This document shows, piece after piece, positions 1-64,000 of a stretch of DNA of 64,000 bases; positions within the stretch are counted from its first letter, which is position 1; each line of letters opens with the position of its first letter. Where the stretch lies: assembly GCA_025352225.1 (NCBI GenBank), contig JANXTT010000009.1, forward strand, positions 1 through 64,000. Reading direction: 5' to 3'. This DNA comes from Mucilaginibacter sp. (GTDB lineage: Bacteria > Bacteroidota > Bacteroidia > Sphingobacteriales > Sphingobacteriaceae). The position numbers were made by a program, and so were the translations under genes. The notes beneath the pieces were generated by a model. The model saw only the letters and a program-made list of their open reading frames with translations. It had not been told where the DNA came from and did no database searches.

Positions 1-144
1 CGAGTTTACGCCACCGGGGAAAAACGTTTTGGCTTTTTCATACAACTCTGCTGATTTTTCCCTGCTGATATCAGGTTTACCAGTTGTACTTATGAGCTCA
101 TCACCCTCGTTCCCCGAAAACATCTTTTTAAATGAATCAAACAT
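1..144 (-). CDS. hemL: Glutamate-1-semialdehyde 2,1-aminomutase, N-terminal fragment
   Basis: Forty-eight codons are present before the window edge cuts the gene. Residues 27-48 contain the HemL N-terminal signature, ending in KAKTFFPGGVNS. The enzyme converts glutamate-1-semialdehyde to 5-aminolevulinate using pyridoxal phosphate, directly after the HemA step. About 26 residues precede the usual family start, and no in-frame alternative start lies closer to the conserved part, so the ATG at 142-144 is taken. The gene is last in a minus-strand tetrapyrrole cluster whose upstream members are hemB, hemC-hemD and hemA. The PLP lysine lies outside the window. Confidence 0.88.
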   Translation of the reverse strand, partial: MFDSFKKMFSGNEGDELISTTGKPDISREKSAELYEKAKTFFPGGVNS

Positions 145-237
145 TTTTTAAAGCATAATGCTGAAAGCTTAAAGCCTAAAGCTGTTGTATTAATTATTTA
201 GCCCAAAGCAACTTTTGCTTTCAGCTTTTGCTCTCGT
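145..237. repeat. Degenerate heptad-like intergenic repeat between hemL and hemB
   Basis: Runs of TTAAAGCCTAAAGCT type are followed by an inverted arm: GCTGAAAGC at 160-168 pairs with GCTTTCAGC at 217-225. No coding potential is seen. It may fold in the hemB-hemL transcript. Related AAAGTTAAAAGCT-type sequence occurs inside ispG near 8523-8556. Confidence 0.5.
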
Positions 238-1212
238 TTAAGAAAGCCATCCCTTTTGAAGCACTTCTTTGGCATGATATGTTAATATCGCTGTTGCGCC
301 CGCGCGCCTGATGCTGGTTAATATTTCTGTAGTGGTTCGGCGTTCATCAAGCCAGCCTTGTTGCGCGGCAGCTTTTACCATAGCATATTCACCACTTACA
401 TTATAAGCCGCAACAGGCAGTTCTGTATTATCTTTTAATAATTTTATCACATCCAGATAAGCAAGGGCTGGTTTAACCATTAAAAAGTCGGCGCCCTCCT
501 GTTCATCCAGTTTGGCTTCTATCAATGCTTCGCGCTGATTGGCCGGGTTCATCTGGTAGGTTTTTTTATCGCCAAATTTGGGTGCCGATTTTAATGCATC
601 CCTAAAAGGGCCATAAAAAGCACTGGAATATTTAGCCGAGTACGACATGATTGACACGTTGGTAAACCCATTATCATCAAGCACCTGCCTGATATAGCCT
701 ACTCTGCCGTCCATCATATCCGACGGGGCAATAATATCTGCCCCTGATCGCGCGTGCGCCAAGGCCATTTTGCCTAATATCTCCAGCGTTTCGTCGTTTA
801 ATATCTCCCCGTTTTCAACTAAACCATCATGACCATCGCTGCTGTATGGATCCATTGCCACATCTGTAATTACACATACTTCGGGGAAATGTTTCTTTAC
901 CGCCTGTATCGCCCTCAGGTATAAGCTTTGTTCGCGATGGCTTTCTGTGGCATATTTATCTTTTAATGATTCCTCAATATTAGGGAACAAATCAAACGAC
1001 ATTAATCCCAATTTTGCACAAACCTCCACCTCACGCAGTAAATTATCTATAGAATACCTAAAAATACCGGGCATTGATGCCACTTCGGTTTTTTGGTTAT
1101 CCCCATCAACAATAAACATCGGAAATATCAAATTAGCGGCACTGATATGCGTTTCCTGTACCATTTGGCGGATAACTTCACTTTTTCGGTTTCTACGTGG
1201 TCGTTGTAACAT
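238..1212 (-). CDS. hemB: Porphobilinogen synthase (5-aminolevulinate dehydratase)
   Basis: The 324-residue product condenses two 5-aminolevulinate molecules to porphobilinogen in the cytosol. The two Schiff-base lysines are visible: K194 in SYSAKYSSAFYGPFRDA and K247 in FLMVKPALAYLD. The metal-site segment reads TDVAMDPYSSDGHDG, with aspartates (D117, D121) where zinc enzymes carry cysteines, which points to the magnesium-dependent, zinc-free class. Length and N-terminus (MLQRPRRNRKSEVIR) are normal for the family. It sits 55 bp downstream of hemC-hemD and upstream of hemL, so it is probably co-transcribed with the rest of the cluster. Confidence 0.97.
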   Translation of the reverse strand: MLQRPRRNRKSEVIRQMVQETHISAANLIFPMFIVDGDNQKTEVASMPGIFRYSIDNLLREVEVCAKLGLMSFDLFPNIEESLKDKYATESHREQSLYLRAIQAVKKHFPEVCVITDVAMDPYSSDGHDGLVENGEILNDETLEILGKMALAHARSGADIIAPSDMMDGRVGYIRQVLDDNGFTNVSIMSYSAKYSSAFYGPFRDALKSAPKFGDKKTYQMNPANQREALIEAKLDEQEGADFLMVKPALAYLDVIKLLKDNTELPVAAYNVSGEYAMVKAAAQQGWLDERRTTTEILTSIRRAGATAILTYHAKEVLQKGWLS

Positions 1213-1267
1213 TAGCCCTCCTAAATCCTCCTAAAAAGCGGAGAACTTTAATTTTAATTTATATACC

Positions 1268-2878
1268 TCATTTATCCACTTCTTCTTTAGAGATGGCTGG
1301 GGTGTAGCACCCAAACACCGCTTCGGCCAAGCCAACCTCGTCTGGCGAGAAAGGGAGCTTATATTTAACACCCATTTCGTCAAATTTTTTGCCTGTTGAT
1401 TTACCAATAGCTATAACTTTTTGATTTGGCTCCAATAAATTATCTACAAAATAAGCTTCTACATTTGACGGACTGGTGAAAATCATAATATCAGCTGTAG
1501 AAGGTTCTACATTGTCCTGAAGTACGGTTTCATAAACGGGCAGGTCAATAATTTTTGTTTGAGCCGACAAACCCTGATGAATGCTGCGCATGGGGTTCTC
1601 TGCGCCGGGAAACAATATTGTTGAACCGTTAGCTAAGCGGGCAAACGCTTCTGCTACCTCTTCGGTATCAATGCCCTCGCCAATATAATCTGCAAAATAA
1701 CCTTTCCGTCGCAGTGCATCTTCTGATCCGCTACCCATTACACCAAATTTTATATTTTTTGATAACTGTGGGCTTAAGTCAAAAAAGTATTCAACCGCGT
1801 TTTTACTGGTGAAAAATATCCAGTCGATGTTTTTTAGAATATAAGAGTCCAGTTTAGTTATTACAGGTACTGTACGAATAAGCGACCGAGCCTCAACCTC
1901 AATGCCTAATATTTCAATAGCGCGCCTCAAATAACTTTGTTCAGATAAATCGCGCGAAACGAAAACAGACTTAAAAAACTTTCTGGCCTTACTAAAATAA
2001 GGAACTATTTTTTCGGCCAACCCTATGGTTGTGTCTGCCTCCAAAAATAACCTTTGCGGAAAACCATCTCCATCATCGGCTTTAGACGTAAACACCTGGA
2101 ATACGTTTTCGATCTTCCGGCAATAGCACCCCAGCGGTAAATGGCAGCCACCGCCAAATAACCTTAACAATTTACGCTCTACAGCCAGTGCCTCGGCTAC
2201 GGCTGGGTGGTGCAGAATTTGTAAAGCATCAAACAGCTCATCATCCGCTTCGCGGATTTGAATTGCCAGAACGCCCTGCGCCGGTGCCGGAATTAATTCT
2301 GCTGGTGATAAATCTTCTATATGAAATTCGCTTAAGTCCAACCCGAGCCTTACCACACCCGCTTTAGCTATCATAATGGCATCATATTCTTCGTTACGAA
2401 GTTTATTGATGCGTGTAGGTACGTTACCCCGTAATTCTTCAATTTCCAGGTCGGGCCTTATGGCCAACAACTGCGCCTTACGGCGATTAGATGAAGTACC
2501 AACAATACCGCCAAATTTTACCGACAGCTTTTGATGAACATTAACACAATCTTTCAAAACCAATAACAGTTCGGCGGGGTCTTCCCGTTGTGAAACCGCC
2601 GCGATTGTAAGCCCCGCAGGGTTTTCAGTTGGCAGATCTTTATGCGAGTGTACTGCCAGATCAATAGTGCCAGCCAATAGTTCTTCTTCTAATTCTTTGG
2701 TAAAGAAACCTTTGCCTTCAAGCTTATCAAAACTCAGGTTCAATATGCGGTCGCCTTGTGTTTTTATGATTTTCAAATCGGCAAGAATGTTATTTTCCGC
2801 CAATCTGTCTTTCACAAAATTAGCCTGCCAAAGAGCCAGGTCACTACCGCGCGTACCTATAATGAGTTTTCGGTTCAA
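1268..2878 (-). CDS. hemCD: Fused hydroxymethylbilane synthase / uroporphyrinogen-III synthase
   Basis: The 536-residue protein carries two consecutive tetrapyrrole enzymes. Residues 1 to about 300 are HemC: the N-terminus has GTRGSDLALWQ, an arginine-rich GTSSNRRKAQL segment follows, and C245 in FGGGCHLPLG is the dipyrromethane cofactor attachment site. Residues from about 305 to 536 form a HemD-like two-lobed region, recognisable by FFTSKNAVEYFF and MIFTSPSNVEAYF. HemC builds linear hydroxymethylbilane and HemD cyclises it to uroporphyrinogen III, so the fusion joins successive steps. The gene lies 122 bp downstream of hemA on the same strand. Confidence 0.95.
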   Translation of the reverse strand: MNRKLIIGTRGSDLALWQANFVKDRLAENNILADLKIIKTQGDRILNLSFDKLEGKGFFTKELEEELLAGTIDLAVHSHKDLPTENPAGLTIAAVSQREDPAELLLVLKDCVNVHQKLSVKFGGIVGTSSNRRKAQLLAIRPDLEIEELRGNVPTRINKLRNEEYDAIMIAKAGVVRLGLDLSEFHIEDLSPAELIPAPAQGVLAIQIREADDELFDALQILHHPAVAEALAVERKLLRLFGGGCHLPLGCYCRKIENVFQVFTSKADDGDGFPQRLFLEADTTIGLAEKIVPYFSKARKFFKSVFVSRDLSEQSYLRRAIEILGIEVEARSLIRTVPVITKLDSYILKNIDWIFFTSKNAVEYFFDLSPQLSKNIKFGVMGSGSEDALRRKGYFADYIGEGIDTEEVAEAFARLANGSTILFPGAENPMRSIHQGLSAQTKIIDLPVYETVLQDNVEPSTADIMIFTSPSNVEAYFVDNLLEPNQKVIAIGKSTGKKFDEMGVKYKLPFSPDEVGLAEAVFGCYTPAISKEEVDK

Positions 2879-3000
2879 TGTTTATTTAATTTACAGCGCA
2901 AATTTAATTTTTATAAGTAGGATTTATAAACTTATTGCTGTTTTAGGGATTATTTGACTAACAAAAGATATTTGCAATTATTATTGCTGAATATTCAATA

Positions 3001-4230
3001 TTAACTGCACTTATTAACAAATATCTCTTTAGCCATTACCATGGGTACGCTAATGTACTTTTTTTCCATGTAGTCCATTATTTTTTCGAGTACCTCGCGC
3101 GATTGTACATCCATAGTTTCCACCTCTTCGGCAAAAACTGAGGTGAGGGCTTTTTTCCTGATCTCTTTGATCTTTTCGGGAACCTGGCGCATAGCCACCT
3201 CAATTTCGCGTTGTTTTAAAAGAGGAAGAAATTCAAGTATATTTTCTTTTATAATCCGCTCGGCATGCACAAGTTCATGGTAACGTTCTTGCAAATTATT
3301 TTTGGCTACCTCGTTTAAGGAGTGTACCTCAATAAAATTTACCGGATACTTTTCTAATACTTCCGGATCGGTATCATTTGGAATAGCCAGATCAACTATC
3401 GTTTTTCTATTGGTTTCGCCGTTTAGCAATGTAGTATAGATCTCGGGCGTAATAATTGGGTTGGTTGCAGATGTGCAAGTGATAATCACATCGAAACCTT
3501 TATTGAAATTTTTAAGTTCTTCGAGGCTAAAAGCATCACCATTCAAATCATTAGCCAACTCCTGCGCTTTTGATAGGGTACGGTTAAATATAGAAAAATT
3601 TGAAAATTTATGTTTTTGGAGGTATTTGCAAATGTTGCGGTTGGTTTCGCCGGCGCCGATTATAAGTACACGTGCATTGTAGCATAACTTAAGGTCTTTT
3701 AACTTTCGGTAAGCTAACGAGACGACTGAAATAGGTTTCCGCGAAATTAGCGTATCTGTATAAACTTCTTTGGCGGTTTTAACTACTCGGGCCATTACCA
3801 TTCGCAGGTAATCACCTGTTAAGCCGGCTTCTTTACAGCTTTCATAAGCTTTACGAACCTGCGCCAATATCTCCTTTTCGCCAACTATTAAACTCTCTAA
3901 TGAGCACGAGGTACGTAACAAATGATTTAAGGCTTCCTGTTCTTCGTATATGGACACACCGCTTAAAAAGGCAGCCATATAGCCGCTGCAAATGCCTATT
4001 TGCAAGGCATCAATAAACTTTTTTGTGAAATCTTTGTCTATCACCTGGGATGTTGCCATTATAAACTCGACACGATTACAGGTAGCCAGGTAAAAAATTT
4101 CGGGAATATTAAATTCACATTTAACTTGCTGAAGCTTTGCGGTGAGATTTTCCTGACAAATAACCAGCTTACCTAGTTCTTTCAGTTCAATCTGTTTGTG
4201 CGTGAATGCTATTATCTTTAAATACTTCAA
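3001..4230 (-). CDS. hemA: Glutamyl-tRNA reductase
   Basis: This NADPH enzyme reduces glutamyl-tRNA(Glu) to glutamate-1-semialdehyde, the first committed step of C5-pathway heme synthesis. The 409-residue product has the catalytic C51 in YLATCNRVEF, the SLIVGEKEILAQV segment, a nucleotide-binding VLIIGAGETNRNI near residue 190, and a C-terminal helical dimerisation region. It is first in the minus-strand cluster hemA, hemC-hemD, hemB, hemL. A plausible promoter lies just upstream (4253-4286). As the pathway entry point it is the likely control step, but no regulator site is recognised. Confidence 0.96.
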   Translation of the reverse strand: MKYLKIIAFTHKQIELKELGKLVICQENLTAKLQQVKCEFNIPEIFYLATCNRVEFIMATSQVIDKDFTKKFIDALQIGICSGYMAAFLSGVSIYEEQEALNHLLRTSCSLESLIVGEKEILAQVRKAYESCKEAGLTGDYLRMVMARVVKTAKEVYTDTLISRKPISVVSLAYRKLKDLKLCYNARVLIIGAGETNRNICKYLQKHKFSNFSIFNRTLSKAQELANDLNGDAFSLEELKNFNKGFDVIITCTSATNPIITPEIYTTLLNGETNRKTIVDLAIPNDTDPEVLEKYPVNFIEVHSLNEVAKNNLQERYHELVHAERIIKENILEFLPLLKQREIEVAMRQVPEKIKEIRKKALTSVFAEEVETMDVQSREVLEKIMDYMEKKYISVPMVMAKEIFVNKCS

Positions 4231-4252
4231 AGCAGTTTATAATAAGACAGAA

Positions 4253-4286
4253 CAAAAGTAATACCCTCAATTTGATGCAGTGTCAA
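4253..4286 (-). promoter_or_regulatory. Predicted promoter of hemA
   Basis: On the minus strand TACTTTTG (4253-4260) matches the Bacteroidota -7 core TAnnTTTG exactly. A TTG (4284-4286) lies 23 bases upstream, at the long end of usual -33 spacing. The core is about 23 bp before the hemA start codon, which implies a short leader. Confidence 0.5.
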
Positions 4287-4413
4287 CACTTTGTCAAACA
4301 AATTCAATTTAGAATGTTTATAAATTGAGTTTAAAGGCAGTTTATGACCCTTATCACATTCCTAAATAACGTAAATCATTCCATATCCCAACAATATTTT
4401 TAAAATATCAAGA

Positions 4414-4788
4414 ATGTCAACATTAAAAAAAATAAGCCTCGTTGTATTAATCATGTCTTATATACTTTTAGGCATTAATCATTTTCGTAATCCTGATGGT
4501 TATTTGCGGATCATTCCTGCTTATCTCCCTTTTCATACTGCGTTAAACTACTTTGCAGGCTTTTTTGAAGTGTTGTTTGGGCTAATGCTTATTTTATTTA
4601 AAACCAGGCGGCTAGCTGCAATAGGCATGATGTTAATGCTTATTGCTTTTTTGCCTGTGCATATCGAAATGGTTCAAGATGCTCCCTTACAATTAGGCGA
4701 TTTTTTAATAATACCTACAATTGCGTGGCTGAGGCTCCTGGGGCAAATTCCGTTAATTGCCTGGGCGTGGTGGTATACAAAAGATTAA
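4414..4788 (+). CDS. DoxX-like small integral membrane protein
   Basis: The 124-residue protein is very hydrophobic, with four predicted membrane helices at about residues 5-22, 43-63, 66-85 and 98-119. The pattern YILLGINHFRNPDGYLRIIPAYLP followed by FAGFFEVLFGLML is typical of DoxX/DUF4870-like four-helix membrane proteins. The substrate or redox partner cannot be told from sequence. It is divergent from hemA and 77 bp upstream of the GNAT-nitrilase fusion on the same strand, so it may share that transcript. Confidence 0.65.
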   Translation: MSTLKKISLVVLIMSYILLGINHFRNPDGYLRIIPAYLPFHTALNYFAGFFEVLFGLMLILFKTRRLAAIGMMLMLIAFLPVHIEMVQDAPLQLGDFLIIPTIAWLRLLGQIPLIAWAWWYTKD

Positions 4789-4865
4789 GATTTTAAACAA
4801 CTAACCTTAATGAAAAACAAAATTGCCATTTTTGCCTTTCTAATGCAATAACTATATATACAACA

Positions 4866-6392
4866 ATGGATCTGCAAAGCATAGAATTACGAAACCTTGA
4901 CATACTGGATTACCAGGAACTAAAAAAGTCCATGAAATCGGCTTATACTGATATGGATGAAGATTACTGGGATGCAAACTCGATACGTAAGCTGATTAAA
5001 TTATTTCCTGAAGGCCAAATATGTGTAACCGTTAACGCGCAGGTTGTAGGTTGCGCCCTGGCTATAGTTGTAGATTATAAAAAATATGGGGATAACCATA
5101 CCTATAAGCAAATAACGGGTGATTCCACCTTTAAAACACACGATGACAAGGGCGATGTTCTATATGGCATAGATATTTTTGTGCATCCTAATTATCGGGG
5201 GTTACGGCTTGCACGCAGGCTTTATGAGGCCCGTAAAGCGCTTTGCGAAAAAATGAACCTGAAAAGTATTATCGCCGGAGGGCGGATTCCGAACTATCAA
5301 AAATTTCAAAACGACCTTACCCCAAGGCAATACATTGATAAGGTTAGATATAAAGAAATTTATGACCCTACCCTATCGTTCCAGTTGGCTAATGATTTTC
5401 ACGTACGGAAGGTTTTAAAAAATTACCTGCCAGAGGATAGCCGATCGAAAGGGTTTGCTACACTTATTGAATGGAACAATGTATATTATGAAGAACTAAG
5501 CTCTGTAATTAACCATAAAACGGTGGTACGTATAGGGCTGGTACAATGGCAAATGCGTCCGTACAGTAATATTAGCGAGTTAATGAAACACGCGGAATAT
5601 TTTGTTGACGCGGTTAGTGCTTATCAGGCCGATTTTATACTATTCCCCGAGTTATTTAACACGCCATTAATGGCCGATTATAACCATATGGATTCGGCAA
5701 AGGCCATGCGCGAGCTTTCAAAATTCACCAAACCTATTACTGAGGAATTTGCAAAACTGGCGGTATCATATAACGTGAACATTATTGCAGGCAGTATGCC
5801 TAAAATTGATGATGAGTCTTTATACAACGTATCCTACCTTTTCCGCAGGAATGGAAGTATGGAAGAAGCGTACAAAATACATCCTACCCCATCCGAAATA
5901 AATTCGTGGGGCATGCGTGGCGGCAGCGAGATCAGGGCTTTTGATACCGATGCCGGGAAGATTGGGATACTGATATGCTATGATGTTGAGTTTCCGGAGA
6001 TCTGCCGGATATTAGCGATGCAGGATATGCAAATTCTATTTGTTCCGTTTTTAACTGATACTCAAAACGGGTATAACCGTGTTAAATTTTGCGCCCAGGC
6101 ACGCGCTGTTGAAAACGAGTGTTATGTAGCCATTGCCGGTGGAGTTGGTAACCTGCCTAATGTTAATAACATGGATATTTCGTATGCGCAATCGGCTGTT
6201 TATACTCCATCTGATTTTGGATTTCCCTATAATGGGATACAATCAGAAGCTACGCCCAACAATGAAATGATAGTGATAGCGGATGTGGACTTGTCTTTAC
6301 TGGATGAGCTTCATGAATACGGCAGCGTACAAAATTTAAAAGACAGGCGGTCGGACTTATATTCCATTAGTTATAATGGCAAAAAAATATGA
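4866..6392 (+). CDS. GNAT acetyltransferase fused to carbon-nitrogen hydrolase
   Basis: The 508-residue protein has two enzyme domains. Residues 1 to about 200 are GNAT-like, with IDIFVHPNYRGLRLARRLYEAR as the acetyl-CoA-binding loop. Residues from about 220 to 508 are a nitrilase-superfamily domain with the full catalytic triad: E262 (LFPELF), K337 (AYKIHP) and C371 (LICYDVEFPE). The family hydrolyses amides, carbamoyl groups or nitriles, and the acyl acceptor of the GNAT half is unknown. Both active sites look intact, which suggests sequential or linked chemistry on one small molecule. An alpha/beta hydrolase follows 34 bp downstream. Confidence 0.9.
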   Translation: MDLQSIELRNLDILDYQELKKSMKSAYTDMDEDYWDANSIRKLIKLFPEGQICVTVNAQVVGCALAIVVDYKKYGDNHTYKQITGDSTFKTHDDKGDVLYGIDIFVHPNYRGLRLARRLYEARKALCEKMNLKSIIAGGRIPNYQKFQNDLTPRQYIDKVRYKEIYDPTLSFQLANDFHVRKVLKNYLPEDSRSKGFATLIEWNNVYYEELSSVINHKTVVRIGLVQWQMRPYSNISELMKHAEYFVDAVSAYQADFILFPELFNTPLMADYNHMDSAKAMRELSKFTKPITEEFAKLAVSYNVNIIAGSMPKIDDESLYNVSYLFRRNGSMEEAYKIHPTPSEINSWGMRGGSEIRAFDTDAGKIGILICYDVEFPEICRILAMQDMQILFVPFLTDTQNGYNRVKFCAQARAVENECYVAIAGGVGNLPNVNNMDISYAQSAVYTPSDFGFPYNGIQSEATPNNEMIVIADVDLSLLDELHEYGSVQNLKDRRSDLYSISYNGKKI

Positions 6393-6426
6393 TGGGTAAT
6401 TAGCGGCCAATTTATGATGTGGTAAT

Positions 6427-7287
6427 ATGGATAAGTATATATTTGTACAAACCTATACAGTGATTAAAAAAGAAACCTACACTATTCCAGGTTCAAAAGG
6501 CAGAAACATGTTAATGGACTTAACCTTTGACACTGCCCTGCCTTACGCGCCCCTAGTTATATTTGTACATGGCTTTAAGGGGTTTAAAGATTGGGGTACA
6601 CATAACGCTGTAGCCAAATATTTTGCTGAAAATGGCTTTCGTTTTCTAAAGTTCAATTTTTCGCATAATGGCACCACACCCGAAAAACCGTTGGATTTTG
6701 TTGACCTTATAGCCTTTGGCGATAATACGTTTTCTATAGAACTTGACGATTTGAATAGTGTGATTGATTTTGCCTGTAATGGAGGATCAATTCCGCCGAC
6801 AGCAAAAGTTGATTTAATAGGCCATAGCATGGGTGGCGGTATCAGTATTATAAAAACCGCCGAAGATAGCCGGATTGGTAAATTGGTAACTTTTGCGAGC
6901 ATTTCAAATTTTCATAACTTATGGCCCAAAGAGCAGGAAAAGCAATGGAAAATACAAAATGTAATGTATATGCATAATTCGCGTACCAACCAGCAAATGC
7001 CGCTGAAAGCAACTTTACTGAACGATTTGGAACAAAACGCGGCACGATTTGATATTATTAAAAAAGCGGCTCAAATATCCCAGCCCTGGTTAATTACGCA
7101 TGGCGATATGGACACCTCTGTGCCTTTAGCGCATGCCCATGAAATTAAAGCAGCTAACCCGCATGCTAAAATAATGGTTATATCCGGCGGCGATCATGTT
7201 TATGGTGCCTCACATCCATATAGTAAGGATACATTGCCGGGCCACCTGTTGAGTTTTTGCGATGCAAGTATTGCCTTTTTGAAATAG
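6427..7287 (+). CDS. Alpha/beta hydrolase
   Basis: The 286-residue hydrolase has the nucleophile elbow GHSMGGG with S134, an oxyanion-side HGFKGFKDW segment near residue 49, a late Asp in THGDMDTSVPL and a catalytic His in SGGDHVYGASH. No signal peptide is present, so it is probably cytosolic. The substrate is undetermined; the family covers esterases and dienelactone-hydrolase-like enzymes. It follows the GNAT-nitrilase gene by 34 bp and probably shares its mRNA, so it could act on related esters or amides. That link is inference. Confidence 0.85.
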   Translation: MDKYIFVQTYTVIKKETYTIPGSKGRNMLMDLTFDTALPYAPLVIFVHGFKGFKDWGTHNAVAKYFAENGFRFLKFNFSHNGTTPEKPLDFVDLIAFGDNTFSIELDDLNSVIDFACNGGSIPPTAKVDLIGHSMGGGISIIKTAEDSRIGKLVTFASISNFHNLWPKEQEKQWKIQNVMYMHNSRTNQQMPLKATLLNDLEQNAARFDIIKKAAQISQPWLITHGDMDTSVPLAHAHEIKAANPHAKIMVISGGDHVYGASHPYSKDTLPGHLLSFCDASIAFLK

Positions 7288-7354
7288 AATTAAATTTCTA
7301 TCTCATTATGGTATAATAAGTACTTACCCAGGATTAAAACGCTTGCCGGAATAA

Positions 7355-9463
7355 CTATATCACTGGGTCAATCCAATTACCATCCACTTTAATGATGGCG
7401 ATCAATTCGTCCAGCGCGTTAACGGCACTTAGGTTTTTCTGCACTACTTCTTTACCACGGTAAAGCGTGATCTTATCCGGGCCGGCACCTACGTAGCCAT
7501 AATCAGCATCGGCCATTTCGCCGGGCCCATTTACTATACAGCCCATAATGCCAATTTTTAACCCCTTTAGGTGACTGGTTCTGCTGCGGATCATCTGGGT
7601 GGTTTCCTGCAGGTCAAACAACGTTCGGCCACAGCTTGGGCACGATATATATTCGGTTTTTGATATGCGGGAGCGGGTGGCCTGCAGTATGCCAAACGCC
7701 GTTGAAGTAAGCGTATTTGAAGGCAAAGACGGTGCATCTATCCAAATACCATCGCCAAAGCCATCAATCAACAGCGCGCCAATATCTGTAGCGGCGTAAA
7801 GCTGCAGTTTTGATATGGGTTCTTCAGAACTGGTATTATCCCCATATTTACCCAGGTCGAATTCGCTTGCGGGATAAGAGCGTTTGATGATAACAGGAAT
7901 ATCCAAGCCTAATTCGTCCAGTTTGAAAAAGAAATCCCGCTGATCTGACATGCCATTTACAACATCAGTTTCTACAATAAACACCAGCGTTCTATCTGGA
8001 GCAAGTAAACCAAAACTCTCAGATCCCAGATCATTCGTTTGTATCCTGATCAGGTTTAATGCTTGATCGCGTTCGTTAACTGTTATGTATTCATTTAATG
8101 TATAAACCGGGTGGCAATTGGTTTTATTGGTCAGCTTTGTCCAGGTTTGGTAATTATAAAGTTGCTTTAAATTACCGGGTAAATTAAAAGAAGGCAAAGC
8201 ATCGGCCAGGTAAACAAAATCAACCGATTGCTCGGCCATATTATATTTGTCGAGCAAGGGCGCGTATAAGTATCCTGCATCATTCAATACTGATGGGTCT
8301 TTCAGATTTTTAGCCGACAAATCTATTACTACCCTCGGTACCATATGCCCACCAATAAAGGCATTGGCCTCATAAGTGTGGCGACGTTGATATTGAAGTT
8401 GCGGGCTTTGGGTTGCGAGTTGCGAGTTGTGGGTTGTGGGTTGTGGGTTGTGGGTTGTGGGTTGTGGGGTATTTGGTTGCGAGTTGTGGGTTCTGGGTTG
8501 TGGGGTATATAGTAACGTTTCAACTTCTAACCTTTTAGCTTTTAACTTTTCACTTCTTAAAAAATAGCGATTCACCAGGGCTATAGCTACAGGAACCTCG
8601 TATTCGGGCTCTTCGGTGAGGGAAACGCGCACGGTATCGCCAAGGCCATCCTCCAGCAAAGTACCAATACCCACTGCTGATTTGATACGGCCATCTTCGC
8701 CATCGCCGGCTTCGGTTACGCCGAGGTGCAGGGGGTAATTCATCCCTTCGGCAACCATAGTTTCAACCAGCATACGGTAGGCTTGCACCATTACCTGCGG
8801 ATTGCTGGATTTCATGGAGATAACCAGGTTGTAATAGTTCATGTCCTCGCACATGCGTATAAACTCCATTGCCGATTCCACCATACCGCGCGGGGTATCG
8901 CCGTATTGGCTCATTATCCTGTCGGACAGCGAACCGTGGTTGGTACCGATCCGCATGGCAGTACCATACTCCTTACACACTTTTACCAGGGGAGCAAACT
9001 TTTTGTAGATCCGGTCAAGCTCGGCCTGGTATGCTGATGGGGTATATTCTAGCTGGTCAAATTTCTTTTTATCCGCATAATTGCCCGGGTTGATCCTAAC
9101 TTTTTCAACAATACGGGCAGCTACCTCGGCGGCATTTGGGGTAAAATGTATATCGGCCACTAAAGGTACATTACAACCCCTGCGTTTCAATTCATTTTTA
9201 ATTTCGAGTAAATTTTGGGCTTCCCTAATACTAGGAGCCGTAATGCGTACATACTCACAACCGGCATTAACCATACGGATAGATTGCTCCACCGTCCCCA
9301 TAGTATCCATGGTGTTGGTGGTTGTCATGCTTTGGATACGGATGGGGTTATTGCGCCCCATAGGTACATCGCCAATTGTTACCTCGCGGGTTACAAAACG
9401 TGAATATTGTGTTAATGAGTTACAGTACCGGCCTTTTAACGCCTTTATCGTTTCAACATCCAT
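7355..9463 (-). CDS. ispG: 4-hydroxy-3-methylbut-2-en-1-yl diphosphate synthase (IspG/GcpE), long form with repeat insertion
   Basis: The 702-residue enzyme reduces methylerythritol cyclodiphosphate to HMBPP in the MEP isoprenoid pathway. The N-terminal TIM barrel starts near residue 20 (VTIGDVPMGRNNPIRIQSMTTTNT). The C-terminal iron-sulfur domain has CPSCGRTLFDLQ and GIMGCIVNGPGEMADADYG. A middle domain, roughly residues 365-590, marks the long Bacteroidota/plant-type form. Residues of about 320-350 are low-complexity PQPTTHN-type repeats encoded by a heptanucleotide array at 8413-8504, inserted in the linker between barrel and middle domain. The reading frame is intact across it, so the gene appears functional. 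Confidence 0.95.
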   Translation of the reverse strand: MDVETIKALKGRYCNSLTQYSRFVTREVTIGDVPMGRNNPIRIQSMTTTNTMDTMGTVEQSIRMVNAGCEYVRITAPSIREAQNLLEIKNELKRRGCNVPLVADIHFTPNAAEVAARIVEKVRINPGNYADKKKFDQLEYTPSAYQAELDRIYKKFAPLVKVCKEYGTAMRIGTNHGSLSDRIMSQYGDTPRGMVESAMEFIRMCEDMNYYNLVISMKSSNPQVMVQAYRMLVETMVAEGMNYPLHLGVTEAGDGEDGRIKSAVGIGTLLEDGLGDTVRVSLTEEPEYEVPVAIALVNRYFLRSEKLKAKRLEVETLLYTPQPRTHNSQPNTPQPTTHNPQPTTHNSQLATQSPQLQYQRRHTYEANAFIGGHMVPRVVIDLSAKNLKDPSVLNDAGYLYAPLLDKYNMAEQSVDFVYLADALPSFNLPGNLKQLYNYQTWTKLTNKTNCHPVYTLNEYITVNERDQALNLIRIQTNDLGSESFGLLAPDRTLVFIVETDVVNGMSDQRDFFFKLDELGLDIPVIIKRSYPASEFDLGKYGDNTSSEEPISKLQLYAATDIGALLIDGFGDGIWIDAPSLPSNTLTSTAFGILQATRSRISKTEYISCPSCGRTLFDLQETTQMIRSRTSHLKGLKIGIMGCIVNGPGEMADADYGYVGAGPDKITLYRGKEVVQKNLSAVNALDELIAIIKVDGNWIDPVI
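8413..8504. repeat. Heptanucleotide tandem array inside ispG
   Basis: On the plus strand two TTGCGAG units (8413-8426) are followed by six perfect TTGTGGG units (8427-8468). After an 8-base break come TTGCGAG, TTGTGGG, TTCTGGG and TTGTGGG (8477-8504). Read on the minus strand, 21 nt (three heptamers) encode one PQPTTHN heptapeptide. All reading frames through the array are open. Confidence 0.95.
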
Positions 9464-9528
9464 AGTACAAAAATAGGCAATCTATCCATTTTATTGGTTT
9501 ACCCGCTGTAAAGTTTATTTTAAGAAAT

Positions 9529-10155
9529 CTATTTGTTTTTGCTCACCACAAAACATCTGGAAATCTGATCGTGCATGGCCTGGTGGCGTTCGGTCCAAAA
9601 CATGGAAACGTAGCCGATATAGAATATAAGCTCGTTAATTATTTTGGCAAAGTTGCGGCCCAATGCTTGTTTAAAAGTTAAGCTATACCCTAACTCGTCT
9701 ACAACGGCTAACCCAAATACGGTTTTACCTATTGAACCCATAAATTTGGTTGATTCAAATATAGAATTGTAAAGCGTAATGACTAAAATTGTTCCTAACT
9801 TAAAAACGCCTAACCTTACCTGATTGGTTTTTAAACTTTCAATGTATACTGGTGTGAGATACAGGGGGAAAAACAAAATCCCAATAATGGATAAAACAAA
9901 TCCCAGAATAGCGACATCAATTATAAATGCGCCCAGCCGGTGAAAATAAGTAACCGTGTTAAGCGGAGTTGGATAATAAATACCTTCGCTCTTAAAATAC
10001 GAATTAAACTCGGGCATAGTATATGCAGGGGTACCCTGGTTGTGTAAAGGCAGTAAAACCAAATCATCCGGTTCCAGGGGCTTGTCCTGCAACTCCTGAA
10101 CGGTAAATGGACCCAGCTTTTTACCCTCTTCTAAAATATAATACTCACTAACCAT
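9529..10155 (-). CDS. RDD-family membrane protein with N-terminal GYF-like domain
   Basis: In the 208-residue protein, residues 1-50 (YYILEEGKKLGPFTVQEL) match the GYF_2-type domain often found at the cytosolic N-terminus of Bacteroidota membrane proteins. Residues from about 68 are an RDD domain: YFHRLGAFIIDVAILGF, then three to four membrane helices and the conserved SIGKTVFGLAVVD and LGRNFAKIINELIFYIGY. The function of RDD proteins is not settled; some affect ion or osmolyte transport. It stands alone between ispG and a hypothetical gene on the same strand. Confidence 0.8.
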   Translation of the reverse strand: MVSEYYILEEGKKLGPFTVQELQDKPLEPDDLVLLPLHNQGTPAYTMPEFNSYFKSEGIYYPTPLNTVTYFHRLGAFIIDVAILGFVLSIIGILFFPLYLTPVYIESLKTNQVRLGVFKLGTILVITLYNSIFESTKFMGSIGKTVFGLAVVDELGYSLTFKQALGRNFAKIINELIFYIGYVSMFWTERHQAMHDQISRCFVVSKNK

Positions 10156-10229
10156 ACATGCTTAAATACGAGAGTATAAAAGTAAGGGTTTTGTTTTAAA
10201 GGATGGGTGCATTATAAAAATACCTGCAA

Positions 10230-10532
10230 CTATGATAAAGCAAATGCTACAATCTCTTTAATATCATCCAACTGCAGGTCACTTTCGCCTTCATAGCGCC
10301 ATTCTTTATGGTCGTCAATAATAATTTTGCCTAGTTCAATAGGGCCTGTATGTTCTATCCAAACCCCGTCTTCTAACCGGCCAGTTTCTAAAAGTTCAAA
10401 TATTTCGTTTGGTTGCCACGATTCTTTATGATCCTGAAAAAAGAGCGGCGTGATTAACAGCTCACGTTCCGCGTTTTCTGACTTAATTTTAAAAGCTTTG
10501 CTTATCGTTAACATTGTTATAGGGTTTTGCAT
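10230..10532 (-). CDS. Hypothetical 100-residue acidic protein
   Basis: I do not recognise this protein. It is acidic and soluble-looking, with no signal peptide or membrane segment. It contains ELLITPLFFQDHKESWQPNEIFELLE followed by a probable beta-strand region (GVWIEHTGPIELGKIIIDDHKEWRY) and a C-terminal helix. It lies 75 bp upstream of the RDD gene and 50 bp downstream of the LiaF-like gene, all on the minus strand. Codon usage resembles the neighbours, so the ORF is probably real. Confidence 0.55.
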   Translation of the reverse strand: MQNPITMLTISKAFKIKSENAERELLITPLFFQDHKESWQPNEIFELLETGRLEDGVWIEHTGPIELGKIIIDDHKEWRYEGESDLQLDDIKEIVAFALS

Positions 10533-10581
10533 TGTACTACAACCAATTTAAAACTTTGTTTTACCCGGCCCATGCAAGTAT

Positions 10582-11562
10582 TTAATATCGGCTTACCTTA
10601 AAATCAGAAATGCCACCTTCCAAATGGATGTACATTTTATAAGGTGCCTTATCAAAATTGGGGGTAGCATACTCATTGTCGCCTTGATTTTGAAATCCGT
10701 CAAATGATTTAGACGATAGGCCAGTATCTGTTATGATATGGCAGGCCGCATTTTGTGGTATACTAATAGTTACCGATGAAGCTCCTGTAGAAACCTCAAT
10801 ATTGGTATTTACCAAAGGTTGCCCCATTTTTATATGGAACGATGCCGCCCCACCGTCCATTTTTAATTTTTTTATCTTAAGGTTTGAAAGGTCAAAATCT
10901 ATTTTAGCGGCACCTGCGGCTAAATTGATCTCCCATTGCGGGTTGGTGTTGAGCTTAATATCGGCATGGTTTGATTTATTATTAAATTGAAACGGGAACC
11001 TATTATGATTATTCATGCTAAAATCGAGCACTTCTGTGGTTCCGTCCATGCTTTTGCTCAACGTATACCTATTTTTGTATTCCTTGGTTTCGGCCTCAAA
11101 AAGTTGATTGGTAATACCGTTTAAATTATAAGTTGTGGCGCCGCCGCTGATATTTAAACGTGCTGATTGTGTTGCGGCGTTATATGGCGAGGTATAAACT
11201 CCGTTACCTTCTACTTTGATGATAGAATCTCTGTGGAGCGTATCACTATTATTATCGGTATAGTCACTATCATCCATGTCATAATGATTATCAAAGCCCA
11301 GGTTCCAATTTTTAGCGGATTGATAGGTAAATGTACCGAACAGTATAACCAAACCAACCACCAGCGCTATAATTTTAAAAAAAGTAGCCCAGCCCGAACG
11401 GCTTTGCGAAAACACCAGATTTACACCTGCTAAAATCAATAAAACCGGCCATAGGTGGGCTACGTTTACCCAATTGAGGTGTAGAACCCCTAACTTCTCC
11501 AATAAAATTGCTGTTCCTATGATAACCAGGATAGTACCTGGTATTAGTTTATCGTTTCTCAT
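10582..11562 (-). CDS. LiaI/LiaF-type membrane protein with toast-rack-like C-terminal domain
   Basis: The 326-residue protein opens with a LiaI/LiaF-like membrane region (residues 5-80: LIPGTILVIIGTAILLEKLGVL, then LWPVLLILAGVNLVF and one more helix). A low-complexity Asp/Asn linker follows (YDMDDSDYTDNNSD). Residues from about 130 form a beta-rich repeat region (LNISGGATTYNL, INLAAGAAKIDFDLSNL, KMDGGAASFHIKMG, EVSTGASSVTISIP) typical of toast-rack/DUF2154 adhesin-like folds. Such proteins take part in envelope-stress sensing. It starts 2 bp after the PspC gene, so the two are surely co-translated. Confidence 0.75.
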   Translation of the reverse strand: MRNDKLIPGTILVIIGTAILLEKLGVLHLNWVNVAHLWPVLLILAGVNLVFSQSRSGWATFFKIIALVVGLVILFGTFTYQSAKNWNLGFDNHYDMDDSDYTDNNSDTLHRDSIIKVEGNGVYTSPYNAATQSARLNISGGATTYNLNGITNQLFEAETKEYKNRYTLSKSMDGTTEVLDFSMNNHNRFPFQFNNKSNHADIKLNTNPQWEINLAAGAAKIDFDLSNLKIKKLKMDGGAASFHIKMGQPLVNTNIEVSTGASSVTISIPQNAACHIITDTGLSSKSFDGFQNQGDNEYATPNFDKAPYKMYIHLEGGISDFKVSRY

Positions 11563-11564
11563 AA

Positions 11565-12050
11565 TTACAATGTTTCGGCGTTATCAGTTGATGTTTCTGT
11601 GTTATTTACATTATTTGCCGGTTTTTCAGTAACGTTATTACCTTTCCAGAACCCAACCATCAAAACTAATCCTATTATTATCAACGCAGCGGGCCAAAAC
11701 TTCTCTATATCAAAATTGGGTATAAGTTGAAACTGATCTAACAAAAAATAAAAACCAAACAATATAAAAACCAGGCCTATGATAAGCCTTGGGGTTGATA
11801 CCGGTTTTTTAGCTGGCAAAAGCGGGGCTGCCTGCATGGAAGAAAACTCGACTAGTGGGTTAATATTTGTTTGAGGCGTAAGCACAATCCATAAAATAAC
11901 GTATAAAAGCCCCCCGCCGCCTTTCATTATCAGGGTTATTATAAAAATTACACGTACCAGTGTAACATCTATATTAAAATAATCTGCTAAGCCGGCACAA
12001 ACCCCTCCTATTATTTTACGATCAACATCGCGATGTAATTTGTGTTCCAT
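11565..12050 (-). CDS. PspC-domain envelope-stress membrane protein
   Basis: In the 161-residue protein, residues 4-60 are a PspC domain (HRDVDRKIIGGVCAGLADYFNID, then a membrane helix ending LLYVILWIVLTP). Two more helices near residues 86-104 and 113-132 resemble LiaI/LiaF membrane regions (RLIIGLVFILFGFYFLLDQF). PspC proteins report membrane damage in the phage-shock response of other bacteria; no PspA or PspF homologue is seen here. It is the middle gene of a tight minus-strand operon: SDR, this gene, LiaF-like. Confidence 0.85.
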   Translation of the reverse strand: MEHKLHRDVDRKIIGGVCAGLADYFNIDVTLVRVIFIITLIMKGGGGLLYVILWIVLTPQTNINPLVEFSSMQAAPLLPAKKPVSTPRLIIGLVFILFGFYFLLDQFQLIPNFDIEKFWPAALIIIGLVLMVGFWKGNNVTEKPANNVNNTETSTDNAETL

Positions 12051-12071
12051 AATTTAATTTTTAATGGTTAA

Positions 12072-12776
12072 TTATACCTGGCCCGAAAAAGGTTTAATGA
12101 TAATCTCATCAACGTTTGCACCTGCACTCATTTTATAGGCACAAATTATTGCCGCTGAAATATCATTTGGTAATACAAAGCTATCTGTTGGTAAAATTGT
12201 ACCCTTCCACGAATCAGTTAATGTTGATCCGGGCAAAATGGTTGTTACTTTCACCCCATACGCTTGCATTTCGAGCCGCATTATATTACTTAGACCCAAC
12301 TGTGCGTACTTTGTTACAGTATAAGTGCCGGCTTCTGTAACAGGCGCAATGGCCGCTACAGAGCATATGTTAAAGATATGCCCGTAGCCTGCCGCCATCA
12401 TGGTTTTACCAAAATAGCGGTATAGCTCGTATGATGGCATTACGTTGGTATTGATCAGTTTTTCAAAAACATCATCATCATCATCCAATATGCTCGAATA
12501 TTCATATAACCCTACGTTATTTACAATTATACTTATGGGCCCTAACTCCTGTTCGGCAAAACCGGCAAACGCTCTAACATCATCTTTCACACTACAATCT
12601 GTAGCACGTATTAAAACTGTTATTGCGGGGCTAAGTGTTTTTATTTCGTCGCGCAGCGCCAATAAATCGTTATGGCTTCGCGCGCATAAAGCAAGGTTTA
12701 ATCCTTCTGCCGCAAAAGCCAGGCTTATAGCGCGCCCTATCCCTTTTGTTGCGCCTGTTATAATAACATTCTTCAT
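12072..12776 (-). CDS. Short-chain dehydrogenase/reductase
   Basis: The 234-residue classical SDR has the cofactor motif TGATKGIG (residues 7-14), NNVG near 86-89, and the catalytic set S139, Y152 and K156 (YTVTK). The lack of an acidic residue after the second strand and the CARSHNDL segment suggest an NADP(H) preference, but the substrate is unknown. It resembles 3-oxoacyl-ACP-reductase-like enzymes without being assignable to fatty-acid synthesis. It is 21 bp upstream of the PspC gene on the same strand, so it probably heads that operon. Confidence 0.85.
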   Translation of the reverse strand: MKNVIITGATKGIGRAISLAFAAEGLNLALCARSHNDLLALRDEIKTLSPAITVLIRATDCSVKDDVRAFAGFAEQELGPISIIVNNVGLYEYSSILDDDDDVFEKLINTNVMPSYELYRYFGKTMMAAGYGHIFNICSVAAIAPVTEAGTYTVTKYAQLGLSNIMRLEMQAYGVKVTTILPGSTLTDSWKGTILPTDSFVLPNDISAAIICAYKMSAGANVDEIIIKPFSGQV

Positions 12777-12865
12777 GTTTTAAAAATAAGTATTAAAAAG
12801 CAATGTTAACCATATAGGTGGTAACATTCAAAAATCGTATTTTTACCCGCAATCAACTTTTGAAA

Positions 12866-13597
12866 ATGCTATACCACCTGGGACGATATATATTGCTAAT
12901 GCGGCTAAGTTTTAAAAAGCCCGAAAAATTTAGTGTTTACTGGGCCGAGGTAATGCGCGAAATGGTTTCTATCGGATTAGGTTCGTTAGGTATTATAGCC
13001 ATCATATCGGTGTTTATAGGCGCGGTAGCTACTATCCAAACGGCTTTCCAGCTGGTAAGTGACATTATACCCAAAACGATTGTAGGTACCATTACCCGCG
13101 ATTCAACCATACTTGAATTTAGCCCCACCATATCAGCTTTGGTGTTGGCCGGGCGTGTGGGCTCGAGCATAGCCTCGCAAATTGGCACCATGCGGGTAAC
13201 GGAGCAAATTGATGCTTTGGAAATAATGGGGGTAAATGCGCCGGGGTATTTAATATCGCCGAAAATTATTTCGGGTGTGATTATGATCCCCATGTTAACC
13301 ATCATATCCATTAGCCTGGGCCTGGTAGGTGGGTATATTGCATGCGCGGCATCTAGTGAAGTATCAACTGCCGATTATATTTCGGGGTTAACAGATGGCT
13401 TTAAAGTAATTATACTCCAGGTTAGTTTGGTAAAATCATTCTTTTTTGGCTTTATCATCACTTCTATATGTGCATATCAGGGGTTTTACACGGCAGGTGG
13501 CGCACTTGAAGTGGGGCAGGCCGCTACGCGTGGTGTTGTTTTTAGCTGTATAATGATTTTATTTGCCGACTTAGTTATTTCGCGTTTAATGCTATGA
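12866..13597 (+). CDS. mlaE: MlaE-type ABC transporter permease
   Basis: The product of about 243 residues is an inner-membrane permease of the Mla/MCE phospholipid-transport family. Family hallmarks are the TIQTAFQL segment, ALVLAGRVGSSIASQIGTMRVTEQIDALEIMG and the C-terminal YTAGGALEVGQAATRGVVFS. A GTG start at 12818 would add 16 residues. The ATG at 12866 is preferred because it gives the usual family N-terminus (MLYHLGRYILLMRLSF) and because the upstream stretch looks like promoter sequence. The stop codon overlaps the start of the ATPase gene by 4 bp, so the two are translationally coupled. Confidence 0.9.
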   Translation: MLYHLGRYILLMRLSFKKPEKFSVYWAEVMREMVSIGLGSLGIIAIISVFIGAVATIQTAFQLVSDIIPKTIVGTITRDSTILEFSPTISALVLAGRVGSSIASQIGTMRVTEQIDALEIMGVNAPGYLISPKIISGVIMIPMLTIISISLGLVGGYIACAASSEVSTADYISGLTDGFKVIILQVSLVKSFFFGFIITSICAYQGFYTAGGALEVGQAATRGVVFSCIMILFADLVISRLML

Positions 13598-14346
13598 TAG
13601 AAACGATAAACATCCATAAAGCTTTTGGCGAAAACAAAGTTCTGAATGGCATTAGCGCACAATTAAAGCCGGGTTATAATAACCTTATTATTGGTGGCTC
13701 TGGTTCGGGCAAAACTACTTTACTTAAGTGTATTGTTGGCCTGCATGAGCCTACTGAGGGCGAAGTAATATATAACGGAGAAAATTTTACACAAATGAAT
13801 TTTGTGGAGCGGGTGCCTATCCGTAAACAAATAGGTATGTTGTTTCAAAGTTCGGCCTTGTTTGACTCGATGACCGTTCAGGATAATATTATATTCCCAT
13901 TAAATTTATTTACAGAAATGCCCCGGGCCGAGAAGATTGACCGCGCTAACTTTTGCCTGGAAAGGGTGAACCTGGCAGGCAAAAACAAGCTTTACCCATC
14001 GGAACTTTCCGGCGGGATGAAAAAACGGGTAGGTATTGCCCGCGCTATATCCATGCAGCCTAAATACTTGTTTGTTGATGAGCCCAACTCGGGCCTCGAC
14101 CCAAAAACATCCATCCTTATAGATGAATTGATAGCCGAAATTACACAAGAATACCAAACTACTACTGTTGTAGTAACCCACGATATGAACTCGGTGATGG
14201 GTATTGGCGATCATATCATATTTTTAAACGACGGTTTGAAATGGTGGGAAGGCTCTAACAAAGAAATTGCCCATACTAATAATAAAGAACTGAACGAATT
14301 TGTATTTGCCAGCAAGTTTATGCAGGCTGCGAGGGATAAGTTATAG
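13594..14346 (+). CDS. mlaF: MlaF-type ABC transporter ATP-binding protein
   Basis: The 250-residue ATPase has Walker A GGSGSGKT (residues 34-41), Q-loop GMLFQSSALFD, signature LSGGMKKRVGIARAI, Walker B YLFVDEPNSGLD and switch His in VVVTHDMN. It pairs with the overlapping MlaE permease to power lipid movement between the inner membrane and a periplasmic MCE carrier. No MCE (MlaD) gene follows: the next gene is convergent. The carrier must therefore be encoded elsewhere. Confidence 0.93.
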   Translation: MIETINIHKAFGENKVLNGISAQLKPGYNNLIIGGSGSGKTTLLKCIVGLHEPTEGEVIYNGENFTQMNFVERVPIRKQIGMLFQSSALFDSMTVQDNIIFPLNLFTEMPRAEKIDRANFCLERVNLAGKNKLYPSELSGGMKKRVGIARAISMQPKYLFVDEPNSGLDPKTSILIDELIAEITQEYQTTTVVVTHDMNSVMGIGDHIIFLNDGLKWWEGSNKEIAHTNNKELNEFVFASKFMQAARDKL

Positions 14347-14615
14347 TTGCTTTAGCGAAAGTTTAGGATCGATTATATTGATGGATGCAAAATACTGAGA
14401 CAATTATTTGGATAGTTTTTTGTATATTTAAGTTTGTATTAAGTAGTGAAATTTTGAAAAACGTGCCTGATACAAAACTGAAAAATACCCACAAATACCC
14501 ATGTCCATTGAAAAAAAATACTTCATACCTGATACTTGATACTAATTAAAAACACCCATTTTCACCCATGTCCTTCCGCAAAATGTTCCCAATTACTTAT
14601 TAGCGTACCCAAATA
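14347..14615. repeat. Convergent intergenic region with short degenerate repeats
   Basis: There is no gene in these 269 bp between mlaF and the M16 pair. The segment near 14486-14580 repeats CCTGATAC/TTGATAC-like and ACCCATGTCC units (the last near 14499-14508 and 14566-14575) on a poly-A-rich background. No terminator hairpin with a clear U-tract was found. The repeats resemble, without matching, the other short repeat families in the window. Confidence 0.4.
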
Positions 14616-15920
14616 TTACCTGACGCCCATATTAAATGCACTATCGGCTTCTTTGGCCAGATTTTCATCGCCTAGATAGCTCCAGCGCACACCGGTTATA
14701 TATTTGTTAAGGGCTTTGTAGATCTGATCGGGTGTAACCTCTTCCAACCTGTCGGGTAATTCTTCAAATAGTCGCCAATCGCCCAAAATTTCTGCAGAGC
14801 CCAAATTGCCGGTAATAGCGTTTGATGCCTGTTGTTTGATATAGTTGGAAGTGATATAACCGCTTTTTAACTCTTTTAAACCCGACGATAATAAACGTTG
14901 ATTTTTTGCGCGGTTCAATTGCGTCATCATCACAGTTATCGCTTCCTTTGGCGATGTCGTACTAACTTCCATTATCGCATATGGCATCTGGTTACGTTCT
15001 GTATGGGCACCGGGGTCATAAGAAAGATTACGTTTTACGCGTATTTCTGAATATAAAGAACCGCTCAAGGCAGAAATCCCCATTCGGTACGGCAAATAAT
15101 CCGGACTAGACATTACAGGCGCATTAACTATAGCCCTGATATAGTTAGTTGCTAACGCCCGGTTTTCCACAGCCACTTTATTGTCGTTCCACACCGGAGT
15201 ATTATAGTTCACTGCCTTATAAGGTTTTAAGGGTAATGAAGCAAACGATGAAGTTATCTTTTCAATGAGTTCTTCTTTTGATATTTTACCGGCCACCACA
15301 ATAAACATGCGGTTTTTATTTAACAGCTCATGGTAATATTCTTTTAACATATTGGGAGTTATGGCTGTTAAAGTTTGCTCTGTTCCGTCAGGATCGATTT
15401 CGTAGGGAGTTCCTTTAAATGCGTTCTCCAGTAATAAATGATCGGCACGTTTGTCAGGGTCTGATTCCCGCTCTTTGACATTATTAATGACCTTAGTTTT
15501 AAGCAGCTCTACCTCATTGGCATCAAAAACGGGGTTCATAACCGCTTCGGCAAATAATCCCCATCCCTGGTTAATATATTTAGAGATACATACCATATCA
15601 ATATTTGCGTAATCATATTCTGCCCCTCCACCTATTTCAATTCCGTACTGATCGGCAATATCTTTAAATAAGTTAGCATCGTACTTTTTGGTTCCGCATT
15701 CCGTCGCAGCTCCTATGGCCAGTTGTTCTATACCAGCTTTTTCTGGCGTATAATTAGTTACGCCACCTCTAAAGTACATCCTTACACTAATAATATCCTT
15801 AAGTGTAGGCCTGTAAATAACTTTTATACCAGCTACATCAAAAGATGTGGTTGGCGATTGGGCAAACATCGTATTAAATGCCGCCAGTATGGAAAATACG
15901 GTTAATAAAAAACGCTTCAT
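14616..15920 (-). CDS. M16-family peptidase subunit lacking the zinc motif
   Basis: The 434-residue protein begins with a signal peptide (MKRFLLTVFSILAAFNTMFAQ) and has the M16 fold, including the late NPVFDANEVELLKTKVINNVKERESDPDKRADHLLLENAF segment. Where active members have HxxEH it reads AGIEQLAIGAATECG, so it cannot bind catalytic zinc and should be the inactive partner of a heterodimer. It starts 8 bp after the stop of the active M16 gene, which fits a paired periplasmic protease. The substrate is unknown. Confidence 0.9.
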   Translation of the reverse strand: MKRFLLTVFSILAAFNTMFAQSPTTSFDVAGIKVIYRPTLKDIISVRMYFRGGVTNYTPEKAGIEQLAIGAATECGTKKYDANLFKDIADQYGIEIGGGAEYDYANIDMVCISKYINQGWGLFAEAVMNPVFDANEVELLKTKVINNVKERESDPDKRADHLLLENAFKGTPYEIDPDGTEQTLTAITPNMLKEYYHELLNKNRMFIVVAGKISKEELIEKITSSFASLPLKPYKAVNYNTPVWNDNKVAVENRALATNYIRAIVNAPVMSSPDYLPYRMGISALSGSLYSEIRVKRNLSYDPGAHTERNQMPYAIMEVSTTSPKEAITVMMTQLNRAKNQRLLSSGLKELKSGYITSNYIKQQASNAITGNLGSAEILGDWRLFEELPDRLEEVTPDQIYKALNKYITGVRWSYLGDENLAKEADSAFNMGVR

Positions 15921-15928
15921 TTCAAAAA

Positions 15929-17296
15929 TCAGTTAGCTGTAAAAAATTCTTCGGGTTTAATGGATGCCTGCATGCCGGGGCTCACTAATAACCCTGCACA
16001 ATAAGGCTTGTTTTTAATGTATTTGGTTACATATCTTTTCAGATCAGCTTTGGTAACCTTTTTAAGATTATCGTTATAGGTAGTAAAATAATCTAACGAT
16101 GCCGATGCCCACCAAAAGGTTAATGTATGTACAAAATCTGATGCAACTTCTTGTTCTTCGGTTTGCCTGATCTCTAATTTACGTTTAGCTGTTTCTACCT
16201 GTTCGTCGGTAACGTAATCATCACTATCAAACATGGCAAGCTGTCTTTTAACCTCTGCAAGGCATTCTTTAACCTTTGATGGATTAGGAACCACAACCAG
16301 CGTTATTGGCCCAACGTGTTTTAATGTAAGATAACCAATGTTTATCTGTAATGCCAGACCAGATTGCAGCAATGCTTTGTTAAGCTTTGAAGAGTTTTGG
16401 TTAAGTATGTATGAAAACACATCGGCAGCATAGGTTGATGGGAGATCGCCACGGGTATCGGGGCCTAACCAGGTTAATTCCATAAACGGAACTTTAGCTA
16501 AATTTGACTCTACAATAAAGTAATCGGTTTTTTGTAGAGGTTTGAACTCTGGAATAGGCCATTTTTTAAATGGATCGAATGACGAAGCCTCCCAGCTCCC
16601 ATAAATATTTTCTACCTGTTTAAAAACATCGTCGTGCTTCACGTCGCCGGCAATAGTTAGCATTGCATTATTTGGATAATAATATTTGTTCTTGATGGAA
16701 TCCATTAAAGCAGGAGTGGCATTCCGTATAATATCATGGTTCCCTATGCTGTTTTTACGGCTATACAAATCGCCCCACAAGTGATGTTCCATCGCATTAT
16801 TCAAAGCGAAAAAAGGACTTGATTCGTGTCTTTGAAACTCCCCGTCTACCACCACGTTCTCTCTTTCCATTTCCTTGCTATCAAAACTTGGATAACGGAT
16901 TGCCGAATTCATAAACTTGAGGCCTGCTTTTAGGTTTTTCTTGGGTAATGTAAAATGATACTCTACGTTTTCAACCGATGTTGACCCATTAAAATCCATC
17001 CCAAGCTCACTAACACGGTCCATAAATTCTTGCTGACTTTTATAGTCTTTATTGGCCTTAAAAAACATATGCTCATACAAATGACTAAGCCCGTTAAATT
17101 TTGGCGTTTCTGTATACGATCCATTTTTACAAGTTATTACAATTGTTGCAAGCGGTACGCTATTATCTTCAACAACCAATACATCAAGGCCATTTGGCAA
17201 GGTGCGTAAAAACATGTTTTCGGGCAGTTTATTCTGGGCTTGGGTAAAACTTGCTACAAGCCAAAAACAAATTATAAAATAAAGTCTTTTAGTCAT
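15929..17296 (-). CDS. M16-family zinc peptidase, catalytic subunit
   Basis: The 455-residue protein has a signal peptide (cleavage about residue 20, FTQAQ) and the inverted zinc motif HLYEH (H72, E75, H76), with a downstream glutamate in NVVVDGEFQRHESSP completing the site. M16 enzymes degrade peptides in a closed chamber. With the zinc-less gene 8 bp downstream it forms the usual active/inactive pair, probably periplasmic. It lies 168 bp from the glycosyltransferase gene on the same strand, with nothing recognisable between. Confidence 0.92.
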   Translation of the reverse strand: MTKRLYFIICFWLVASFTQAQNKLPENMFLRTLPNGLDVLVVEDNSVPLATIVITCKNGSYTETPKFNGLSHLYEHMFFKANKDYKSQQEFMDRVSELGMDFNGSTSVENVEYHFTLPKKNLKAGLKFMNSAIRYPSFDSKEMERENVVVDGEFQRHESSPFFALNNAMEHHLWGDLYSRKNSIGNHDIIRNATPALMDSIKNKYYYPNNAMLTIAGDVKHDDVFKQVENIYGSWEASSFDPFKKWPIPEFKPLQKTDYFIVESNLAKVPFMELTWLGPDTRGDLPSTYAADVFSYILNQNSSKLNKALLQSGLALQINIGYLTLKHVGPITLVVVPNPSKVKECLAEVKRQLAMFDSDDYVTDEQVETAKRKLEIRQTEEQEVASDFVHTLTFWWASASLDYFTTYNDNLKKVTKADLKRYVTKYIKNKPYCAGLLVSPGMQASIKPEEFFTAN

Positions 17297-17464
17297 AAAG
17301 GTTAATTATATACTCGCTAAATATATACAAAAACCAAATATAAAATAATGCTAGTATTTAAAAAGATGTTGAGCGTTTAGGGGTATACTATGTTGCCTTC
17401 ATTTTATTGCCTTTAGCATCATGGGTTAGCTCGGCAAGGCTCAATTCTTCCAATCAGAAGCAAG

Positions 17465-18472
17465 TTACATTGCTAACACCTGCTTGTACAATTCCCAATA
17501 ATCGGCCGCCATTTTTTCTTTTGAAAATTGAGCCTTGGCCCATTGATGGCAATCTATCCGTTTAATGGTAGAGAGCTGCCCTACTGCATCAACAGCCTCA
17601 TCAACAGTATTTACTAAAAACCCTGTTTGTTTATGCTTTATTAATTCGGCCATGGAACCTTTGTTGAATGCAATTACAGGAGTACCGCATAACATGGCCT
17701 CGGCAACACTCATCCCGAAAGGCTCGTTAAAATTAATAGGATGTAAAAGTGCTACTGCCTTGCCTAAAAGTTCTTTGCGTTTCTCTGGCCCGGCATGGCC
17801 AATAAATTGAATATCATCGGTTAGGTAAGGTTCAACCTTTTCTTTAAAGTAGTGTTCATCCTGAATGATACCTGCTATTAATAAACAGCGTTTGCTTTTG
17901 CGGGCAATTTCTACAGCTTCGGCCGTCCCTTTATCGTGATGAATTCGGCCGAAGTATAACAGGTAATCATCGGGCAAATCATTAAAACAAAAATCTTTTA
18001 CATCAAGGCCATTATATACTGTAGCTAAATAATTTAAGTCGGCACTTCTATCTGCATTGCTTATTGATACATAATGAGTGCTATTGTTATATTTTTCATA
18101 AACAGGTATAATTCTCGACGATGAAAATCCATGTATAGTAGTTATTATAGGGGTTTTAATCAGACGAGAATAGCTAAGGGGCAAAAAATCGAAATTGTTA
18201 TGAATAATATCAAACGCCCCGGCTTTTTCCATCAGGTTGCTGATATGCAGGCACTCCAGTACTTTAGCATCCTGACTTTTGTCTTCCTCATAACCTGTTG
18301 CACATATAAAGTCAAGCTGCCCAGCTGTTATTGAATCGCCGGTGGCAAAAAGAGTAACATCGCCCCCCAGCGCGATGATACCCTCAGCAATGTTTGACGC
18401 TATTTGTTCCCACGGCCCGTAATGCCTGGGCGGTGTGCGCCAGGCAACAGGCGCTAATACAGCTATCTTCAT
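17465..18472 (-). CDS. GT4-family glycosyltransferase
   Basis: The 335-residue GT-B enzyme has an N-terminal donor/acceptor lobe starting MKIAVLAPVAWRTPP and a C-terminal lobe with YLLYFGRIHHDKGTAEAVEIARK. The GT4 signature PFGMSVAEAMLCGTPVIAFNKGSMAELI is present. There is no signal peptide, so it acts at the cytosolic face. The donor sugar is not evident. It starts 2 bp after the two-domain glycosyltransferase gene, so the two enzymes should work on the same glycan. Confidence 0.88.
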   Translation of the reverse strand: MKIAVLAPVAWRTPPRHYGPWEQIASNIAEGIIALGGDVTLFATGDSITAGQLDFICATGYEEDKSQDAKVLECLHISNLMEKAGAFDIIHNNFDFLPLSYSRLIKTPIITTIHGFSSSRIIPVYEKYNNSTHYVSISNADRSADLNYLATVYNGLDVKDFCFNDLPDDYLLYFGRIHHDKGTAEAVEIARKSKRCLLIAGIIQDEHYFKEKVEPYLTDDIQFIGHAGPEKRKELLGKAVALLHPINFNEPFGMSVAEAMLCGTPVIAFNKGSMAELIKHKQTGFLVNTVDEAVDAVGQLSTIKRIDCHQWAKAQFSKEKMAADYWELYKQVLAM

Positions 18473-18474
18473 AC

Positions 18475-20751
18475 TTAGCAGATCTCTGCAGTTTGTTTAA
18501 ACTTATGGTATTCGTACTCCAGCTCAAAGGCTTTTAATACGGTGAGATGTGATATTAAATAGGCCAGCGTACTTTCGGCACCTTGGTTTCGGTTTATGCC
18601 GGTTGGTAATATACCATCGCAGCAACCCTTGGTTTCATGGTCGTATAACGGCACACGCAGCGTATTCTCGCCCAGAAACCAGGTATAACATACAAACATT
18701 TTTTCTATATAATCGGGCTTATGCCATAACTGATAGGCCTGAAAATTCATCAATACCATAGCCATCGTCTCAATTGCCTGCTGATCGTAGATTGGAAATT
18801 CGCCACCTTTATGATACCAACCCTCATTGCCAACCGGACTAAGATAGCCGTTTGCCAGGGTTAGTTTATCCAAAAAGTTCATTGACTCTAATGCTATAGC
18901 TTTTACTTCTTCGTCACTGGTTATTTCGCAGGAATGCATTAATGCTAATGGCAGTATAGCATTATCGTAAGTCATTTTATCCTCAAACCAATGCCAATCG
19001 GCATCGTTATGTTGTTGATAAGCAACTACCAGTGGTTTGGTAAGTTTAACTAATTCCCTTTGCAAACCTTCGTCAGACGGAACTACTTTTAAATAAAGTG
19101 CTATTCCAATTATGGTATTGGCAATGCCCCTTAAATGATGTAGCTTTTCAAATTGTGGTACCGCTTTATGAAATATCTCCAATGCAAACTCACGATAGGA
19201 ATTATTTGCCGCGCAATTAATCAGGTATCCTAACGACCATATGGTACGGCCAAATGAATCTTCCGAACCAACTTCGTCCAGATACTGGCGGCTAAAGCTT
19301 AAAAAGTTACGGAAGTTACCATCCTCTGTTTGCATGTAATGAATATAGCTTAGATATATAGGCAGCAAATCCAAAGCATCCTGACTTTTATTGCGCTGGT
19401 AGGCCATTAATGCCATAATCAACGCCCTTGCATTATCATCAAGGCAATAGCCTTCCTTTAAATTAGGAATCCCATATTTAGCATGCTGCACTATCCCTGT
19501 ATCATCGGTTAATCTTAAAACATGGGTTAAGCTAAATTTAGGAAGTATTTCGGGGTCAACAATACTACTTTGCAGTATCCGGTCGCGGTAATCATGATTT
19601 TGGGCAGCTTCCTGAGCTATTTTAATAAACTCGGCACCTGTTTTAGGCCACCGCAAATGCAGCCCGTAATTGTAGGCGTTTTCTTTGATTTCGCTCATAG
19701 CTTCATCACTACCCAACAATTCATTTACAATAACCGCGAGTTGATCAGCATCTCTGAAATCAAATAATTTCCCCCTGTTATCAGCCAGTAACTCCGTAGC
19801 GTGCCAGTACGGGGTTGATACAATTGCAGCACCCGCGCCAATAGCGTATGATAACGTTCCGCTAGTAATTTGGGCTTCGTTAAGGTAGGGCGTAATGTAA
19901 ATATCAACTGCAGTTAAATATTCATACAGTTCTTCTTCCGATACAAATTTATTAATGAAAGTGATATGCTTGCTTACATTAAGCTGGGATGCCAAACGTT
20001 TAAGATGATCGCGATACTCCTCTCCGTTGTTTTTTAATACGCCCGGATGCGTGTTCCCTAAAATTACATACATCACATCCGGATGTTTTTCTGCAATTTT
20101 AGGCAGGGCTTTAATTACGGTTTCCAAACCCTTGTTCCTGCTAATCAGCCCAAAGGTGAATAACACTCTTTTGTTTCTGAATGCAGAGAGTTTTTTTATC
20201 GGGTTATCTTCTGATGGCTCCAGATCGGGCACCCCATGTTCAATAATGAGTATTTTAGCCGGATCAATTTCATAAATGGTTGTTAAAAACTCCACTGCCC
20301 GTTGGCTCATCACAATTATTTTGGCAGATTGCTCGGCTATTTCGCGCAGTATTATTTTTTGAACAAAACTGGGTTCTTTTAGTATGGTATGTAATATGGT
20401 AATTAAAGGTTTTTGCAAACGGTTTATTAAGGGTAGTATATAGATGCCACTTTCGCCCCCATATATGCCAAACTCATGCTCTAATATGCAAACATCAGCG
20501 TTACTGGTATTAAGGTAGTTGGCCGCGCGTATATAATCTTTTTGGTGATTTTGACGGATAATAAATTGCACCTCTTCCGGGTATTTATATTCCTTAAAAT
20601 CTTCCGAATCATTTATAGCTACCACAAAACCACTTTGTGTTGCTGATTTTTTTCCTGTAAAATTGGCATTAACGGCAGCTACTAAGTTATTGTTAAAGGT
20701 AGCTATCCCGCACTCGCGCGGTGGATAGGTAGATATATAAGCAATACGCAT
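18475..20751 (-). CDS. Two-domain protein: GT4 glycosyltransferase plus C-terminal helical-toroid-like domain
   Basis: In the 758-residue protein, residues 1 to about 385 are a GT4-type glycosyltransferase: it opens MRIAYISTYPPRECGIATF, has LFTFGLISRNKGLETVIKALPKI, and ITSGTLSYAIGAGAAIVSTPYWHATELL in place of the usual donor loop. Residues from about 400 to 740 (LDDNARALIMALMAYQR, GRTIWSLGYLINCA, WHWFEDKMTYDNAILPLALMHS, IYDQQAIETMAMVLM) look like repeated helical hairpins of an alpha/alpha toroid, as in several glycoside-processing enzymes. The role of the second domain is unproven. The gene leads a two-gene glycosyltransferase operon. Confidence 0.85.
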   Translation of the reverse strand: MRIAYISTYPPRECGIATFNNNLVAAVNANFTGKKSATQSGFVVAINDSEDFKEYKYPEEVQFIIRQNHQKDYIRAANYLNTSNADVCILEHEFGIYGGESGIYILPLINRLQKPLITILHTILKEPSFVQKIILREIAEQSAKIIVMSQRAVEFLTTIYEIDPAKILIIEHGVPDLEPSEDNPIKKLSAFRNKRVLFTFGLISRNKGLETVIKALPKIAEKHPDVMYVILGNTHPGVLKNNGEEYRDHLKRLASQLNVSKHITFINKFVSEEELYEYLTAVDIYITPYLNEAQITSGTLSYAIGAGAAIVSTPYWHATELLADNRGKLFDFRDADQLAVIVNELLGSDEAMSEIKENAYNYGLHLRWPKTGAEFIKIAQEAAQNHDYRDRILQSSIVDPEILPKFSLTHVLRLTDDTGIVQHAKYGIPNLKEGYCLDDNARALIMALMAYQRNKSQDALDLLPIYLSYIHYMQTEDGNFRNFLSFSRQYLDEVGSEDSFGRTIWSLGYLINCAANNSYREFALEIFHKAVPQFEKLHHLRGIANTIIGIALYLKVVPSDEGLQRELVKLTKPLVVAYQQHNDADWHWFEDKMTYDNAILPLALMHSCEITSDEEVKAIALESMNFLDKLTLANGYLSPVGNEGWYHKGGEFPIYDQQAIETMAMVLMNFQAYQLWHKPDYIEKMFVCYTWFLGENTLRVPLYDHETKGCCDGILPTGINRNQGAESTLAYLISHLTVLKAFELEYEYHKFKQTAEIC

Positions 20752-20944
20752 ATAATAAATTATATATTGTTAATTATAAAAACGATGTATTCCCTTAACA
20801 CTATTGGCAGGTTATTGTTTTGTTGCCGATGTTAAAATGTGCCTCATAAGCTTGATAAGCGATTTATTGATCTATTTTGATCTGCATTAAGGCATGCAAG
20901 TAAGGCTGATATAAGTGGCAGACCAACCGATTGATAAATATGAA

Positions 20945-22147
20945 CTAAGTAATAGTTGGTTTTGAATAATGATCCAATGATTCAATAATTACTGAACATG
21001 CGCTCCTTATTTCGTCGTCCGTAATAATTAGTGGCGGAGCAATACGCATGGAATTGCTGCAATGTAAAAACCAATCGGTAATAACGCCATGTTCAATACA
21101 ACGGTCAATTACCTTTTTATTAAACTCAAAGCTTTCCAGTTCAATAGTCAGGATCAGCCCCTTGCCCCTAATATCAATTATAGCCGGATGGATCAATAAT
21201 TGCCTGAACAATTTTTCTTTAGCTTCCACGTCGTCAATTAGCTTTTCATCCAGTAAAACCTCCAGTGCTGCCAATCCGGCTGCACAACTTACCGGGTGTC
21301 CGCCAAAAGTTGTAATATGACCAAGTATGGGATTTTCTTTAAAGGTATCCATAATATCTGCCGAAGCTATAAATGCTCCCAAAGGCATGCCGCCGCCCAA
21401 AGCTTTAGCCATTACTAAAATATCGGGTATAATGCCAAAGTGATCAAATGCGAATAATTTACCTGTACGCCCCATAGCTACCTGTATTTCGTCGAGTATC
21501 AATAAGGTGCCAGTTTGTGTACACCGTTGCCTTAATGCCTGTAGGTATGCTACATCAGGTACGCGTATACCAGCTTCGCCCTGTATAGTTTCAACTATAA
21601 CACAAGCGGTTTGGTTGGTAATCTGTTCAAGATCGTCAACATTGTTGAAGTTAATAAACTTAATGCCGGGTAATAATGGGCGGTAAGCCTGTTTATATTC
21701 CTCATTACCCATTATACTTAAAGCACCCTGTGTACTGCCATGATAAGAATTATAAAAAGCGATGATTTGGCTGCGGCCGGTATAGCGTTTAGCCAATTTT
21801 AACGCCCCTTCAATAGCTTCGGTACCTGAGTTTACAAAGTATACGGATTGTAATTGTTGAGGCAGCAGGGCTGCTAACTTTTGTGCTAATTTAACTTGAG
21901 GGGCCTGTACGTATTCTCCATACACCATTAGGTGCATATATTTTTCAGCCTGCAGCTTAACAGCTTCAACAACACGCGGATGCGAATGCCCAATATTACT
22001 CACCCCAATACCTGATATCAGATCCAGGTAAGCCTTGCCTTCAGGGTTATAAAGATAAACGCCTTGCGCTCTTTCAAATTCCAGCAAAAGCGGAAAATGT
22101 GTAGTTTGTGCATTATGGTTCAAAAATAGCTGCCTAAGGGTTATCAT
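20945..22147 (-). CDS. Class III PLP-dependent aminotransferase
   Basis: The 400-residue enzyme has VNSGTEAIEGALKLAKRYTGR at the cofactor phosphate site, LLILDEIQVAMGRTGKLFAFDHFG, and the Schiff-base lysine in MAKALGGGMPLGAF. It resembles the acetylornithine/ornithine/4-aminobutyrate aminotransferase group. No arginine-synthesis genes are adjacent, so the substrate is left open. It lies downstream of a strong terminator that closes the sigma-factor operon, which suggests its own transcript. The 193 bp between it and the glycosyltransferase operon hold no recognisable gene. Confidence 0.9.
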   Translation of the reverse strand: MITLRQLFLNHNAQTTHFPLLLEFERAQGVYLYNPEGKAYLDLISGIGVSNIGHSHPRVVEAVKLQAEKYMHLMVYGEYVQAPQVKLAQKLAALLPQQLQSVYFVNSGTEAIEGALKLAKRYTGRSQIIAFYNSYHGSTQGALSIMGNEEYKQAYRPLLPGIKFINFNNVDDLEQITNQTACVIVETIQGEAGIRVPDVAYLQALRQRCTQTGTLLILDEIQVAMGRTGKLFAFDHFGIIPDILVMAKALGGGMPLGAFIASADIMDTFKENPILGHITTFGGHPVSCAAGLAALEVLLDEKLIDDVEAKEKLFRQLLIHPAIIDIRGKGLILTIELESFEFNKKVIDRCIEHGVITDWFLHCSNSMRIAPPLIITDDEIRSACSVIIESLDHYSKPTIT

Positions 22148-22162
22148 ATTGCAAAAATAACA

Positions 22163-22190
22163 AAGGCTCTCAACTATTGCTGAGAGCCTT
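22163..22190 (-). terminator. Rho-independent terminator of the sigma/anti-sigma/Spy-like operon
   Basis: A perfect 10-bp stem, AAGGCTCTCA (22163-22172) with TGAGAGCCTT (22181-22190), has an 8-nt loop. On the minus strand it is followed by a T-rich tail (TTGTTATTTTTGC). Confidence 0.85.
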
Positions 22191-22212
22191 CGCTTTTGAC
22201 ATAATTTTATTT

Positions 22213-22722
22213 TTAATCACCGGCTTCATTTTTCATTTCACTGCGGTGTTTAATTGCCTCATCAATAAATAATTTTTCACTCTTATAAATCTGACTAACC
22301 TTTTCTGGTGGTAATATTTTTAAAAACTCATTTTTATAATGCAGCTTAGTGTCTAATATTTTCTGATCTAAAAGAGATTCTTTATCCAACTGATCAATTC
22401 CATTAGTAGCCGAAGTTGAATTATTTTTTCGTTTTTGTATTTGTAACCCTATTAATTCGGTTTGATACTGATTATAAAGTGGCCAAAATTTATCAGACTG
22501 TGCGGAGTTGAGATCTAATTGCCTGGTAATAAATGCAACCTTTATATCCTTAACCCGTTTTATTCTGTCTGCCAGCCTTCCCTCCTTTTGTACCTGTCTG
22601 TTTTTTTCTAGTTGTTGGTTAGGTCGTTCTTGCCTAGGTATTTCGAGGACATGCATACGCTGGCTCTGACCAAAAGCTGGCAGGGTTAAAAAGTATATGC
22701 TTATCAATAAAATATGTCTCAT
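22213..22722 (-). CDS. Periplasmic Spy/CpxP-like protein (LTxxQ-type)
   Basis: The 169-residue protein has a signal peptide (MRHILLISIYFLTLPAFGQ) and then a highly charged helical body. ITRQLDLNSAQSDKFWPLYNQYQTELIGLQ is the LTxxQ-like motif of periplasmic stress sensors and chaperones related to Spy/CpxP. It is third in a minus-strand operon after an ECF sigma factor and an anti-sigma-like membrane protein, and is followed by a terminator. It is therefore probably a target or feedback element of that envelope-stress unit. Confidence 0.75.
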   Translation of the reverse strand: MRHILLISIYFLTLPAFGQSQRMHVLEIPRQERPNQQLEKNRQVQKEGRLADRIKRVKDIKVAFITRQLDLNSAQSDKFWPLYNQYQTELIGLQIQKRKNNSTSATNGIDQLDKESLLDQKILDTKLHYKNEFLKILPPEKVSQIYKSEKLFIDEAIKHRSEMKNEAGD

Positions 22723-22755
22723 CTATGTACCTTTTCTATTATTACTAATAGTTAA

Positions 22756-23568
22756 TTAATTTGTTTTATTCTGATCGGCCTCATCTGATAGCAACGAATT
22801 TAAGCTATTGGGATCAACATTTTCCATAATTGCTGGAGTATCACCATTGATTTGTAAATAAATTTCGATATCCTTATCTGAAACTTTTGACAAGGCTTTA
22901 TGTATATCAGACCGTTTATGTATTGCAGTATCATTAAATTCGCTTATCATAACTGCAGTACCAACAACTAATGCAAAACATGCCGCTGAAGCATATTTAA
23001 ACGATTTAGAAATCCAAAGTTTCCTGATCATCCCACGTTCTTGTTGTATTGATCTAACTGGAGTATTTATTGTGCTTTGTAATATCTTATGCTCTAGTTC
23101 ATCAAAATAATTTGCAGGAACGGTAAAGCCTTGTTCGGTATTTAAAGCTTCGTCAATAGCGATCCGGCTTTCAATATTTTTAGTTAATTCATCAAAATAA
23201 TTTGCAGGAACAGTAAAGCCTGATTCCGCATTTAAAGCTTCTTCAATGGCGATGCGGCTTTCAATATTTTTAGTTAATTCATCAAAATAATTTGCAGGAA
23301 CTGCAAAGCCTTGTTCGGCATTTAAAACTTCGTCAATAGCGATGCGGCTTTCAATATTTTTAGTTAATTCATCAAAATAATTTGCAAGAACGATAAAGCC
23401 ATTATTTGGATGGGCATACTTTAGTTGTTCTAAACGAATATTTTCCATAATAAGTTCCTCCTTTTCCTGGAAATAGTTATCGGGCACGGTAAACGCATTG
23501 CCACGGTTTACCCGTTTAAGCGCCTCATAGCTATCCAACCATTCCATATTTTCCAATTCGTTATTCAT
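22756..23568 (-). CDS. Anti-sigma-like membrane protein with tandem YFDEL repeats
   Basis: The 270-residue protein follows an ECF sigma gene by 44 bp. The N-terminal part carries repeated FxVPxNYFDEL motifs: one diverged copy (NAFTVPDNYFQEKEEL), one intermediate, then near-identical 30-residue units with core VPANYFDELTKNIESRIAI, and a last partial copy. A membrane helix follows (YASAACFALVVGTAVMISE, about residue 192), then a C-terminal tail of about 60 residues. FxVPxxYF motifs are common in Bacteroidota proteins beside ECF sigma factors. A role as sigma antagonist is inferred from position and the single membrane span. Confidence 0.7.
   Translation of the reverse strand: MNNELENMEWLDSYEALKRVNRGNAFTVPDNYFQEKEELIMENIRLEQLKYAHPNNGFIVLANYFDELTKNIESRIAIDEVLNAEQGFAVPANYFDELTKNIESRIAIEEALNAESGFTVPANYFDELTKNIESRIAIDEALNTEQGFTVPANYFDELEHKILQSTINTPVRSIQQERGMIRKLWISKSFKYASAACFALVVGTAVMISEFNDTAIHKRSDIHKALSKVSDKDIEIYLQINGDTPAIMENVDPNSLNSLLSDEADQNKTN
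23101..23402. repeat. 90-bp tandem repeat with exact period in the anti-sigma-like gene
   Basis: The marker ATCAAAATAA recurs at 23101, 23191, 23281 and 23371, an exact 90-bp period. There are three full units and a partial fourth that differ at only a few positions. Each full unit encodes 30 residues. Near-identity at the DNA level, including third positions, points to recent duplication. Confidence 0.95.
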
Positions 23569-23612
23569 TACTTACTATAGATGTATTTTTTAGCAAAAGG
23601 TTTAATTTGCTT

Positions 23613-24167
23613 TTAATCTTCTGCCAATAAAAACGCTTCAATTTTTTTAACAGCTAAATGAAAAGAAGATTTTAAGGCTCCAACACTTGTACCAAGCACC
23701 TCAGATATTTCTTCATATTTCATTTCATCATAGTATTTCATATTAAATACTAATTTTTGCTTTTCAGGGAGCGTTAATAATGCTTTTTGTAACTTCATCT
23801 GTGCCTTATCGCCATCAAAATAACTCGAATCGGCTAACGATTCAGATAGTTCATGGGCAACATCATCAAGCGAAATATTGTTCTTTAACTTTTTGCGGTT
23901 AATAAATGTGATGCATTCGTTGGTAGCTATCCTATACATCCAAGTATATAACTGGGCATCGCTTCTAAACCCCGGAAGGCTTTTCCATATCTTTATAAAA
24001 ACATCCTGCGATAAATCATCAGCATCATCATGATCAATAACCATACGGCGTATATGCCAGTATATTTTTTGCTGATATTTTTTCAGCAACAGGTTAAATG
24101 CCTGGTTCCTGGTTTTTTCGTCCTGAAACTTTTCCAGGATCTCTGCATCTTCAACCTGATTAGACAT
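23613..24167 (-). CDS. ECF-family RNA polymerase sigma factor
   Basis: The 184-residue sigma-70 family protein has region 2 (DDADDLSQDVFIKIWKSLPGFRSDAQLYTWMYRIATNECITFINRKK) and region 4 with a helix-turn-helix (LLTLPEKQKLVFNMKYYDEMKYEEISEVLGTSVGALKSSFHLAVKKIE). It has the size and architecture of ECF sigma factors, without region 3. It heads an operon with an anti-sigma-like membrane protein and a periplasmic Spy-like protein, which suggests response to an envelope signal. Autoregulation is usual in such units, but no promoter motif could be assigned. Confidence 0.93.
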   Translation of the reverse strand: MSNQVEDAEILEKFQDEKTRNQAFNLLLKKYQQKIYWHIRRMVIDHDDADDLSQDVFIKIWKSLPGFRSDAQLYTWMYRIATNECITFINRKKLKNNISLDDVAHELSESLADSSYFDGDKAQMKLQKALLTLPEKQKLVFNMKYYDEMKYEEISEVLGTSVGALKSSFHLAVKKIEAFLLAED

Positions 24168-24300
24168 TGTATAAATATAAATTTAGGTGTAAACAGTTAC
24201 AACATTGCTACGTTAAATAACAAACTTAGATAAAATTTTGTCTATAAAAATAGCATTAGTAAAATTTATTCACATCTAATTAGCTTAAAAAATCAATGTT

Positions 24301-24342
24301 CTACAACCGGATCAGTCACTTCCTAATCCAATCCAGTTGTAG
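24301..24342 (-). terminator. Probable terminator of the transketolase operon
   Basis: CTACAACCGGA (24301-24311) pairs with TCCAGTTGTAG (24332-24342). The single mismatch becomes G-U in the minus-strand RNA. On that strand the hairpin is followed by AACATTGATTTTTT. It lies just past the stop of the transketolase C-terminal subunit gene. Confidence 0.6.
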
Positions 24343-24353
24343 AGCAAAGTGTT

Positions 24354-25313
24354 TTATTTTTTTCGTTTGATTACCCTATTTACGGCATCTATTATATCTT
24401 CTGCTTCCAAACCGTATTTTTTCATCAATTGGTCTGGTGTACCACTTTCGCCAAAACTATCGTTAACGGCAACATACTCTTGTGGGGTTGGGTTATTTAC
24501 TGCTAATACTTGTGCAATACTATCGCCCAAGCCACCTAAACGGTTATGTTCTTCGCAACTGACTGCGCAACCTGTTTTTGCAACTGATTTTAGGACAGCT
24601 TCAACATCTAAAGGTTTAATGGTATGTATATTTATTATTTCGGCATCAATGCCCATTTCGGCTAGTTTTTCGCCTGCCTGTATCGCTTTCCAAACTATAT
24701 GGCCCGTAGCAAAAATACTAACATCTTTACCTTCGTTTACCATCCATGCTTTGCCAATTATAAATTCCTGGTCATCATCTGTAAAAATTGGGACTACCGG
24801 GCGGCCAAAGCGTAAGTATACGGGGCCATGGTGTTTAGCTATAGCAATTGTTGCCGCTTTGGTTTGGTTGTAATCGCAGGGGTTAATTACGGTCATTCCC
24901 GGCAACATTTTCATCATACCAATATCTTCCAGTATTTGGTGTGTCGCACCATCTTCGCCCAAAGTTAAGCCGGCATGGGAAGCGCATATTTTTACGTTTT
25001 TATCAGAATATGCTATTGATTGACGGATCTGGTCATAAACCCTGCCTGTTGAAAAGTTAGCAAATGTTCCGGTAAATGGTATTTTACCTCCTATAGTCAT
25101 ACCTGCGGCTATGCACATCATATTAGCCTCTGCAATGCCAATCTGGAAAAAGCGTTCAGGGAATTCTTTAATAAAGTCGTTCATTTTTAATGAACCAATT
25201 AAATCGGCACAAAGGGCAACAACTTCATGGTTTTGTTTGCCTGCCTCAAGCAAGCCCGCACCAAAGCCCGAGCGTGTATCTTTTTTATCTGTATATGTGT
25301 ATTTTTTCATCAA
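24354..25313 (-). CDS. Transketolase, C-terminal subunit
   Basis: The 319-residue protein corresponds to the pyrimidine-binding and C-terminal domains of transketolase: FQIGIAEANMMCIAAGMTIGG, ICASHAGLTLGEDGATHQILEDIGMM, and the C-terminal domain from about residue 190 (IFATGHIVWKAIQAGEKL, SCEEHNRLGGLGDSIAQVL). It needs the adjacent N-terminal subunit to complete the thiamine-diphosphate site. Together they transfer two-carbon ketol units in the pentose phosphate pathway. The N-terminal subunit gene is 75 bp upstream. Confidence 0.92.
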   Translation of the reverse strand: MMKKYTYTDKKDTRSGFGAGLLEAGKQNHEVVALCADLIGSLKMNDFIKEFPERFFQIGIAEANMMCIAAGMTIGGKIPFTGTFANFSTGRVYDQIRQSIAYSDKNVKICASHAGLTLGEDGATHQILEDIGMMKMLPGMTVINPCDYNQTKAATIAIAKHHGPVYLRFGRPVVPIFTDDDQEFIIGKAWMVNEGKDVSIFATGHIVWKAIQAGEKLAEMGIDAEIINIHTIKPLDVEAVLKSVAKTGCAVSCEEHNRLGGLGDSIAQVLAVNNPTPQEYVAVNDSFGESGTPDQLMKKYGLEAEDIIDAVNRVIKRKK

Positions 25314-25388
25314 CGTATCTCGTGGCGCGTATAGTGTACAACAGCCTTCTTACAGCCATATTCCCATACGCATATCTTAAAATCTTAA

Positions 25389-26234
25389 TTAATAATCTCC
25401 TAAACTTTCTTCTAATTGAGCTAATGCCAATTCCAGTTGCTCGTCATTAGGAGCTACCCCATGCCATTTATGGCTTCCCATCATAAAATCAACACCGGCA
25501 CCCATTTCTGTATACATTAAAATAACAATTGGCTTACCCTTACCGGTGCGGCTTTTGGCATTCTCTAATACATTAACCACATCTTCCATATCATTGCCTT
25601 TCATTTCAAGCACATCCCAACCAAAGGCTTCCCATTTAGCTTTCAGGTTGCCTAATGAAAGTACCAATTTTGTTGGACCGTCAATTTGCTGACCATTAAC
25701 ATCGATGGTGGCTATCAGGTTATCAACTTTATTATGCGGTGCAAACATGGCGGCTTCCCAAATTTGCCCTTCCTGCAATTCCCCATCACCATGTAAACAA
25801 AATACTAACGACTTATCGCCGTTTAATTTTTTGGTTAATGAGGCTCCTATTGCTACTGACATACCCTGGCCCAATGACCCTGACGCGATGCGAACGCCCG
25901 GTAAACCCTCGTGTGTGGTTGGATGACCCTGAACACGCGAGTTTAGTTTACGGAAGGTAGCTAATTCACTTGGTTCAAAGTATCCTGATCGTGCTAACAC
26001 ACTGTAAAACACAGGGGATATGTGCCCGTTTGATAAAAAGAAAAGATCTTCGCCAATGCCATCTGCTTTAAATGCCGGATCGTGCTTTAATATTTTAAAA
26101 TATAAGGCTACCAGGAAGTCAGTACAGCCTAGTGAACCACCCGGATGGCCCGATTGGCAACCGTGTACCATGCGAACTATGTCTCGGCGAACCTGCGATG
26201 CGGTACGTTGTAAATTTTGTATTTCTGTATTCAT
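25389..26234 (-). CDS. Transketolase, N-terminal subunit
   Basis: The 281-residue protein corresponds to the pyrophosphate-binding domain of transketolase: SGHPGGSLGCTDFLVALYF, FLSNGHISPVFYSVLARSGYF, and the cofactor motif GDGELQEGQIWEAAMFAPHNKVDNLIATIDVNGQQ (GDG followed by N). It is paired with the C-terminal subunit gene downstream, the split form common in Bacteroidota, archaea and some Firmicutes. It starts the minus-strand operon and is divergent from the EamA gene. Confidence 0.93.
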   Translation of the reverse strand: MNTEIQNLQRTASQVRRDIVRMVHGCQSGHPGGSLGCTDFLVALYFKILKHDPAFKADGIGEDLFFLSNGHISPVFYSVLARSGYFEPSELATFRKLNSRVQGHPTTHEGLPGVRIASGSLGQGMSVAIGASLTKKLNGDKSLVFCLHGDGELQEGQIWEAAMFAPHNKVDNLIATIDVNGQQIDGPTKLVLSLGNLKAKWEAFGWDVLEMKGNDMEDVVNVLENAKSRTGKGKPIVILMYTEMGAGVDFMMGSHKWHGVAPNDEQLELALAQLEESLGDY

Positions 26235-26382
26235 TTAAAAAAATTTGGTACTAAAATAGTTTTTTTATTATTCAAATTGTAATCGGTTGCGTAATAAGCA
26301 TTCTTATTAAATGTCAAATAAACAATTAATTTATTTATGAAACAAATTTATGTATCTACGCTTTTATAATAAAATCAAAAAT

Positions 26383-26796
26383 ATGTGGTGGATATATGCT
26401 TTATTATCAGCCTTTTTTGCCGCGCTTACTGCAATATTTGCCAAAATGGGAATCAAAAATATGGATTCCGACTTAGCCACGGCCATCAGGACGGTTATTA
26501 TTTTAATGCTTGCCTGGGGAATAGTATTGTTTAAAGGCAATGCTGGCTCCTTATCAGGCCTATCTAAACAAAACTGGATCTTTTTAATCCTTTCGGGATT
26601 TGCAACCGGGGCATCATGGATTTTTTATTTTAAAGCATTGCAATTAGGCGAAGTATCCCAGGTTGCCCCGGTAGATAAACTGAGCGTAGCATTGGCTATA
26701 TTACTATCCGTAATATTTTTAGGTGAGCCCGTTACATGGAAATCAGCAATAGGCGCGCTTATGATTATTGGCGGTACAATGGTGTTGATACTGTGA
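26383..26796 (+). CDS. Small EamA-family membrane transporter
   Basis: The product is about 137 residues with four to five membrane helices. The single EamA repeat starts MWWIYALLSAFFAALTAIFAKMGI and ends KSAIGALMIIGGTMVLIL, with the conserved SWIFYFKALQLGEVSQVAPVDKLSVALAILLSVIFLGE. One-repeat members work as dimers, like EmrE-type small transporters. The substrate is unknown. The upstream ATG at 26350 would add 11 mostly basic residues; the ATG at 26383 gives the usual family start. It converges with the peroxiredoxin operon. Confidence 0.82.
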   Translation: MWWIYALLSAFFAALTAIFAKMGIKNMDSDLATAIRTVIILMLAWGIVLFKGNAGSLSGLSKQNWIFLILSGFATGASWIFYFKALQLGEVSQVAPVDKLSVALAILLSVIFLGEPVTWKSAIGALMIIGGTMVLIL

Positions 26797-26800
26797 TTGT

Positions 26801-26871
26801 GGTTATTGAGTTTAGACTACCATGTTAAACAAAATAGTATACCTGACCTGATAACGAATAACTCAATAACC
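26801..26871. repeat. Intergenic inverted repeat, GGTTATTGAGTT type
   Basis: GGTTATTGAGTT (26801-26812) and AACTCAATAACC (26860-26871) form a perfect 12-bp inverted repeat with a 47-nt loop, filling the gap between convergent genes. It shares its core with the repeats at 37423-37488 and 61892-61986. Confidence 0.8.
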
Positions 26872-26880
26872 TATAATTAA

Positions 26881-27342
26881 CTAACTCAACAAATCCAATA
26901 TTTGTTGAGATGAGTTTTTAGTATCGACCTTTTTAATAATGTTTTTAATTATGCCATCAGGCCCAATTAAAAATGTAGTGCGTGCTGTACCCATATATGT
27001 TTTACCATACATGCTTTTTTCGACCCATACGCCATAGGCCTCCACTATACTTTTTTCATCATCGGCAATTAAGTTGAAGGGAAGGCTGTATTTGCTCTCA
27101 AATTTCTTATGAGATTTTTCATCGTCAGTACTAACGCCAATAACTTCAAAGCCTTGTTGAGTTAACGCCTGATAGTTATCACGGAAACTACAGGCTTCGG
27201 CAGTGCAACCTGGGGTATCATCTTTTGGATAGAAGTACAGAATTAGGTTCTTTCCTTTAAAACCTGATAAAGAAATCACTTCCCCATTTTGATTTTTTGC
27301 GGTAAAATCCGGGGCTTTGTCGCCCTCATTTAATGTTGCCAT
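26881..27342 (-). CDS. bcp: Thioredoxin-dependent thiol peroxidase (BCP-type peroxiredoxin)
   Basis: The 153-residue peroxiredoxin has C46 as peroxidatic cysteine and C51 as resolving cysteine in DDTPGCTAEACSFRD, the classic BCP/PrxQ pattern. YFYPK precedes the site, and GPDGIIKNIIKKVDTKNSSQQILDLL closes the protein. It reduces hydroperoxides with electrons from thioredoxin. It starts 2 bp after the M23 peptidase gene and is last in the FAH-M23-bcp operon. Confidence 0.94.
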   Translation of the reverse strand: MATLNEGDKAPDFTAKNQNGEVISLSGFKGKNLILYFYPKDDTPGCTAEACSFRDNYQALTQQGFEVIGVSTDDEKSHKKFESKYSLPFNLIADDEKSIVEAYGVWVEKSMYGKTYMGTARTTFLIGPDGIIKNIIKKVDTKNSSQQILDLLS

Positions 27343-27344
27343 GT

Positions 27345-29063
27345 TTATCGGTAAAAATTAGAGGTAAATTGTGAAAGGTTATTTTTATTGTCAATAACAA
27401 CTAAGGTAAAAATATGTTTACCAGGCTTAATGCTTTCATCAAAAGTATAACTTAAAACTTTTGTTTTATAATCCCATTCCATTAAAATCCACTTACCATC
27501 AATTTTTCCGTTGTATGATTTTATGCCTGATAAATTATCCCCTATTTTCAAAGCTATCTTTTTAAACGCATGCATAGTTTTGCCTTCGGCTATATTTAAC
27601 GGTTGTATATAAGGGCCAACGGTATCTATTCTGACATAAAAATCACCAAACGAATGGCAAGTAGCGTTTATAAATCCATTGTCATAAACTCCACCTTCTG
27701 ATACTCCTGCAGTATTTGTAATTACTGCTTTGTTAATTAATGGGCCAATGGTACTATCTGGTTTTATCCATAGCTCATAACTATCATGAATAGGGGTATA
27801 TTTGTTATGGATATGATAAATCATAGAATAGCCGCCTGGCCTGCGCGGTAATGTGGCATAGGTAAAATTCAGGTTATCGTAAAGATTCCCCGGTTGGATA
27901 ATCAACTTTACATGGCTGTTGCTGAACTCATTTTTTTGATCATATTTAAATAACGTACCTGTATTTTTCTCAATATCTAATGGTTGGGCAGTTGGTGTTG
28001 ATTTTACTTTGAATTTCAGAATCGAAGTATTACCGGCTACATCCTTAACCACATACGTTAACTCGTGCACTCCGTTGTCATTAAAATTGATAAAACCACG
28101 GTTTACCGATTGCGGATATACTGTTATTTTATTGCCAGGTAATATAAAGCTCTTTTGAATTTCGTGCCCGGTAGCTATAAAAGCAGGATAATCAATATGC
28201 GCGTTAATGGCATGTGTTTGATCAAAAGCAAATCTTTCAACAGCGAAAGTATAAACTGATATTCCATCCACTTTTAATTGAATGGAATAAACACCATTAC
28301 GGTTTGCAGAAGTATTGTTTACATCGTTAGCGGTTATACCAAACCCAATTTCGCCACTAAAATTAATAATAGGGGTATTAATTAGGTGGTAACTACCATT
28401 ACTGCCTGCTACCCGGTAATAATCTTTTGTCGTTTTTTCGCTAAAAGGGTTCCCGTTGAGGTGATAAACATATATTGCCCCGATAGTTGGTGGTATTTTA
28501 TCGTTGATAGTTAAACCAAACAATTGCGGGTTAATTGTTTCCTGTGTTATTGCATCACGCAATTCAAAATGGAGATGTGGCCCGGCCGATGCCCCCGCAT
28601 TACCGCTCCAGGCAAAAACTTCACCTTTACATACCGGGAGTTGGAGCGGCTGTACCGCAATATCAACTTCAAAGCTTTGATGCTGGTATTGATAATCGCG
28701 AACTATTTTCGCAAGTCGAGGCGCAAGCTTTTCCAGGTGCCCATATACCGATGTATAGCCATTAGGATGCGTAATGTATACCGCGCTGCCAAAACCACCG
28801 AACTGCACCCTAAGCCGGGATACATAACCGTCATATACGGCATGGACTGGGTAACCTGTACGTTGGTTAGTTTTAAAATCAAGGCCGGAATGGAAATGGT
28901 TTGAACGCAACTCTCCAAATGTACCTGCGGTGGTTGGGGGTAGGTCAAGCGGATACTGAAAAAAATCTTTAGGGTATTGATGCGTTTGAACAATATCCTG
29001 TGCGTTAGCGTTCGAAACAATAATTAATAATAATGCACCAATCAGTTTTTGTAGCGTATTCAC
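27345..29063 (-). CDS. M23-family peptidase with large C-terminal beta-rich region
   Basis: The 572-residue protein has a signal peptide (cleavage near ANAQ, residue 22). The LytM-type zinc domain has H58xxxD62 in FHSGLDFKT, GYTSVYGHL, and H163/H165 in GPHLHFELRD, so it should be an active envelope endopeptidase, probably on peptidoglycan. Residues from about 180 to 572 are beta-rich, with repeated motifs such as VKDVAGNTSILKFKV, and are likely immunoglobulin-like. Its start codon overlaps the end of the FAH gene by 4 bp, and bcp follows 2 bp downstream. Confidence 0.9.
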   Translation of the reverse strand: MNTLQKLIGALLLIIVSNANAQDIVQTHQYPKDFFQYPLDLPPTTAGTFGELRSNHFHSGLDFKTNQRTGYPVHAVYDGYVSRLRVQFGGFGSAVYITHPNGYTSVYGHLEKLAPRLAKIVRDYQYQHQSFEVDIAVQPLQLPVCKGEVFAWSGNAGASAGPHLHFELRDAITQETINPQLFGLTINDKIPPTIGAIYVYHLNGNPFSEKTTKDYYRVAGSNGSYHLINTPIINFSGEIGFGITANDVNNTSANRNGVYSIQLKVDGISVYTFAVERFAFDQTHAINAHIDYPAFIATGHEIQKSFILPGNKITVYPQSVNRGFINFNDNGVHELTYVVKDVAGNTSILKFKVKSTPTAQPLDIEKNTGTLFKYDQKNEFSNSHVKLIIQPGNLYDNLNFTYATLPRRPGGYSMIYHIHNKYTPIHDSYELWIKPDSTIGPLINKAVITNTAGVSEGGVYDNGFINATCHSFGDFYVRIDTVGPYIQPLNIAEGKTMHAFKKIALKIGDNLSGIKSYNGKIDGKWILMEWDYKTKVLSYTFDESIKPGKHIFTLVVIDNKNNLSQFTSNFYR

Positions 29064-29674
29064 TTTATATAAAAATCAAGTAGTTTAATATCCTCTAAAT
29101 ATCCCTCCAGATGATCGCCAATATTTATTTTAGATACGCCCTGCGGTGTACCTGTAAATATCAGGTCGCCTTTTTTTAGAGTAATGTAAACAGATACAAA
29201 AGAGATAATTTGTTCAAAGGAAAAAAGAAGGTCTTTAGTATTACCCTCCTGGCGTGTTGAGTTATTAATATCCAGCTTAAAGTTTAAATTATATAGATCG
29301 GCAAACTGAGCTTTGGGCACAAAATTGCTTACCGGCGCCGAATTATCAAACGACTTTGACAGTTCCCACGGGAGGCCTTTTTCTTTATGCCGGTTTTGTA
29401 TATCACGGGCTGTAAAATCAATACCCAGGGCAATTTCTTCAAAATAAGTGGAGGCAAATTTTGCGTTAATATTTTTACCCTCTTTACTCACTTTCAATAC
29501 AATCTCAATTTCATGCTGTATATTATCAGAAAATTCGGGGTGGTAAAAGGGCTTATTGTCTTTTAAAAGAGCGGTATCCGGTTTCATAAATATAACCGGG
29601 GTAACAGGGATAGGATTGTTTAGTTCCTTAGTGTGTTCTGCGTAGTTACGGCCTATGGCAATTATTTTCATCAA
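29060..29674 (-). CDS. Fumarylacetoacetate hydrolase family protein
   Basis: The 204-residue protein has the core FAH fold motifs: KIIAIGRNYAEHTKELNNP, PVIFMKPDTALL, metal-site HEIEIVLKVSKEGK, ALGIDFTARDIQNRHKEKGLPWELSKSFDNSAPVSNFV, and LKKGDLIFTGTPQGVSKINIGDHLEGYLE. Family members are oxaloacetate decarboxylases, acylpyruvases or 2-hydroxyhepta-2,4-diene-1,7-dioate isomerases; which applies here is not determined. It is the first gene of a tightly packed three-gene operon with no evident metabolic link to the others. Confidence 0.88.
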   Translation of the reverse strand: MMKIIAIGRNYAEHTKELNNPIPVTPVIFMKPDTALLKDNKPFYHPEFSDNIQHEIEIVLKVSKEGKNINAKFASTYFEEIALGIDFTARDIQNRHKEKGLPWELSKSFDNSAPVSNFVPKAQFADLYNLNFKLDINNSTRQEGNTKDLLFSFEQIISFVSVYITLKKGDLIFTGTPQGVSKINIGDHLEGYLEDIKLLDFYIK

Positions 29675-29705
29675 CTAAAATTATGAAGCCAAAGCTAAAA
29701 ATAAT

Positions 29706-29732
29706 AGCCCTGCTCTGTTATAGAACAAGGCT
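29706..29732 (-). terminator. Terminator downstream of the T9SS-sorted protein gene
   Basis: AGCCCTGCTCT (29706-29716) pairs with AGAACAAGGCT (29722-29732). The two mismatches become G-U on the minus strand, where a T-rich run (ATTATTTTTAG) follows. Confidence 0.75.
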
Positions 29733-29749
29733 TTATTAAAAAAGTTTAA

Positions 29750-30268
29750 TTAAAGTATAGATATACGCTTAATAACAGATTCTGTACCAACCACCATCCG
29801 TAAAAAATAAAAACCACTGGTTAATTTATTATTAAGGTTAAATGTGAATTTTTGCTCGCCGGAATCAACCCTTTGCGAGAATAGGGTAATAACTTCATTA
29901 CCTAACACATCCATCACTTTAATACTTACATTAGTGTTTTTTGAAACATAATACCGCAGATTTATCTGATCAGTAATTGGGTTGGGATAAACCTGTACAT
30001 TACTTAATATTTTATATGTTTCAAACTTATTTGGGATACTCCTGTTGTCACTTTTATTTGCATAGATGGTAATGTTGGCCTTAAGTGGTGGTAACGGTAT
30101 GTGGATACCATTTTTAATGTACGATTTATCACTCTTATTAGAGTACACTTTAACTAACTTCGTAGTGTCTGATTTGGTAAGTGATTGATCTTTGGCCCGG
30201 ACATAGTTAGTGAGGGATGCTAACGCAATCAATAAAATAAATGAATGTGTATAGTAAAGTTTCCTCAT
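29750..30268 (-). CDS. Secreted protein with type IX secretion C-terminal sorting domain
   Basis: The product is about 172 residues. The preferred start at 30268 gives a clean signal peptide (MRKLYYTHSFILLIALASLTNYVRA); a longer ORF from 30355 would put 29 hydrophobic residues before it. Residues from about 90 to the end are a type A T9SS sorting domain: VYPNPITDQINLRYYVSKNTNVSIKVMDVLGNEV, ending FYFLRMVVGTESVIKRISIL. The mature part between is short (about 65 residues) with no recognised domain. A TACTTTTG -7-like core lies upstream of the chosen start. Confidence 0.85.
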   Translation of the reverse strand: MRKLYYTHSFILLIALASLTNYVRAKDQSLTKSDTTKLVKVYSNKSDKSYIKNGIHIPLPPLKANITIYANKSDNRSIPNKFETYKILSNVQVYPNPITDQINLRYYVSKNTNVSIKVMDVLGNEVITLFSQRVDSGEQKFTFNLNNKLTSGFYFLRMVVGTESVIKRISIL

Positions 30269-30443
30269 AAAGTTATATTTGCAAAAGTATAAATAAAGTT
30301 GTTGACATTTTAAGATATTATAGCTAAAAAATATTAGTTTAACATTATTTAACATACTTGTACGTTAGGATCATAGCAATGTACCTGTGAATATGCATTT
30401 TAAACAAAATTAGTTGGTCGATAAAATTTACGCTTTTTAATTA

Positions 30444-32384
30444 ATGTCAAGACATCACAATTTCAGTAAACTCTCTACGGCTGGCCTATTAATTAGTTTG
30501 GGTATAATTTATGGCGATATTGGCACATCACCTTTGTATGTATTTACCGCCATTGTTGGTAAACAAGTAATTTCTACAGATCTAATTTTAGGGGGTATAT
30601 CCTGCATATTTTGGACACTTACGTTACAAACAACCTTAAAATATGTAATCATAACGTTACAGGCTGATAACAAAGGCGAAGGAGGTATATTTTCATTGTT
30701 CTCCTTGGTTCGCCGAAGAGCCAAATGGCTCATAATACCCGCTGTAGTGGGAGGCTGCGCGCTCTTGGCCGACGGAATAATTACGCCTCCCATCACGGTC
30801 TCATCGGCCATAGAGGGTTTAGACATACTTTACCCCGGTTTACCAACCATTTATATTGTTATAACTATTATAACTGGATTATTTCTTATCCAAAAATTTG
30901 GAACGTCGTTAGTTGGTAAGGGGTTTGGGCCTATCATGTTCATTTGGTTCACCATGATGGGCGTTTTAGGCTTGGCTTATATCATTCAAATGCCGACGAT
31001 ACTTAAAGCATTGAACCCGTACTATGCATTTGCTTTATTGGCCAATAACCATAACGCCTTTATTATATTGGGGGCGGTTTTTTTATGTACCACCGGTGCA
31101 GAAGCTCTATATTCAGACCTGGGCCATTGCGGCCGACCAAATATAAGGATCAGTTGGATCTATGTTAAAACCAGTTTAGTGCTCAATTATCTTGGTCAAG
31201 GGGTTTGGTTAATTTATCATAATGGGCAGCAATTAGGTAATTTGAACCCCTTTTATCAAATAATGCCACAATGGTTCTTAATATATGGCATAGCTATCGC
31301 TACCGTAGCCGCGGTTATTGCCAGCCAAGCATTGATATCGGGATCATTTACGTTAATTGCCGAGGCCGTGAGGTTAAACCTTTGGCCCAAATTACGGATC
31401 ATATACCCTACTGATGCCCGGGGCCAGTTGTATGTTCCAAGTGTTAACTGGTTGCTTTGGGGCGGGTGTTTACTTGTTGTAATGATATTCCGACGGTCTG
31501 AGAATATGGAAGCTGCGTATGGACTAAGCATAACCATTGCCATGTTAATGACCACCATATTGGTGTCGAAATTTTTAAAAGCTAAAAATGTTCCTAATTA
31601 TATAGTCTGGCTATTTCTGGCTATATATATATCTATTGAAGGAGCCTTTTTAATGAGCAATATGTTCAAATTTATACATGGCGGCTGGTTCACATTAACC
31701 ATTGGCACGCTCCTATTCTCAATAATGTGGGCGTGGCATACTGCGCGTAAGATCAGGAACAGATACGTAAAATTTATTGAGATAAGTGATTACTTTACAA
31801 TTATTAAAGAATTAAGTGAAGATGAATCGGTTCCTAAATATGCCTCGCAATTAGTATACTTAACAAGCGCTAATTTTAAATCAGAAATTGAATCGAAGAT
31901 CATTTATTCAATGATACAAAAACAACCTAAGCGTGCTGATGTTTATTGGTTGGTGCATGTAAATGTAATGGATGAACCACATACACGTGAATATGAGGTT
32001 AATGTATTGGTACCTAACAAACTGATACGTGTAGATTTTAAATTAGGGTTTAGGGTTGATCAAGGGGTTAATTTACTATTTAGGAAAGTTGTTGAAGATC
32101 TCGTTAAGAATGGGGAAATAGATATCACCAGCCAATATAGATCGTTAAACAAACACAAGATCGTGGGGGATTTTCGTTTTATTGTGCTTGAAAAAATACT
32201 ATCCAGTTCACATAACCTTTCATTTTATGAAAAATTTATAATGAACTATTATTTCCTGTTAAAAAAAGGAAGTTTATCCGAAAAGCGCAGTTTTGGCCTT
32301 GATCTTAGTTTTGTTACCGTGGAGAAAGTACCTTTGATGCTTGCTGAACCGGATACAGTTCAACTGCGAAGGATCATAAGGTAG
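30444..32384 (+). CDS. kup: Low-affinity potassium uptake protein Kup
   Basis: The 646-residue protein has about 12 membrane helices in residues 15-425. The Kup/HAK signature GIIYGDIGTSPLYVF is near the N-terminus, with QADNKGEGGIFSLFSLVRRRAKW, TGAEALYSDLGHCGRPNIRISW and SQALISGSFTLIAEAVRLN. The C-terminal cytosolic part of about 200 residues is normal for the family. It imports K+ with protons. A PAP2 phosphatase gene starts 6 bp downstream, so they share an mRNA without obvious functional linkage. Confidence 0.95.
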   Translation: MSRHHNFSKLSTAGLLISLGIIYGDIGTSPLYVFTAIVGKQVISTDLILGGISCIFWTLTLQTTLKYVIITLQADNKGEGGIFSLFSLVRRRAKWLIIPAVVGGCALLADGIITPPITVSSAIEGLDILYPGLPTIYIVITIITGLFLIQKFGTSLVGKGFGPIMFIWFTMMGVLGLAYIIQMPTILKALNPYYAFALLANNHNAFIILGAVFLCTTGAEALYSDLGHCGRPNIRISWIYVKTSLVLNYLGQGVWLIYHNGQQLGNLNPFYQIMPQWFLIYGIAIATVAAVIASQALISGSFTLIAEAVRLNLWPKLRIIYPTDARGQLYVPSVNWLLWGGCLLVVMIFRRSENMEAAYGLSITIAMLMTTILVSKFLKAKNVPNYIVWLFLAIYISIEGAFLMSNMFKFIHGGWFTLTIGTLLFSIMWAWHTARKIRNRYVKFIEISDYFTIIKELSEDESVPKYASQLVYLTSANFKSEIESKIIYSMIQKQPKRADVYWLVHVNVMDEPHTREYEVNVLVPNKLIRVDFKLGFRVDQGVNLLFRKVVEDLVKNGEIDITSQYRSLNKHKIVGDFRFIVLEKILSSSHNLSFYEKFIMNYYFLLKKGSLSEKRSFGLDLSFVTVEKVPLMLAEPDTVQLRRIIR

Positions 32385-32390
32385 GTTGAT

Positions 32391-33008
32391 ATGAGATATA
32401 TGAAATTTAAGTACTTATTGTTCGCAATGCTTTTGTCCTCTTTTGGGGTTGAAGCGCAAAATTTGGATATTGATATTTTAAAACAAATCAACTCACCCGT
32501 TCAACCCGGCGATAATAGTATGCGATTTGTGAGCAATAGTTTAAATGTTGTTTTTGCAGGAGTGCCTTTAGGGATGTTAGCTACAGGCATAGCTAAGCAC
32601 GATCATGAATTGATACTCAAGGCATATGAAACAGGTGGTGCCATAGTTATTGCCGAAGGGATAACCTTTAGTTTAAAACACCTCAGCCACCGCGAACGTC
32701 CTTATATAGCGCACCCCGAGTTATTTACAGGTAAAAGCAGCGAAACTGATTATTCGTTCCCATCGGGGCATACTTCTATTGCCTTTGCTACAGCAACTTC
32801 GGTAAGTTTAGCCTTCCCAAAATGGTATGTTATAATTCCATCCTTTACATATGCCTCATTGGTTGGCTATTCACGCATGTACCTTGGTGTGCATTATCCA
32901 AGTGACGTATTTGGAGGTGCAATTATTGGTGCCGGTTCTTCTATCCTGACTTGGAAATTAAATAAATTACTTAATAAAAAAGTGGCAGTTGTAAAACCCG
33001 CAAACTAA
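32391..33008 (+). CDS. PAP2-family phosphatase, exported
   Basis: The 205-residue protein has a signal peptide or N-terminal anchor (KFKYLLFAMLLSSFGVEAQ). The three-part phosphatase signature is visible: KHLSHRERPY, FPSGHTSIAFA and SRMYLGVHYPSDVFGG. This predicts an acid-phosphatase-type active site facing the periplasm, for lipid or undecaprenyl pyrophosphates. It starts 6 bp after kup. A second, unrelated-length PAP2 gene lies at 35077-35739. Confidence 0.9.
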   Translation: MRYMKFKYLLFAMLLSSFGVEAQNLDIDILKQINSPVQPGDNSMRFVSNSLNVVFAGVPLGMLATGIAKHDHELILKAYETGGAIVIAEGITFSLKHLSHRERPYIAHPELFTGKSSETDYSFPSGHTSIAFATATSVSLAFPKWYVIIPSFTYASLVGYSRMYLGVHYPSDVFGGAIIGAGSSILTWKLNKLLNKKVAVVKPAN

Positions 33009-33015
33009 TAACAGC

Positions 33016-33270
33016 CTATTTATACTTTATTTTATAAATTAATATAATTAACGCAAATACAAAGGTAATCGCGTTTGCAGTTGCCACCGGAAAATCGTGG
33101 TTTAACGTTCCATATATCAGCCAAAATAAGGTACCTAATGCAAAAATACTATACATCGTTAACGATATACCCGAGGTATCTTTTGTTTTGATGGTTTTAA
33201 TGGCTTGGGGTAAAAACGACACCGTTGTACAAAAAGCCGCCATATAACCTATAAGAGTACTATAATTCAT
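33016..33270 (-). CDS. SemiSWEET-type sugar transporter
   Basis: The 84-residue protein has three membrane helices and the PQ-loop motif SFLPQAIKTIKTKDTSGISLTMYSIFALGTLFWLIYG, the one-repeat SemiSWEET architecture. These proteins dimerise to make a small sugar uniporter. It is 7 bp downstream of the amino-acid permease gene on the minus strand and converges with the kup-PAP2 transcript. Confidence 0.88.
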   Translation of the reverse strand: MNYSTLIGYMAAFCTTVSFLPQAIKTIKTKDTSGISLTMYSIFALGTLFWLIYGTLNHDFPVATANAITFVFALIILIYKIKYK

Positions 33271-33277
33271 ATATATT

Positions 33278-34996
33278 TTATTGTTTAGCCTTTAAACCGT
33301 CGGCTTCTTTTGCAAGGATGCTATTTTTATACCCATAGGTAAAATAAATTATCAGCCCTACTACCAACCATGCTAAAAAACGAATCCAATTTTTGTATCC
33401 TAAATCTGTCATCAAATATAAACAGCTTAATAAACCCAATACGGGTATTAATGATAATTTTTTATTAAATGATAATACCGTTAATGCCGTTGCAAGAATA
33501 AAGAATAAAAAAACCGGGAGTTTTTCTTTGTAAAGTTCCCAACCAATAGTGTAATCAGCTAATGCTATAATTTGATGGTAAAAAGTAGCAACCCCTATTA
33601 TAAACAGAACCGGTACAATATATTGCGAGTTAATGTATGGCAAATGGAACCGCCCCTTTATAGCTTCTTCTCTGGGTAACATCAAAACGCCTCCGCATAC
33701 CAATACAAATGCAAAGAGAGTGCCTATGCTACATAAGTCTGTCACTTCGGTCAAGTTTAAAAATAGCGCAGGTACAGCAACAACAAAACCAGTAACTATA
33801 GTTGCAAATGATGGAGTATGGTATTTAGGATGGATGCGCGAAAACGCTTTTGGTAATAAACCATCTCGGCTCATGCTCATCCATATACGTGGCTGCCCTA
33901 ACTGGAAGATAAGCAATACGCTGGCTGTAGCTATAACCGCGCTCATTGATATGGCATAACTTATGTTTTTTAACCCTATCCTTATAAACACAAAAGCCAA
34001 CGGATCATCAACTTGTAATTCTTTATAATTTACCATCCCTGTTAAAACCAGGGCTATAAGTATATATAATATAGTACAAATAATTAACGAATAAATCATG
34101 CCGCGTGGTAGGTCGCGCTGAGGATTTTTACATTCTTCGGCGGTTGTTGATATCGCATCAAAGCCAATATATGCAAAGAACACGCCCGAAACACCCTTCA
34201 TAACACCAGTAAACCCATTAGGTAAAAAAGGATGCCAGTTGGCTGGTACAATATAAAAGGAACCCATTACGATAACAAATAAAACAACTGCTATTTTTAA
34301 TACAACCATGGCATTGGTAGCTTTTTTAGTTTCGCGAATACCGATGTATACCAGATAAGTTATCACAAAAACGATTGCTAAGGCAGGTATATTGACAATA
34401 AATTTAAAATCGCCAATGCCGGGTGCGATATCCCATGCCAGTGCCTGTGATTTTATTAGGTTGGTTATTGCGGGCGCATGGTTGTGAATGGCATTGTGGG
34501 CCCTGTATGCCGAAAAATAATCCATCGTGAGGTATACCGGCATATGGATATGGAAACCTTCTAACAAATTGATAAAATAACCACTCCAAGAAATGGCTAC
34601 TGCTATATTACCAATAGCATATTCCATTAATAAATCCCAACCGATTATCCAGGCTACCAATTCTCCAAAAGATGCATACGCGTAGGTATATGCACTGCCC
34701 GAAACCGGGATGCGTGATGCAAATTCGGCATAACATAAGGCAGAGAACCCACAAGTGATGGCCGTTATTACAAATAAAATTGACACACCCGGCCCGCCAT
34801 TAAATGCAGCCTCGCCGATGGTAGAGAATATGCCTGCGCCAACAACCGCGGCTATTCCCATCAAAGTAAGGTCCCTTACATTTAATTCTTTCTTTAGCTG
34901 CGATCCTGATCCCGGATGATCGGCGTCACTAAAACCACTTGCAACATCAGCTAATATTCGCTCAACTGACTTTTTTCGGAAAATATTTGTAGCCAT
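33278..34996 (-). CDS. APC-superfamily amino-acid permease
   Basis: The 572-residue protein has 12-14 predicted membrane helices after a soluble N-terminal tail of about 40 residues. Key segments are GIAAVVGAGIFSTIGEAAFNGGPGV (helix 1 glycine motif), FSALCYAEFASRIPVSGSAYTYAYASFGELVAWIIGWDLLMEYAIG and FFAYIGFDAISTTAEECKNPQRDLPRGMI. This resembles cationic-amino-acid-transporter-type permeases (YfnA/CAT group). The substrate is probably one or more amino acids. SemiSWEET follows 7 bp downstream. Confidence 0.9.
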   Translation of the reverse strand: MATNIFRKKSVERILADVASGFSDADHPGSGSQLKKELNVRDLTLMGIAAVVGAGIFSTIGEAAFNGGPGVSILFVITAITCGFSALCYAEFASRIPVSGSAYTYAYASFGELVAWIIGWDLLMEYAIGNIAVAISWSGYFINLLEGFHIHMPVYLTMDYFSAYRAHNAIHNHAPAITNLIKSQALAWDIAPGIGDFKFIVNIPALAIVFVITYLVYIGIRETKKATNAMVVLKIAVVLFVIVMGSFYIVPANWHPFLPNGFTGVMKGVSGVFFAYIGFDAISTTAEECKNPQRDLPRGMIYSLIICTILYILIALVLTGMVNYKELQVDDPLAFVFIRIGLKNISYAISMSAVIATASVLLIFQLGQPRIWMSMSRDGLLPKAFSRIHPKYHTPSFATIVTGFVVAVPALFLNLTEVTDLCSIGTLFAFVLVCGGVLMLPREEAIKGRFHLPYINSQYIVPVLFIIGVATFYHQIIALADYTIGWELYKEKLPVFLFFILATALTVLSFNKKLSLIPVLGLLSCLYLMTDLGYKNWIRFLAWLVVGLIIYFTYGYKNSILAKEADGLKAKQ

Positions 34997-35076
34997 TCCA
35001 TATAAATTTTAGCTAAAATCAAACATAACAATTTTTTTTGCATTGAATAAGTAAGCATTACTATTTAACTTGCGCC

Positions 35077-35739
35077 ATGAAATCCAGCATTATTGCCACA
35101 TTAAAACAAATCAAATTCCTAATTATTCCCTACCTGGTAATTTTAACCGCCTGCGTTATAATTGAGTTATTATGTAGCCGCGAAAGTATTTACTTTACTG
35201 TAAATGGCTGGCATTTTGCCGCTGGCGATGTTTTTTTTGAATATTATACCAATATGGGTGGCGGCGCAACTCTAATAATCCTTTCATTGCTTATAGCTGT
35301 ATTTAACTATCGTAAAGGCTTTTTAATGGCCAGCAGTTTTTTACTAACGGCTTTAGTTGCCCAATCATTAAAACGAATTTTTGATACGCCCCGTCCGGTT
35401 TTATATTTTAAAGATCATTTAAACAAGTTGTATTTAGTTAAAGGTGTTGATATGCTTGATACCTTGAGCTTTCCTTCGGGCCATTCAACATCCGCATTTT
35501 CCATCGCAGTTGTTTTGGCATATATAACGCCTAAAAAGCATTGGGGCTTGCTATATTTGGCTCTGGCTATTTTGGTTGGGTACTCCCGAATGTACCTTAG
35601 TGAACATTTTTTTGAGGATGTTGTTGGAGGCTCGGTAATTGGCGTATTTGTAACCGCTTTTTGGGTTACCTGGATAGACAATAGGGCATTTATACAATCT
35701 CCAAAATGGAACAAGGGTTTAATTAACCTCAAAAAATAA
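35077..35739 (+). CDS. PAP2-family membrane phosphatase
   Basis: The 220-residue integral membrane protein has about six helices and the signature blocks KRIFDTPRPVLYF, FPSGHSTSAFSIAVV and SRMYLSEHFFEDVVGG. It is a lipid-phosphate or undecaprenyl-diphosphate phosphatase type. Unlike the one at 32391 it has several helices before the active site, so it belongs to the membrane-embedded subgroup. It is a monocistronic plus-strand gene, divergent from the amino-acid permease and closed by a terminator at 35839. Confidence 0.9.
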   Translation: MKSSIIATLKQIKFLIIPYLVILTACVIIELLCSRESIYFTVNGWHFAAGDVFFEYYTNMGGGATLIILSLLIAVFNYRKGFLMASSFLLTALVAQSLKRIFDTPRPVLYFKDHLNKLYLVKGVDMLDTLSFPSGHSTSAFSIAVVLAYITPKKHWGLLYLALAILVGYSRMYLSEHFFEDVVGGSVIGVFVTAFWVTWIDNRAFIQSPKWNKGLINLKK

Positions 35740-35838
35740 TATCAGCCGGAGTAAACTGCACCAAAAAAGCTTAAATTTTTTATCCGAAATTATACTAAAC
35801 TTATAAAAAACATGTTTAACAACTATTGATTCAAATTA

Positions 35839-35867
35839 AAAAGCCCCCAATCGCAGGGCTTTTTTGT
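35839..35867. terminator. Bidirectional terminator between PAP2 and retropepsin-like genes
   Basis: AAAAGCCC (35839-35846) pairs with GGGCTTTT (35856-35863), loop 9 nt, flanked by A- and T-runs. It serves the convergent genes on both sides. Confidence 0.8.
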
Positions 35868-35883
35868 TGTTCAAATTTTAATA

Positions 35884-36315
35884 TTACTTTTTAAGCGTTA
35901 ACGTTTGCATGCCATAATCAATAATAGCCGAATATTTCATCAAAATATCGCCACCTAAAACACCTAAAACAGTAGGTTTGTTAAGCTTGCTATAGGCATG
36001 GTTAATTGTTGATAAATCTAATACAGCTACTTCAAACTCAGGGATGTGCAAGGCGCCTATCTGCATATCGTGTATAGTTGCTGTAAACGAAGCCATCGTA
36101 GTAGTTCCGAGACCGGTGGATAGTTTGTCGGTCTCTAAAAATACGGCATGGTTATTGGCATTTTTTAAAATTTCTTTATCAAAAGCTGTTTTTGAAGCAC
36201 CGGTATCTAAAACCAGTAAATAAGCCTTGCCATAAATAACCACTTCCACCCAAGGGTGGAAGCCATCATCCTGAAGGTCAATAATTTGTAACGGAACTTC
36301 TGTGGTCATAGTCAA
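35884..36315 (-). CDS. Single-domain retropepsin-like aspartic protease
   Basis: The 143-residue protein has one catalytic motif, LLVLDTGASKTAFD, and a later PTVLGVLGGDILMKYSAIIDYG flap/wall element, as in bacterial retropepsin-like clan AA proteases. With only one DTG per chain it must dimerise to be active. There is no signal peptide, so it is probably cytosolic. It lies 96 bp downstream of mdh on the same strand, and nothing nearby suggests the substrate. Confidence 0.85.
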   Translation of the reverse strand: MTMTTEVPLQIIDLQDDGFHPWVEVVIYGKAYLLVLDTGASKTAFDKEILKNANNHAVFLETDKLSTGLGTTTMASFTATIHDMQIGALHIPEFEVAVLDLSTINHAYSKLNKPTVLGVLGGDILMKYSAIIDYGMQTLTLKK

Positions 36316-36411
36316 TAAGCAATACCAGTTACTACCCGAAAAAAATGCGAACGAGTTTTACCTGGTGTAATGGTATATTCTAAAATAAATAATTCTGATA
36401 ATGTTTAAGGG

Positions 36412-37350
36412 CTATATAAATTTCGAATCGGTTAAAACCTGATTCATGTTTCTTACAGCGTCAGCACTCTTGTTAAATTCAGCTTGTTCAGCATCACTTA
36501 ATTTGAAGTTGATGATTTTTTCCCATCCATTTTTACCTAATATAACAGGTACAACTAGCGATATATCTTTTTGGCCGTATTCACCATCTAAAGCTACACC
36601 GCACGAGATTAGTTTCTTCTCATCACGTACAATGCTTTCAACCATGGCAGCCGTACCAGCTCCTGGGGCGTACCAAGCGGATGTTCCAATCAACTTGGTT
36701 AAAGTTGCTCCGCCAACCATCGTAGCTGCAACAACTTTATCCTGCTGTTCCTTACTTAACAATTGCGTTACCGGGATACTGTTCCATGTAGCATGCGCTA
36801 TTAAAGGAATCATAGTTGTATCGCCATGGCCGCCAATAACTACAGCATTTAAATCGCCTGGAGAGCAGTTTAGTTCCTGACTCAAATAATATTTAAAACG
36901 GGCAGAATCCAAAGCACCACCCATGCCAATGATGCGGTTTTTAGGTAATCCCGATGTTTTTAGTGTTAAATAATTCATGGTATCCATTGGGTTGGATACT
37001 ACAATTATAATCGTATTAGGAGAGTGTTTCAGTACATTTTCGGTAACACTTTTAACAATACCAGCATTGGTGCCAATCAATTCTTCGCGCGTCATACCAG
37101 GTTTGCGGGGTAAACCAGATGTAATAATTACTACCTCAGAACCCGCCGTTGCTGCGTAATCATTGGTACAGCCTATTACTTTTGTATCAAAGCCCAGATA
37201 GGATGCTGTTTGCATCATGTCAATCGCTTTACCTTCAGCAAAACCTTCTCTTATATCTAATAAAATCAGTTCTTCGGCTAATTCTCTTCTGGCAATATTA
37301 TCAGCACAAGTAGCACCTACCGCGCCCGCGCCAATTACAGTTATCTTCAT
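36412..37350 (-). CDS. mdh: Malate dehydrogenase
   Basis: The 312-residue LDH/MDH-family enzyme has the NAD site MKITVIGAGAVGATCA, the substrate arginines in GLPRKPGMTREELIGTN, VSNPMDTMNYL and the catalytic His in VIGGHGDTTMIPL. The arginine rather than glutamine in the mobile loop (PRKPGMTR) assigns malate rather than lactate. It interconverts malate and oxaloacetate in the TCA cycle. It is the first of two minus-strand genes, with the protease gene downstream; a nested palindrome lies just upstream. Confidence 0.96.
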   Translation of the reverse strand: MKITVIGAGAVGATCADNIARRELAEELILLDIREGFAEGKAIDMMQTASYLGFDTKVIGCTNDYAATAGSEVVIITSGLPRKPGMTREELIGTNAGIVKSVTENVLKHSPNTIIIVVSNPMDTMNYLTLKTSGLPKNRIIGMGGALDSARFKYYLSQELNCSPGDLNAVVIGGHGDTTMIPLIAHATWNSIPVTQLLSKEQQDKVVAATMVGGATLTKLIGTSAWYAPGAGTAAMVESIVRDEKKLISCGVALDGEYGQKDISLVVPVILGKNGWEKIINFKLSDAEQAEFNKSADAVRNMNQVLTDSKFI

Positions 37351-37422
37351 GTGTGTTATAATTTTATATGGTATTATTTATACAGTTCCGAAGGTAACAA
37401 AATGTAGTTTAATTTAAAATTG

Positions 37423-37488
37423 ATTTTGAGTTTAGTTATTTGGCTTAATAACTTATTGGTTATTAAGTTTTGACTATCAACTCAAAAT
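37423..37488. repeat. Nested inverted repeat between TamL and mdh
   Basis: The outer arms are ATTTTGAGTT (37423-37432) and AACTCAAAAT (37479-37488). The inner arms are CTTAATAAC (37444-37452) and GTTATTAAG (37459-37467), with a 6-nt loop. The outer right arm overlaps the TamL stop codon. Same family as 26801 and 61892. Confidence 0.8.
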
Positions 37489-39782
37489 GGATAGCCTATA
37501 GCCAAATTGAATACCAGGTTATCGCTGCGCCATCCGCCATTGGCAAAATTAATTTTATTAATTACCCAACGCTGCCCTTCGGGCAGCCAGGGTTTACGTA
37601 TCGGAAAGCCCAGATCTGTGCGGAGTACTAATACACTTACATCAAACCGCAACCCAAACCCGGCGTCGGCCGCCATCTGACTTAAAAATTGTTTGGAGAA
37701 TGCACCGCCAGGCTGGCCGCCATTTTTGTTCAACAACCAAACATTACCTACATCTACAAACAATGCACCATATACAATGCTGAAAAGTTTGGGCCTGTAT
37801 TCTATATTTCCTTCTATTTTTATATCGCCAGATTCATCTGGTAAAAAGCCGCTGCCATTGGTTATACTTTGGTCGGGATAGTAGGAGCCGGGGCCTACAG
37901 AACGCGCTCTAAATCCGCGTAAGCTATTAGCCCCACCAATAAAAAACTGCTGGCTATAAGGCATTATTGTTGAATTACCATACGGTAAACCTATACCGGC
38001 AATCAATCGGGTGGTAACTTTATTGTTAGGGCCTGTTTTATGGTAATACCTAAGCTCACTCTCCATTTTAACATATTGGCTGTAATTTATATTTAGTATT
38101 TTTTTAACCCGGCCCGCCAGCGTATCGGCACCGGTTAGCAGTCCTAAAATATTGCCTGAGAGGCCGGTTTTTGCATTAAAATAATAGGTGTTTTGTTTAT
38201 AATCTTCGGTAGTATTGGTATAGGTATAACTATATGTTGGGCCAAATGTAAGTTGATTGTCAATAACATGTTGTAAAGCGGGGTTATGGGTATGCATTAT
38301 ACTATCAGTATATTGTTTGGTTATACTGGCAGCATTTACATAAGTGATATTCAATATATTCAACTGGTGTTGGATATGAATGTCTTGCCGCCATAAATAT
38401 CCAAAAGATGTACGGAAAGAATTAAGTGTATAAAGTTTGGTGCGGTTAGTTAAATCGTACTCAAACTCGAGTTTTGTTCTGGGTAAAAAGTCGGTGTTTG
38501 TATTTACACGGAAAGGGGTAATAAACCTGGGCCATGTTAAACTGGTTTGCACCCCCGCCTGATAAACATTGTACCCATTATGATTGCCTGATGCCTGTAT
38601 ATCTGCGCTACTTAATAACGACACAGTTAACAGTTCGGCGCCTTTAAACGCGTTTCGGTTACGCCAGCTTAAAGTTACCTGGCTACCTGTATAACTCGCT
38701 GATGTTGTACGCCCTAACACCTCAAACCGAAGCGATTTTTTAGGGTAAGGGGTTAGGTAATAAAAAGCGTTAAGCTTTAATGAATCTGTTGATGATATAT
38801 CAAACCTGTTCTTAACATACTTAAATGGGCCCAGATCAATAAAGCGGCTTAGTGCCTGGTTATGATCGGTACGATTGTAGGCCTCGCCGGGGTGAAGCGC
38901 AACCACATTACTGAATACATACGGATGAATGCTGTTTTTGGGGTCAACTACATAATAATCCCGGTAAAGAACGGCAGAATCTAACTTAGCTGAAGTATCC
39001 CTGAGTGTATAATTGGGGTATATATAAGTTTTATTTAAAGTATATATATCCCAAGCTTTATCAGGGGTCTCGGGTTTTACAATTACATACTCGTCAACCA
39101 TATACTTGCCGGCATTGGTACTGTCAACCTGCACCAGTATATCTTCGGGTGCAAAGTAATAAAACCCCAGTTCCTTTAGCCGGGTATCAATCCTCAGGCG
39201 TTCGGCTTTAATTTTATCCAGACTGTAATTGTCTCCAGGTCTTAAAAACGATTTAGCGGCTGTTCCGGCTACAGCAGTATCCAAACTGGCCGTATCCTTA
39301 GGAAAAATAACATTCCTGATTTTGTATACAGGGCCTGTTTTTGTGTTGTAAATGGCCTTGGCTGTTTTGTTTTTGATCAGGCTATCCGGTGTAACCTGAG
39401 CCCAGAAAAAGCCTTCGTTCTGTAATGTATTTTGTAATATGCTAGCATTGTTATCCATGTTAACCGCGCTGAATAGTACAGGCGGCTCACCAAATTTTGT
39501 ATTTAACCAATGCTTAAAGCCCTTAGTTTTGGTGGTTCGGGTTATATTGTAAATGTATAATTTGGGGCGCAACCCTAAAACAGAAAAATTAGGCTTAGGG
39601 CGTAATAGCCCTTCAAGCTCTGTTTTAATAGCTTTGGCTTCTTTTTTCTTAACGTTTTTATCTACAATATTAACTCTGCCGGCAATATATAATTTCTCGT
39701 TTTTAGGCAAGTATTTGGTATTGCTGCATGCGCCTATAAATAGCGCGAGTAAAAATAATATAGTTGGTAAGCGCTTAGTCAT
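37482..39782 (-). CDS. tamL: TamL-type BamA/TamA-family outer-membrane lipoprotein
   Basis: The 766-residue protein begins with a lipoprotein signal peptide and lipobox, FIGACSNT (C19). POTRA-like domains follow to about residue 330 (NTLQNEGFFWAQVTPDS, RIDTRLKELGFYYFAPEDI). The C-terminal Omp85 barrel includes the family signature FFIGGANSLRGFRARSVGPGSY and ends at a terminal beta-strand (NLVFNLAIGYPF). The lipidated TamA relative paired with TamB is the Bacteroidota arrangement. The start overlaps the TamB stop by 4 bp, so the two are coupled in assembly of, or lipid delivery to, the outer membrane. Confidence 0.9.
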   Translation of the reverse strand: MTKRLPTILFLLALFIGACSNTKYLPKNEKLYIAGRVNIVDKNVKKKEAKAIKTELEGLLRPKPNFSVLGLRPKLYIYNITRTTKTKGFKHWLNTKFGEPPVLFSAVNMDNNASILQNTLQNEGFFWAQVTPDSLIKNKTAKAIYNTKTGPVYKIRNVIFPKDTASLDTAVAGTAAKSFLRPGDNYSLDKIKAERLRIDTRLKELGFYYFAPEDILVQVDSTNAGKYMVDEYVIVKPETPDKAWDIYTLNKTYIYPNYTLRDTSAKLDSAVLYRDYYVVDPKNSIHPYVFSNVVALHPGEAYNRTDHNQALSRFIDLGPFKYVKNRFDISSTDSLKLNAFYYLTPYPKKSLRFEVLGRTTSASYTGSQVTLSWRNRNAFKGAELLTVSLLSSADIQASGNHNGYNVYQAGVQTSLTWPRFITPFRVNTNTDFLPRTKLEFEYDLTNRTKLYTLNSFRTSFGYLWRQDIHIQHQLNILNITYVNAASITKQYTDSIMHTHNPALQHVIDNQLTFGPTYSYTYTNTTEDYKQNTYYFNAKTGLSGNILGLLTGADTLAGRVKKILNINYSQYVKMESELRYYHKTGPNNKVTTRLIAGIGLPYGNSTIMPYSQQFFIGGANSLRGFRARSVGPGSYYPDQSITNGSGFLPDESGDIKIEGNIEYRPKLFSIVYGALFVDVGNVWLLNKNGGQPGGAFSKQFLSQMAADAGFGLRFDVSVLVLRTDLGFPIRKPWLPEGQRWVINKINFANGGWRSDNLVFNLAIGYPF

Positions 39783-42700
39783 GGTTTAATTTGAGCTTGA
39801 GGGTTCTGATTGTTTTGCTTGTCTTTTTGCTTCTGCTCTTTATCTTCAACTTTCTGTTTTTTGATCATCTCTTTAGCCTCCGGCGATTTTTTTCTGAAAA
39901 TCTCATTAAACTTATTGTAATCAACAGTTAATGAAAAGCCTAATCCTGTTTCAATAACCTGGCCCTGTACAACAATGTATTCATCTTTACGATATGCCCT
40001 CACCATGTAGCGCCCATCAGTACTTAACTTGTATCCTACAGAAATATCACCGGCAATATTATTGGCATTTTGACCGGGCCGCTGGCCTTCAATGTTAAAG
40101 TTATTGCCTACACTTACTGTAAGCCTGTCGTTTAAAAAACGTTTAGACAAGCCTACATTTAAATCTGTACGGTTTTGAGCCAAGCCTGATGAATAGTCTG
40201 TTCCGGATTGTAAATTAAAGTTCACGTCAACTCCCTGAATGAGGTTACCGGCCAATTGATTAAGCTGATCTGAGAGCAAAGAACTTACGCTTGAGCGTAC
40301 CTGCCCCTCCAAACCAGTACCGCCTGCCGCGCTTTGCAGTGGGTTGAGGCCAATAAAATGGTTCAATAGCAATACTGCAAACACTTGTTTGTTTAACTCA
40401 TTAGGATCCTGCCGGAGTTGCTCTAATTTGCCATTTACGGTGGCAAGTACATCCGACGATACATTATAATTTTGATTGGGAGGCAAATCGATGTCAAATG
40501 TAATATCGGGTTGTAATAATTGATTTCTGAGTGTTAAATTGATATTGAAAGGAAGTTTTTGCTTGTACATTGTTTTCTCCGTCTCACTGGTTAGTTGATT
40601 GTCGACCAAATCAATAGGAGCCGTTTTGGCGATATAGGTAGCTGTTAAATTTAAAGTAGCCATTGTAGGGTCGCCCTCCCAAGTTATGGTACTTCCTTGT
40701 TTAAATATAAATTTCCGGTTTAAGGTAGCATACGATAAGTTGTAATAACCCTCGTTTACTGTGTAAGTACCTGTTAAACTGGTTTTTCCACTTGGATCAA
40801 TACTGCCGTTAAGTTGTGCGTCGCCTTTTAAGTGAACTATATCGCCGTTACGTTCGTCAATAACGATAATAAATTCGGCGTTTTTATCAACCGTAATATT
40901 GGCTGAGATATCTAAGCCGGTTATATCCGACTTTTTAAGCGAATCGAGTTTGCCTTTCAGCAACGAATCAACTCTTGGAGCTTTTTTATTTACAAACTCA
41001 ACTACTCCCTTTCGATCCTGAACCCCGGGATCACTTTGAGGAATAACGATAGTAAATAATGTTTTATCGTTCACCTTTAAATTGGCATCAATAACAGGCT
41101 TATTCATATCGCCACGTATGGTTATCTTACTATCCAAATAAAGCTGGCCATAATAAAGTTTATTATCAGCAGCAGTGGAATTGAAAACCCTAAAATTGTT
41201 GCTGTTGATGTCAATACCAAATTTATAATCGGTATATGTTTTGGTATACACTGTACCTGTAACAATGGCCTTGTTCCCGGCCGAATCAATCAAAGTAAAA
41301 TCATTGAATAAGATACCGTCATTGTTAAAAGTTAGGGTCTCATTCGGCATTTTATAATAGGAATTGAGCATGGAGATATTAAATGCCGCCTGGTTAAATT
41401 TAACATCTCCACGTATGGCAGGCGCGCTGGTTGGCCCGGTAATTTTAAGCTGACCGTTAATACCACCACTAGCGTTTTTGATATACCCCATGCTAAATCC
41501 TTCAATACTTTTCAGGTTTAGGTTGGCAATATTCAAATTCATATCTAAGCTGCTCTTATCAGTATAATAAAAGCCATCCAGGTTGACCTGATTACCTTTA
41601 CCTGTGATAACTACATTAGTTTGGAAGGCATTAGCTGTTTGGTTATTTACTTTTAAGGCCACATTGCCCACAGTATCGCCTTTAAAGTTAAAGTCGTTAA
41701 TATTCAGGTTGGATGTAAACTGAGCAGATTTATCTAAGTTGCTCACCATTACATTTCCATTGATAACACCGCCAACCAGTAGCGAGCTTTGGTCGGCCAT
41801 TTTAGTAAGAGTTTCAATTTTAAAGTTTTTAAAGTCGATACTTAACGGGCTGTTTAACGATTGTGGCGAACTATTGACCGTTAATATCTGGTTGGCATTG
41901 CTAATTGAAAAATTTCTGGCTAAAATACCTTTGCTGCCAAATTGTAGAGCGTTATCGGCAGTAACCGCCCATGGTGTATAATCCAGTATTAGGCCTGTGG
42001 GGATAAAACTGAATTGATACTCACTGTTTAAAGCCGTAAAAATACCCGACAAACGGTACCGCTCCTTTTGCTTGGTATCTCGTACCTGGGCAGTTATATT
42101 TAATTTATTGTTTTGCGCATTGCCTGCAATACTGGTATTAAGCAGGTTGTACGATGATATTTTTACCTGATCGGCAGTTAAGCTATAATTTAGGGCATTG
42201 TTATTTGTATTGATCGCCAATTTGAGGTTATTTACCATGTTAGTACCGTATACCATTTTAGGCATGGTACCGTTCACTATCAGCTTACCCGCCTGGCTGT
42301 CGAAGTTCCCGCTAAGGTTAATAGGATCTAGCTGTTTCAAACCAGGTACAAATTGTTTGAATATTGGGGTTTTGATGATTCTTGCGCTAAACGTAAACTC
42401 CTGCGGCGAATATTTTACTTTGGCACCCCCAGGCGAAGATGTATTGAAGTATTTGTTAATAACGTCTTGGAGAGCGGGGCCTATCTCTGTTAGTTTGTAT
42501 TTACCCGCCATGCGGGCAGTTAAAACATCCGACTTTAATTTTAAGGTACTACTATCAGCTGTCGCGGTAGCAATTACACTCACTGTATCCAGTTTATAAC
42601 GCTGACCCTTATCCGTAACCAGCAGGTCGGTAACCAAAATATTGCCGTTTAAATGATCCGGATCAGCCGTGGGTACGTTAGCTACCACCTTGCCATGTAA

Positions 42701-44869
42701 GCGAATGTCATCCCCGGTAAAATGCAGCCTTTTAAGATCAATGCTGTCCAGCATCATGGTAGCAACTACAGCAGGGTATTTTTTATTCATATCCACCTTG
42801 GCATTCAATGCGAAGTCGATATTTGGATCCTTCATCCGGGCAACGGTAGCGATATTTCCTTTGTTTGCCGTTCCGCTAAGCACCAGATTATGATAGACAT
42901 AACCCTTAACATCAGCTTTAACTATATTGCCGCTGAATTGAGCCACGGCTGTTTTAAGGTCAGTTCCGCTTCCTTTAACCTTCGCGGTGAAAGTTAGCTT
43001 ACCTACATTTTTTTCTTGTTTGATCAGCTTGCCTGCGTCAAAGTTATCGGCTTTAATATCAGCTGTATAAGCTATATTATTTTTAGCCTTACCCATTTGC
43101 ACACCGGCAATAGCATCAACGTTGCCATAGCTTGACCGCAGCTTTAAATTAGTATTGAAGTTTTTAATGCTACCCTTAAATGTTCCCCGCAAGTTAATTA
43201 TCGGTGGTACGCTTATATTGGAAGGAATCATCCCTTTTGGTACAAGCCTGGCAATATCGGCTTGGTTGGTATTAAGGTCATCAATTTTAACATCAAAGTA
43301 GGTTTTATTGATATCAGGCAAACCCTTTAATATAGCTGAACCTCTTACATTAGTATGCCCCAAACCCGACGCCGATAAACCTGCTATACGCAGATCGTTT
43401 ACGCGGCCATCCAATTTTCCGGTAATATTAAAAACGGCGTTAGGCGAACTCTTAAAAGGTTCCATACTTGCCATAGTGGGCATTAAGAGCAATACATCTT
43501 TTAAGCCTAATTTACTGCCTATCAGGTTTGCATGAACGCGAAGGTTGCCCATATTGTTACTTAGATCAGCAATAGACCGATACCCTATTTGTATCTTATC
43601 CCTGATCAATGTTTGCGGGGTCTCTAAATAAAGATCATTTAAATACGATTGCTTTTCGCCATATAAAAACGTGGTATGGAACTTTTTAACATTCAATCCG
43701 CTCTTATCCCTAAAAATAAAGTTGTTTATACGCCCGGTGATATCAGCGGCATTGTATTTAAAGTTCTCCGCATCCAAATTCAGGTTATGGATGTCCATAT
43801 GCATATAATCAAGCCCTTTGTTCACAGGCTTTTGCGCCTCATTATCAAACTTGACATCATTATGAATAAAGCTAACCTTAGCTAACGCCAACGACCATGG
43901 CTGGCCGCTTTGTGGCGCGGCTATCAAAGTGTCTATTTTTTTGATGACCTTAACAATTATCTTTTGCACCGTTTGTGGTTTTGTTAACGAGAGCAAGGTT
44001 TTAGTATCATGCAGTTGTATACTGTTGATACTAACATTATGGTTTTTAAGGTCAATTTTATTTACATCAACCAATAGTTTACCCAACGTAACATTGGTTT
44101 TCATCTCCTTGCCTTTATAGTCCACATGGATCTTGGACAGATCAATAATGCCTAAATTTAGGTTCAGCGCTATTGGTTTTACAGCCGTGTCTCTTTGTGC
44201 CGGGTTAGCTTCTAAAGTGCCGGATGGGGTTTGGATGATCTTGGCATCAAAATTTGACAGGGTGATTTTTGGGATAGTGAATAACATCTTATCCATATCA
44301 AAATCTTTAACTCGGGTATCAAAATGTCCTAATAAAAATTTAACGTTATTGCCGCTTATAGCATCATTAAATTTAATATTGATCCTGTCCAGGTTAACTT
44401 TATCAAGCGAAAATTTTAATGTTGAAGTAGTATCGGCAGGTTTAACGGGCTTTTTTTGTTCGCCCATTAATGCTTTTAAAATATAGCCGTAGTTATAAAC
44501 GCTATCAGGGGTACGTGTTACATTGGCAGTGATACCTTGTAGGTCTATAGCGTTAATCTCTACTTTTTTATGCAGTAATTGTATCATGGTGATATTGACC
44601 TTCATTTTATCACCAGATAATAAGGTATCGCCTTTTTGATCTGCAAAGTAAACCCCTTCTAAAACTAATAATTTCGGAAACTCCACACTCAGGCGGTCAA
44701 TCTTTACTTTAGTTTTTATTTTGCTTTGTAAATAATTTACAGCTTTGTTTTTAGCAAAGTTCTGCACAACTGGCAGTTGTATCAAAATAAATACAAGTAG
44801 TACCAGGAAGATCACAATGCCAATTATCCATAGGAGTATCTTAAGGCTTATACGTCCGAATCTTTCCAA
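39779..44869 (-). CDS. tamB: TamB-like translocation and assembly module protein
   Basis: The 1696-residue protein has an N-terminal signal anchor (LLWIIGIVIFLVLLVFILIQLPVV) followed by AsmA/TamB-type repeats of amphipathic beta strands. It ends with the TamB (DUF490) domain at about residues 1290-1640, recognised by GSTITWEGDPTMATLNLTATY and the RQDPNELNKQVFAVLLLNHF segment. The final 35 residues are Lys/Gln-rich. TamB-family proteins form long periplasmic grooves that bridge the two membranes and are linked to phospholipid transport and barrel assembly. The partner tamL follows directly. Confidence 0.92.
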   Translation of the reverse strand: MERFGRISLKILLWIIGIVIFLVLLVFILIQLPVVQNFAKNKAVNYLQSKIKTKVKIDRLSVEFPKLLVLEGVYFADQKGDTLLSGDKMKVNITMIQLLHKKVEINAIDLQGITANVTRTPDSVYNYGYILKALMGEQKKPVKPADTTSTLKFSLDKVNLDRINIKFNDAISGNNVKFLLGHFDTRVKDFDMDKMLFTIPKITLSNFDAKIIQTPSGTLEANPAQRDTAVKPIALNLNLGIIDLSKIHVDYKGKEMKTNVTLGKLLVDVNKIDLKNHNVSINSIQLHDTKTLLSLTKPQTVQKIIVKVIKKIDTLIAAPQSGQPWSLALAKVSFIHNDVKFDNEAQKPVNKGLDYMHMDIHNLNLDAENFKYNAADITGRINNFIFRDKSGLNVKKFHTTFLYGEKQSYLNDLYLETPQTLIRDKIQIGYRSIADLSNNMGNLRVHANLIGSKLGLKDVLLLMPTMASMEPFKSSPNAVFNITGKLDGRVNDLRIAGLSASGLGHTNVRGSAILKGLPDINKTYFDVKIDDLNTNQADIARLVPKGMIPSNISVPPIINLRGTFKGSIKNFNTNLKLRSSYGNVDAIAGVQMGKAKNNIAYTADIKADNFDAGKLIKQEKNVGKLTFTAKVKGSGTDLKTAVAQFSGNIVKADVKGYVYHNLVLSGTANKGNIATVARMKDPNIDFALNAKVDMNKKYPAVVATMMLDSIDLKRLHFTGDDIRLHGKVVANVPTADPDHLNGNILVTDLLVTDKGQRYKLDTVSVIATATADSSTLKLKSDVLTARMAGKYKLTEIGPALQDVINKYFNTSSPGGAKVKYSPQEFTFSARIIKTPIFKQFVPGLKQLDPINLSGNFDSQAGKLIVNGTMPKMVYGTNMVNNLKLAINTNNNALNYSLTADQVKISSYNLLNTSIAGNAQNNKLNITAQVRDTKQKERYRLSGIFTALNSEYQFSFIPTGLILDYTPWAVTADNALQFGSKGILARNFSISNANQILTVNSSPQSLNSPLSIDFKNFKIETLTKMADQSSLLVGGVINGNVMVSNLDKSAQFTSNLNINDFNFKGDTVGNVALKVNNQTANAFQTNVVITGKGNQVNLDGFYYTDKSSLDMNLNIANLNLKSIEGFSMGYIKNASGGINGQLKITGPTSAPAIRGDVKFNQAAFNISMLNSYYKMPNETLTFNNDGILFNDFTLIDSAGNKAIVTGTVYTKTYTDYKFGIDINSNNFRVFNSTAADNKLYYGQLYLDSKITIRGDMNKPVIDANLKVNDKTLFTIVIPQSDPGVQDRKGVVEFVNKKAPRVDSLLKGKLDSLKKSDITGLDISANITVDKNAEFIIVIDERNGDIVHLKGDAQLNGSIDPSGKTSLTGTYTVNEGYYNLSYATLNRKFIFKQGSTITWEGDPTMATLNLTATYIAKTAPIDLVDNQLTSETEKTMYKQKLPFNINLTLRNQLLQPDITFDIDLPPNQNYNVSSDVLATVNGKLEQLRQDPNELNKQVFAVLLLNHFIGLNPLQSAAGGTGLEGQVRSSVSSLLSDQLNQLAGNLIQGVDVNFNLQSGTDYSSGLAQNRTDLNVGLSKRFLNDRLTVSVGNNFNIEGQRPGQNANNIAGDISVGYKLSTDGRYMVRAYRKDEYIVVQGQVIETGLGFSLTVDYNKFNEIFRKKSPEAKEMIKKQKVEDKEQKQKDKQNNQNPQAQIKP

Positions 44870-45077
44870 TTTTGTAGTGTTTTTCTATAGATAAATGTTT
44901 TTATACTCTTAATAACAAATAGCATGCAATAAATACGTTTAATGCCTTAATTTGAATTGATATAGCTATCTATAAAAAATAAACACGGTATTAGTTAACT
45001 TGTTTGGGGTTGATTGAAGCTAAAATTAAATTAACGCTGACCATAGATGAAATAGGTACCTGAGGCTTCAAGACGTT

Positions 45078-45671
45078 TTAACGCAACTTCCACCCTTTGT
45101 TCTTTAAATATGCTTTGCACGATGAGCAAAAGTCAGTTTCTTCATTAAGATGATTGCCTCCTTTCGCATCGCGCATTAAACAGGTTTTGACGATACAATG
45201 GGATAAGCCTTGTGTATGGCCAAGTTCGTGAAGAGCTACTTTGTATAATTGGTTCAGCCGATTTAATTTGGAAAGTCTGTAAGCCGATACTACACACGAG
45301 TTTCCTGGTTGAAATCCTAAACCCATAACGCCCCAATCGGGTATGTTGCCTTTGTTAGTGCTTATGTCTTTTCCAGTTAAACCGATAATAATTGTATCTG
45401 CGCTGCCAAAATTATTCAGATAGTTAATGATAGAATCAGCCCGGTAACGATTCCTTTTGGGATAATAAGCAAAGCGCGGTAATGAAATAGCTTTTTTTAA
45501 GATTGTATGGGGATTGATCTCTTTTATGTTGTTGTATACTATCGTTGCAATAGATGGGGGAAAATCCGCAAATGGCTGTACAATAATAACCCTTTTGGCC
45601 GAAGGCGAACCACACGAAAATGAAATTATTAGCAATGGTAAGAAAAGGCATGCTAATAACTTTTTTTTCAT
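45078..45671 (-). CDS. Archaemetzincin-family metalloprotease with lipoprotein signal
   Basis: The 197-residue protein has the full archaemetzincin zinc signature: H148-E149-xx-H152-xx-G-xx-H158-C159, C164 and M166, then C182 and C185 of the structural zinc site (FCSSC). Residues 1-20 form a lipoprotein signal peptide ending FSC (C20), so the mature protein is predicted to be lipidated and periplasmic. Family members are usually reported without export signals. Its substrate is unknown. It is monocistronic, divergent from dnaE, and 208 bp upstream of TamB on the same strand. Confidence 0.9.
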   Translation of the reverse strand: MKKKLLACLFLPLLIISFSCGSPSAKRVIIVQPFADFPPSIATIVYNNIKEINPHTILKKAISLPRFAYYPKRNRYRADSIINYLNNFGSADTIIIGLTGKDISTNKGNIPDWGVMGLGFQPGNSCVVSAYRLSKLNRLNQLYKVALHELGHTQGLSHCIVKTCLMRDAKGGNHLNEETDFCSSCKAYLKNKGWKLR

Positions 45672-45778
45672 TTTTAAAACATCAAAGTGGATTTAAATAT
45701 AATGGTGATATCAGCAAATAACTCCGATAAATATATATCATATTTTTCAACAAGTGTGTTTTGACAGTTGATTTTTGA

Positions 45779-45786
45779 TAGATTTG
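45779..45786 (+). promoter_or_regulatory. Possible -7 element of dnaE
   Basis: TAGATTTG matches the TAnnTTTG core 42 bp before the dnaE ATG. A TTG at 45761-45763 is only 15 bases upstream, shorter than usual, so the -33 element is uncertain. Confidence 0.35.
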
Positions 45787-45828
45787 TTACTCCCATAAAG
45801 ATATTAGTGTAACAGATTTTTAGTTATT

Positions 45829-48800
45829 ATGCCCGATTTTTCCCACCTACACGTTCATACCCAATTTTCATTGCTTGATGGCGCTGCCGATATATCCAAG
45901 CTCTATAAAAAAGCCGCGGCCGATGGCATGAAAGCTTTGGCCATTACCGATCATGGTAACATGTTCGGCGTGTTTAAGTTTGTGGCCGAAGCCGGTAAAC
46001 ATAATGTGAAACCTATAGTTGGCTGTGAGTTTTATGTGGTTGATGACCGCCATAAAAAGCAGTTCACCAAAGAGAAAAAAGATGTACGCCGCCATCAGCT
46101 TTTATTAGCAAAAAATGCCGAAGGTTATAAAAACCTGGTCAAACTATGCTCGCTTGGCTATATGGAAGGGTTGTACAGTAAATGGCCCCGAATTGATAAG
46201 GAACTGATTCTGAAGTATCATAAAGGGCTCATCGCTACCACCTGCTGTATAGGCGCGTCTGTACCGCAAACCATATTAAAAGGCACTGAAGAAGAGGCCG
46301 AAAGCGAATTTAAATGGTGGCTCGACCTTTTTGGCGAGGATTACTATATCGAATTACAACGCCACGAAATTCCTGAGCAAACGACTATTAACAATGTGTT
46401 GACCAAATATGCTAAGAAGCATAACGTAAAGGTGATCTGCTCTAATGATTCGCATTACGTAGATCAGCAAGACTCTAATGCCCATGATATTTTACTTTGC
46501 GTTAATACTGGAGATATGCAGAGTACGCCTATCGCCACTGATGAGGAGGGTGGTAAAGGGTATCGTTTTGGTTTCCCAAATGATCAGTTCTATTTTAAAA
46601 CGCAGGCCGAAATGGGCAAGCTGTTCCATGATATTCCTGAATCGTTAGATAATACAAATGAGATAGTTGATAAGGTGGAGGTATTAAAGCTAAAGCGCGA
46701 TATTATGCTGCCTAATTTCCCTATACCTCCCGAATTTAAGATACATAATGGCCCCGAAAGTGATACCCTGAATCAATGGGAATATTTAAAGCATTTAACT
46801 TTTACGGGAGCAAAAGATAGGTACAAAGATATATCACCCGAAACAGAGGAGCGTATTAACTTTGAGTTGTTCACTATTCGTACAATGGGTTTTGCAGGGT
46901 ACTTTTTAATAGTGGCCGACTTTATACGGCATGGACGGGATATCGGCGTATTTATTGGCCCTGGGCGGGGGTCGGCGGCGGGGTCGGTGGTTGCCTACTG
47001 TACCGGGATCACCAATATAGACCCCATGAAGTATAACCTGCTTTTTGAACGTTTCCTAAATCCCGATCGTAAATCAATGCCCGATATTGATACCGACTTT
47101 GACGATGAGGGCCGCCAAAAAGTAATTGATTATGTGGTTGATAAATACGGTAAGAACCAGGTTGCGCAGATTATTACCTATGGCTCTATGGCTGCCCGAA
47201 CCAGCATTCAGGATGTGGGCCGTGTGCTGGATATGCCCTTATCGGAAGTGAACTTACTTAAAAAGATGGTTCCCGAAACTTTGGGGATCACGCTAAAGGA
47301 CGCGATAGAACAAGTACCCGAACTAAAAGCAATTTTGGCCGGCAATGATCTGCGCGCGCAGGTATTACGTGCTGCGGAGAAGCTGGAAGGTTCCGTTCGT
47401 AATACCGGGGTGCATGCGGCAGGAATCATTATCGCGCCTGACGACCTGACCAATATTGTGCCGGTTGCGGTAGCTAAAGATTCTGACCTGTTGGTTACCC
47501 AATACGACGGAAGGGTAATTGAAGATGCCGGGGTGATCAAGATGGACTTTTTGGGCCTAAAAACGCTCACCATCATCAAAGGCGCGCTAAAAATGATCAA
47601 GCAAAATCATGGTCGCGTTATTGATATTGATTACATCGAGCTTGACGATCAAAAAACCTATGAGCTTTATCAGCGAGGCGATACTAACGGTACTTTCCAG
47701 TTTGAAAGTGATGGTATGCAAATGTACCTGCGTGAGTTAAAACCTGACAAGTTTGAAGATTTGATCGCGATGAATGCCTTGTATCGCCCAGGGCCGATAG
47801 AATATATACCCAACTTTATTAAGCGTAAACACGGCTACGAACCGATCACCTATGATCTGGATGATATGGAAGAATACCTGGCCGAAACCTATGGTATTAC
47901 CGTTTACCAGGAGCAGGTGATGCTTTTATCGCAAAAGCTGGCTGGCTTTAGTAAAGGCGACGCCGACGTTTTGCGTAAAGCGATGGGTAAAAAACAAATT
48001 GAGGTGCTTAATAAAATGGAGGCGCAATTTATAAGCGGCGCCACGGCAAAGGGCCACGCTAAAGATAAGCTAACCAAAATATGGAACGACTGGAAGGCAT
48101 TTGCCCAATATGCTTTCAATAAATCGCACTCTACATGTTATGCGTTAGTGGCCTATCAGACAGCCTATCTGAAAGCGCATTACCCAGCCGAATATATGGC
48201 CTCGGTTTTAAATAACCAGAACAACATGGAGAAGATCTCCTTTTTTATGGAAGAGTGCCGCCGCATGGGTACGCTGGTTTTAGGCCCGGATGTGAATGAA
48301 TCGTCGGTGTTGTTTACCGCTACCGGAAACGGTAATATCCGCTTTGGATTAGCCGGAATTAAAGGTGTGGGTGATAAGGCCGTAGAAAGCATTATTGAGG
48401 AGCGGGAAAAGAACGGGCCATTTATGTCCATCTATGATTTTGCGCAACGGTCTAACGTGAAGGCAGTTAACCGTAAATCGTATGAAAATATGGTTTATAG
48501 CGGCGCTTTTGATAGTTTTAACTTAAGGCGCGCCCAGTTTTTTGCCAAAACCGAAAATGGCATACTAAGCGGAATTGAGCGGTTAACCAAATATGCTAAC
48601 GACTATCAGAACACGCAAAATAGCTCGCAATCGTCGTTATTTGGTGGCTCGGTAGCATCGTACATACCAGAACCTACTATGCCCGATGCGGAAGAATTTC
48701 CGTTAATAGAGAAATTAAAGTACGAAAAGGAAGTTATCGGCATCTATTTAACAGGCCACCCGCTCGATAATTATAAGGTGGAGCTGGAACGTTTCTGTAA

Positions 48801-49416
48801 ACATACCGTATCAGACCTAAAGCTACTCCAACGGATGAAAAACAAGGAAGGCGGCGAAGAAACGGAGTTGGCCTTTAATAACTTACGTAAAACTGGTTCA
48901 GAGTTGAGCATTGGCGGGCTGATAGCCAATGTGCAGCATAAAACCACCAAGACAGGTAAGCCATTTGGCACCTTTGTAATAGAAGACTATTTTGACAATT
49001 ACGAGTTCGCCCTTTTTGGCGACGATTATGTAAAGTTTCGCAACCTGCTGGTAGATGGTTATTTTTTGCATATCAAAGGTAACATCGAAGAAAAGTTCCG
49101 CCAGGAAGGCAACTGGGACCTGCGCATTACGGTGATGAGCCTGCTATCCGAAATGCGGGACAAGTTTACCAAATCGTTAACCGTGATATTAAACCTGAAC
49201 GACCTAAACAGCGAAATGCTCCATAACCTGCAAGAAGCTGTTAGCCAGAACAACCAAAAGTATCCGGTTAAAAACTGCACCCTGCGCTTTAAGGTTAAAG
49301 ATCAGGATGAAGCAATTTTAGTTGATATGCCCTCAAAAACATTCAAAGTAAACCCAAGTGATGATCTGATAGAAGAGATAAAGGCATTGACTAAGATGGT
49401 GCCAGTGTTGGGGTAA
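45829..49416 (+). CDS. dnaE: DNA polymerase III subunit alpha
   Basis: The 1195-residue replicative polymerase has an N-terminal PHP domain (HLHVHTQFSLLDGAAD, ITDHGNMFG, GCEFYVV, CSNDSHYVD) whose metal-binding histidines look intact. The catalytic palm has GRGSAAGSVVAYCTGITNIDP and PDIDTDF, with a further Asp in VIKMDFLGLKTL. The fingers have YRPGPIEYIPNFIKRKHG and the helix-hairpin-helix has FGLAGIKGVGDKAVESII. A C-terminal OB fold begins near residue 1020 (SIGGLIANVQHKTTKTGKPFGTFVIEDY). Intact PHP residues allow a proofreading role. A repeat-rich island follows directly after the stop. Confidence 0.97.
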   Translation: MPDFSHLHVHTQFSLLDGAADISKLYKKAAADGMKALAITDHGNMFGVFKFVAEAGKHNVKPIVGCEFYVVDDRHKKQFTKEKKDVRRHQLLLAKNAEGYKNLVKLCSLGYMEGLYSKWPRIDKELILKYHKGLIATTCCIGASVPQTILKGTEEEAESEFKWWLDLFGEDYYIELQRHEIPEQTTINNVLTKYAKKHNVKVICSNDSHYVDQQDSNAHDILLCVNTGDMQSTPIATDEEGGKGYRFGFPNDQFYFKTQAEMGKLFHDIPESLDNTNEIVDKVEVLKLKRDIMLPNFPIPPEFKIHNGPESDTLNQWEYLKHLTFTGAKDRYKDISPETEERINFELFTIRTMGFAGYFLIVADFIRHGRDIGVFIGPGRGSAAGSVVAYCTGITNIDPMKYNLLFERFLNPDRKSMPDIDTDFDDEGRQKVIDYVVDKYGKNQVAQIITYGSMAARTSIQDVGRVLDMPLSEVNLLKKMVPETLGITLKDAIEQVPELKAILAGNDLRAQVLRAAEKLEGSVRNTGVHAAGIIIAPDDLTNIVPVAVAKDSDLLVTQYDGRVIEDAGVIKMDFLGLKTLTIIKGALKMIKQNHGRVIDIDYIELDDQKTYELYQRGDTNGTFQFESDGMQMYLRELKPDKFEDLIAMNALYRPGPIEYIPNFIKRKHGYEPITYDLDDMEEYLAETYGITVYQEQVMLLSQKLAGFSKGDADVLRKAMGKKQIEVLNKMEAQFISGATAKGHAKDKLTKIWNDWKAFAQYAFNKSHSTCYALVAYQTAYLKAHYPAEYMASVLNNQNNMEKISFFMEECRRMGTLVLGPDVNESSVLFTATGNGNIRFGLAGIKGVGDKAVESIIEEREKNGPFMSIYDFAQRSNVKAVNRKSYENMVYSGAFDSFNLRRAQFFAKTENGILSGIERLTKYANDYQNTQNSSQSSLFGGSVASYIPEPTMPDAEEFPLIEKLKYEKEVIGIYLTGHPLDNYKVELERFCKHTVSDLKLLQRMKNKEGGEETELAFNNLRKTGSELSIGGLIANVQHKTTKTGKPFGTFVIEDYFDNYEFALFGDDYVKFRNLLVDGYFLHIKGNIEEKFRQEGNWDLRITVMSLLSEMRDKFTKSLTVILNLNDLNSEMLHNLQEAVSQNNQKYPVKNCTLRFKVKDQDEAILVDMPSKTFKVNPSDDLIEEIKALTKMVPVLG

Positions 49417-49418
49417 TT

Positions 49419-49575
49419 TTTTATTTCGGATTTCGGATGTTCGATTTCGGAATTGATTTTGGATTTCGGATGTGGGATATTCGATTTGGGAATTGATTTT
49501 GATTTCGGATGTCGGATTTTTGATTTGGGAATTATTTTGATTTCGGATTTTCGATTTGGGATGTTATTTTATTTT
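49419..49575. repeat. Degenerate GATTTCGGATG-type tandem repeats downstream of dnaE
   Basis: About four imperfect units of 32-40 bp are built from GATTTCGGATGT, GGGATATTCGATTTGGG and AATTGATTTT blocks. All have the same orientation. They begin within 10 bp of the dnaE stop codon. Confidence 0.9.
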
Positions 49576-49608
49576 TTATTTAGGATTTTGAATTTTTATG
49601 TGCCTTAC

Positions 49609-49905
49609 TTAATGATTTAACTTCTTATTTATATTATATTTTCTATAAATAGTGGGAGTGGTTATAAAAGTTATTAAAATACCTAATACCGCAAAGCCTT
49701 CAAATCCGGTTACACATTTAAATTGAGAACCTAAACTCATTAAAAAAACTATGGAAGAGAGGATGGACGATGCAATACCAACAAAAAACATGATTACGGC
49801 TATAAGTCCAATAGAAAGAGGGAACTTATTCTTAATTCTTAACGAGGAGAGGCGTGATTGAATTATCGGTGATATAACAATCAATAGAAGAGAGATAAGG
49901 ATCAT
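49609..49905 (-). CDS. Hypothetical 98-residue membrane protein in the repeat island
   Basis: I do not recognise this protein. It has three predicted membrane helices (about residues 1-16, 31-55 and 65-82) and a basic C-terminal tail (RKYNINKKLNH). It is the only minus-strand ORF between dnaE and trxA, and is flanked by repeat clusters on both sides (49419-49575 and 50001-50115). An ATG start and a normal length make it plausible as a gene, but no family or neighbour suggests a function. It could be cargo or a remnant within the island. Confidence 0.45.
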   Translation of the reverse strand: MILISLLLIVISPIIQSRLSSLRIKNKFPLSIGLIAVIMFFVGIASSILSSIVFLMSLGSQFKCVTGFEGFAVLGILITFITTPTIYRKYNINKKLNH

Positions 49906-50000
49906 GTAAAAGGTTTATTTATCGTTAGTATTAATACCCAATACCTTAATTAGGTAACCCATTAACAATTATGATAGAACATGAATCAAAATATTTTCGA

Positions 50001-50115
50001 TTAGGGATTTCGACTGATTTCGGATGTGGGATGTTCGATTTGGGAATTAATTTCGGATGTGGGATTTTGGATAATTTCGGATTTCGGACGTTCGATTTTG
50101 GATTTGGGAATGCGG
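50001..50115. repeat. Second GATTTCGGATG-type repeat cluster, upstream of the four-helix-bundle gene
   Basis: Imperfect units contain GATTTCGGATGTGGGATGTT, AATTTCGGATGTGGGATT and ATTTCGGACGTTCGATT, in the same orientation as the cluster at 49419. Positions 50017-50041 match the reverse complement of 50598-50622 perfectly over 25 bp. Confidence 0.9.
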
Positions 50116-50139
50116 GGATAATTATATCTTAATTTGAAA

Positions 50140-50147
50140 TAAGTTTG
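50140..50147 (+). promoter_or_regulatory. Predicted -7 element of the four-helix-bundle gene
   Basis: TAAGTTTG matches TAnnTTTG and lies 19 bp before the ATG at 50167, which gives a short leader. No TTG at suitable -33 spacing was found. Confidence 0.4.
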
Positions 50148-50166
50148 TTTTACAGATAAGATTTTT

Positions 50167-50547
50167 ATGGATAAAATTGAATTGAAAAAGCGAACTAAAA
50201 AGTTTGCTGTAGATATTATTAAATTTATTGGTGTTTTACCCTTTAACCCATCACTAAAGATTTTATCAAACCAATTGGTGCGCAGTGCCACTTCGGTTGG
50301 AGCTAATTATCGTTCCGCTTCCAGAGGAAAATCCAGTGCCGACTTTATTAATAAGATCATTATTTGCGAAGAAGAAGCTGATGAATCGGTTTATTGGTTG
50401 GAATTAATGGAAGAAACCGGATTAGTGTCAAAAGATTTAATTTATTTATTACAAAAAGAAGCCAACGAATTAACAGCAATTTTTACAGCCATAGGTAAAA
50501 CTGCTAAAGCCAATTTAATTCAAACCAAATCGGCAAAACAATTTTAA
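50167..50547 (+). CDS. Four-helix-bundle protein (23S rRNA intervening-sequence protein family, TIGR02436-like)
   Basis: The 126-residue all-helical protein has the family pattern RTKKFAVDIIKFIGVLP, ILSNQLVRSATSVGANYRSASRG, KSSADFINKIIICEEEADESVYWLELMEE and KEANELTAIFTAIGKTAK. Such proteins are basic, form pentameric barrels and are encoded in 23S rRNA intervening sequences or as stand-alone genes. The related Avd protein works in diversity-generating retroelements. No reverse transcriptase or variable repeat is nearby. The gene lies inside repeat clusters and between 25-bp inverted arms. Its function is unknown. Confidence 0.88.
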   Translation: MDKIELKKRTKKFAVDIIKFIGVLPFNPSLKILSNQLVRSATSVGANYRSASRGKSSADFINKIIICEEEADESVYWLELMEETGLVSKDLIYLLQKEANELTAIFTAIGKTAKANLIQTKSAKQF

Positions 50548-50551
50548 TCAT

Positions 50552-50636
50552 TAAAGACATTCGAAATAAAAAAAACATCCGAAATAAAAGACATCCGAAA
50601 TCGAACATCCCACATCCGAAATAAATCGAACATCAT
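50552..50636. repeat. Third repeat cluster, inverted orientation, downstream of the four-helix-bundle gene
   Basis: It is composed of CATCCGAAAT and ATCGAACATC blocks, the reverse complement of the clusters at 49419 and 50001. It contains the right arm (50598-50622) of the perfect 25-bp inverted repeat. Confidence 0.9.
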
Positions 50637-50659
50637 AATGTCAGTTTGTCATAAACAAT

Positions 50660-50691
50660 TTGCGGCAAGCTATTTGATTAGTATATATTTG
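50660..50691 (+). promoter_or_regulatory. Predicted promoter of trxA
   Basis: TTG (50660-50662) and TATATTTG (50684-50691) are separated by 21 bp, a good fit to the Bacteroidota -33/-7 consensus. It lies 26 bp before the trxA ATG. Confidence 0.65.
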
Positions 50692-50717
50692 TTATACAAA
50701 ATTTAAAAATAAAAATC

Positions 50718-51038
50718 ATGGCTTTAGAAATCACTGATGCAAACTTTGAAGAGTTAGTGTTAAAATCAGATAAACCCGTTCTTGTTGACTTTTGGGCTGA
50801 GTGGTGTGGCCCGTGCCGCATGGTTGGCCCGGTAGTTGAAGAAATTGCTAAAGAATACGAAGGACAAGCAGTTGTTGGCAAAGTAAACGTAGATAATAAC
50901 CCAGGCATATCAATGAAATTTGGTATCCGTAACATCCCTGCCTTATTATACTTTAAAAACGGAGAAATAGTTGACAAACAAATTGGCGCTGTTCCAAAAT
51001 CTGTCTTGGCAGAAAAATTAAAAAAGCAACTGGCATAA
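50718..51038 (+). CDS. trxA: Thioredoxin
   Basis: The 106-residue thioredoxin has active site WAEWCGPCRM (C30, C33), the cis-proline segment NIPALLYFKNG and the conserved VLVDFW strand. It is a cytosolic disulfide reductant that would also supply electrons to the BCP peroxiredoxin encoded at 26881. It has its own promoter (50660-50691) and a strong terminator (51059), so it is monocistronic. Confidence 0.97.
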   Translation: MALEITDANFEELVLKSDKPVLVDFWAEWCGPCRMVGPVVEEIAKEYEGQAVVGKVNVDNNPGISMKFGIRNIPALLYFKNGEIVDKQIGAVPKSVLAEKLKKQLA

Positions 51039-51058
51039 TATTGCCACAATATATTTAG

Positions 51059-51090
51059 GCGCTGTAGTTAATTACTACAGCGCTTTTTTT
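51059..51090 (+). terminator. Rho-independent terminator of trxA
   Basis: GCGCTGTAGT (51059-51068) pairs perfectly with ACTACAGCGC (51074-51083), loop 5 nt, followed by TTTTTTTAT. Confidence 0.93.
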
Positions 51091-51107
51091 ATATATCTTA
51101 GTACTAC

Positions 51108-52028
51108 ATGCCCAAGCTTAGTAACAATAACGAAGTACAACAATTAGCCAACCTGGAGTTATTGGCCCGCCAGGTTGTTGAGGGTTTTGTTACTGGTTTG
51201 CACCAAAGCCCTTTCCATGGTTTCTCAGTAGAGTTTGCCGAGCATAGGTTATACAACAACGGCGAGTCGGTTAAGAACATAGACTGGAAACTGCTTGCGC
51301 GCACGGATAAGCTATTTGTTAAACAATACGAAGAAGAAACTAACCTGCGGAGTTACCTGCTGTTAGACACCTCATCATCTATGAACTATCCTGATAAGGG
51401 CTTTAGTAAATTGCAGTTTTCTGTTTACGCCATTGCGGCATTAATGCATTTATTTAAAAAGCAGCGGGACGCGTTTGGTTTATGCCTGTTTTCGGATAAG
51501 GTGGACTGGCTGAGCCGGGCACGGTCAACCTCGGCACATTTATATTACCTGTTTGCTCAGTTAGAAAAAATGTATAGTCAGCCCAGGGCAAATACCTCAA
51601 CAGATATTGCAGGTGTACTGCACCATATTGCCGAAGATGTGCATCAGCGCTCCATGATCATTATTTTTAGCGATATGCTGGAGAATGGCATGGATCAGCA
51701 AAAATTGGATGCGATGTTTGCCGCCGTGCAACATTTGAAACATAACAAGCACGAAATTATAATTTTTAATGTGGCCGACAGGCAAAAGGAAATAGAGTTC
51801 AATTTTACAAACCAGCCATACCACTTTGTTGATTTGGAAAGCGGCGAAGAACTCCGGGTGCACCCAAATGAAATTAAAGCCGGCTATTTAACTGCTTTAA
51901 ATACCTGGCGGCATCAGTTACAATTAAAATGCGCGCAGTATCGTATTGATTTGATAGATGCTGATATTCACGATGGATTTAACAATGTTTTGAAATCTTA
52001 CCTGATAAAACGCAATAAAATGGCCTAA
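51108..52028 (+). CDS. DUF58-domain protein (vWA-like)
   Basis: The 306-residue protein has the DUF58 entry motif ESVKNIDWKLLARTDKLFVKQYEEETNLRSYLLLDTSSSM, where DTSSSM resembles a metal-ion-dependent adhesion site of von Willebrand A domains, and a later IIIFSDMLENG strand. DUF58 proteins usually sit beside MoxR AAA+ ATPases and other vWA proteins in envelope-linked chaperone clusters. None is present here, so the gene is isolated. No signal peptide or membrane helix is seen. It starts 18 bp after the trxA terminator. Confidence 0.88.
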   Translation: MPKLSNNNEVQQLANLELLARQVVEGFVTGLHQSPFHGFSVEFAEHRLYNNGESVKNIDWKLLARTDKLFVKQYEEETNLRSYLLLDTSSSMNYPDKGFSKLQFSVYAIAALMHLFKKQRDAFGLCLFSDKVDWLSRARSTSAHLYYLFAQLEKMYSQPRANTSTDIAGVLHHIAEDVHQRSMIIIFSDMLENGMDQQKLDAMFAAVQHLKHNKHEIIIFNVADRQKEIEFNFTNQPYHFVDLESGEELRVHPNEIKAGYLTALNTWRHQLQLKCAQYRIDLIDADIHDGFNNVLKSYLIKRNKMA

Positions 52029-52130
52029 AAGCGGTTATTTCTTCATTGCCATATTAATAAAACTTCACTTTACTGAAATCAATTTCTTAATGTTGTTGTT
52101 AAAAGTTTTGAATTTACTATAATACCATAT

Positions 52131-53594
52131 ATGAGACTAGCCATTGAACGTAAATCAGTAAAAGTATACCCAGACCCTAAGCGGGTAATTGCCAGGTTTT
52201 TCTACAATGGGGAGATCAGAGCTAAAGAAGTTATAGAACGGGTTATGAAAATAACCGAAGAAGAAGTTTTTGATATCATATCGCCAATACTGCAGGAATA
52301 TTCTAAACGGCACAGAAACATTACCCGTTTGTTGCAAAGGCATTGCAACAAGCTAACTGCCCTTTTTAAAGAACTTGATATTGACCAGGAGGAACTTTCT
52401 ACCTATCGGAAACTATTGATAGGGTCGTATTTTACACATGAATATTCAATTGAATCTGCTGCGTTTTTTAACCCATCCATTATTGAAGATCCCGATCAAA
52501 GCGAATTAGAAGAAGGTGAGAAGCGGATGATTATCAGTTTTAGAGCTGTAGGCGAGGGACATATTTCCTCTATAGCTTTCCGCCGGGCACTTATTGATAA
52601 GGATTATAACATTGACGTAATAGGTGCCGGTAATTATATTGATGAAGCGGAGATTATCCGCAATGCGGTTTACAATAAAAAGCTTTTTTTTGAAAAAGCG
52701 GCTATTACCCAAATTAATGTTAGCGTTTTAAAGGAGGTTGAAAGTAAACTGGATGATACTTTTGAATATGCCAGCTTGCGCCGGATCATTTTAGAGTCGC
52801 AAAAGCTTGAAACGGATGATAATAAGAAAATTGAGTTTGATAAAATGCTTTGGCTTGCGGATTCCTATTATGAGATCGTTTTTTCATTAGACACCGATAT
52901 ATCAGACAGGGTTATATTCCCCATTTCTGAATTTGAGCGTAAAGGAATTGAAGATGCCCGTTTTGTTAAGTTCAAACAGGATGATGGCACCTACGTTTAT
53001 TATGCCACTTATACGGCGTATGACGGCTCCCTGATAATGCCAAAGCTATTGGAAACTACCGATTTTTACGATTTTAAAGTACGCCCGCTTTATGGCGAAG
53101 GTGCGCAAAATAAAAACCTAGCACTTTTCCCCCGTAAGATTAATGGTAAATACGTAATGATGTCGCGAATTGATGGCTGGAATAACTATATCATGTATTC
53201 GGACAAGATAAACGTTTGGGAAAAACCAGTGCGCCTGCAAGATCCCAAGTTTCCGTGGGAGTTTGTACAGATAGGTAATTGCGGCTCGCCAATTGAAACA
53301 GAACATGGCTGGTTAATGATAACCCATGGTGTTGGGCCTATGCGCAGATATGTGCTGGGCGTAAGTTTATTACAGCTTGACGATCCTTCTATTATTATTG
53401 GCCGGTTAAACGAGCCATTGTTAATACCAAATAAAGACGAACGCGAAGGTTATGTGCCCAATGTACTATATTCATGCGGCTCTATTATTCATAACGGTAA
53501 ATTGGTAGTGCCTTATGGCCTTTCAGATTATTCCTCATCATTCGCGTTAGTTGATCTGAATGATTTGATCGCAAAGCTAAAAACAGAGATTTAA
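52131..53594 (+). CDS. Glycoside hydrolase family 130 protein (beta-mannoside phosphorylase/hydrolase type)
   Basis: In the 487-residue protein, residues from about 115 onward form a five-bladed beta-propeller of GH130 type: YATYTAYDGSLIMPKLLETTDF, NKNLALFPRKINGKYVMMSRIDGWN, IGNCGSPIETEHGWLMITHGVGPMRRYVLGVSLL and GYVPNVLYSCGSIIHNGKLVVPYGLSDYSSSFALV. The first 110 residues are a helical extension. GH130 enzymes phosphorolyse or hydrolyse beta-mannosides. There is no signal peptide, so it acts on intracellular glycans. It could work with the GT4 pair at 17-21 kb; that is inference. Confidence 0.88.
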   Translation: MRLAIERKSVKVYPDPKRVIARFFYNGEIRAKEVIERVMKITEEEVFDIISPILQEYSKRHRNITRLLQRHCNKLTALFKELDIDQEELSTYRKLLIGSYFTHEYSIESAAFFNPSIIEDPDQSELEEGEKRMIISFRAVGEGHISSIAFRRALIDKDYNIDVIGAGNYIDEAEIIRNAVYNKKLFFEKAAITQINVSVLKEVESKLDDTFEYASLRRIILESQKLETDDNKKIEFDKMLWLADSYYEIVFSLDTDISDRVIFPISEFERKGIEDARFVKFKQDDGTYVYYATYTAYDGSLIMPKLLETTDFYDFKVRPLYGEGAQNKNLALFPRKINGKYVMMSRIDGWNNYIMYSDKINVWEKPVRLQDPKFPWEFVQIGNCGSPIETEHGWLMITHGVGPMRRYVLGVSLLQLDDPSIIIGRLNEPLLIPNKDEREGYVPNVLYSCGSIIHNGKLVVPYGLSDYSSSFALVDLNDLIAKLKTEI

Positions 53595-53925
53595 ACGGTT
53601 TGAAGTAAAAAAACTTGGATAATAATTGGCAACTAAGCTTTTTTGAATATGATATAGTGGTTAAAAACAGTTGTTAAAACTGCTGTAACTATCAATATAT
53701 CAAGTGGTATTTACAGTCTAAGAATACGGCAAGTGAGTTTTTTTAGCGATAAGAGAACACAGCCAACAAAAAAGCCGGAAGAAAACTCCCGGCTTTGGTT
53801 TTAGTTCTGTAAATCTTATTTCTTACAAGTTGCCCTCCGGCTGCGCCTGATTCCGCTTCTGATTTATACTGCCTATTTAATGGTTATGCTTCAAATAGTC
53901 ACCAAACGTTTTTGACCGAATTACC
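53595..53925. other. Convergent 331-bp intergenic region without a gene
   Basis: The region lies between the GH130 gene and gyrB. It holds a terminator hairpin at 53771-53796 and a short imperfect repeat near CAGTTGTTAAAACTG (about 53669-53683). No ORF, RNA gene or promoter was recognised. Confidence 0.6.
53771..53796. terminator. Bidirectional terminator between GH130 and gyrB genes
   Basis: AAAGCCGG (53771-53778) pairs with CCGGCTTT (53789-53796), loop 10 nt. On the minus strand it is followed by a T-run, so it is best placed for gyrB; on the plus strand by GGTTTTAG. Confidence 0.85.
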
Positions 53926-55920
<1,995 letters not shown>

Positions 55921-56008
55921 TTATGCCCGACATTAGTACTATTGTTGATAAAAAGCCAGGTGTTATTAACGCACTATTTAAAAGATTAGGATACTTGTAT
56001 TGAAAGTT

Positions 56009-56016
56009 TATCTTTG
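56009..56016 (+). promoter_or_regulatory. Possible -7 element of the OmpH-like gene
   Basis: TATCTTTG fits TAnnTTTG exactly and lies 21 bp before the chosen ATG at 56038. The nearest upstream TTG is too close, so the -33 element is unassigned. Confidence 0.4.
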
Positions 56017-56037
56017 TCAAAATTTTCCATATTGACA

Positions 56038-56628
56038 ATGAAAAAATCAATTTCTATTTTTACCAATACAGCCTTAGCACTGGCTGTTGTAGCTTCAATT
56101 GCAGGCTGTAACCAAAACAAAAGCGACAGTAAACCAGCAACAACAGCTACTACTCCGCAAAAAGTTGAAATAGTATATGTTAACTCAGATACTTTAGTGC
56201 ATAAATATGAGTATGCAAAAGACGTGAACAAACGTTTGCAGGATAAAGGAAAATCTGCGCAGGATGACCTTGCAGCAAAAGGGCAAGCTTACCAACGCGA
56301 AGTAGGTGATTATCAAAAGGGGGCTGCAACCATGAGTGCAGACCAACGCGCATCAACGGAACAACGCCTGCAACGTAAGGGGCAAGAGTTACAGTCGTAT
56401 AAAGAAAATGCCAGTGCCCAGTTTCAAAACGAGAGTGCCTCGGAACAAACTAAACTTTACGATAAAATTGCCGACTTTACCAAAGCTTATGCTAAAGAAA
56501 AAGGGTATAAACTGGTGTTAACTTTTTCAAAAGCCAACCCTACAGTTTTATTTGGTGACCCTAGTTTAGATGTTACTGAAGATGTGGTTAAACGCTTGAA
56601 CGACGCATATACAAAAGATAAAAAATAA
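56038..56628 (+). CDS. OmpH/Skp-family lipoprotein
   Basis: The product is about 196 residues. The ATG at 56038 gives a clean lipoprotein signal (MKKSISIFTNTALALAVVASIAGC); an earlier TTG reading frame is not needed. After the lipid cysteine comes a Lys/Ser/Thr linker, then KVEIVYVNSDTLVHKYEYAKDVNKRLQDKGKSAQDDL, a long coiled coil, and a C-terminal strand region (EKGYKLVLTFSKANPTVLFGDPSLDVTEDVVKRLND). This is the Skp/OmpH periplasmic chaperone fold, here membrane-anchored. It is monocistronic with its own terminator. Confidence 0.88.
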   Translation: MKKSISIFTNTALALAVVASIAGCNQNKSDSKPATTATTPQKVEIVYVNSDTLVHKYEYAKDVNKRLQDKGKSAQDDLAAKGQAYQREVGDYQKGAATMSADQRASTEQRLQRKGQELQSYKENASAQFQNESASEQTKLYDKIADFTKAYAKEKGYKLVLTFSKANPTVLFGDPSLDVTEDVVKRLNDAYTKDKK

Positions 56629-56650
56629 TTTTAAAAAAAATCAAATAAAA

Positions 56651-56680
56651 AAAACTCCAACCAATGGCTGGGGTTTTTTT
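56651..56680 (+). terminator. Terminator of the OmpH-like gene
   Basis: AAAACTCCAACC (56651-56662) pairs with GGCTGGGGTTTT (56666-56677) with one G-U and one mismatch, loop 3 nt, followed by TTTATTTAT. Confidence 0.8.
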
Positions 56681-56700
56681 ATTTATAGCATAACTAAATT

Positions 56701-57180
56701 ATGGAAAACAGCAATCACGAGAAATTTATGAGGATGGCCATTGAACTATCTGAATATAATGTACAACAAGGGCAGGGAGGCCCTTTTGGTGCTGTTATTG
56801 TTAAAGATGGAATGGTAATTACACGCAGTGCAAATAGAGTGGTTGCGCAAAACGACCCTACCGCGCACGCCGAAATTTCGGCTATACGTTTAGCCTGTCA
56901 GGAAATGGGGACATTTAATTTAGAAGACTGTGTAATATATACCAGTTGCGAGCCATGTCCTATGTGCCTGGGTGCCATTTATTGGGCTCGTATTGATCAG
57001 ATATACTATGCCAATAACAAAGCCGATGCTGCCACAATCGGGTTTAATGACCATTTTATTTACGAAGAATTGGCAAAGAACACAGAAGAGCGCAAAATAC
57101 CATTTGTACAACTATTGCGTGATGAGGCCCAGGGTGCGTTTAAATTATGGGACAAGTCGGAAATTAAGATTATTTATTAA
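56701..57180 (+). CDS. guaD: Guanine deaminase (cytidine-deaminase-like fold)
   Basis: The 159-residue zinc deaminase has H56-A-E58 (catalytic) and C86/C89 in TSCEPCPMC, the cytidine/tRNA-adenosine deaminase site. The tail, YANNKADAATIGFNDHFIYEELAKNTEERKIPFVQL, is typical of the Bacillus-type GuaD guanine deaminase rather than TadA. It would convert guanine to xanthine for purine salvage. TadA is the alternative assignment, less likely because of this C-terminal segment. It stands alone on the plus strand. Confidence 0.85.
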   Translation: MENSNHEKFMRMAIELSEYNVQQGQGGPFGAVIVKDGMVITRSANRVVAQNDPTAHAEISAIRLACQEMGTFNLEDCVIYTSCEPCPMCLGAIYWARIDQIYYANNKADAATIGFNDHFIYEELAKNTEERKIPFVQLLRDEAQGAFKLWDKSEIKIIY

Positions 57181-57293
57181 CCCTGTAATTATAAAACAGG
57201 TTAAAATAGCCACAGTAATATCGCATTCATAATTATAAATTACGAATAAAAACTTACATTTTTTTTTATTATTTGCACAAGAATGGCAATTTA

Positions 57294-57327
57294 ATATATA
57301 AATTTTTAATTTTAAAAATTTATATAT
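57294..57327. promoter_or_regulatory. 34-bp A/T palindrome at the promoter of the glycosylation operon
   Basis: Two perfect 16-bp arms (57294-57309 and 57312-57327) are separated by 2 nt. The right arm overlaps the -7 core TATATTTG at 57325-57332, and the ATG is at 57338. It is either an operator or a structure at the 5' end of a nearly leaderless mRNA. Confidence 0.55.
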
Positions 57328-57337
57328 ATTTGTCTAT

Positions 57338-58264
57338 ATGAATAAAACTGCAATAATTAATTCAAATTCATGGAGTGAAAAGCTATGGACCGTTATTAAA
57401 TTATTGCTTAAAATAGGCGTTACCACGCTATTACTCTACTACGTATTCAGTAAAGTTGACCTAAAAAAAATAACTGGGTTAATTACCAAGTCCAACCCGT
57501 TATGGATGTTATTAGCATTGGCTGTTTATTTTATATCAACAATAGTTTCTGCCTCCCGGTTATTAAGCTTTTTCAGATCAATAAATTTACATTTGGACTT
57601 TCGTTTTAACTTTAGATTATATCTTTTAGGCATGTTTTATAATTTATGCCTGCCAGGTGGCATTGGTGGCGACGGATACAAGATTTATCTTTTAAGTAAA
57701 AACTATAACCTACCTGCAAAAAAAGCATTTTGGGCCATATTATTTGATCGCTTAAGTGGCTTTTGGGCTATTGGCTTAATTACGGCAACACTAGTTCCGT
57801 TTATACCTTTAATAAAGATAAATCCTTTTATTCCTTTCGGGGGATTTGCAATAGGGTCAATAATTTATTACTTTGTAACACATAAGTTTTTTAAAGAATA
57901 TACCCGGCATTTTTTTGAAGCGCACGCTAAAGCGGTATTGGTGCAATCTTTACAAGTTATTACTATACTTTTAGTACTAAACGGTTTACATTATTCCGGT
58001 AAATACGCGCCATATCTTATCACATTTTTAATATCAGCTTTGGCGGCTGTGTTTCCATTTACATTAGGTGGGCTGGGTGCACGCGAGTTTATATTTACAC
58101 ATTTTGCAGATTATTTAAAGATGGATGCTAATCTTGCGGTTTTTATTAGCCTTTCTTTTTACGTAATATCGGCAATAGTGTCACTATTAGGTGTATACTA
58201 TGTGTTCAATACAAGCCAACTACAAGAAGGATTACCGTCTCAACAAAAAGAAGACATAGATTAA
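57338..58264 (+). CDS. Lysylphosphatidylglycerol synthase/flippase-like transmembrane protein
   Basis: The 308-residue protein has about eight membrane helices and the family pattern YFISTIVSASRLLSFFRSINL, LYLLGMFYNLCLPGGIGGDGYKIYLLSK, FWAILFDRLSGFWAIGLI and FPFTLGGLGAREFIF. Such UPF0104/LPG-synthase membrane domains occur as stand-alone proteins beside glycosyltransferases and may move lipid-linked intermediates. It leads a three-gene operon, 21 bp before a GT2 gene and then a GT-C-like membrane protein. Confidence 0.85.
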   Translation: MNKTAIINSNSWSEKLWTVIKLLLKIGVTTLLLYYVFSKVDLKKITGLITKSNPLWMLLALAVYFISTIVSASRLLSFFRSINLHLDFRFNFRLYLLGMFYNLCLPGGIGGDGYKIYLLSKNYNLPAKKAFWAILFDRLSGFWAIGLITATLVPFIPLIKINPFIPFGGFAIGSIIYYFVTHKFFKEYTRHFFEAHAKAVLVQSLQVITILLVLNGLHYSGKYAPYLITFLISALAAVFPFTLGGLGAREFIFTHFADYLKMDANLAVFISLSFYVISAIVSLLGVYYVFNTSQLQEGLPSQQKEDID

Positions 58265-58285
58265 CCCATTATTAAATTATTCATT

Positions 58286-59002
58286 ATGGCTGAAACACTA
58301 TCAATAATTATACCTGCATATAACGAGGGCAGAACAATCCATTTTATACTGAATAAGGTTAAGGCAGTAAAATTAATTGAAGATTTAAAAAAAGAGATAA
58401 TTATTGTTAACGATTTCTCCAGTGACAATACCGAAGAAGCTATTCACGCGTATGCCTCAGAAAATGCAGATCTGGACATTAAATACTATAAACATGAGTT
58501 TAACCAGGGCAAAGGCGCAGCGTTGCATACAGGTATAAAAATGGCTCAGGGTAAGTATTTAATTATTCAGGATGCAGATTTGGAGTATGACCCAAATGAG
58601 TATAACATACTGTTAAAACCAATACTTGATGGCTTTGCTGATGTCGTTTACGGATCAAGGTTTATGGGGGGCAGGCCGCACCGGATTTTGTTTTTCTGGC
58701 ACTCTATAGGCAACAGGTTTTTAACTTTCGTATCAAATGTATTTACCGACCTAAATCTTACCGATATGGAAACCTGTTATAAAGTATTCAGAACTGAGTT
58801 GATACAAGGTTTAAAACTTACAGAAAAACGTTTTGGATTTGAGCCCGAAGTAACCGCAAGGATTTCCAAAATACCTAAGATCAGAATATACGAGGTTGGG
58901 ATTTCTTACTATGGACGAACTTACGAAGAAGGTAAAAAGATAGGGTGGAAAGATGCCTTTAGAGCTATTTATTGTACAATTAAGTACAATTTATTTTCAT
59001 AA
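58286..59002 (+). CDS. GT2 glycosyltransferase, dolichyl-phosphate-mannose-synthase-like
   Basis: The 238-residue GT-A enzyme starts LSIIIPAYNEGRTI and has HEFNQGKGAALHTGIKMAQGKYLIIQDADLEYDPNEY (DAD metal motif), VVYGSRFMGGRPHR and LTDMETCYKVFRTELIQGL, then FGFEPEVTARISK. This is the DPM1-like group that loads a sugar onto a polyprenyl phosphate. It has no C-terminal membrane helices, so the flanking membrane proteins may supply the membrane step. It would provide the donor for the GT-C-like protein encoded next. Confidence 0.9.
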   Translation: MAETLSIIIPAYNEGRTIHFILNKVKAVKLIEDLKKEIIIVNDFSSDNTEEAIHAYASENADLDIKYYKHEFNQGKGAALHTGIKMAQGKYLIIQDADLEYDPNEYNILLKPILDGFADVVYGSRFMGGRPHRILFFWHSIGNRFLTFVSNVFTDLNLTDMETCYKVFRTELIQGLKLTEKRFGFEPEVTARISKIPKIRIYEVGISYYGRTYEEGKKIGWKDAFRAIYCTIKYNLFS

Positions 59003-59021
59003 TAACATTTAATACTACGCA

Positions 59022-60344
59022 ATGGCGGAACAAAATTTAGTGGGCCCAAAATTTTACAACACACCCCAATTCATGAAAAACTTTGATACTTCGCTATTTA
59101 TACTGGTAGTTATTTTAGTTGTTCTGAATGTATTTTCGCCGTTAAGGTTAAATACCGACTCTGTACGGTATGTAAATATAATGGAATATTTAAATGGTAG
59201 CTTAGATCATAATAGTATTGCCGCGCATGATTTTTTTCCACTCGGGTATCCCCGGCTCCTTCAACTGTTGGGAAAGCTAAATATATTTAACTCTTTTACT
59301 GTTACGCTGATAAATATATTATCGGTTACAATGGCTTCTTACGTATTGGCAGTATTATTTAAAATCGAGAATAAACTGTTGTTCCTGTCGTTCACGTTAC
59401 TCTCTTTTTTAAATATCAAACACGTTTCACTTCCTATTGCTGATCAGTTTTACCTTTTGCCTTTTACCTTAAGCATTTATTGCTTTGCCAAAGTTTTTAA
59501 AGGGAATTATAAATTTCTGATTCCTGCTATATTATTTACATGTTTAGCCCTTTACATGCGAACGGCAGGCGTGGTTATTCTTGGTGGTGTAGTATTCTAT
59601 ATTCTCTATTCAAAAAAGCACGTATTAATAAACAATAAATATCTACTAGCAGGCTTCATTTTATTAGTGATTGCTGTTGTAGTAATAATTGGCTTAAAAC
59701 TTCAAATGCTTGAACAAAAAGTATCTTATCTAAAACAACTGGATATTGATATTATGATACAGCATCCGGGTTCGATAATAGATAGGCTAAGTACTCATTT
59801 TAAAGAAATTGGAGAGTTTGCAATAAACCTGCCCGCCAGTAAATTGGGCTCCACATCGGCGGCTCCCGGCATTTATAACAAAGCTGATTTTTTATTCATC
59901 TTTTTAGGCCTTATTGCTTTCATATTCATATGCAGGGTCATTATTGTTCAGAAATTATATAAACACTTTGCTTTTTGGGTGTTTTTCTCTTACGGAATAA
60001 TGATATTCCTTTGGCCGTTTTACGACACCCGTTTTTTGATCCCTTTTATCCCGGTTTTCATATACCTGTTATTTCCCTATTTTAACGCATATGTTAAAAA
60101 AGGTTACGTAACAGCTATATATGCCATTGTTTTTATCCTGCTCGGCTTTGTCAGCCTACTATATTCGGATGCTCTTTCTTTTAATAAAAACTTTTTTATA
60201 ACCCACTATGGTGGCAACGCCGCAATGACAGAGCAATACAAAATCCATTTTTTTAAAAACAATTCTCAAGCACCTGCAAAATCCAATTCAGATTCTGATA
60301 AAAACAGAATATTATATCTGCTGGATAAGTACGACAAACATTGA
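59022..60344 (+). CDS. Multi-span membrane protein, GT-C glycosyltransferase-like
   Basis: The 440-residue protein has about 10-11 membrane helices. After the first helix comes NVFSPLRLNTDSVRYVNIMEYLNGSLDHNS, a loop with an acidic residue in the position typical of GT-C enzymes that use polyprenyl-phosphate sugars. Later segments include FLWPFYDTRFLIPFIPVFIYLLFPYFNAY, and the tail is a soluble Lys/Asn-rich segment. The GT-C assignment rests on topology, the early Asp loop and position after a DPM-like gene. Confidence 0.65.
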   Translation: MAEQNLVGPKFYNTPQFMKNFDTSLFILVVILVVLNVFSPLRLNTDSVRYVNIMEYLNGSLDHNSIAAHDFFPLGYPRLLQLLGKLNIFNSFTVTLINILSVTMASYVLAVLFKIENKLLFLSFTLLSFLNIKHVSLPIADQFYLLPFTLSIYCFAKVFKGNYKFLIPAILFTCLALYMRTAGVVILGGVVFYILYSKKHVLINNKYLLAGFILLVIAVVVIIGLKLQMLEQKVSYLKQLDIDIMIQHPGSIIDRLSTHFKEIGEFAINLPASKLGSTSAAPGIYNKADFLFIFLGLIAFIFICRVIIVQKLYKHFAFWVFFSYGIMIFLWPFYDTRFLIPFIPVFIYLLFPYFNAYVKKGYVTAIYAIVFILLGFVSLLYSDALSFNKNFFITHYGGNAAMTEQYKIHFFKNNSQAPAKSNSDSDKNRILYLLDKYDKH

Positions 60345-60359
60345 CAATATTTCCTTCGC

Positions 60360-60755
60360 TTACTTTTCAAAAAAGTCATCCTTCAGGTCATCAATTTCCC
60401 TGCGATCGCGTTTTGTAGGTCGCCCGGCTCCTCTGTCACGGGTTAGAATAGGCGCGTTAAACATGGTTTTAAAAGCCTGTGTTTGCTCTAAAGGAGTTAT
60501 ATCCTCATAATAATCAACAGCCTTTTTTGCCTCCAGCCGGGTTTCAAGCAAACCTGTTACTTTAATAATCTTACGTTCAATACCTTTAGACACTTGGTAA
60601 ACTTCGCCGAGGCGAACTTCGTGCGATGGTTTTATATTATTCCCTTCCAGCTTTACGCGCCCGGCTTTGCAAGCCTCGGTTGCCAGTGTTCGGGTTTTAA
60701 ATACCCTTATTGACCATAAGTATTTATCGATGCGAAGCTTTTCTTTTTCGGCCAT
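60360..60755 (-). CDS. hslR: S4-domain RNA-binding protein (Hsp15-like)
   Basis: The product is about 131 residues and starts MAEKEKLRIDKYLWSIRVFKTRTLATEACKAGRVKLEGNNIKPSHEVRLGEVYQVSKG, the S4 fold of heat-shock protein 15. A basic C-terminal tail follows (GAGRPTKRDRREIDDLKDDFFEK). Hsp15 binds 50S subunits carrying stalled nascent chains. The ATG at 60755 is preferred over a TTG three codons upstream. It converges with the GT-C-like gene, 15 bp away. Confidence 0.88.
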   Translation of the reverse strand: MAEKEKLRIDKYLWSIRVFKTRTLATEACKAGRVKLEGNNIKPSHEVRLGEVYQVSKGIERKIIKVTGLLETRLEAKKAVDYYEDITPLEQTQAFKTMFNAPILTRDRGAGRPTKRDRREIDDLKDDFFEK

Positions 60756-61075
60756 GATCAGCAAAAATCAGAAAAAATCAATTCAAAAAAGAATTATCTG
60801 CACACTTCGCTTTTGTAAACTATAATCTACAATTAAGCTCGCCAAATTGATCTCATTAATGTGAGACTATTAATACTGCATTTCTTGCTAACTTTAAACA
60901 TTAACCTGCATTGCCGTGAGGTAACTGGTTAAAAGTTCTTTGAAAATCTATTAATCATTTAAACATAGATGTGTTTAACTTAGGCACCCAAACCCCAATT
61001 TTTATTATCTTCGTCGTTTTAATTATTATAAGGCCTCAACCCTTATAAATTATTTATTTGTTAAATTACCAACTA
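60756..61075. other. 320-bp divergent intergenic region upstream of dapD
   Basis: No gene is seen. The region holds a weak 5-bp hairpin TCTCA/TGAGA near 60850-60867 and a TATCTTCG sequence at 61006-61013 that is one base off the TAnnTTTG core, 63 bp before the dapD ATG. No riboswitch was recognised. Confidence 0.5.
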
Positions 61076-61891
61076 ATGCAAGACCTTAAAAAACTAATTG
61101 AAGATGCCTGGGTTGACAGGACGCTGATTACATTTAAAGAATATACAGACGCTATAGAAACCGTTATAGAACGGCTTGATAAAGGGGAACTTCGCGTTGC
61201 AGAACGCATTGGCACACGTTGGCATGTTAACGATTGGATAAAGAAAGCGGTTATCTTATATTTTCCCATCAGGGAAATGGAAGAAATTAAGGTAGGCCCT
61301 TTTGTGTTTCACGATAAAATGAAACTTAAAACCAACTATAAGCAATTAGGTGTACGTGTAGTGCCCCATGGTATTGCCCGTTATGGTGCTTATTTGGCTA
61401 AAGGCGTTATCATGATGCCATCATACGTAAACATTGGTGCTTACGTAGACGAAGGCACCATGGTTGATACCTGGGCTACAGTGGGTTCATGTGCTCAAAT
61501 AGGCAAACATGTACATTTAAGTGGCGGCGTAGGCATTGGCGGCGTTTTAGAACCAGTTCAAGGTGCCCCGGTTATTATAGAAGATAATTGTTTTTTAGGA
61601 TCCAGAGCAATAGTAGTTGAAGGAGTTCATCTTGAAGAAGAAGTTGTATTAGGTGCTAATGTTGTTTTAACGGCGTCAACCAAAATAATTGATGTAACAC
61701 AAAATCCACCTATTGAATATAAAAGCTTTGTACCTTCACGCTCGGTAGTAATACCAGGCTCATACACTAAAACTTTCCCCGGTGGCGATTATCAGGTGCC
61801 ATGTGCCCTAATTATAGGTAAACGGAAGGCCTCAACAGATAAAAAAACATCGTTAAACGATGCATTACGCGAAAATAATGTTGCAGTGTAA
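61076..61891 (+). CDS. dapD: 2,3,4,5-tetrahydropyridine-2,6-dicarboxylate N-succinyltransferase
   Basis: The product is about 271 residues. The N-terminal helical domain starts MQDLKKLIEDAWVDRTLI. The left-handed beta-helix has repeated hexapeptides (GVIMMPSYVNIGAYVDEGTMVDTWATVGSCAQIGKHVHLSGGVGIGGVLEPVQ) typical of DapD. It succinylates tetrahydrodipicolinate in the succinylase branch of lysine and diaminopimelate synthesis. The ATG at 61076 gives the standard start; an upstream TTG at 61058 would add six residues. A nested palindrome fills the gap to the next gene. Confidence 0.95.
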   Translation: MQDLKKLIEDAWVDRTLITFKEYTDAIETVIERLDKGELRVAERIGTRWHVNDWIKKAVILYFPIREMEEIKVGPFVFHDKMKLKTNYKQLGVRVVPHGIARYGAYLAKGVIMMPSYVNIGAYVDEGTMVDTWATVGSCAQIGKHVHLSGGVGIGGVLEPVQGAPVIIEDNCFLGSRAIVVEGVHLEEEVVLGANVVLTASTKIIDVTQNPPIEYKSFVPSRSVVIPGSYTKTFPGGDYQVPCALIIGKRKASTDKKTSLNDALRENNVAV

Positions 61892-61986
61892 ATAGTTATA
61901 CTAGTTAATTGGTTATTAAGTTGTTGATCTTTCACTAAGCCAGATTAATTTCTTAATAACCAAATACTCAATAATCAAATAACTAT
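61892..61986. repeat. Nested inverted repeat between dapD and the GT4 gene
   Basis: The outer arms are ATAGTTAT (61892-61899) and ATAACTAT (61979-61986). The inner arms are TTGGTTATTAAG (61909-61920) and CTTAATAACCAA (61952-61963), perfect over 12 bp. The structure occupies nearly the whole intergenic gap. Confidence 0.8.
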
Positions 61987-61991
61987 AACTA

Positions 61992-63119
61992 ATGCGTATA
62001 GGATACGAAGCCAAAAGAGCATTTCTGAACATGACCGGGCTTGGTAATTACTGTCGTGAGGTGATCAGAATGATGGCGGCAAACTATCCTCATAACCAAT
62101 ACTTTTTGTATACCCCAAAAGTAAAAGCAACTAGCAAACGCGATTTTTTAGCTCCCTATCCTGAGGTGAAAACCATTACCCCTCCAAGTAAATTATTCAC
62201 CTCGTTATGGAGGAGCAAAGGAGTGGTTAAAAATTTAAAGCGCGATAGTATAGACCTTTATCATGGCCTAAGCCACGAACTACCTATAGGGATACAACAA
62301 ACTGGCATTAAAACAGTAGTAACCATCCACGATTTGATCTTTATGCGCTTCCCACAGTACTTTGGTTTTATCAGTCGGAAAATTTACGCGGCAAAAATAA
62401 AATATGCCTGTAAACATGCTGATAAGATCATCGCGATAAGCGAGAAAACAAAGGAAGACCTGATTGAACTATTAAATGTAGATGCTAACAAAATTGAAGT
62501 GATATACCAGAGTTGTGATGTAATTTTCAAAGCTGAACAATCGCAACAAAAAAAGGCTGAAGTTAAAACCAAATATAATCTGCCCGAAAAATATCTATTG
62601 AATGTTGGCACTATAGAACCACGTAAAAATTTACTCTTATTAATTAAGGCCTTAGTCTATTTACCAAATGATACCCAACTGGTTGTTATTGGTAAGGAAA
62701 CAAGTTACGCGAATAAAATTAACGAGTACATAATTAACCATAAACTCGACAACAAGGTATTATTTCTTAAAAATGTAGCATTTGATGATTTACCAGCTAT
62801 TTATCAGTTGGCAGAACTTTTTGTTTACCCTTCAAAATACGAAGGATTTGGAATACCTGTACTAGAAGCATTGGTTTCGGGCACCCCTGTTATTGCCGCC
62901 AAAGGTTCATGCCTTGAAGAAGCGGGCGGACCAGATACCATATATATTGATCCAGATGACGAAACGGATTTAATAGAGAAAATAAAAGCAGTTTTAACAG
63001 ATAAACCCCTGCAACAAAAAATGATTGAGCGTGGATTTATTTATGCCGCTAAATTTGAGGATTTAAAACTCGCTCCACAGCTAATGCATTTATACACAAA
63101 CCTATTATACCATGCTTAA
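61992..63119 (+). CDS. GT4-family glycosyltransferase
   Basis: The 375-residue GT-B enzyme begins MRIGYEAKRAFLNMTGLGNYCREVIRMM and has DLYHGLSHELP, TVVTIHDLIFMRFPQYF, YLLNVGTIEPRKNLLLLIKAL and the donor-site signature YEGFGIPVLEALVSGTPVIAAKGSCLEEAGG. It resembles mannosyl- or rhamnosyl-transferases of surface polysaccharide clusters, but the sugar is not determinable. The last 8 bp overlap the start of the TsaC-like gene, so the two are translationally coupled. Confidence 0.9.
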   Translation: MRIGYEAKRAFLNMTGLGNYCREVIRMMAANYPHNQYFLYTPKVKATSKRDFLAPYPEVKTITPPSKLFTSLWRSKGVVKNLKRDSIDLYHGLSHELPIGIQQTGIKTVVTIHDLIFMRFPQYFGFISRKIYAAKIKYACKHADKIIAISEKTKEDLIELLNVDANKIEVIYQSCDVIFKAEQSQQKKAEVKTKYNLPEKYLLNVGTIEPRKNLLLLIKALVYLPNDTQLVVIGKETSYANKINEYIINHKLDNKVLFLKNVAFDDLPAIYQLAELFVYPSKYEGFGIPVLEALVSGTPVIAAKGSCLEEAGGPDTIYIDPDDETDLIEKIKAVLTDKPLQQKMIERGFIYAAKFEDLKLAPQLMHLYTNLLYHA

Positions 63120-63678
63120 AGACGAAGTAGCAAAAGCATTAAAAGTATTACAGGATGGTGGAATCATCCTGTTCCCTACCGATACCATTTGGGGCATAGG
63201 CTGCGACGCTGGGAATGCCGACGCGGTAAAAAAAATATACCAGCTAAAGCAACGCGACGAATCTAAAAGCATGATCGTTTTATTAGATAACGATAATAAA
63301 TTGCAAAGTTACGTCAATGAGGTTCCTGATATTGCTTATGATTTAATTGAGTACGCCGAACATCCGTTAACATTGGTTATGCCAGGTGCCAAAAATGTAG
63401 CGCCTAACCTAATCGCCGCCGATGGAAGTATTGGTATAAGGGTAACCAAACATTTGTTTAGCCAGCAATTAATTCAACGCTTACGCAGGCCCTTGGTATC
63501 CACATCGGCTAACATAAGTGGCCAGCCATCACCAAAAAACTTTAATGATGTTTCAACAGAAGTAATTGAAGGGGTAGATTATGTTGTTGACCTGGAGCAG
63601 TATGATTTATCTGAAAAAAGGCCATCCACTATAATGAGGCTTGATCCGAGTGGGCGATTTGAATTTATAAGAAAATAA
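63112..63678 (+). CDS. tsaC: L-threonylcarbamoyladenylate synthase (Sua5/YciO/YrdC family)
   Basis: The 188-residue protein has the YrdC fold: GGIILFPTDTIWGIGCDAGNADAVKKIYQLKQRDESKSMIVLL, HPLTLVMPG, GSIGIRVTKH and RPLVSTSANISGQPSPKNF. The KxR(x)2KxN-type and SxN motifs are present. It makes threonylcarbamoyl-AMP for t6A37 tRNA modification. The YciO-type relative of unknown role is the alternative. The start overlaps the preceding glycosyltransferase gene by 8 bp, and a CCA-adding enzyme gene follows. Confidence 0.88.
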   Translation: MLKDEVAKALKVLQDGGIILFPTDTIWGIGCDAGNADAVKKIYQLKQRDESKSMIVLLDNDNKLQSYVNEVPDIAYDLIEYAEHPLTLVMPGAKNVAPNLIAADGSIGIRVTKHLFSQQLIQRLRRPLVSTSANISGQPSPKNFNDVSTEVIEGVDYVVDLEQYDLSEKRPSTIMRLDPSGRFEFIRK

Positions 63679-63766
63679 AAATACTTAATTTCGCCCTACC
63701 ACCAAAGCTTTATTACTTAACTTTGGTTATGAAAAACCCCAGCAACATTTACTGGATATACATTGA

Positions 63767-64000
63767 ATGATACAGCATTTACAACATCCGATATTTAATA
63801 TTATAACAGAGGCGGCTGGTAAAAGCAACGTGGAAGCATATGTTATAGGTGGCTTTGTACGAGATCTTTACTTAAACAGGCCATCAAAAGATATTGATAT
63901 TGTTGTAATTGGCAATGGTATCGAATTTGCGGAGCAAGTTGCTAAACAATTAAAGGTACAGGTTTCAGTGTTCAAAAATTTTGGTACGGCAATGCTAAAA
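63767..64000 (+). CDS. cca: CCA-adding tRNA nucleotidyltransferase, N-terminal fragment
   Basis: Seventy-eight codons are present before the window ends. The sequence has the class II nucleotidyltransferase signature GGFVRDLYLNRPSKDIDIVV, with the DxD metal-binding aspartates in SKDIDIV, and a following VFKNFGTAML strand. The enzyme adds or repairs the CCA end of tRNA. Poly(A) polymerase is the family alternative, but Bacteroidota homologues with this N-terminus are CCA-adding enzymes. It lies 88 bp after the TsaC gene, which is consistent with a tRNA-maturation grouping. Confidence 0.88.
   Translation, partial: MIQHLQHPIFNIITEAAGKSNVEAYVIGGFVRDLYLNRPSKDIDIVVIGNGIEFAEQVAKQLKVQVSVFKNFGTAMLK

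Follow-up and report, generated by a model that had tools for sequence, protein, structure and literature searches.

What is a gene for a protein of the 23S rRNA intervening-sequence (IVS) family, S23, doing between two protein-coding genes, enclosed by long complementary ends? The question is raised by a locus in a 64,000-nt stretch of a Mucilaginibacter sp. genome (assembly GCA_025352225.1, contig JANXTT010000009.1, positions 1 to 64,000; hereafter the window), which a preliminary description had read as an IVS-type element outside rRNA, perhaps moved or excised as RNA or DNA. We consider it probable that the unit is a small mobile S23 cassette, flanked by inverted arrays of a 7-nt word specific to its own lineage. 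The features of the locus are the following.

45829..49416, + strand: dnaE, upstream neighbour (open reading frame listing; named by recognition, without family search)
about 49421..49600, + strand: third array, same word in direct orientation, after the dnaE stop (repeats; limits by eye)
49993..50118, + strand: upstream array, built of 7-nt words of the TTTCGGA type with variants (repeats D1, I1-I4; outer limits by eye)
50017..50041, + strand: upstream arm, G-rich strand, perfect 25 bp (reverse complement exact at 50598-50622)
50167..50547, + strand: S23 / 23S rRNA-intervening-sequence-protein gene, 126 aa (PF05635, TIGR02436, 2rld_A)
50552..50634, + strand: downstream array, reverse-complement word (repeats D2-D4, I1-I4)
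50598..50622, + strand: downstream arm, perfect 25 bp (sequence and repeat listing)
50718..51038, + strand: trxA, downstream neighbour (open reading frame listing; WCGPC motif in the translation, without family search)

An S23 gene between inverted arrays of a 7-nt word

Read directly, positions 50017-50041 are ATTTCGGATGTGGGATGTTCGATTT, and their exact reverse complement lies at 50598-50622; the gene is thus enclosed by perfect inverted arms, just as the preliminary description had it. The arms are low in complexity and are the best-matching stretch of longer inverted arrays of the 7-nt word (46 nt with 85% complementarity in repeat I1), and the upstream gap of the gene contains a 42-nt segment with a lag-7 identity of 0.69. 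The assignment of the 126-codon gene to the IVS-protein family is borne out by matches above the cut-offs to PF05635, its sole Pfam family (E 1.1e-17, 64.6 bits against a cut-off of 33.8), and to TIGR02436 (E 4.6e-24, 84.7 bits against 24); the nearest solved chain is 2rld_A (E 1.3e-17). The closest 13 proteins on named contigs are 67-75% identical, 11 being labelled Mucilaginibacter and 2 only Bacteroidetes bacterium. With an S23 reading frame in the loop of long complementary ends, between trxA and a frame that we take to be dnaE by recognition and from the preliminary description, the locus does have the build of an IVS-type element outside rRNA. The architecture had been seen correctly; what escaped notice were the 7-nt word structure, the coupling of word and protein, and the hairpins that lie at operon junctions without a gene.

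The arm does not recur at hundreds of sites, an outcome that the preliminary description had considered: one pattern, representing one word, finds 11 matches in 4.56 Mb on five contigs, of which 6 fall in the unit and the adjacent array and 1 in a coding region, and the same pattern read backwards has no match in the window genome. The array at 49421..49600 is possibly an older or gene-less copy. As for expression, TAAGTTTG is indeed found at 50140-50147, where it had been proposed as the gene's own promoter; this proposal fares badly, as TANNTTTG occurs at most 80 nt upstream of 9 of 182 S23 genes, against 11.1 expected. Between dnaE and the unit lies a 98-aa minus-strand reading frame (49609-49905) without Pfam or NCBIfam match, and the dnaE gap of another genome (L182) holds a stretch that resembles it by eye.

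Complementary flanks, period 7 and polarity

Is this build peculiar to the window? For 127 distinct S23 genes with full flanks, collected within the host's family and on named contigs, the 250-nt upstream flank was aligned to the reverse complement of the gene's own downstream flank, with a threshold score of 32; genes below the threshold stay in all counts. This threshold, like the Jaccard cut of 0.15 and the 6-mers employed below, was chosen by us, and the order of the checks was not preset. A score of at least 32 is reached by 65 of the 127 genes, as compared to 2.1% of cross-pairings between flanks of different genes, and by 10 of the 127 in direct orientation. Among other genes, drawn from the window and from 20 stretches of 20 kb in which an S23 profile search found no match, 2 of 369 reach it (Fisher p 8e-43). 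The window gene, with a score of 69, ranks fourth among the 127, tied with two others.

A search of the window genome for further copies of the protein, as the preliminary description had proposed, brings the number of its TIGR02436 genes to five. Three of these are among the 62 genes below the threshold. By eye, the four S23 genes beyond the window's own all have complementary low-complexity flanks, built from different words: GTTGAAA, GAGATTT, GAGTTGC and GAATCAA types, with scores of 30, 34, 20 and 31, one of which passes 32.

The excess in flank autocorrelation is clearest at lags 7, 14 and 21, besides a slight increase at lag 1. The flanks are polar with respect to the gene: G exceeds C in the upstream flank in 114 of the 127, and C exceeds G in the downstream flank in 95. 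In a phylum-wide set of 29 loci the complementarity of the flanks is less pronounced but can still be made out: 8 of the loci reach the threshold, compared to 1.0% of cross pairs, and 2 do so in direct orientation. Their upstream flank is rich in G in 28 cases. The protein family itself is widespread, with a TIGR02436/S23 match in 114 of the 148 genomes of Bacteroidota that were searched and a maximum of 16 S23 genes per genome. Given their low complexity, the arms might be suspected to be alike by chance or by simple compositional similarity. However, own pairs score far above cross pairs, hardly any control gene reaches the threshold, and the reversed pattern has no match; the cross-pair and control-gene tests rule this explanation out, leaving it next to no probability.

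The word follows the S23 lineage

Words vary among elements, yet they track the lineage of the S23 protein and not the site. Taking the 6-mers of the arms as a signature, we compared all pairs among the 125 of 182 genes that have one; a strict version, with the 6-mer in both arms and at least 1000 nt of flank, comprised 115 genes. The more alike two S23 proteins are, the more their words are shared, and this holds to about the same extent for genes at one junction and for genes at different ones. In the strict version, at least one common arm 6-mer is found in 37 of 40 different-junction pairs with a protein identity of at least 70%, in 47 of 81 at 60-70%, in 49 of 333 at 50-60%, in 77 of 1339 at 40-50% and in 79 of 3514 below 40%; as the pairs are not independent of one another, these counts are descriptive. 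With permuted signatures, sharing averages 6% for pairs of at least 60% identity. The word families that show this coupling include TTTCGGA, GAGATTA, GATTTGA and GTATCAA.

A tree of the S23 proteins, built by a quick method, gives the same picture. Counting labels with two or more rows, it requires 18 changes of word label (minimum 12, shuffled mean 50) and 30 changes of junction label (minimum 19, shuffled mean 74). That the site determines the word was considered and rejected, since pairs at the same junction with less than 40% identity share none (0 of 13 by 6-mers, 0 of 27 by the Jaccard cut).

Operon junctions and movement

Where do these genes reside? Both neighbours were found for 126 S23 genes. 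Of these, 102 have a gene of their own strand on either side, compared to 185 of 344 control genes (p 4e-8), and 12 are antisense to both neighbours; counted by junction, 114 of the 126 occupy co-directional junctions, compared to 265 of 365 control pairs (p 2e-5). The junctions named by family search have protein-coding neighbours and include argC/argD, sdhA/sdhB, metH/metF, miaB/sigma-54 regulator, pyrR/pyrB, nuoC/nuoD and fadB/fadA. In 320 pairs of S23 genes both neighbours are alike, the junctions often being common to several genera, so that many copies must be old and vertically inherited, and movement rare. Within nine same-junction groups the excess of own pairs persists (46% of the 70 genes, as opposed to 14% of the 664 cross pairs): in most groups the arms stay alike while the word changes. 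An exception is formed by pyrR/pyrB, whose word is conserved within the genus of the host, own and cross pairs both standing at 88%.

The comparison of the dnaE interval that the preliminary description had called for speaks for an arrival at this place. The C-terminus of dnaE was matched in 57 of 61 genomes searched, and in the 30 same-genus loci surveyed, fetched up to 1.5 kb past dnaE, a profile check finds S23 in one, the window's own; relatives thus do not all carry the gene here, with or without arms. Near relatives of the window copy, their word being the same or similar, are located at pyrR/pyrB, nuoC/nuoD and ctpA/der. Comparative sequence evidence of this kind indicates that the window copy is a local gain and that the unit moves on an evolutionary time scale, and to this extent the earlier suggestion of a moved element stands. 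At ctpA/der, two genomes (L096 and L097) hold the cassette in opposite orientations between conserved neighbours (72% and 93% identity), with the G-rich arm going with the gene; the flip may reflect an inversion or a separate insertion. Target duplication, such as an insertion sequence or MITE would leave, was not seen when two empty or nearly empty sdhA/sdhB sites (L299, L286) were compared by eye with filled ones, the species being far apart.

At pyrR/pyrB, an S23 gene is present in 8 of 30 loci read, and the gap of the window genome contains gene-less TTTCGGA arrays. This junction is also host to other elements. Nine of its gaps contain, by eye, a different palindromic element around CGTCATTGCGAGGAACGAAGCAATC and variants, beside which two (L256, L261) have a TTTCGGA-type arm remnant. 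Three further gaps (L259, L266, L283) carry a distant S23 subfamily of 35-37% identity, with another word around TTCGATATTC, which shares the junction with the near relatives of the window gene. An arrangement suggestive of nesting occurs at one metH/metF locus (L011): in the 3' flank, by eye, a GTATCAA-type arm remnant lies outside a GAGTTGC-type arm adjoining S23, much as if a newer element lay within an older one.

Gene-less hairpins at operon junctions

Hairpins built from such words also occur without an S23 gene. In the rpsN/rpsH gap, which could be parsed in 29 of 30 loci of the genus and measures 116-347 nt, a 7-nt-word hairpin is visible by eye in 21 of the 29, with words varying by species, and an S23 search of the gaps of all 30 loci gave no match. 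At sdhA/sdhB, where 50 loci were read and six genomes with an SdhB match were left out, S23 is found in 6 loci of a single clade, all with a GAGATTT-type word by eye; five of them are 74-84% identical to the copy of the window genome, the sixth. In most of the remaining loci there are hairpins of other words, without a gene; L299 and L286 are empty or nearly so. Several retain a GAGATTT-arm remnant adjoining sdhB, a pattern that suggests insertions or replacements in succession. Two sdhA/sdhB gaps (L291, L309) of about 700 nt apparently hold another reading frame.

By the strict score, arms are present in 27 of 69 gaps of these two junctions, one of which (L362) is another kind of palindrome and not a word array, and in 22 of the 26 gene-less arms long enough to test the best lag is 7 or 14. 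A signature could be assigned to 68 gaps, and in 40 of them it recurs in at least one S23 element from the genus. Mobilization of these hairpins in trans by an S23 protein of the same genome was considered as well and found weak: in no more than 6 of 35 gene-less gaps does the word recur in an S23 element of their own genome, the S23 loci of those genomes having been partly fetched, and a hairpin exists in a genome without S23. This genome, G094, is the only one of 61 in the genus without a TIGR02436 match, and has a word hairpin of the GAACCAA type at sdhA/sdhB (L345). At the hairpins of six loci, Rfam gave no match at the gathering threshold, with one match elsewhere in L287.

Such findings invite the view that the arrays belong to the host, 7-nt tandem repeats arising by polymerase slippage and being kept as hairpins for host reasons, with S23 merely lodging there. 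The frequency of gene-less word hairpins at rpsN/rpsH and sdhA/sdhB, and their presence in the S23-less G094, agree with it, as does the proposal of slippage for heptanucleotides, the most abundant class of long simple sequence repeats in most genomes (Mrazek 2007, as cited in passages of PMC4679880). However, host repeats would not be expected to track the S23 lineage across different sites, nor to be rare near other genes, where, besides the 2 of 369 genes with complementary flanks, 4 of 213 gaps attain a lag-7 identity of at least 0.7, nor to have a polarity tied to the S23 strand even in a flipped cassette. We therefore regard host repeats with an S23 lodger as quite improbable.

RNA stem or DNA-level copying

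What keeps the two arms alike? One answer is an intervening sequence acting in RNA, the arms being preserved since the transcript stem is cut from polycistronic mRNA by RNase III, with the S23 reading frame riding in the loop. The architecture is that of the Coxiella IVS, which is cut by RNase III in vitro according to passages of its description (PMC4990558), the RNA of the unit (646 nt) folds with a z of -5.1 against 20 shuffles, its arms paired, and the preference for positions between same-strand genes is as this answer would have it. However, selection for an RNA stem should leave an excess of G-U among the mismatches of the arms, and there is none: G-U 111 against A-C 134 in 90 elements (p 0.16), and 35 against 24 in the gene-less hairpins (p 0.19). 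This argues against a selected sense-RNA stem, which the one available test does not support; DNA-level copying between the arms would leave no such excess. Moreover, the 12 S23 genes antisense to both neighbours and the two orientations at ctpA/der do not suit a transcript stem, and a selected stem alone predicts neither the period of 7 nor the sharing of words across sites by protein lineage. An RNA intervening sequence is thus an unlikely explanation.

A small mobile S23 cassette remains our preferred reading, and its life cycle may be envisaged as follows. Gene and arms would relocate as one, for the most part to junctions of co-directional genes, after which they would be passed on vertically while the word changes concordantly in the two arms. 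The arms could be kept alike by DNA-level copying, through template switching at the hairpin and slippage in 7-nt steps. An S23 oligomer might bind the array of its own word in hairpin form and assist in its relocation, with the help of host enzymes or of a partner that has escaped notice. Hairpins without a gene, at other junctions, would be short relatives of the same elements.

Close relatives among the S23 genes are under purifying selection. The median dN/dS is 0.07 in 40 pairs with at least 70% identity, unsaturated dS and no stops, the window gene being in none of them, so that S23 is evidently used in those relatives; S23 copies with stops exist as well. S23 is not known to possess catalytic residues.

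Relation to known systems

The closest structural parallel is offered by the 23S rRNA IVS, as in Coxiella or Leptospira, with which the unit shares the S23 reading frame in the loop of long terminal inverted repeats and a sporadic presence. The terminal repeats of the Coxiella IVS measure 28 bp, compared to 25 bp for the perfect arms here, and results suggested that its S23 protein is not produced in vivo (passages of PMC4990558). In contrast to these IVS, the window unit is not in rRNA, being flanked by dnaE and trxA, the arms of S23 cassettes are arrays of a 7-nt word that varies between lineages, and the cassettes often lie between protein-coding genes of one operon, with up to 16 S23 genes in a genome.

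In its logic the unit recalls the REPIN/RAYT systems, inverted short repeats forming extragenic hairpins and linked to a protein family, as described in PMC3116915. Common to both are inverted repeat doublets in extragenic space that are able to form hairpins. Unlike in RAYT, there is no tyrosine (Y1/HUH) transposase domain in the window gene, which has PF05635 only; the repeat word of S23 elements varies between lineages, and their arms are 7-nt arrays. As for the high copy number typical of REPIN repeats, few matches were counted for the one pattern of one word searched. The unit combines an IVS-like build with a REPIN/RAYT-like logic and lacks a defining feature of each, the rRNA site and the tyrosine transposase. 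Long simple sequence repeats with 7-nt units, such as TAACTGA, are mostly intergenic and occur in some Bacteroidetes (passages of PMC4679880), features that they have in common with the S23 arrays; the latter differ in being inverted pairs around a gene, with variable word positions and lineage-specific words.

The four-helix-bundle fold of S23 type is also that of bAvd in diversity-generating retroelements. The window unit seems to differ from these, in that no reverse transcriptase was noticed by eye among the reading frames listed between 45000 and 55000. In the open-licence literature of PubMed Central we found no description of 7-nt-word arms around S23 genes. We appear to be dealing with a small mobile element of a little-known type, and there is a serious chance that the window unit represents a class of its own.

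Why should such an element be of interest? S23 is abundant in the Bacteroidota, purifying selection is strong in the 40 pairs of close S23 relatives, and each lineage of the gene is linked to a word of its own, a tie that raises the directly testable question whether each S23 protein binds its own word. The gene-less hairpins and cassettes point to a fast-changing hairpin layer at the junctions of core operons, among them those for ribosomal proteins, sdh, pyr, arg, met and nuo. In a more tentative extension, which we hold possible rather than probable, S23 would be the sequence-specific partner of its own word in a two-part mobile system with no known catalytic domain, protein and word drifting together; cassettes and gene-less hairpins would have spread into the operon junctions of Bacteroidota, and the 23S rRNA IVS would be only the branch that settled in rRNA.

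S23 relatives, some with Bacteroidota-like words, are also present at three loci labelled Gallionellaceae, Verrucomicrobia and Bacillota (L119, L110 and L109, respectively), where they may be the result of transfer or belong to mis-binned contigs.
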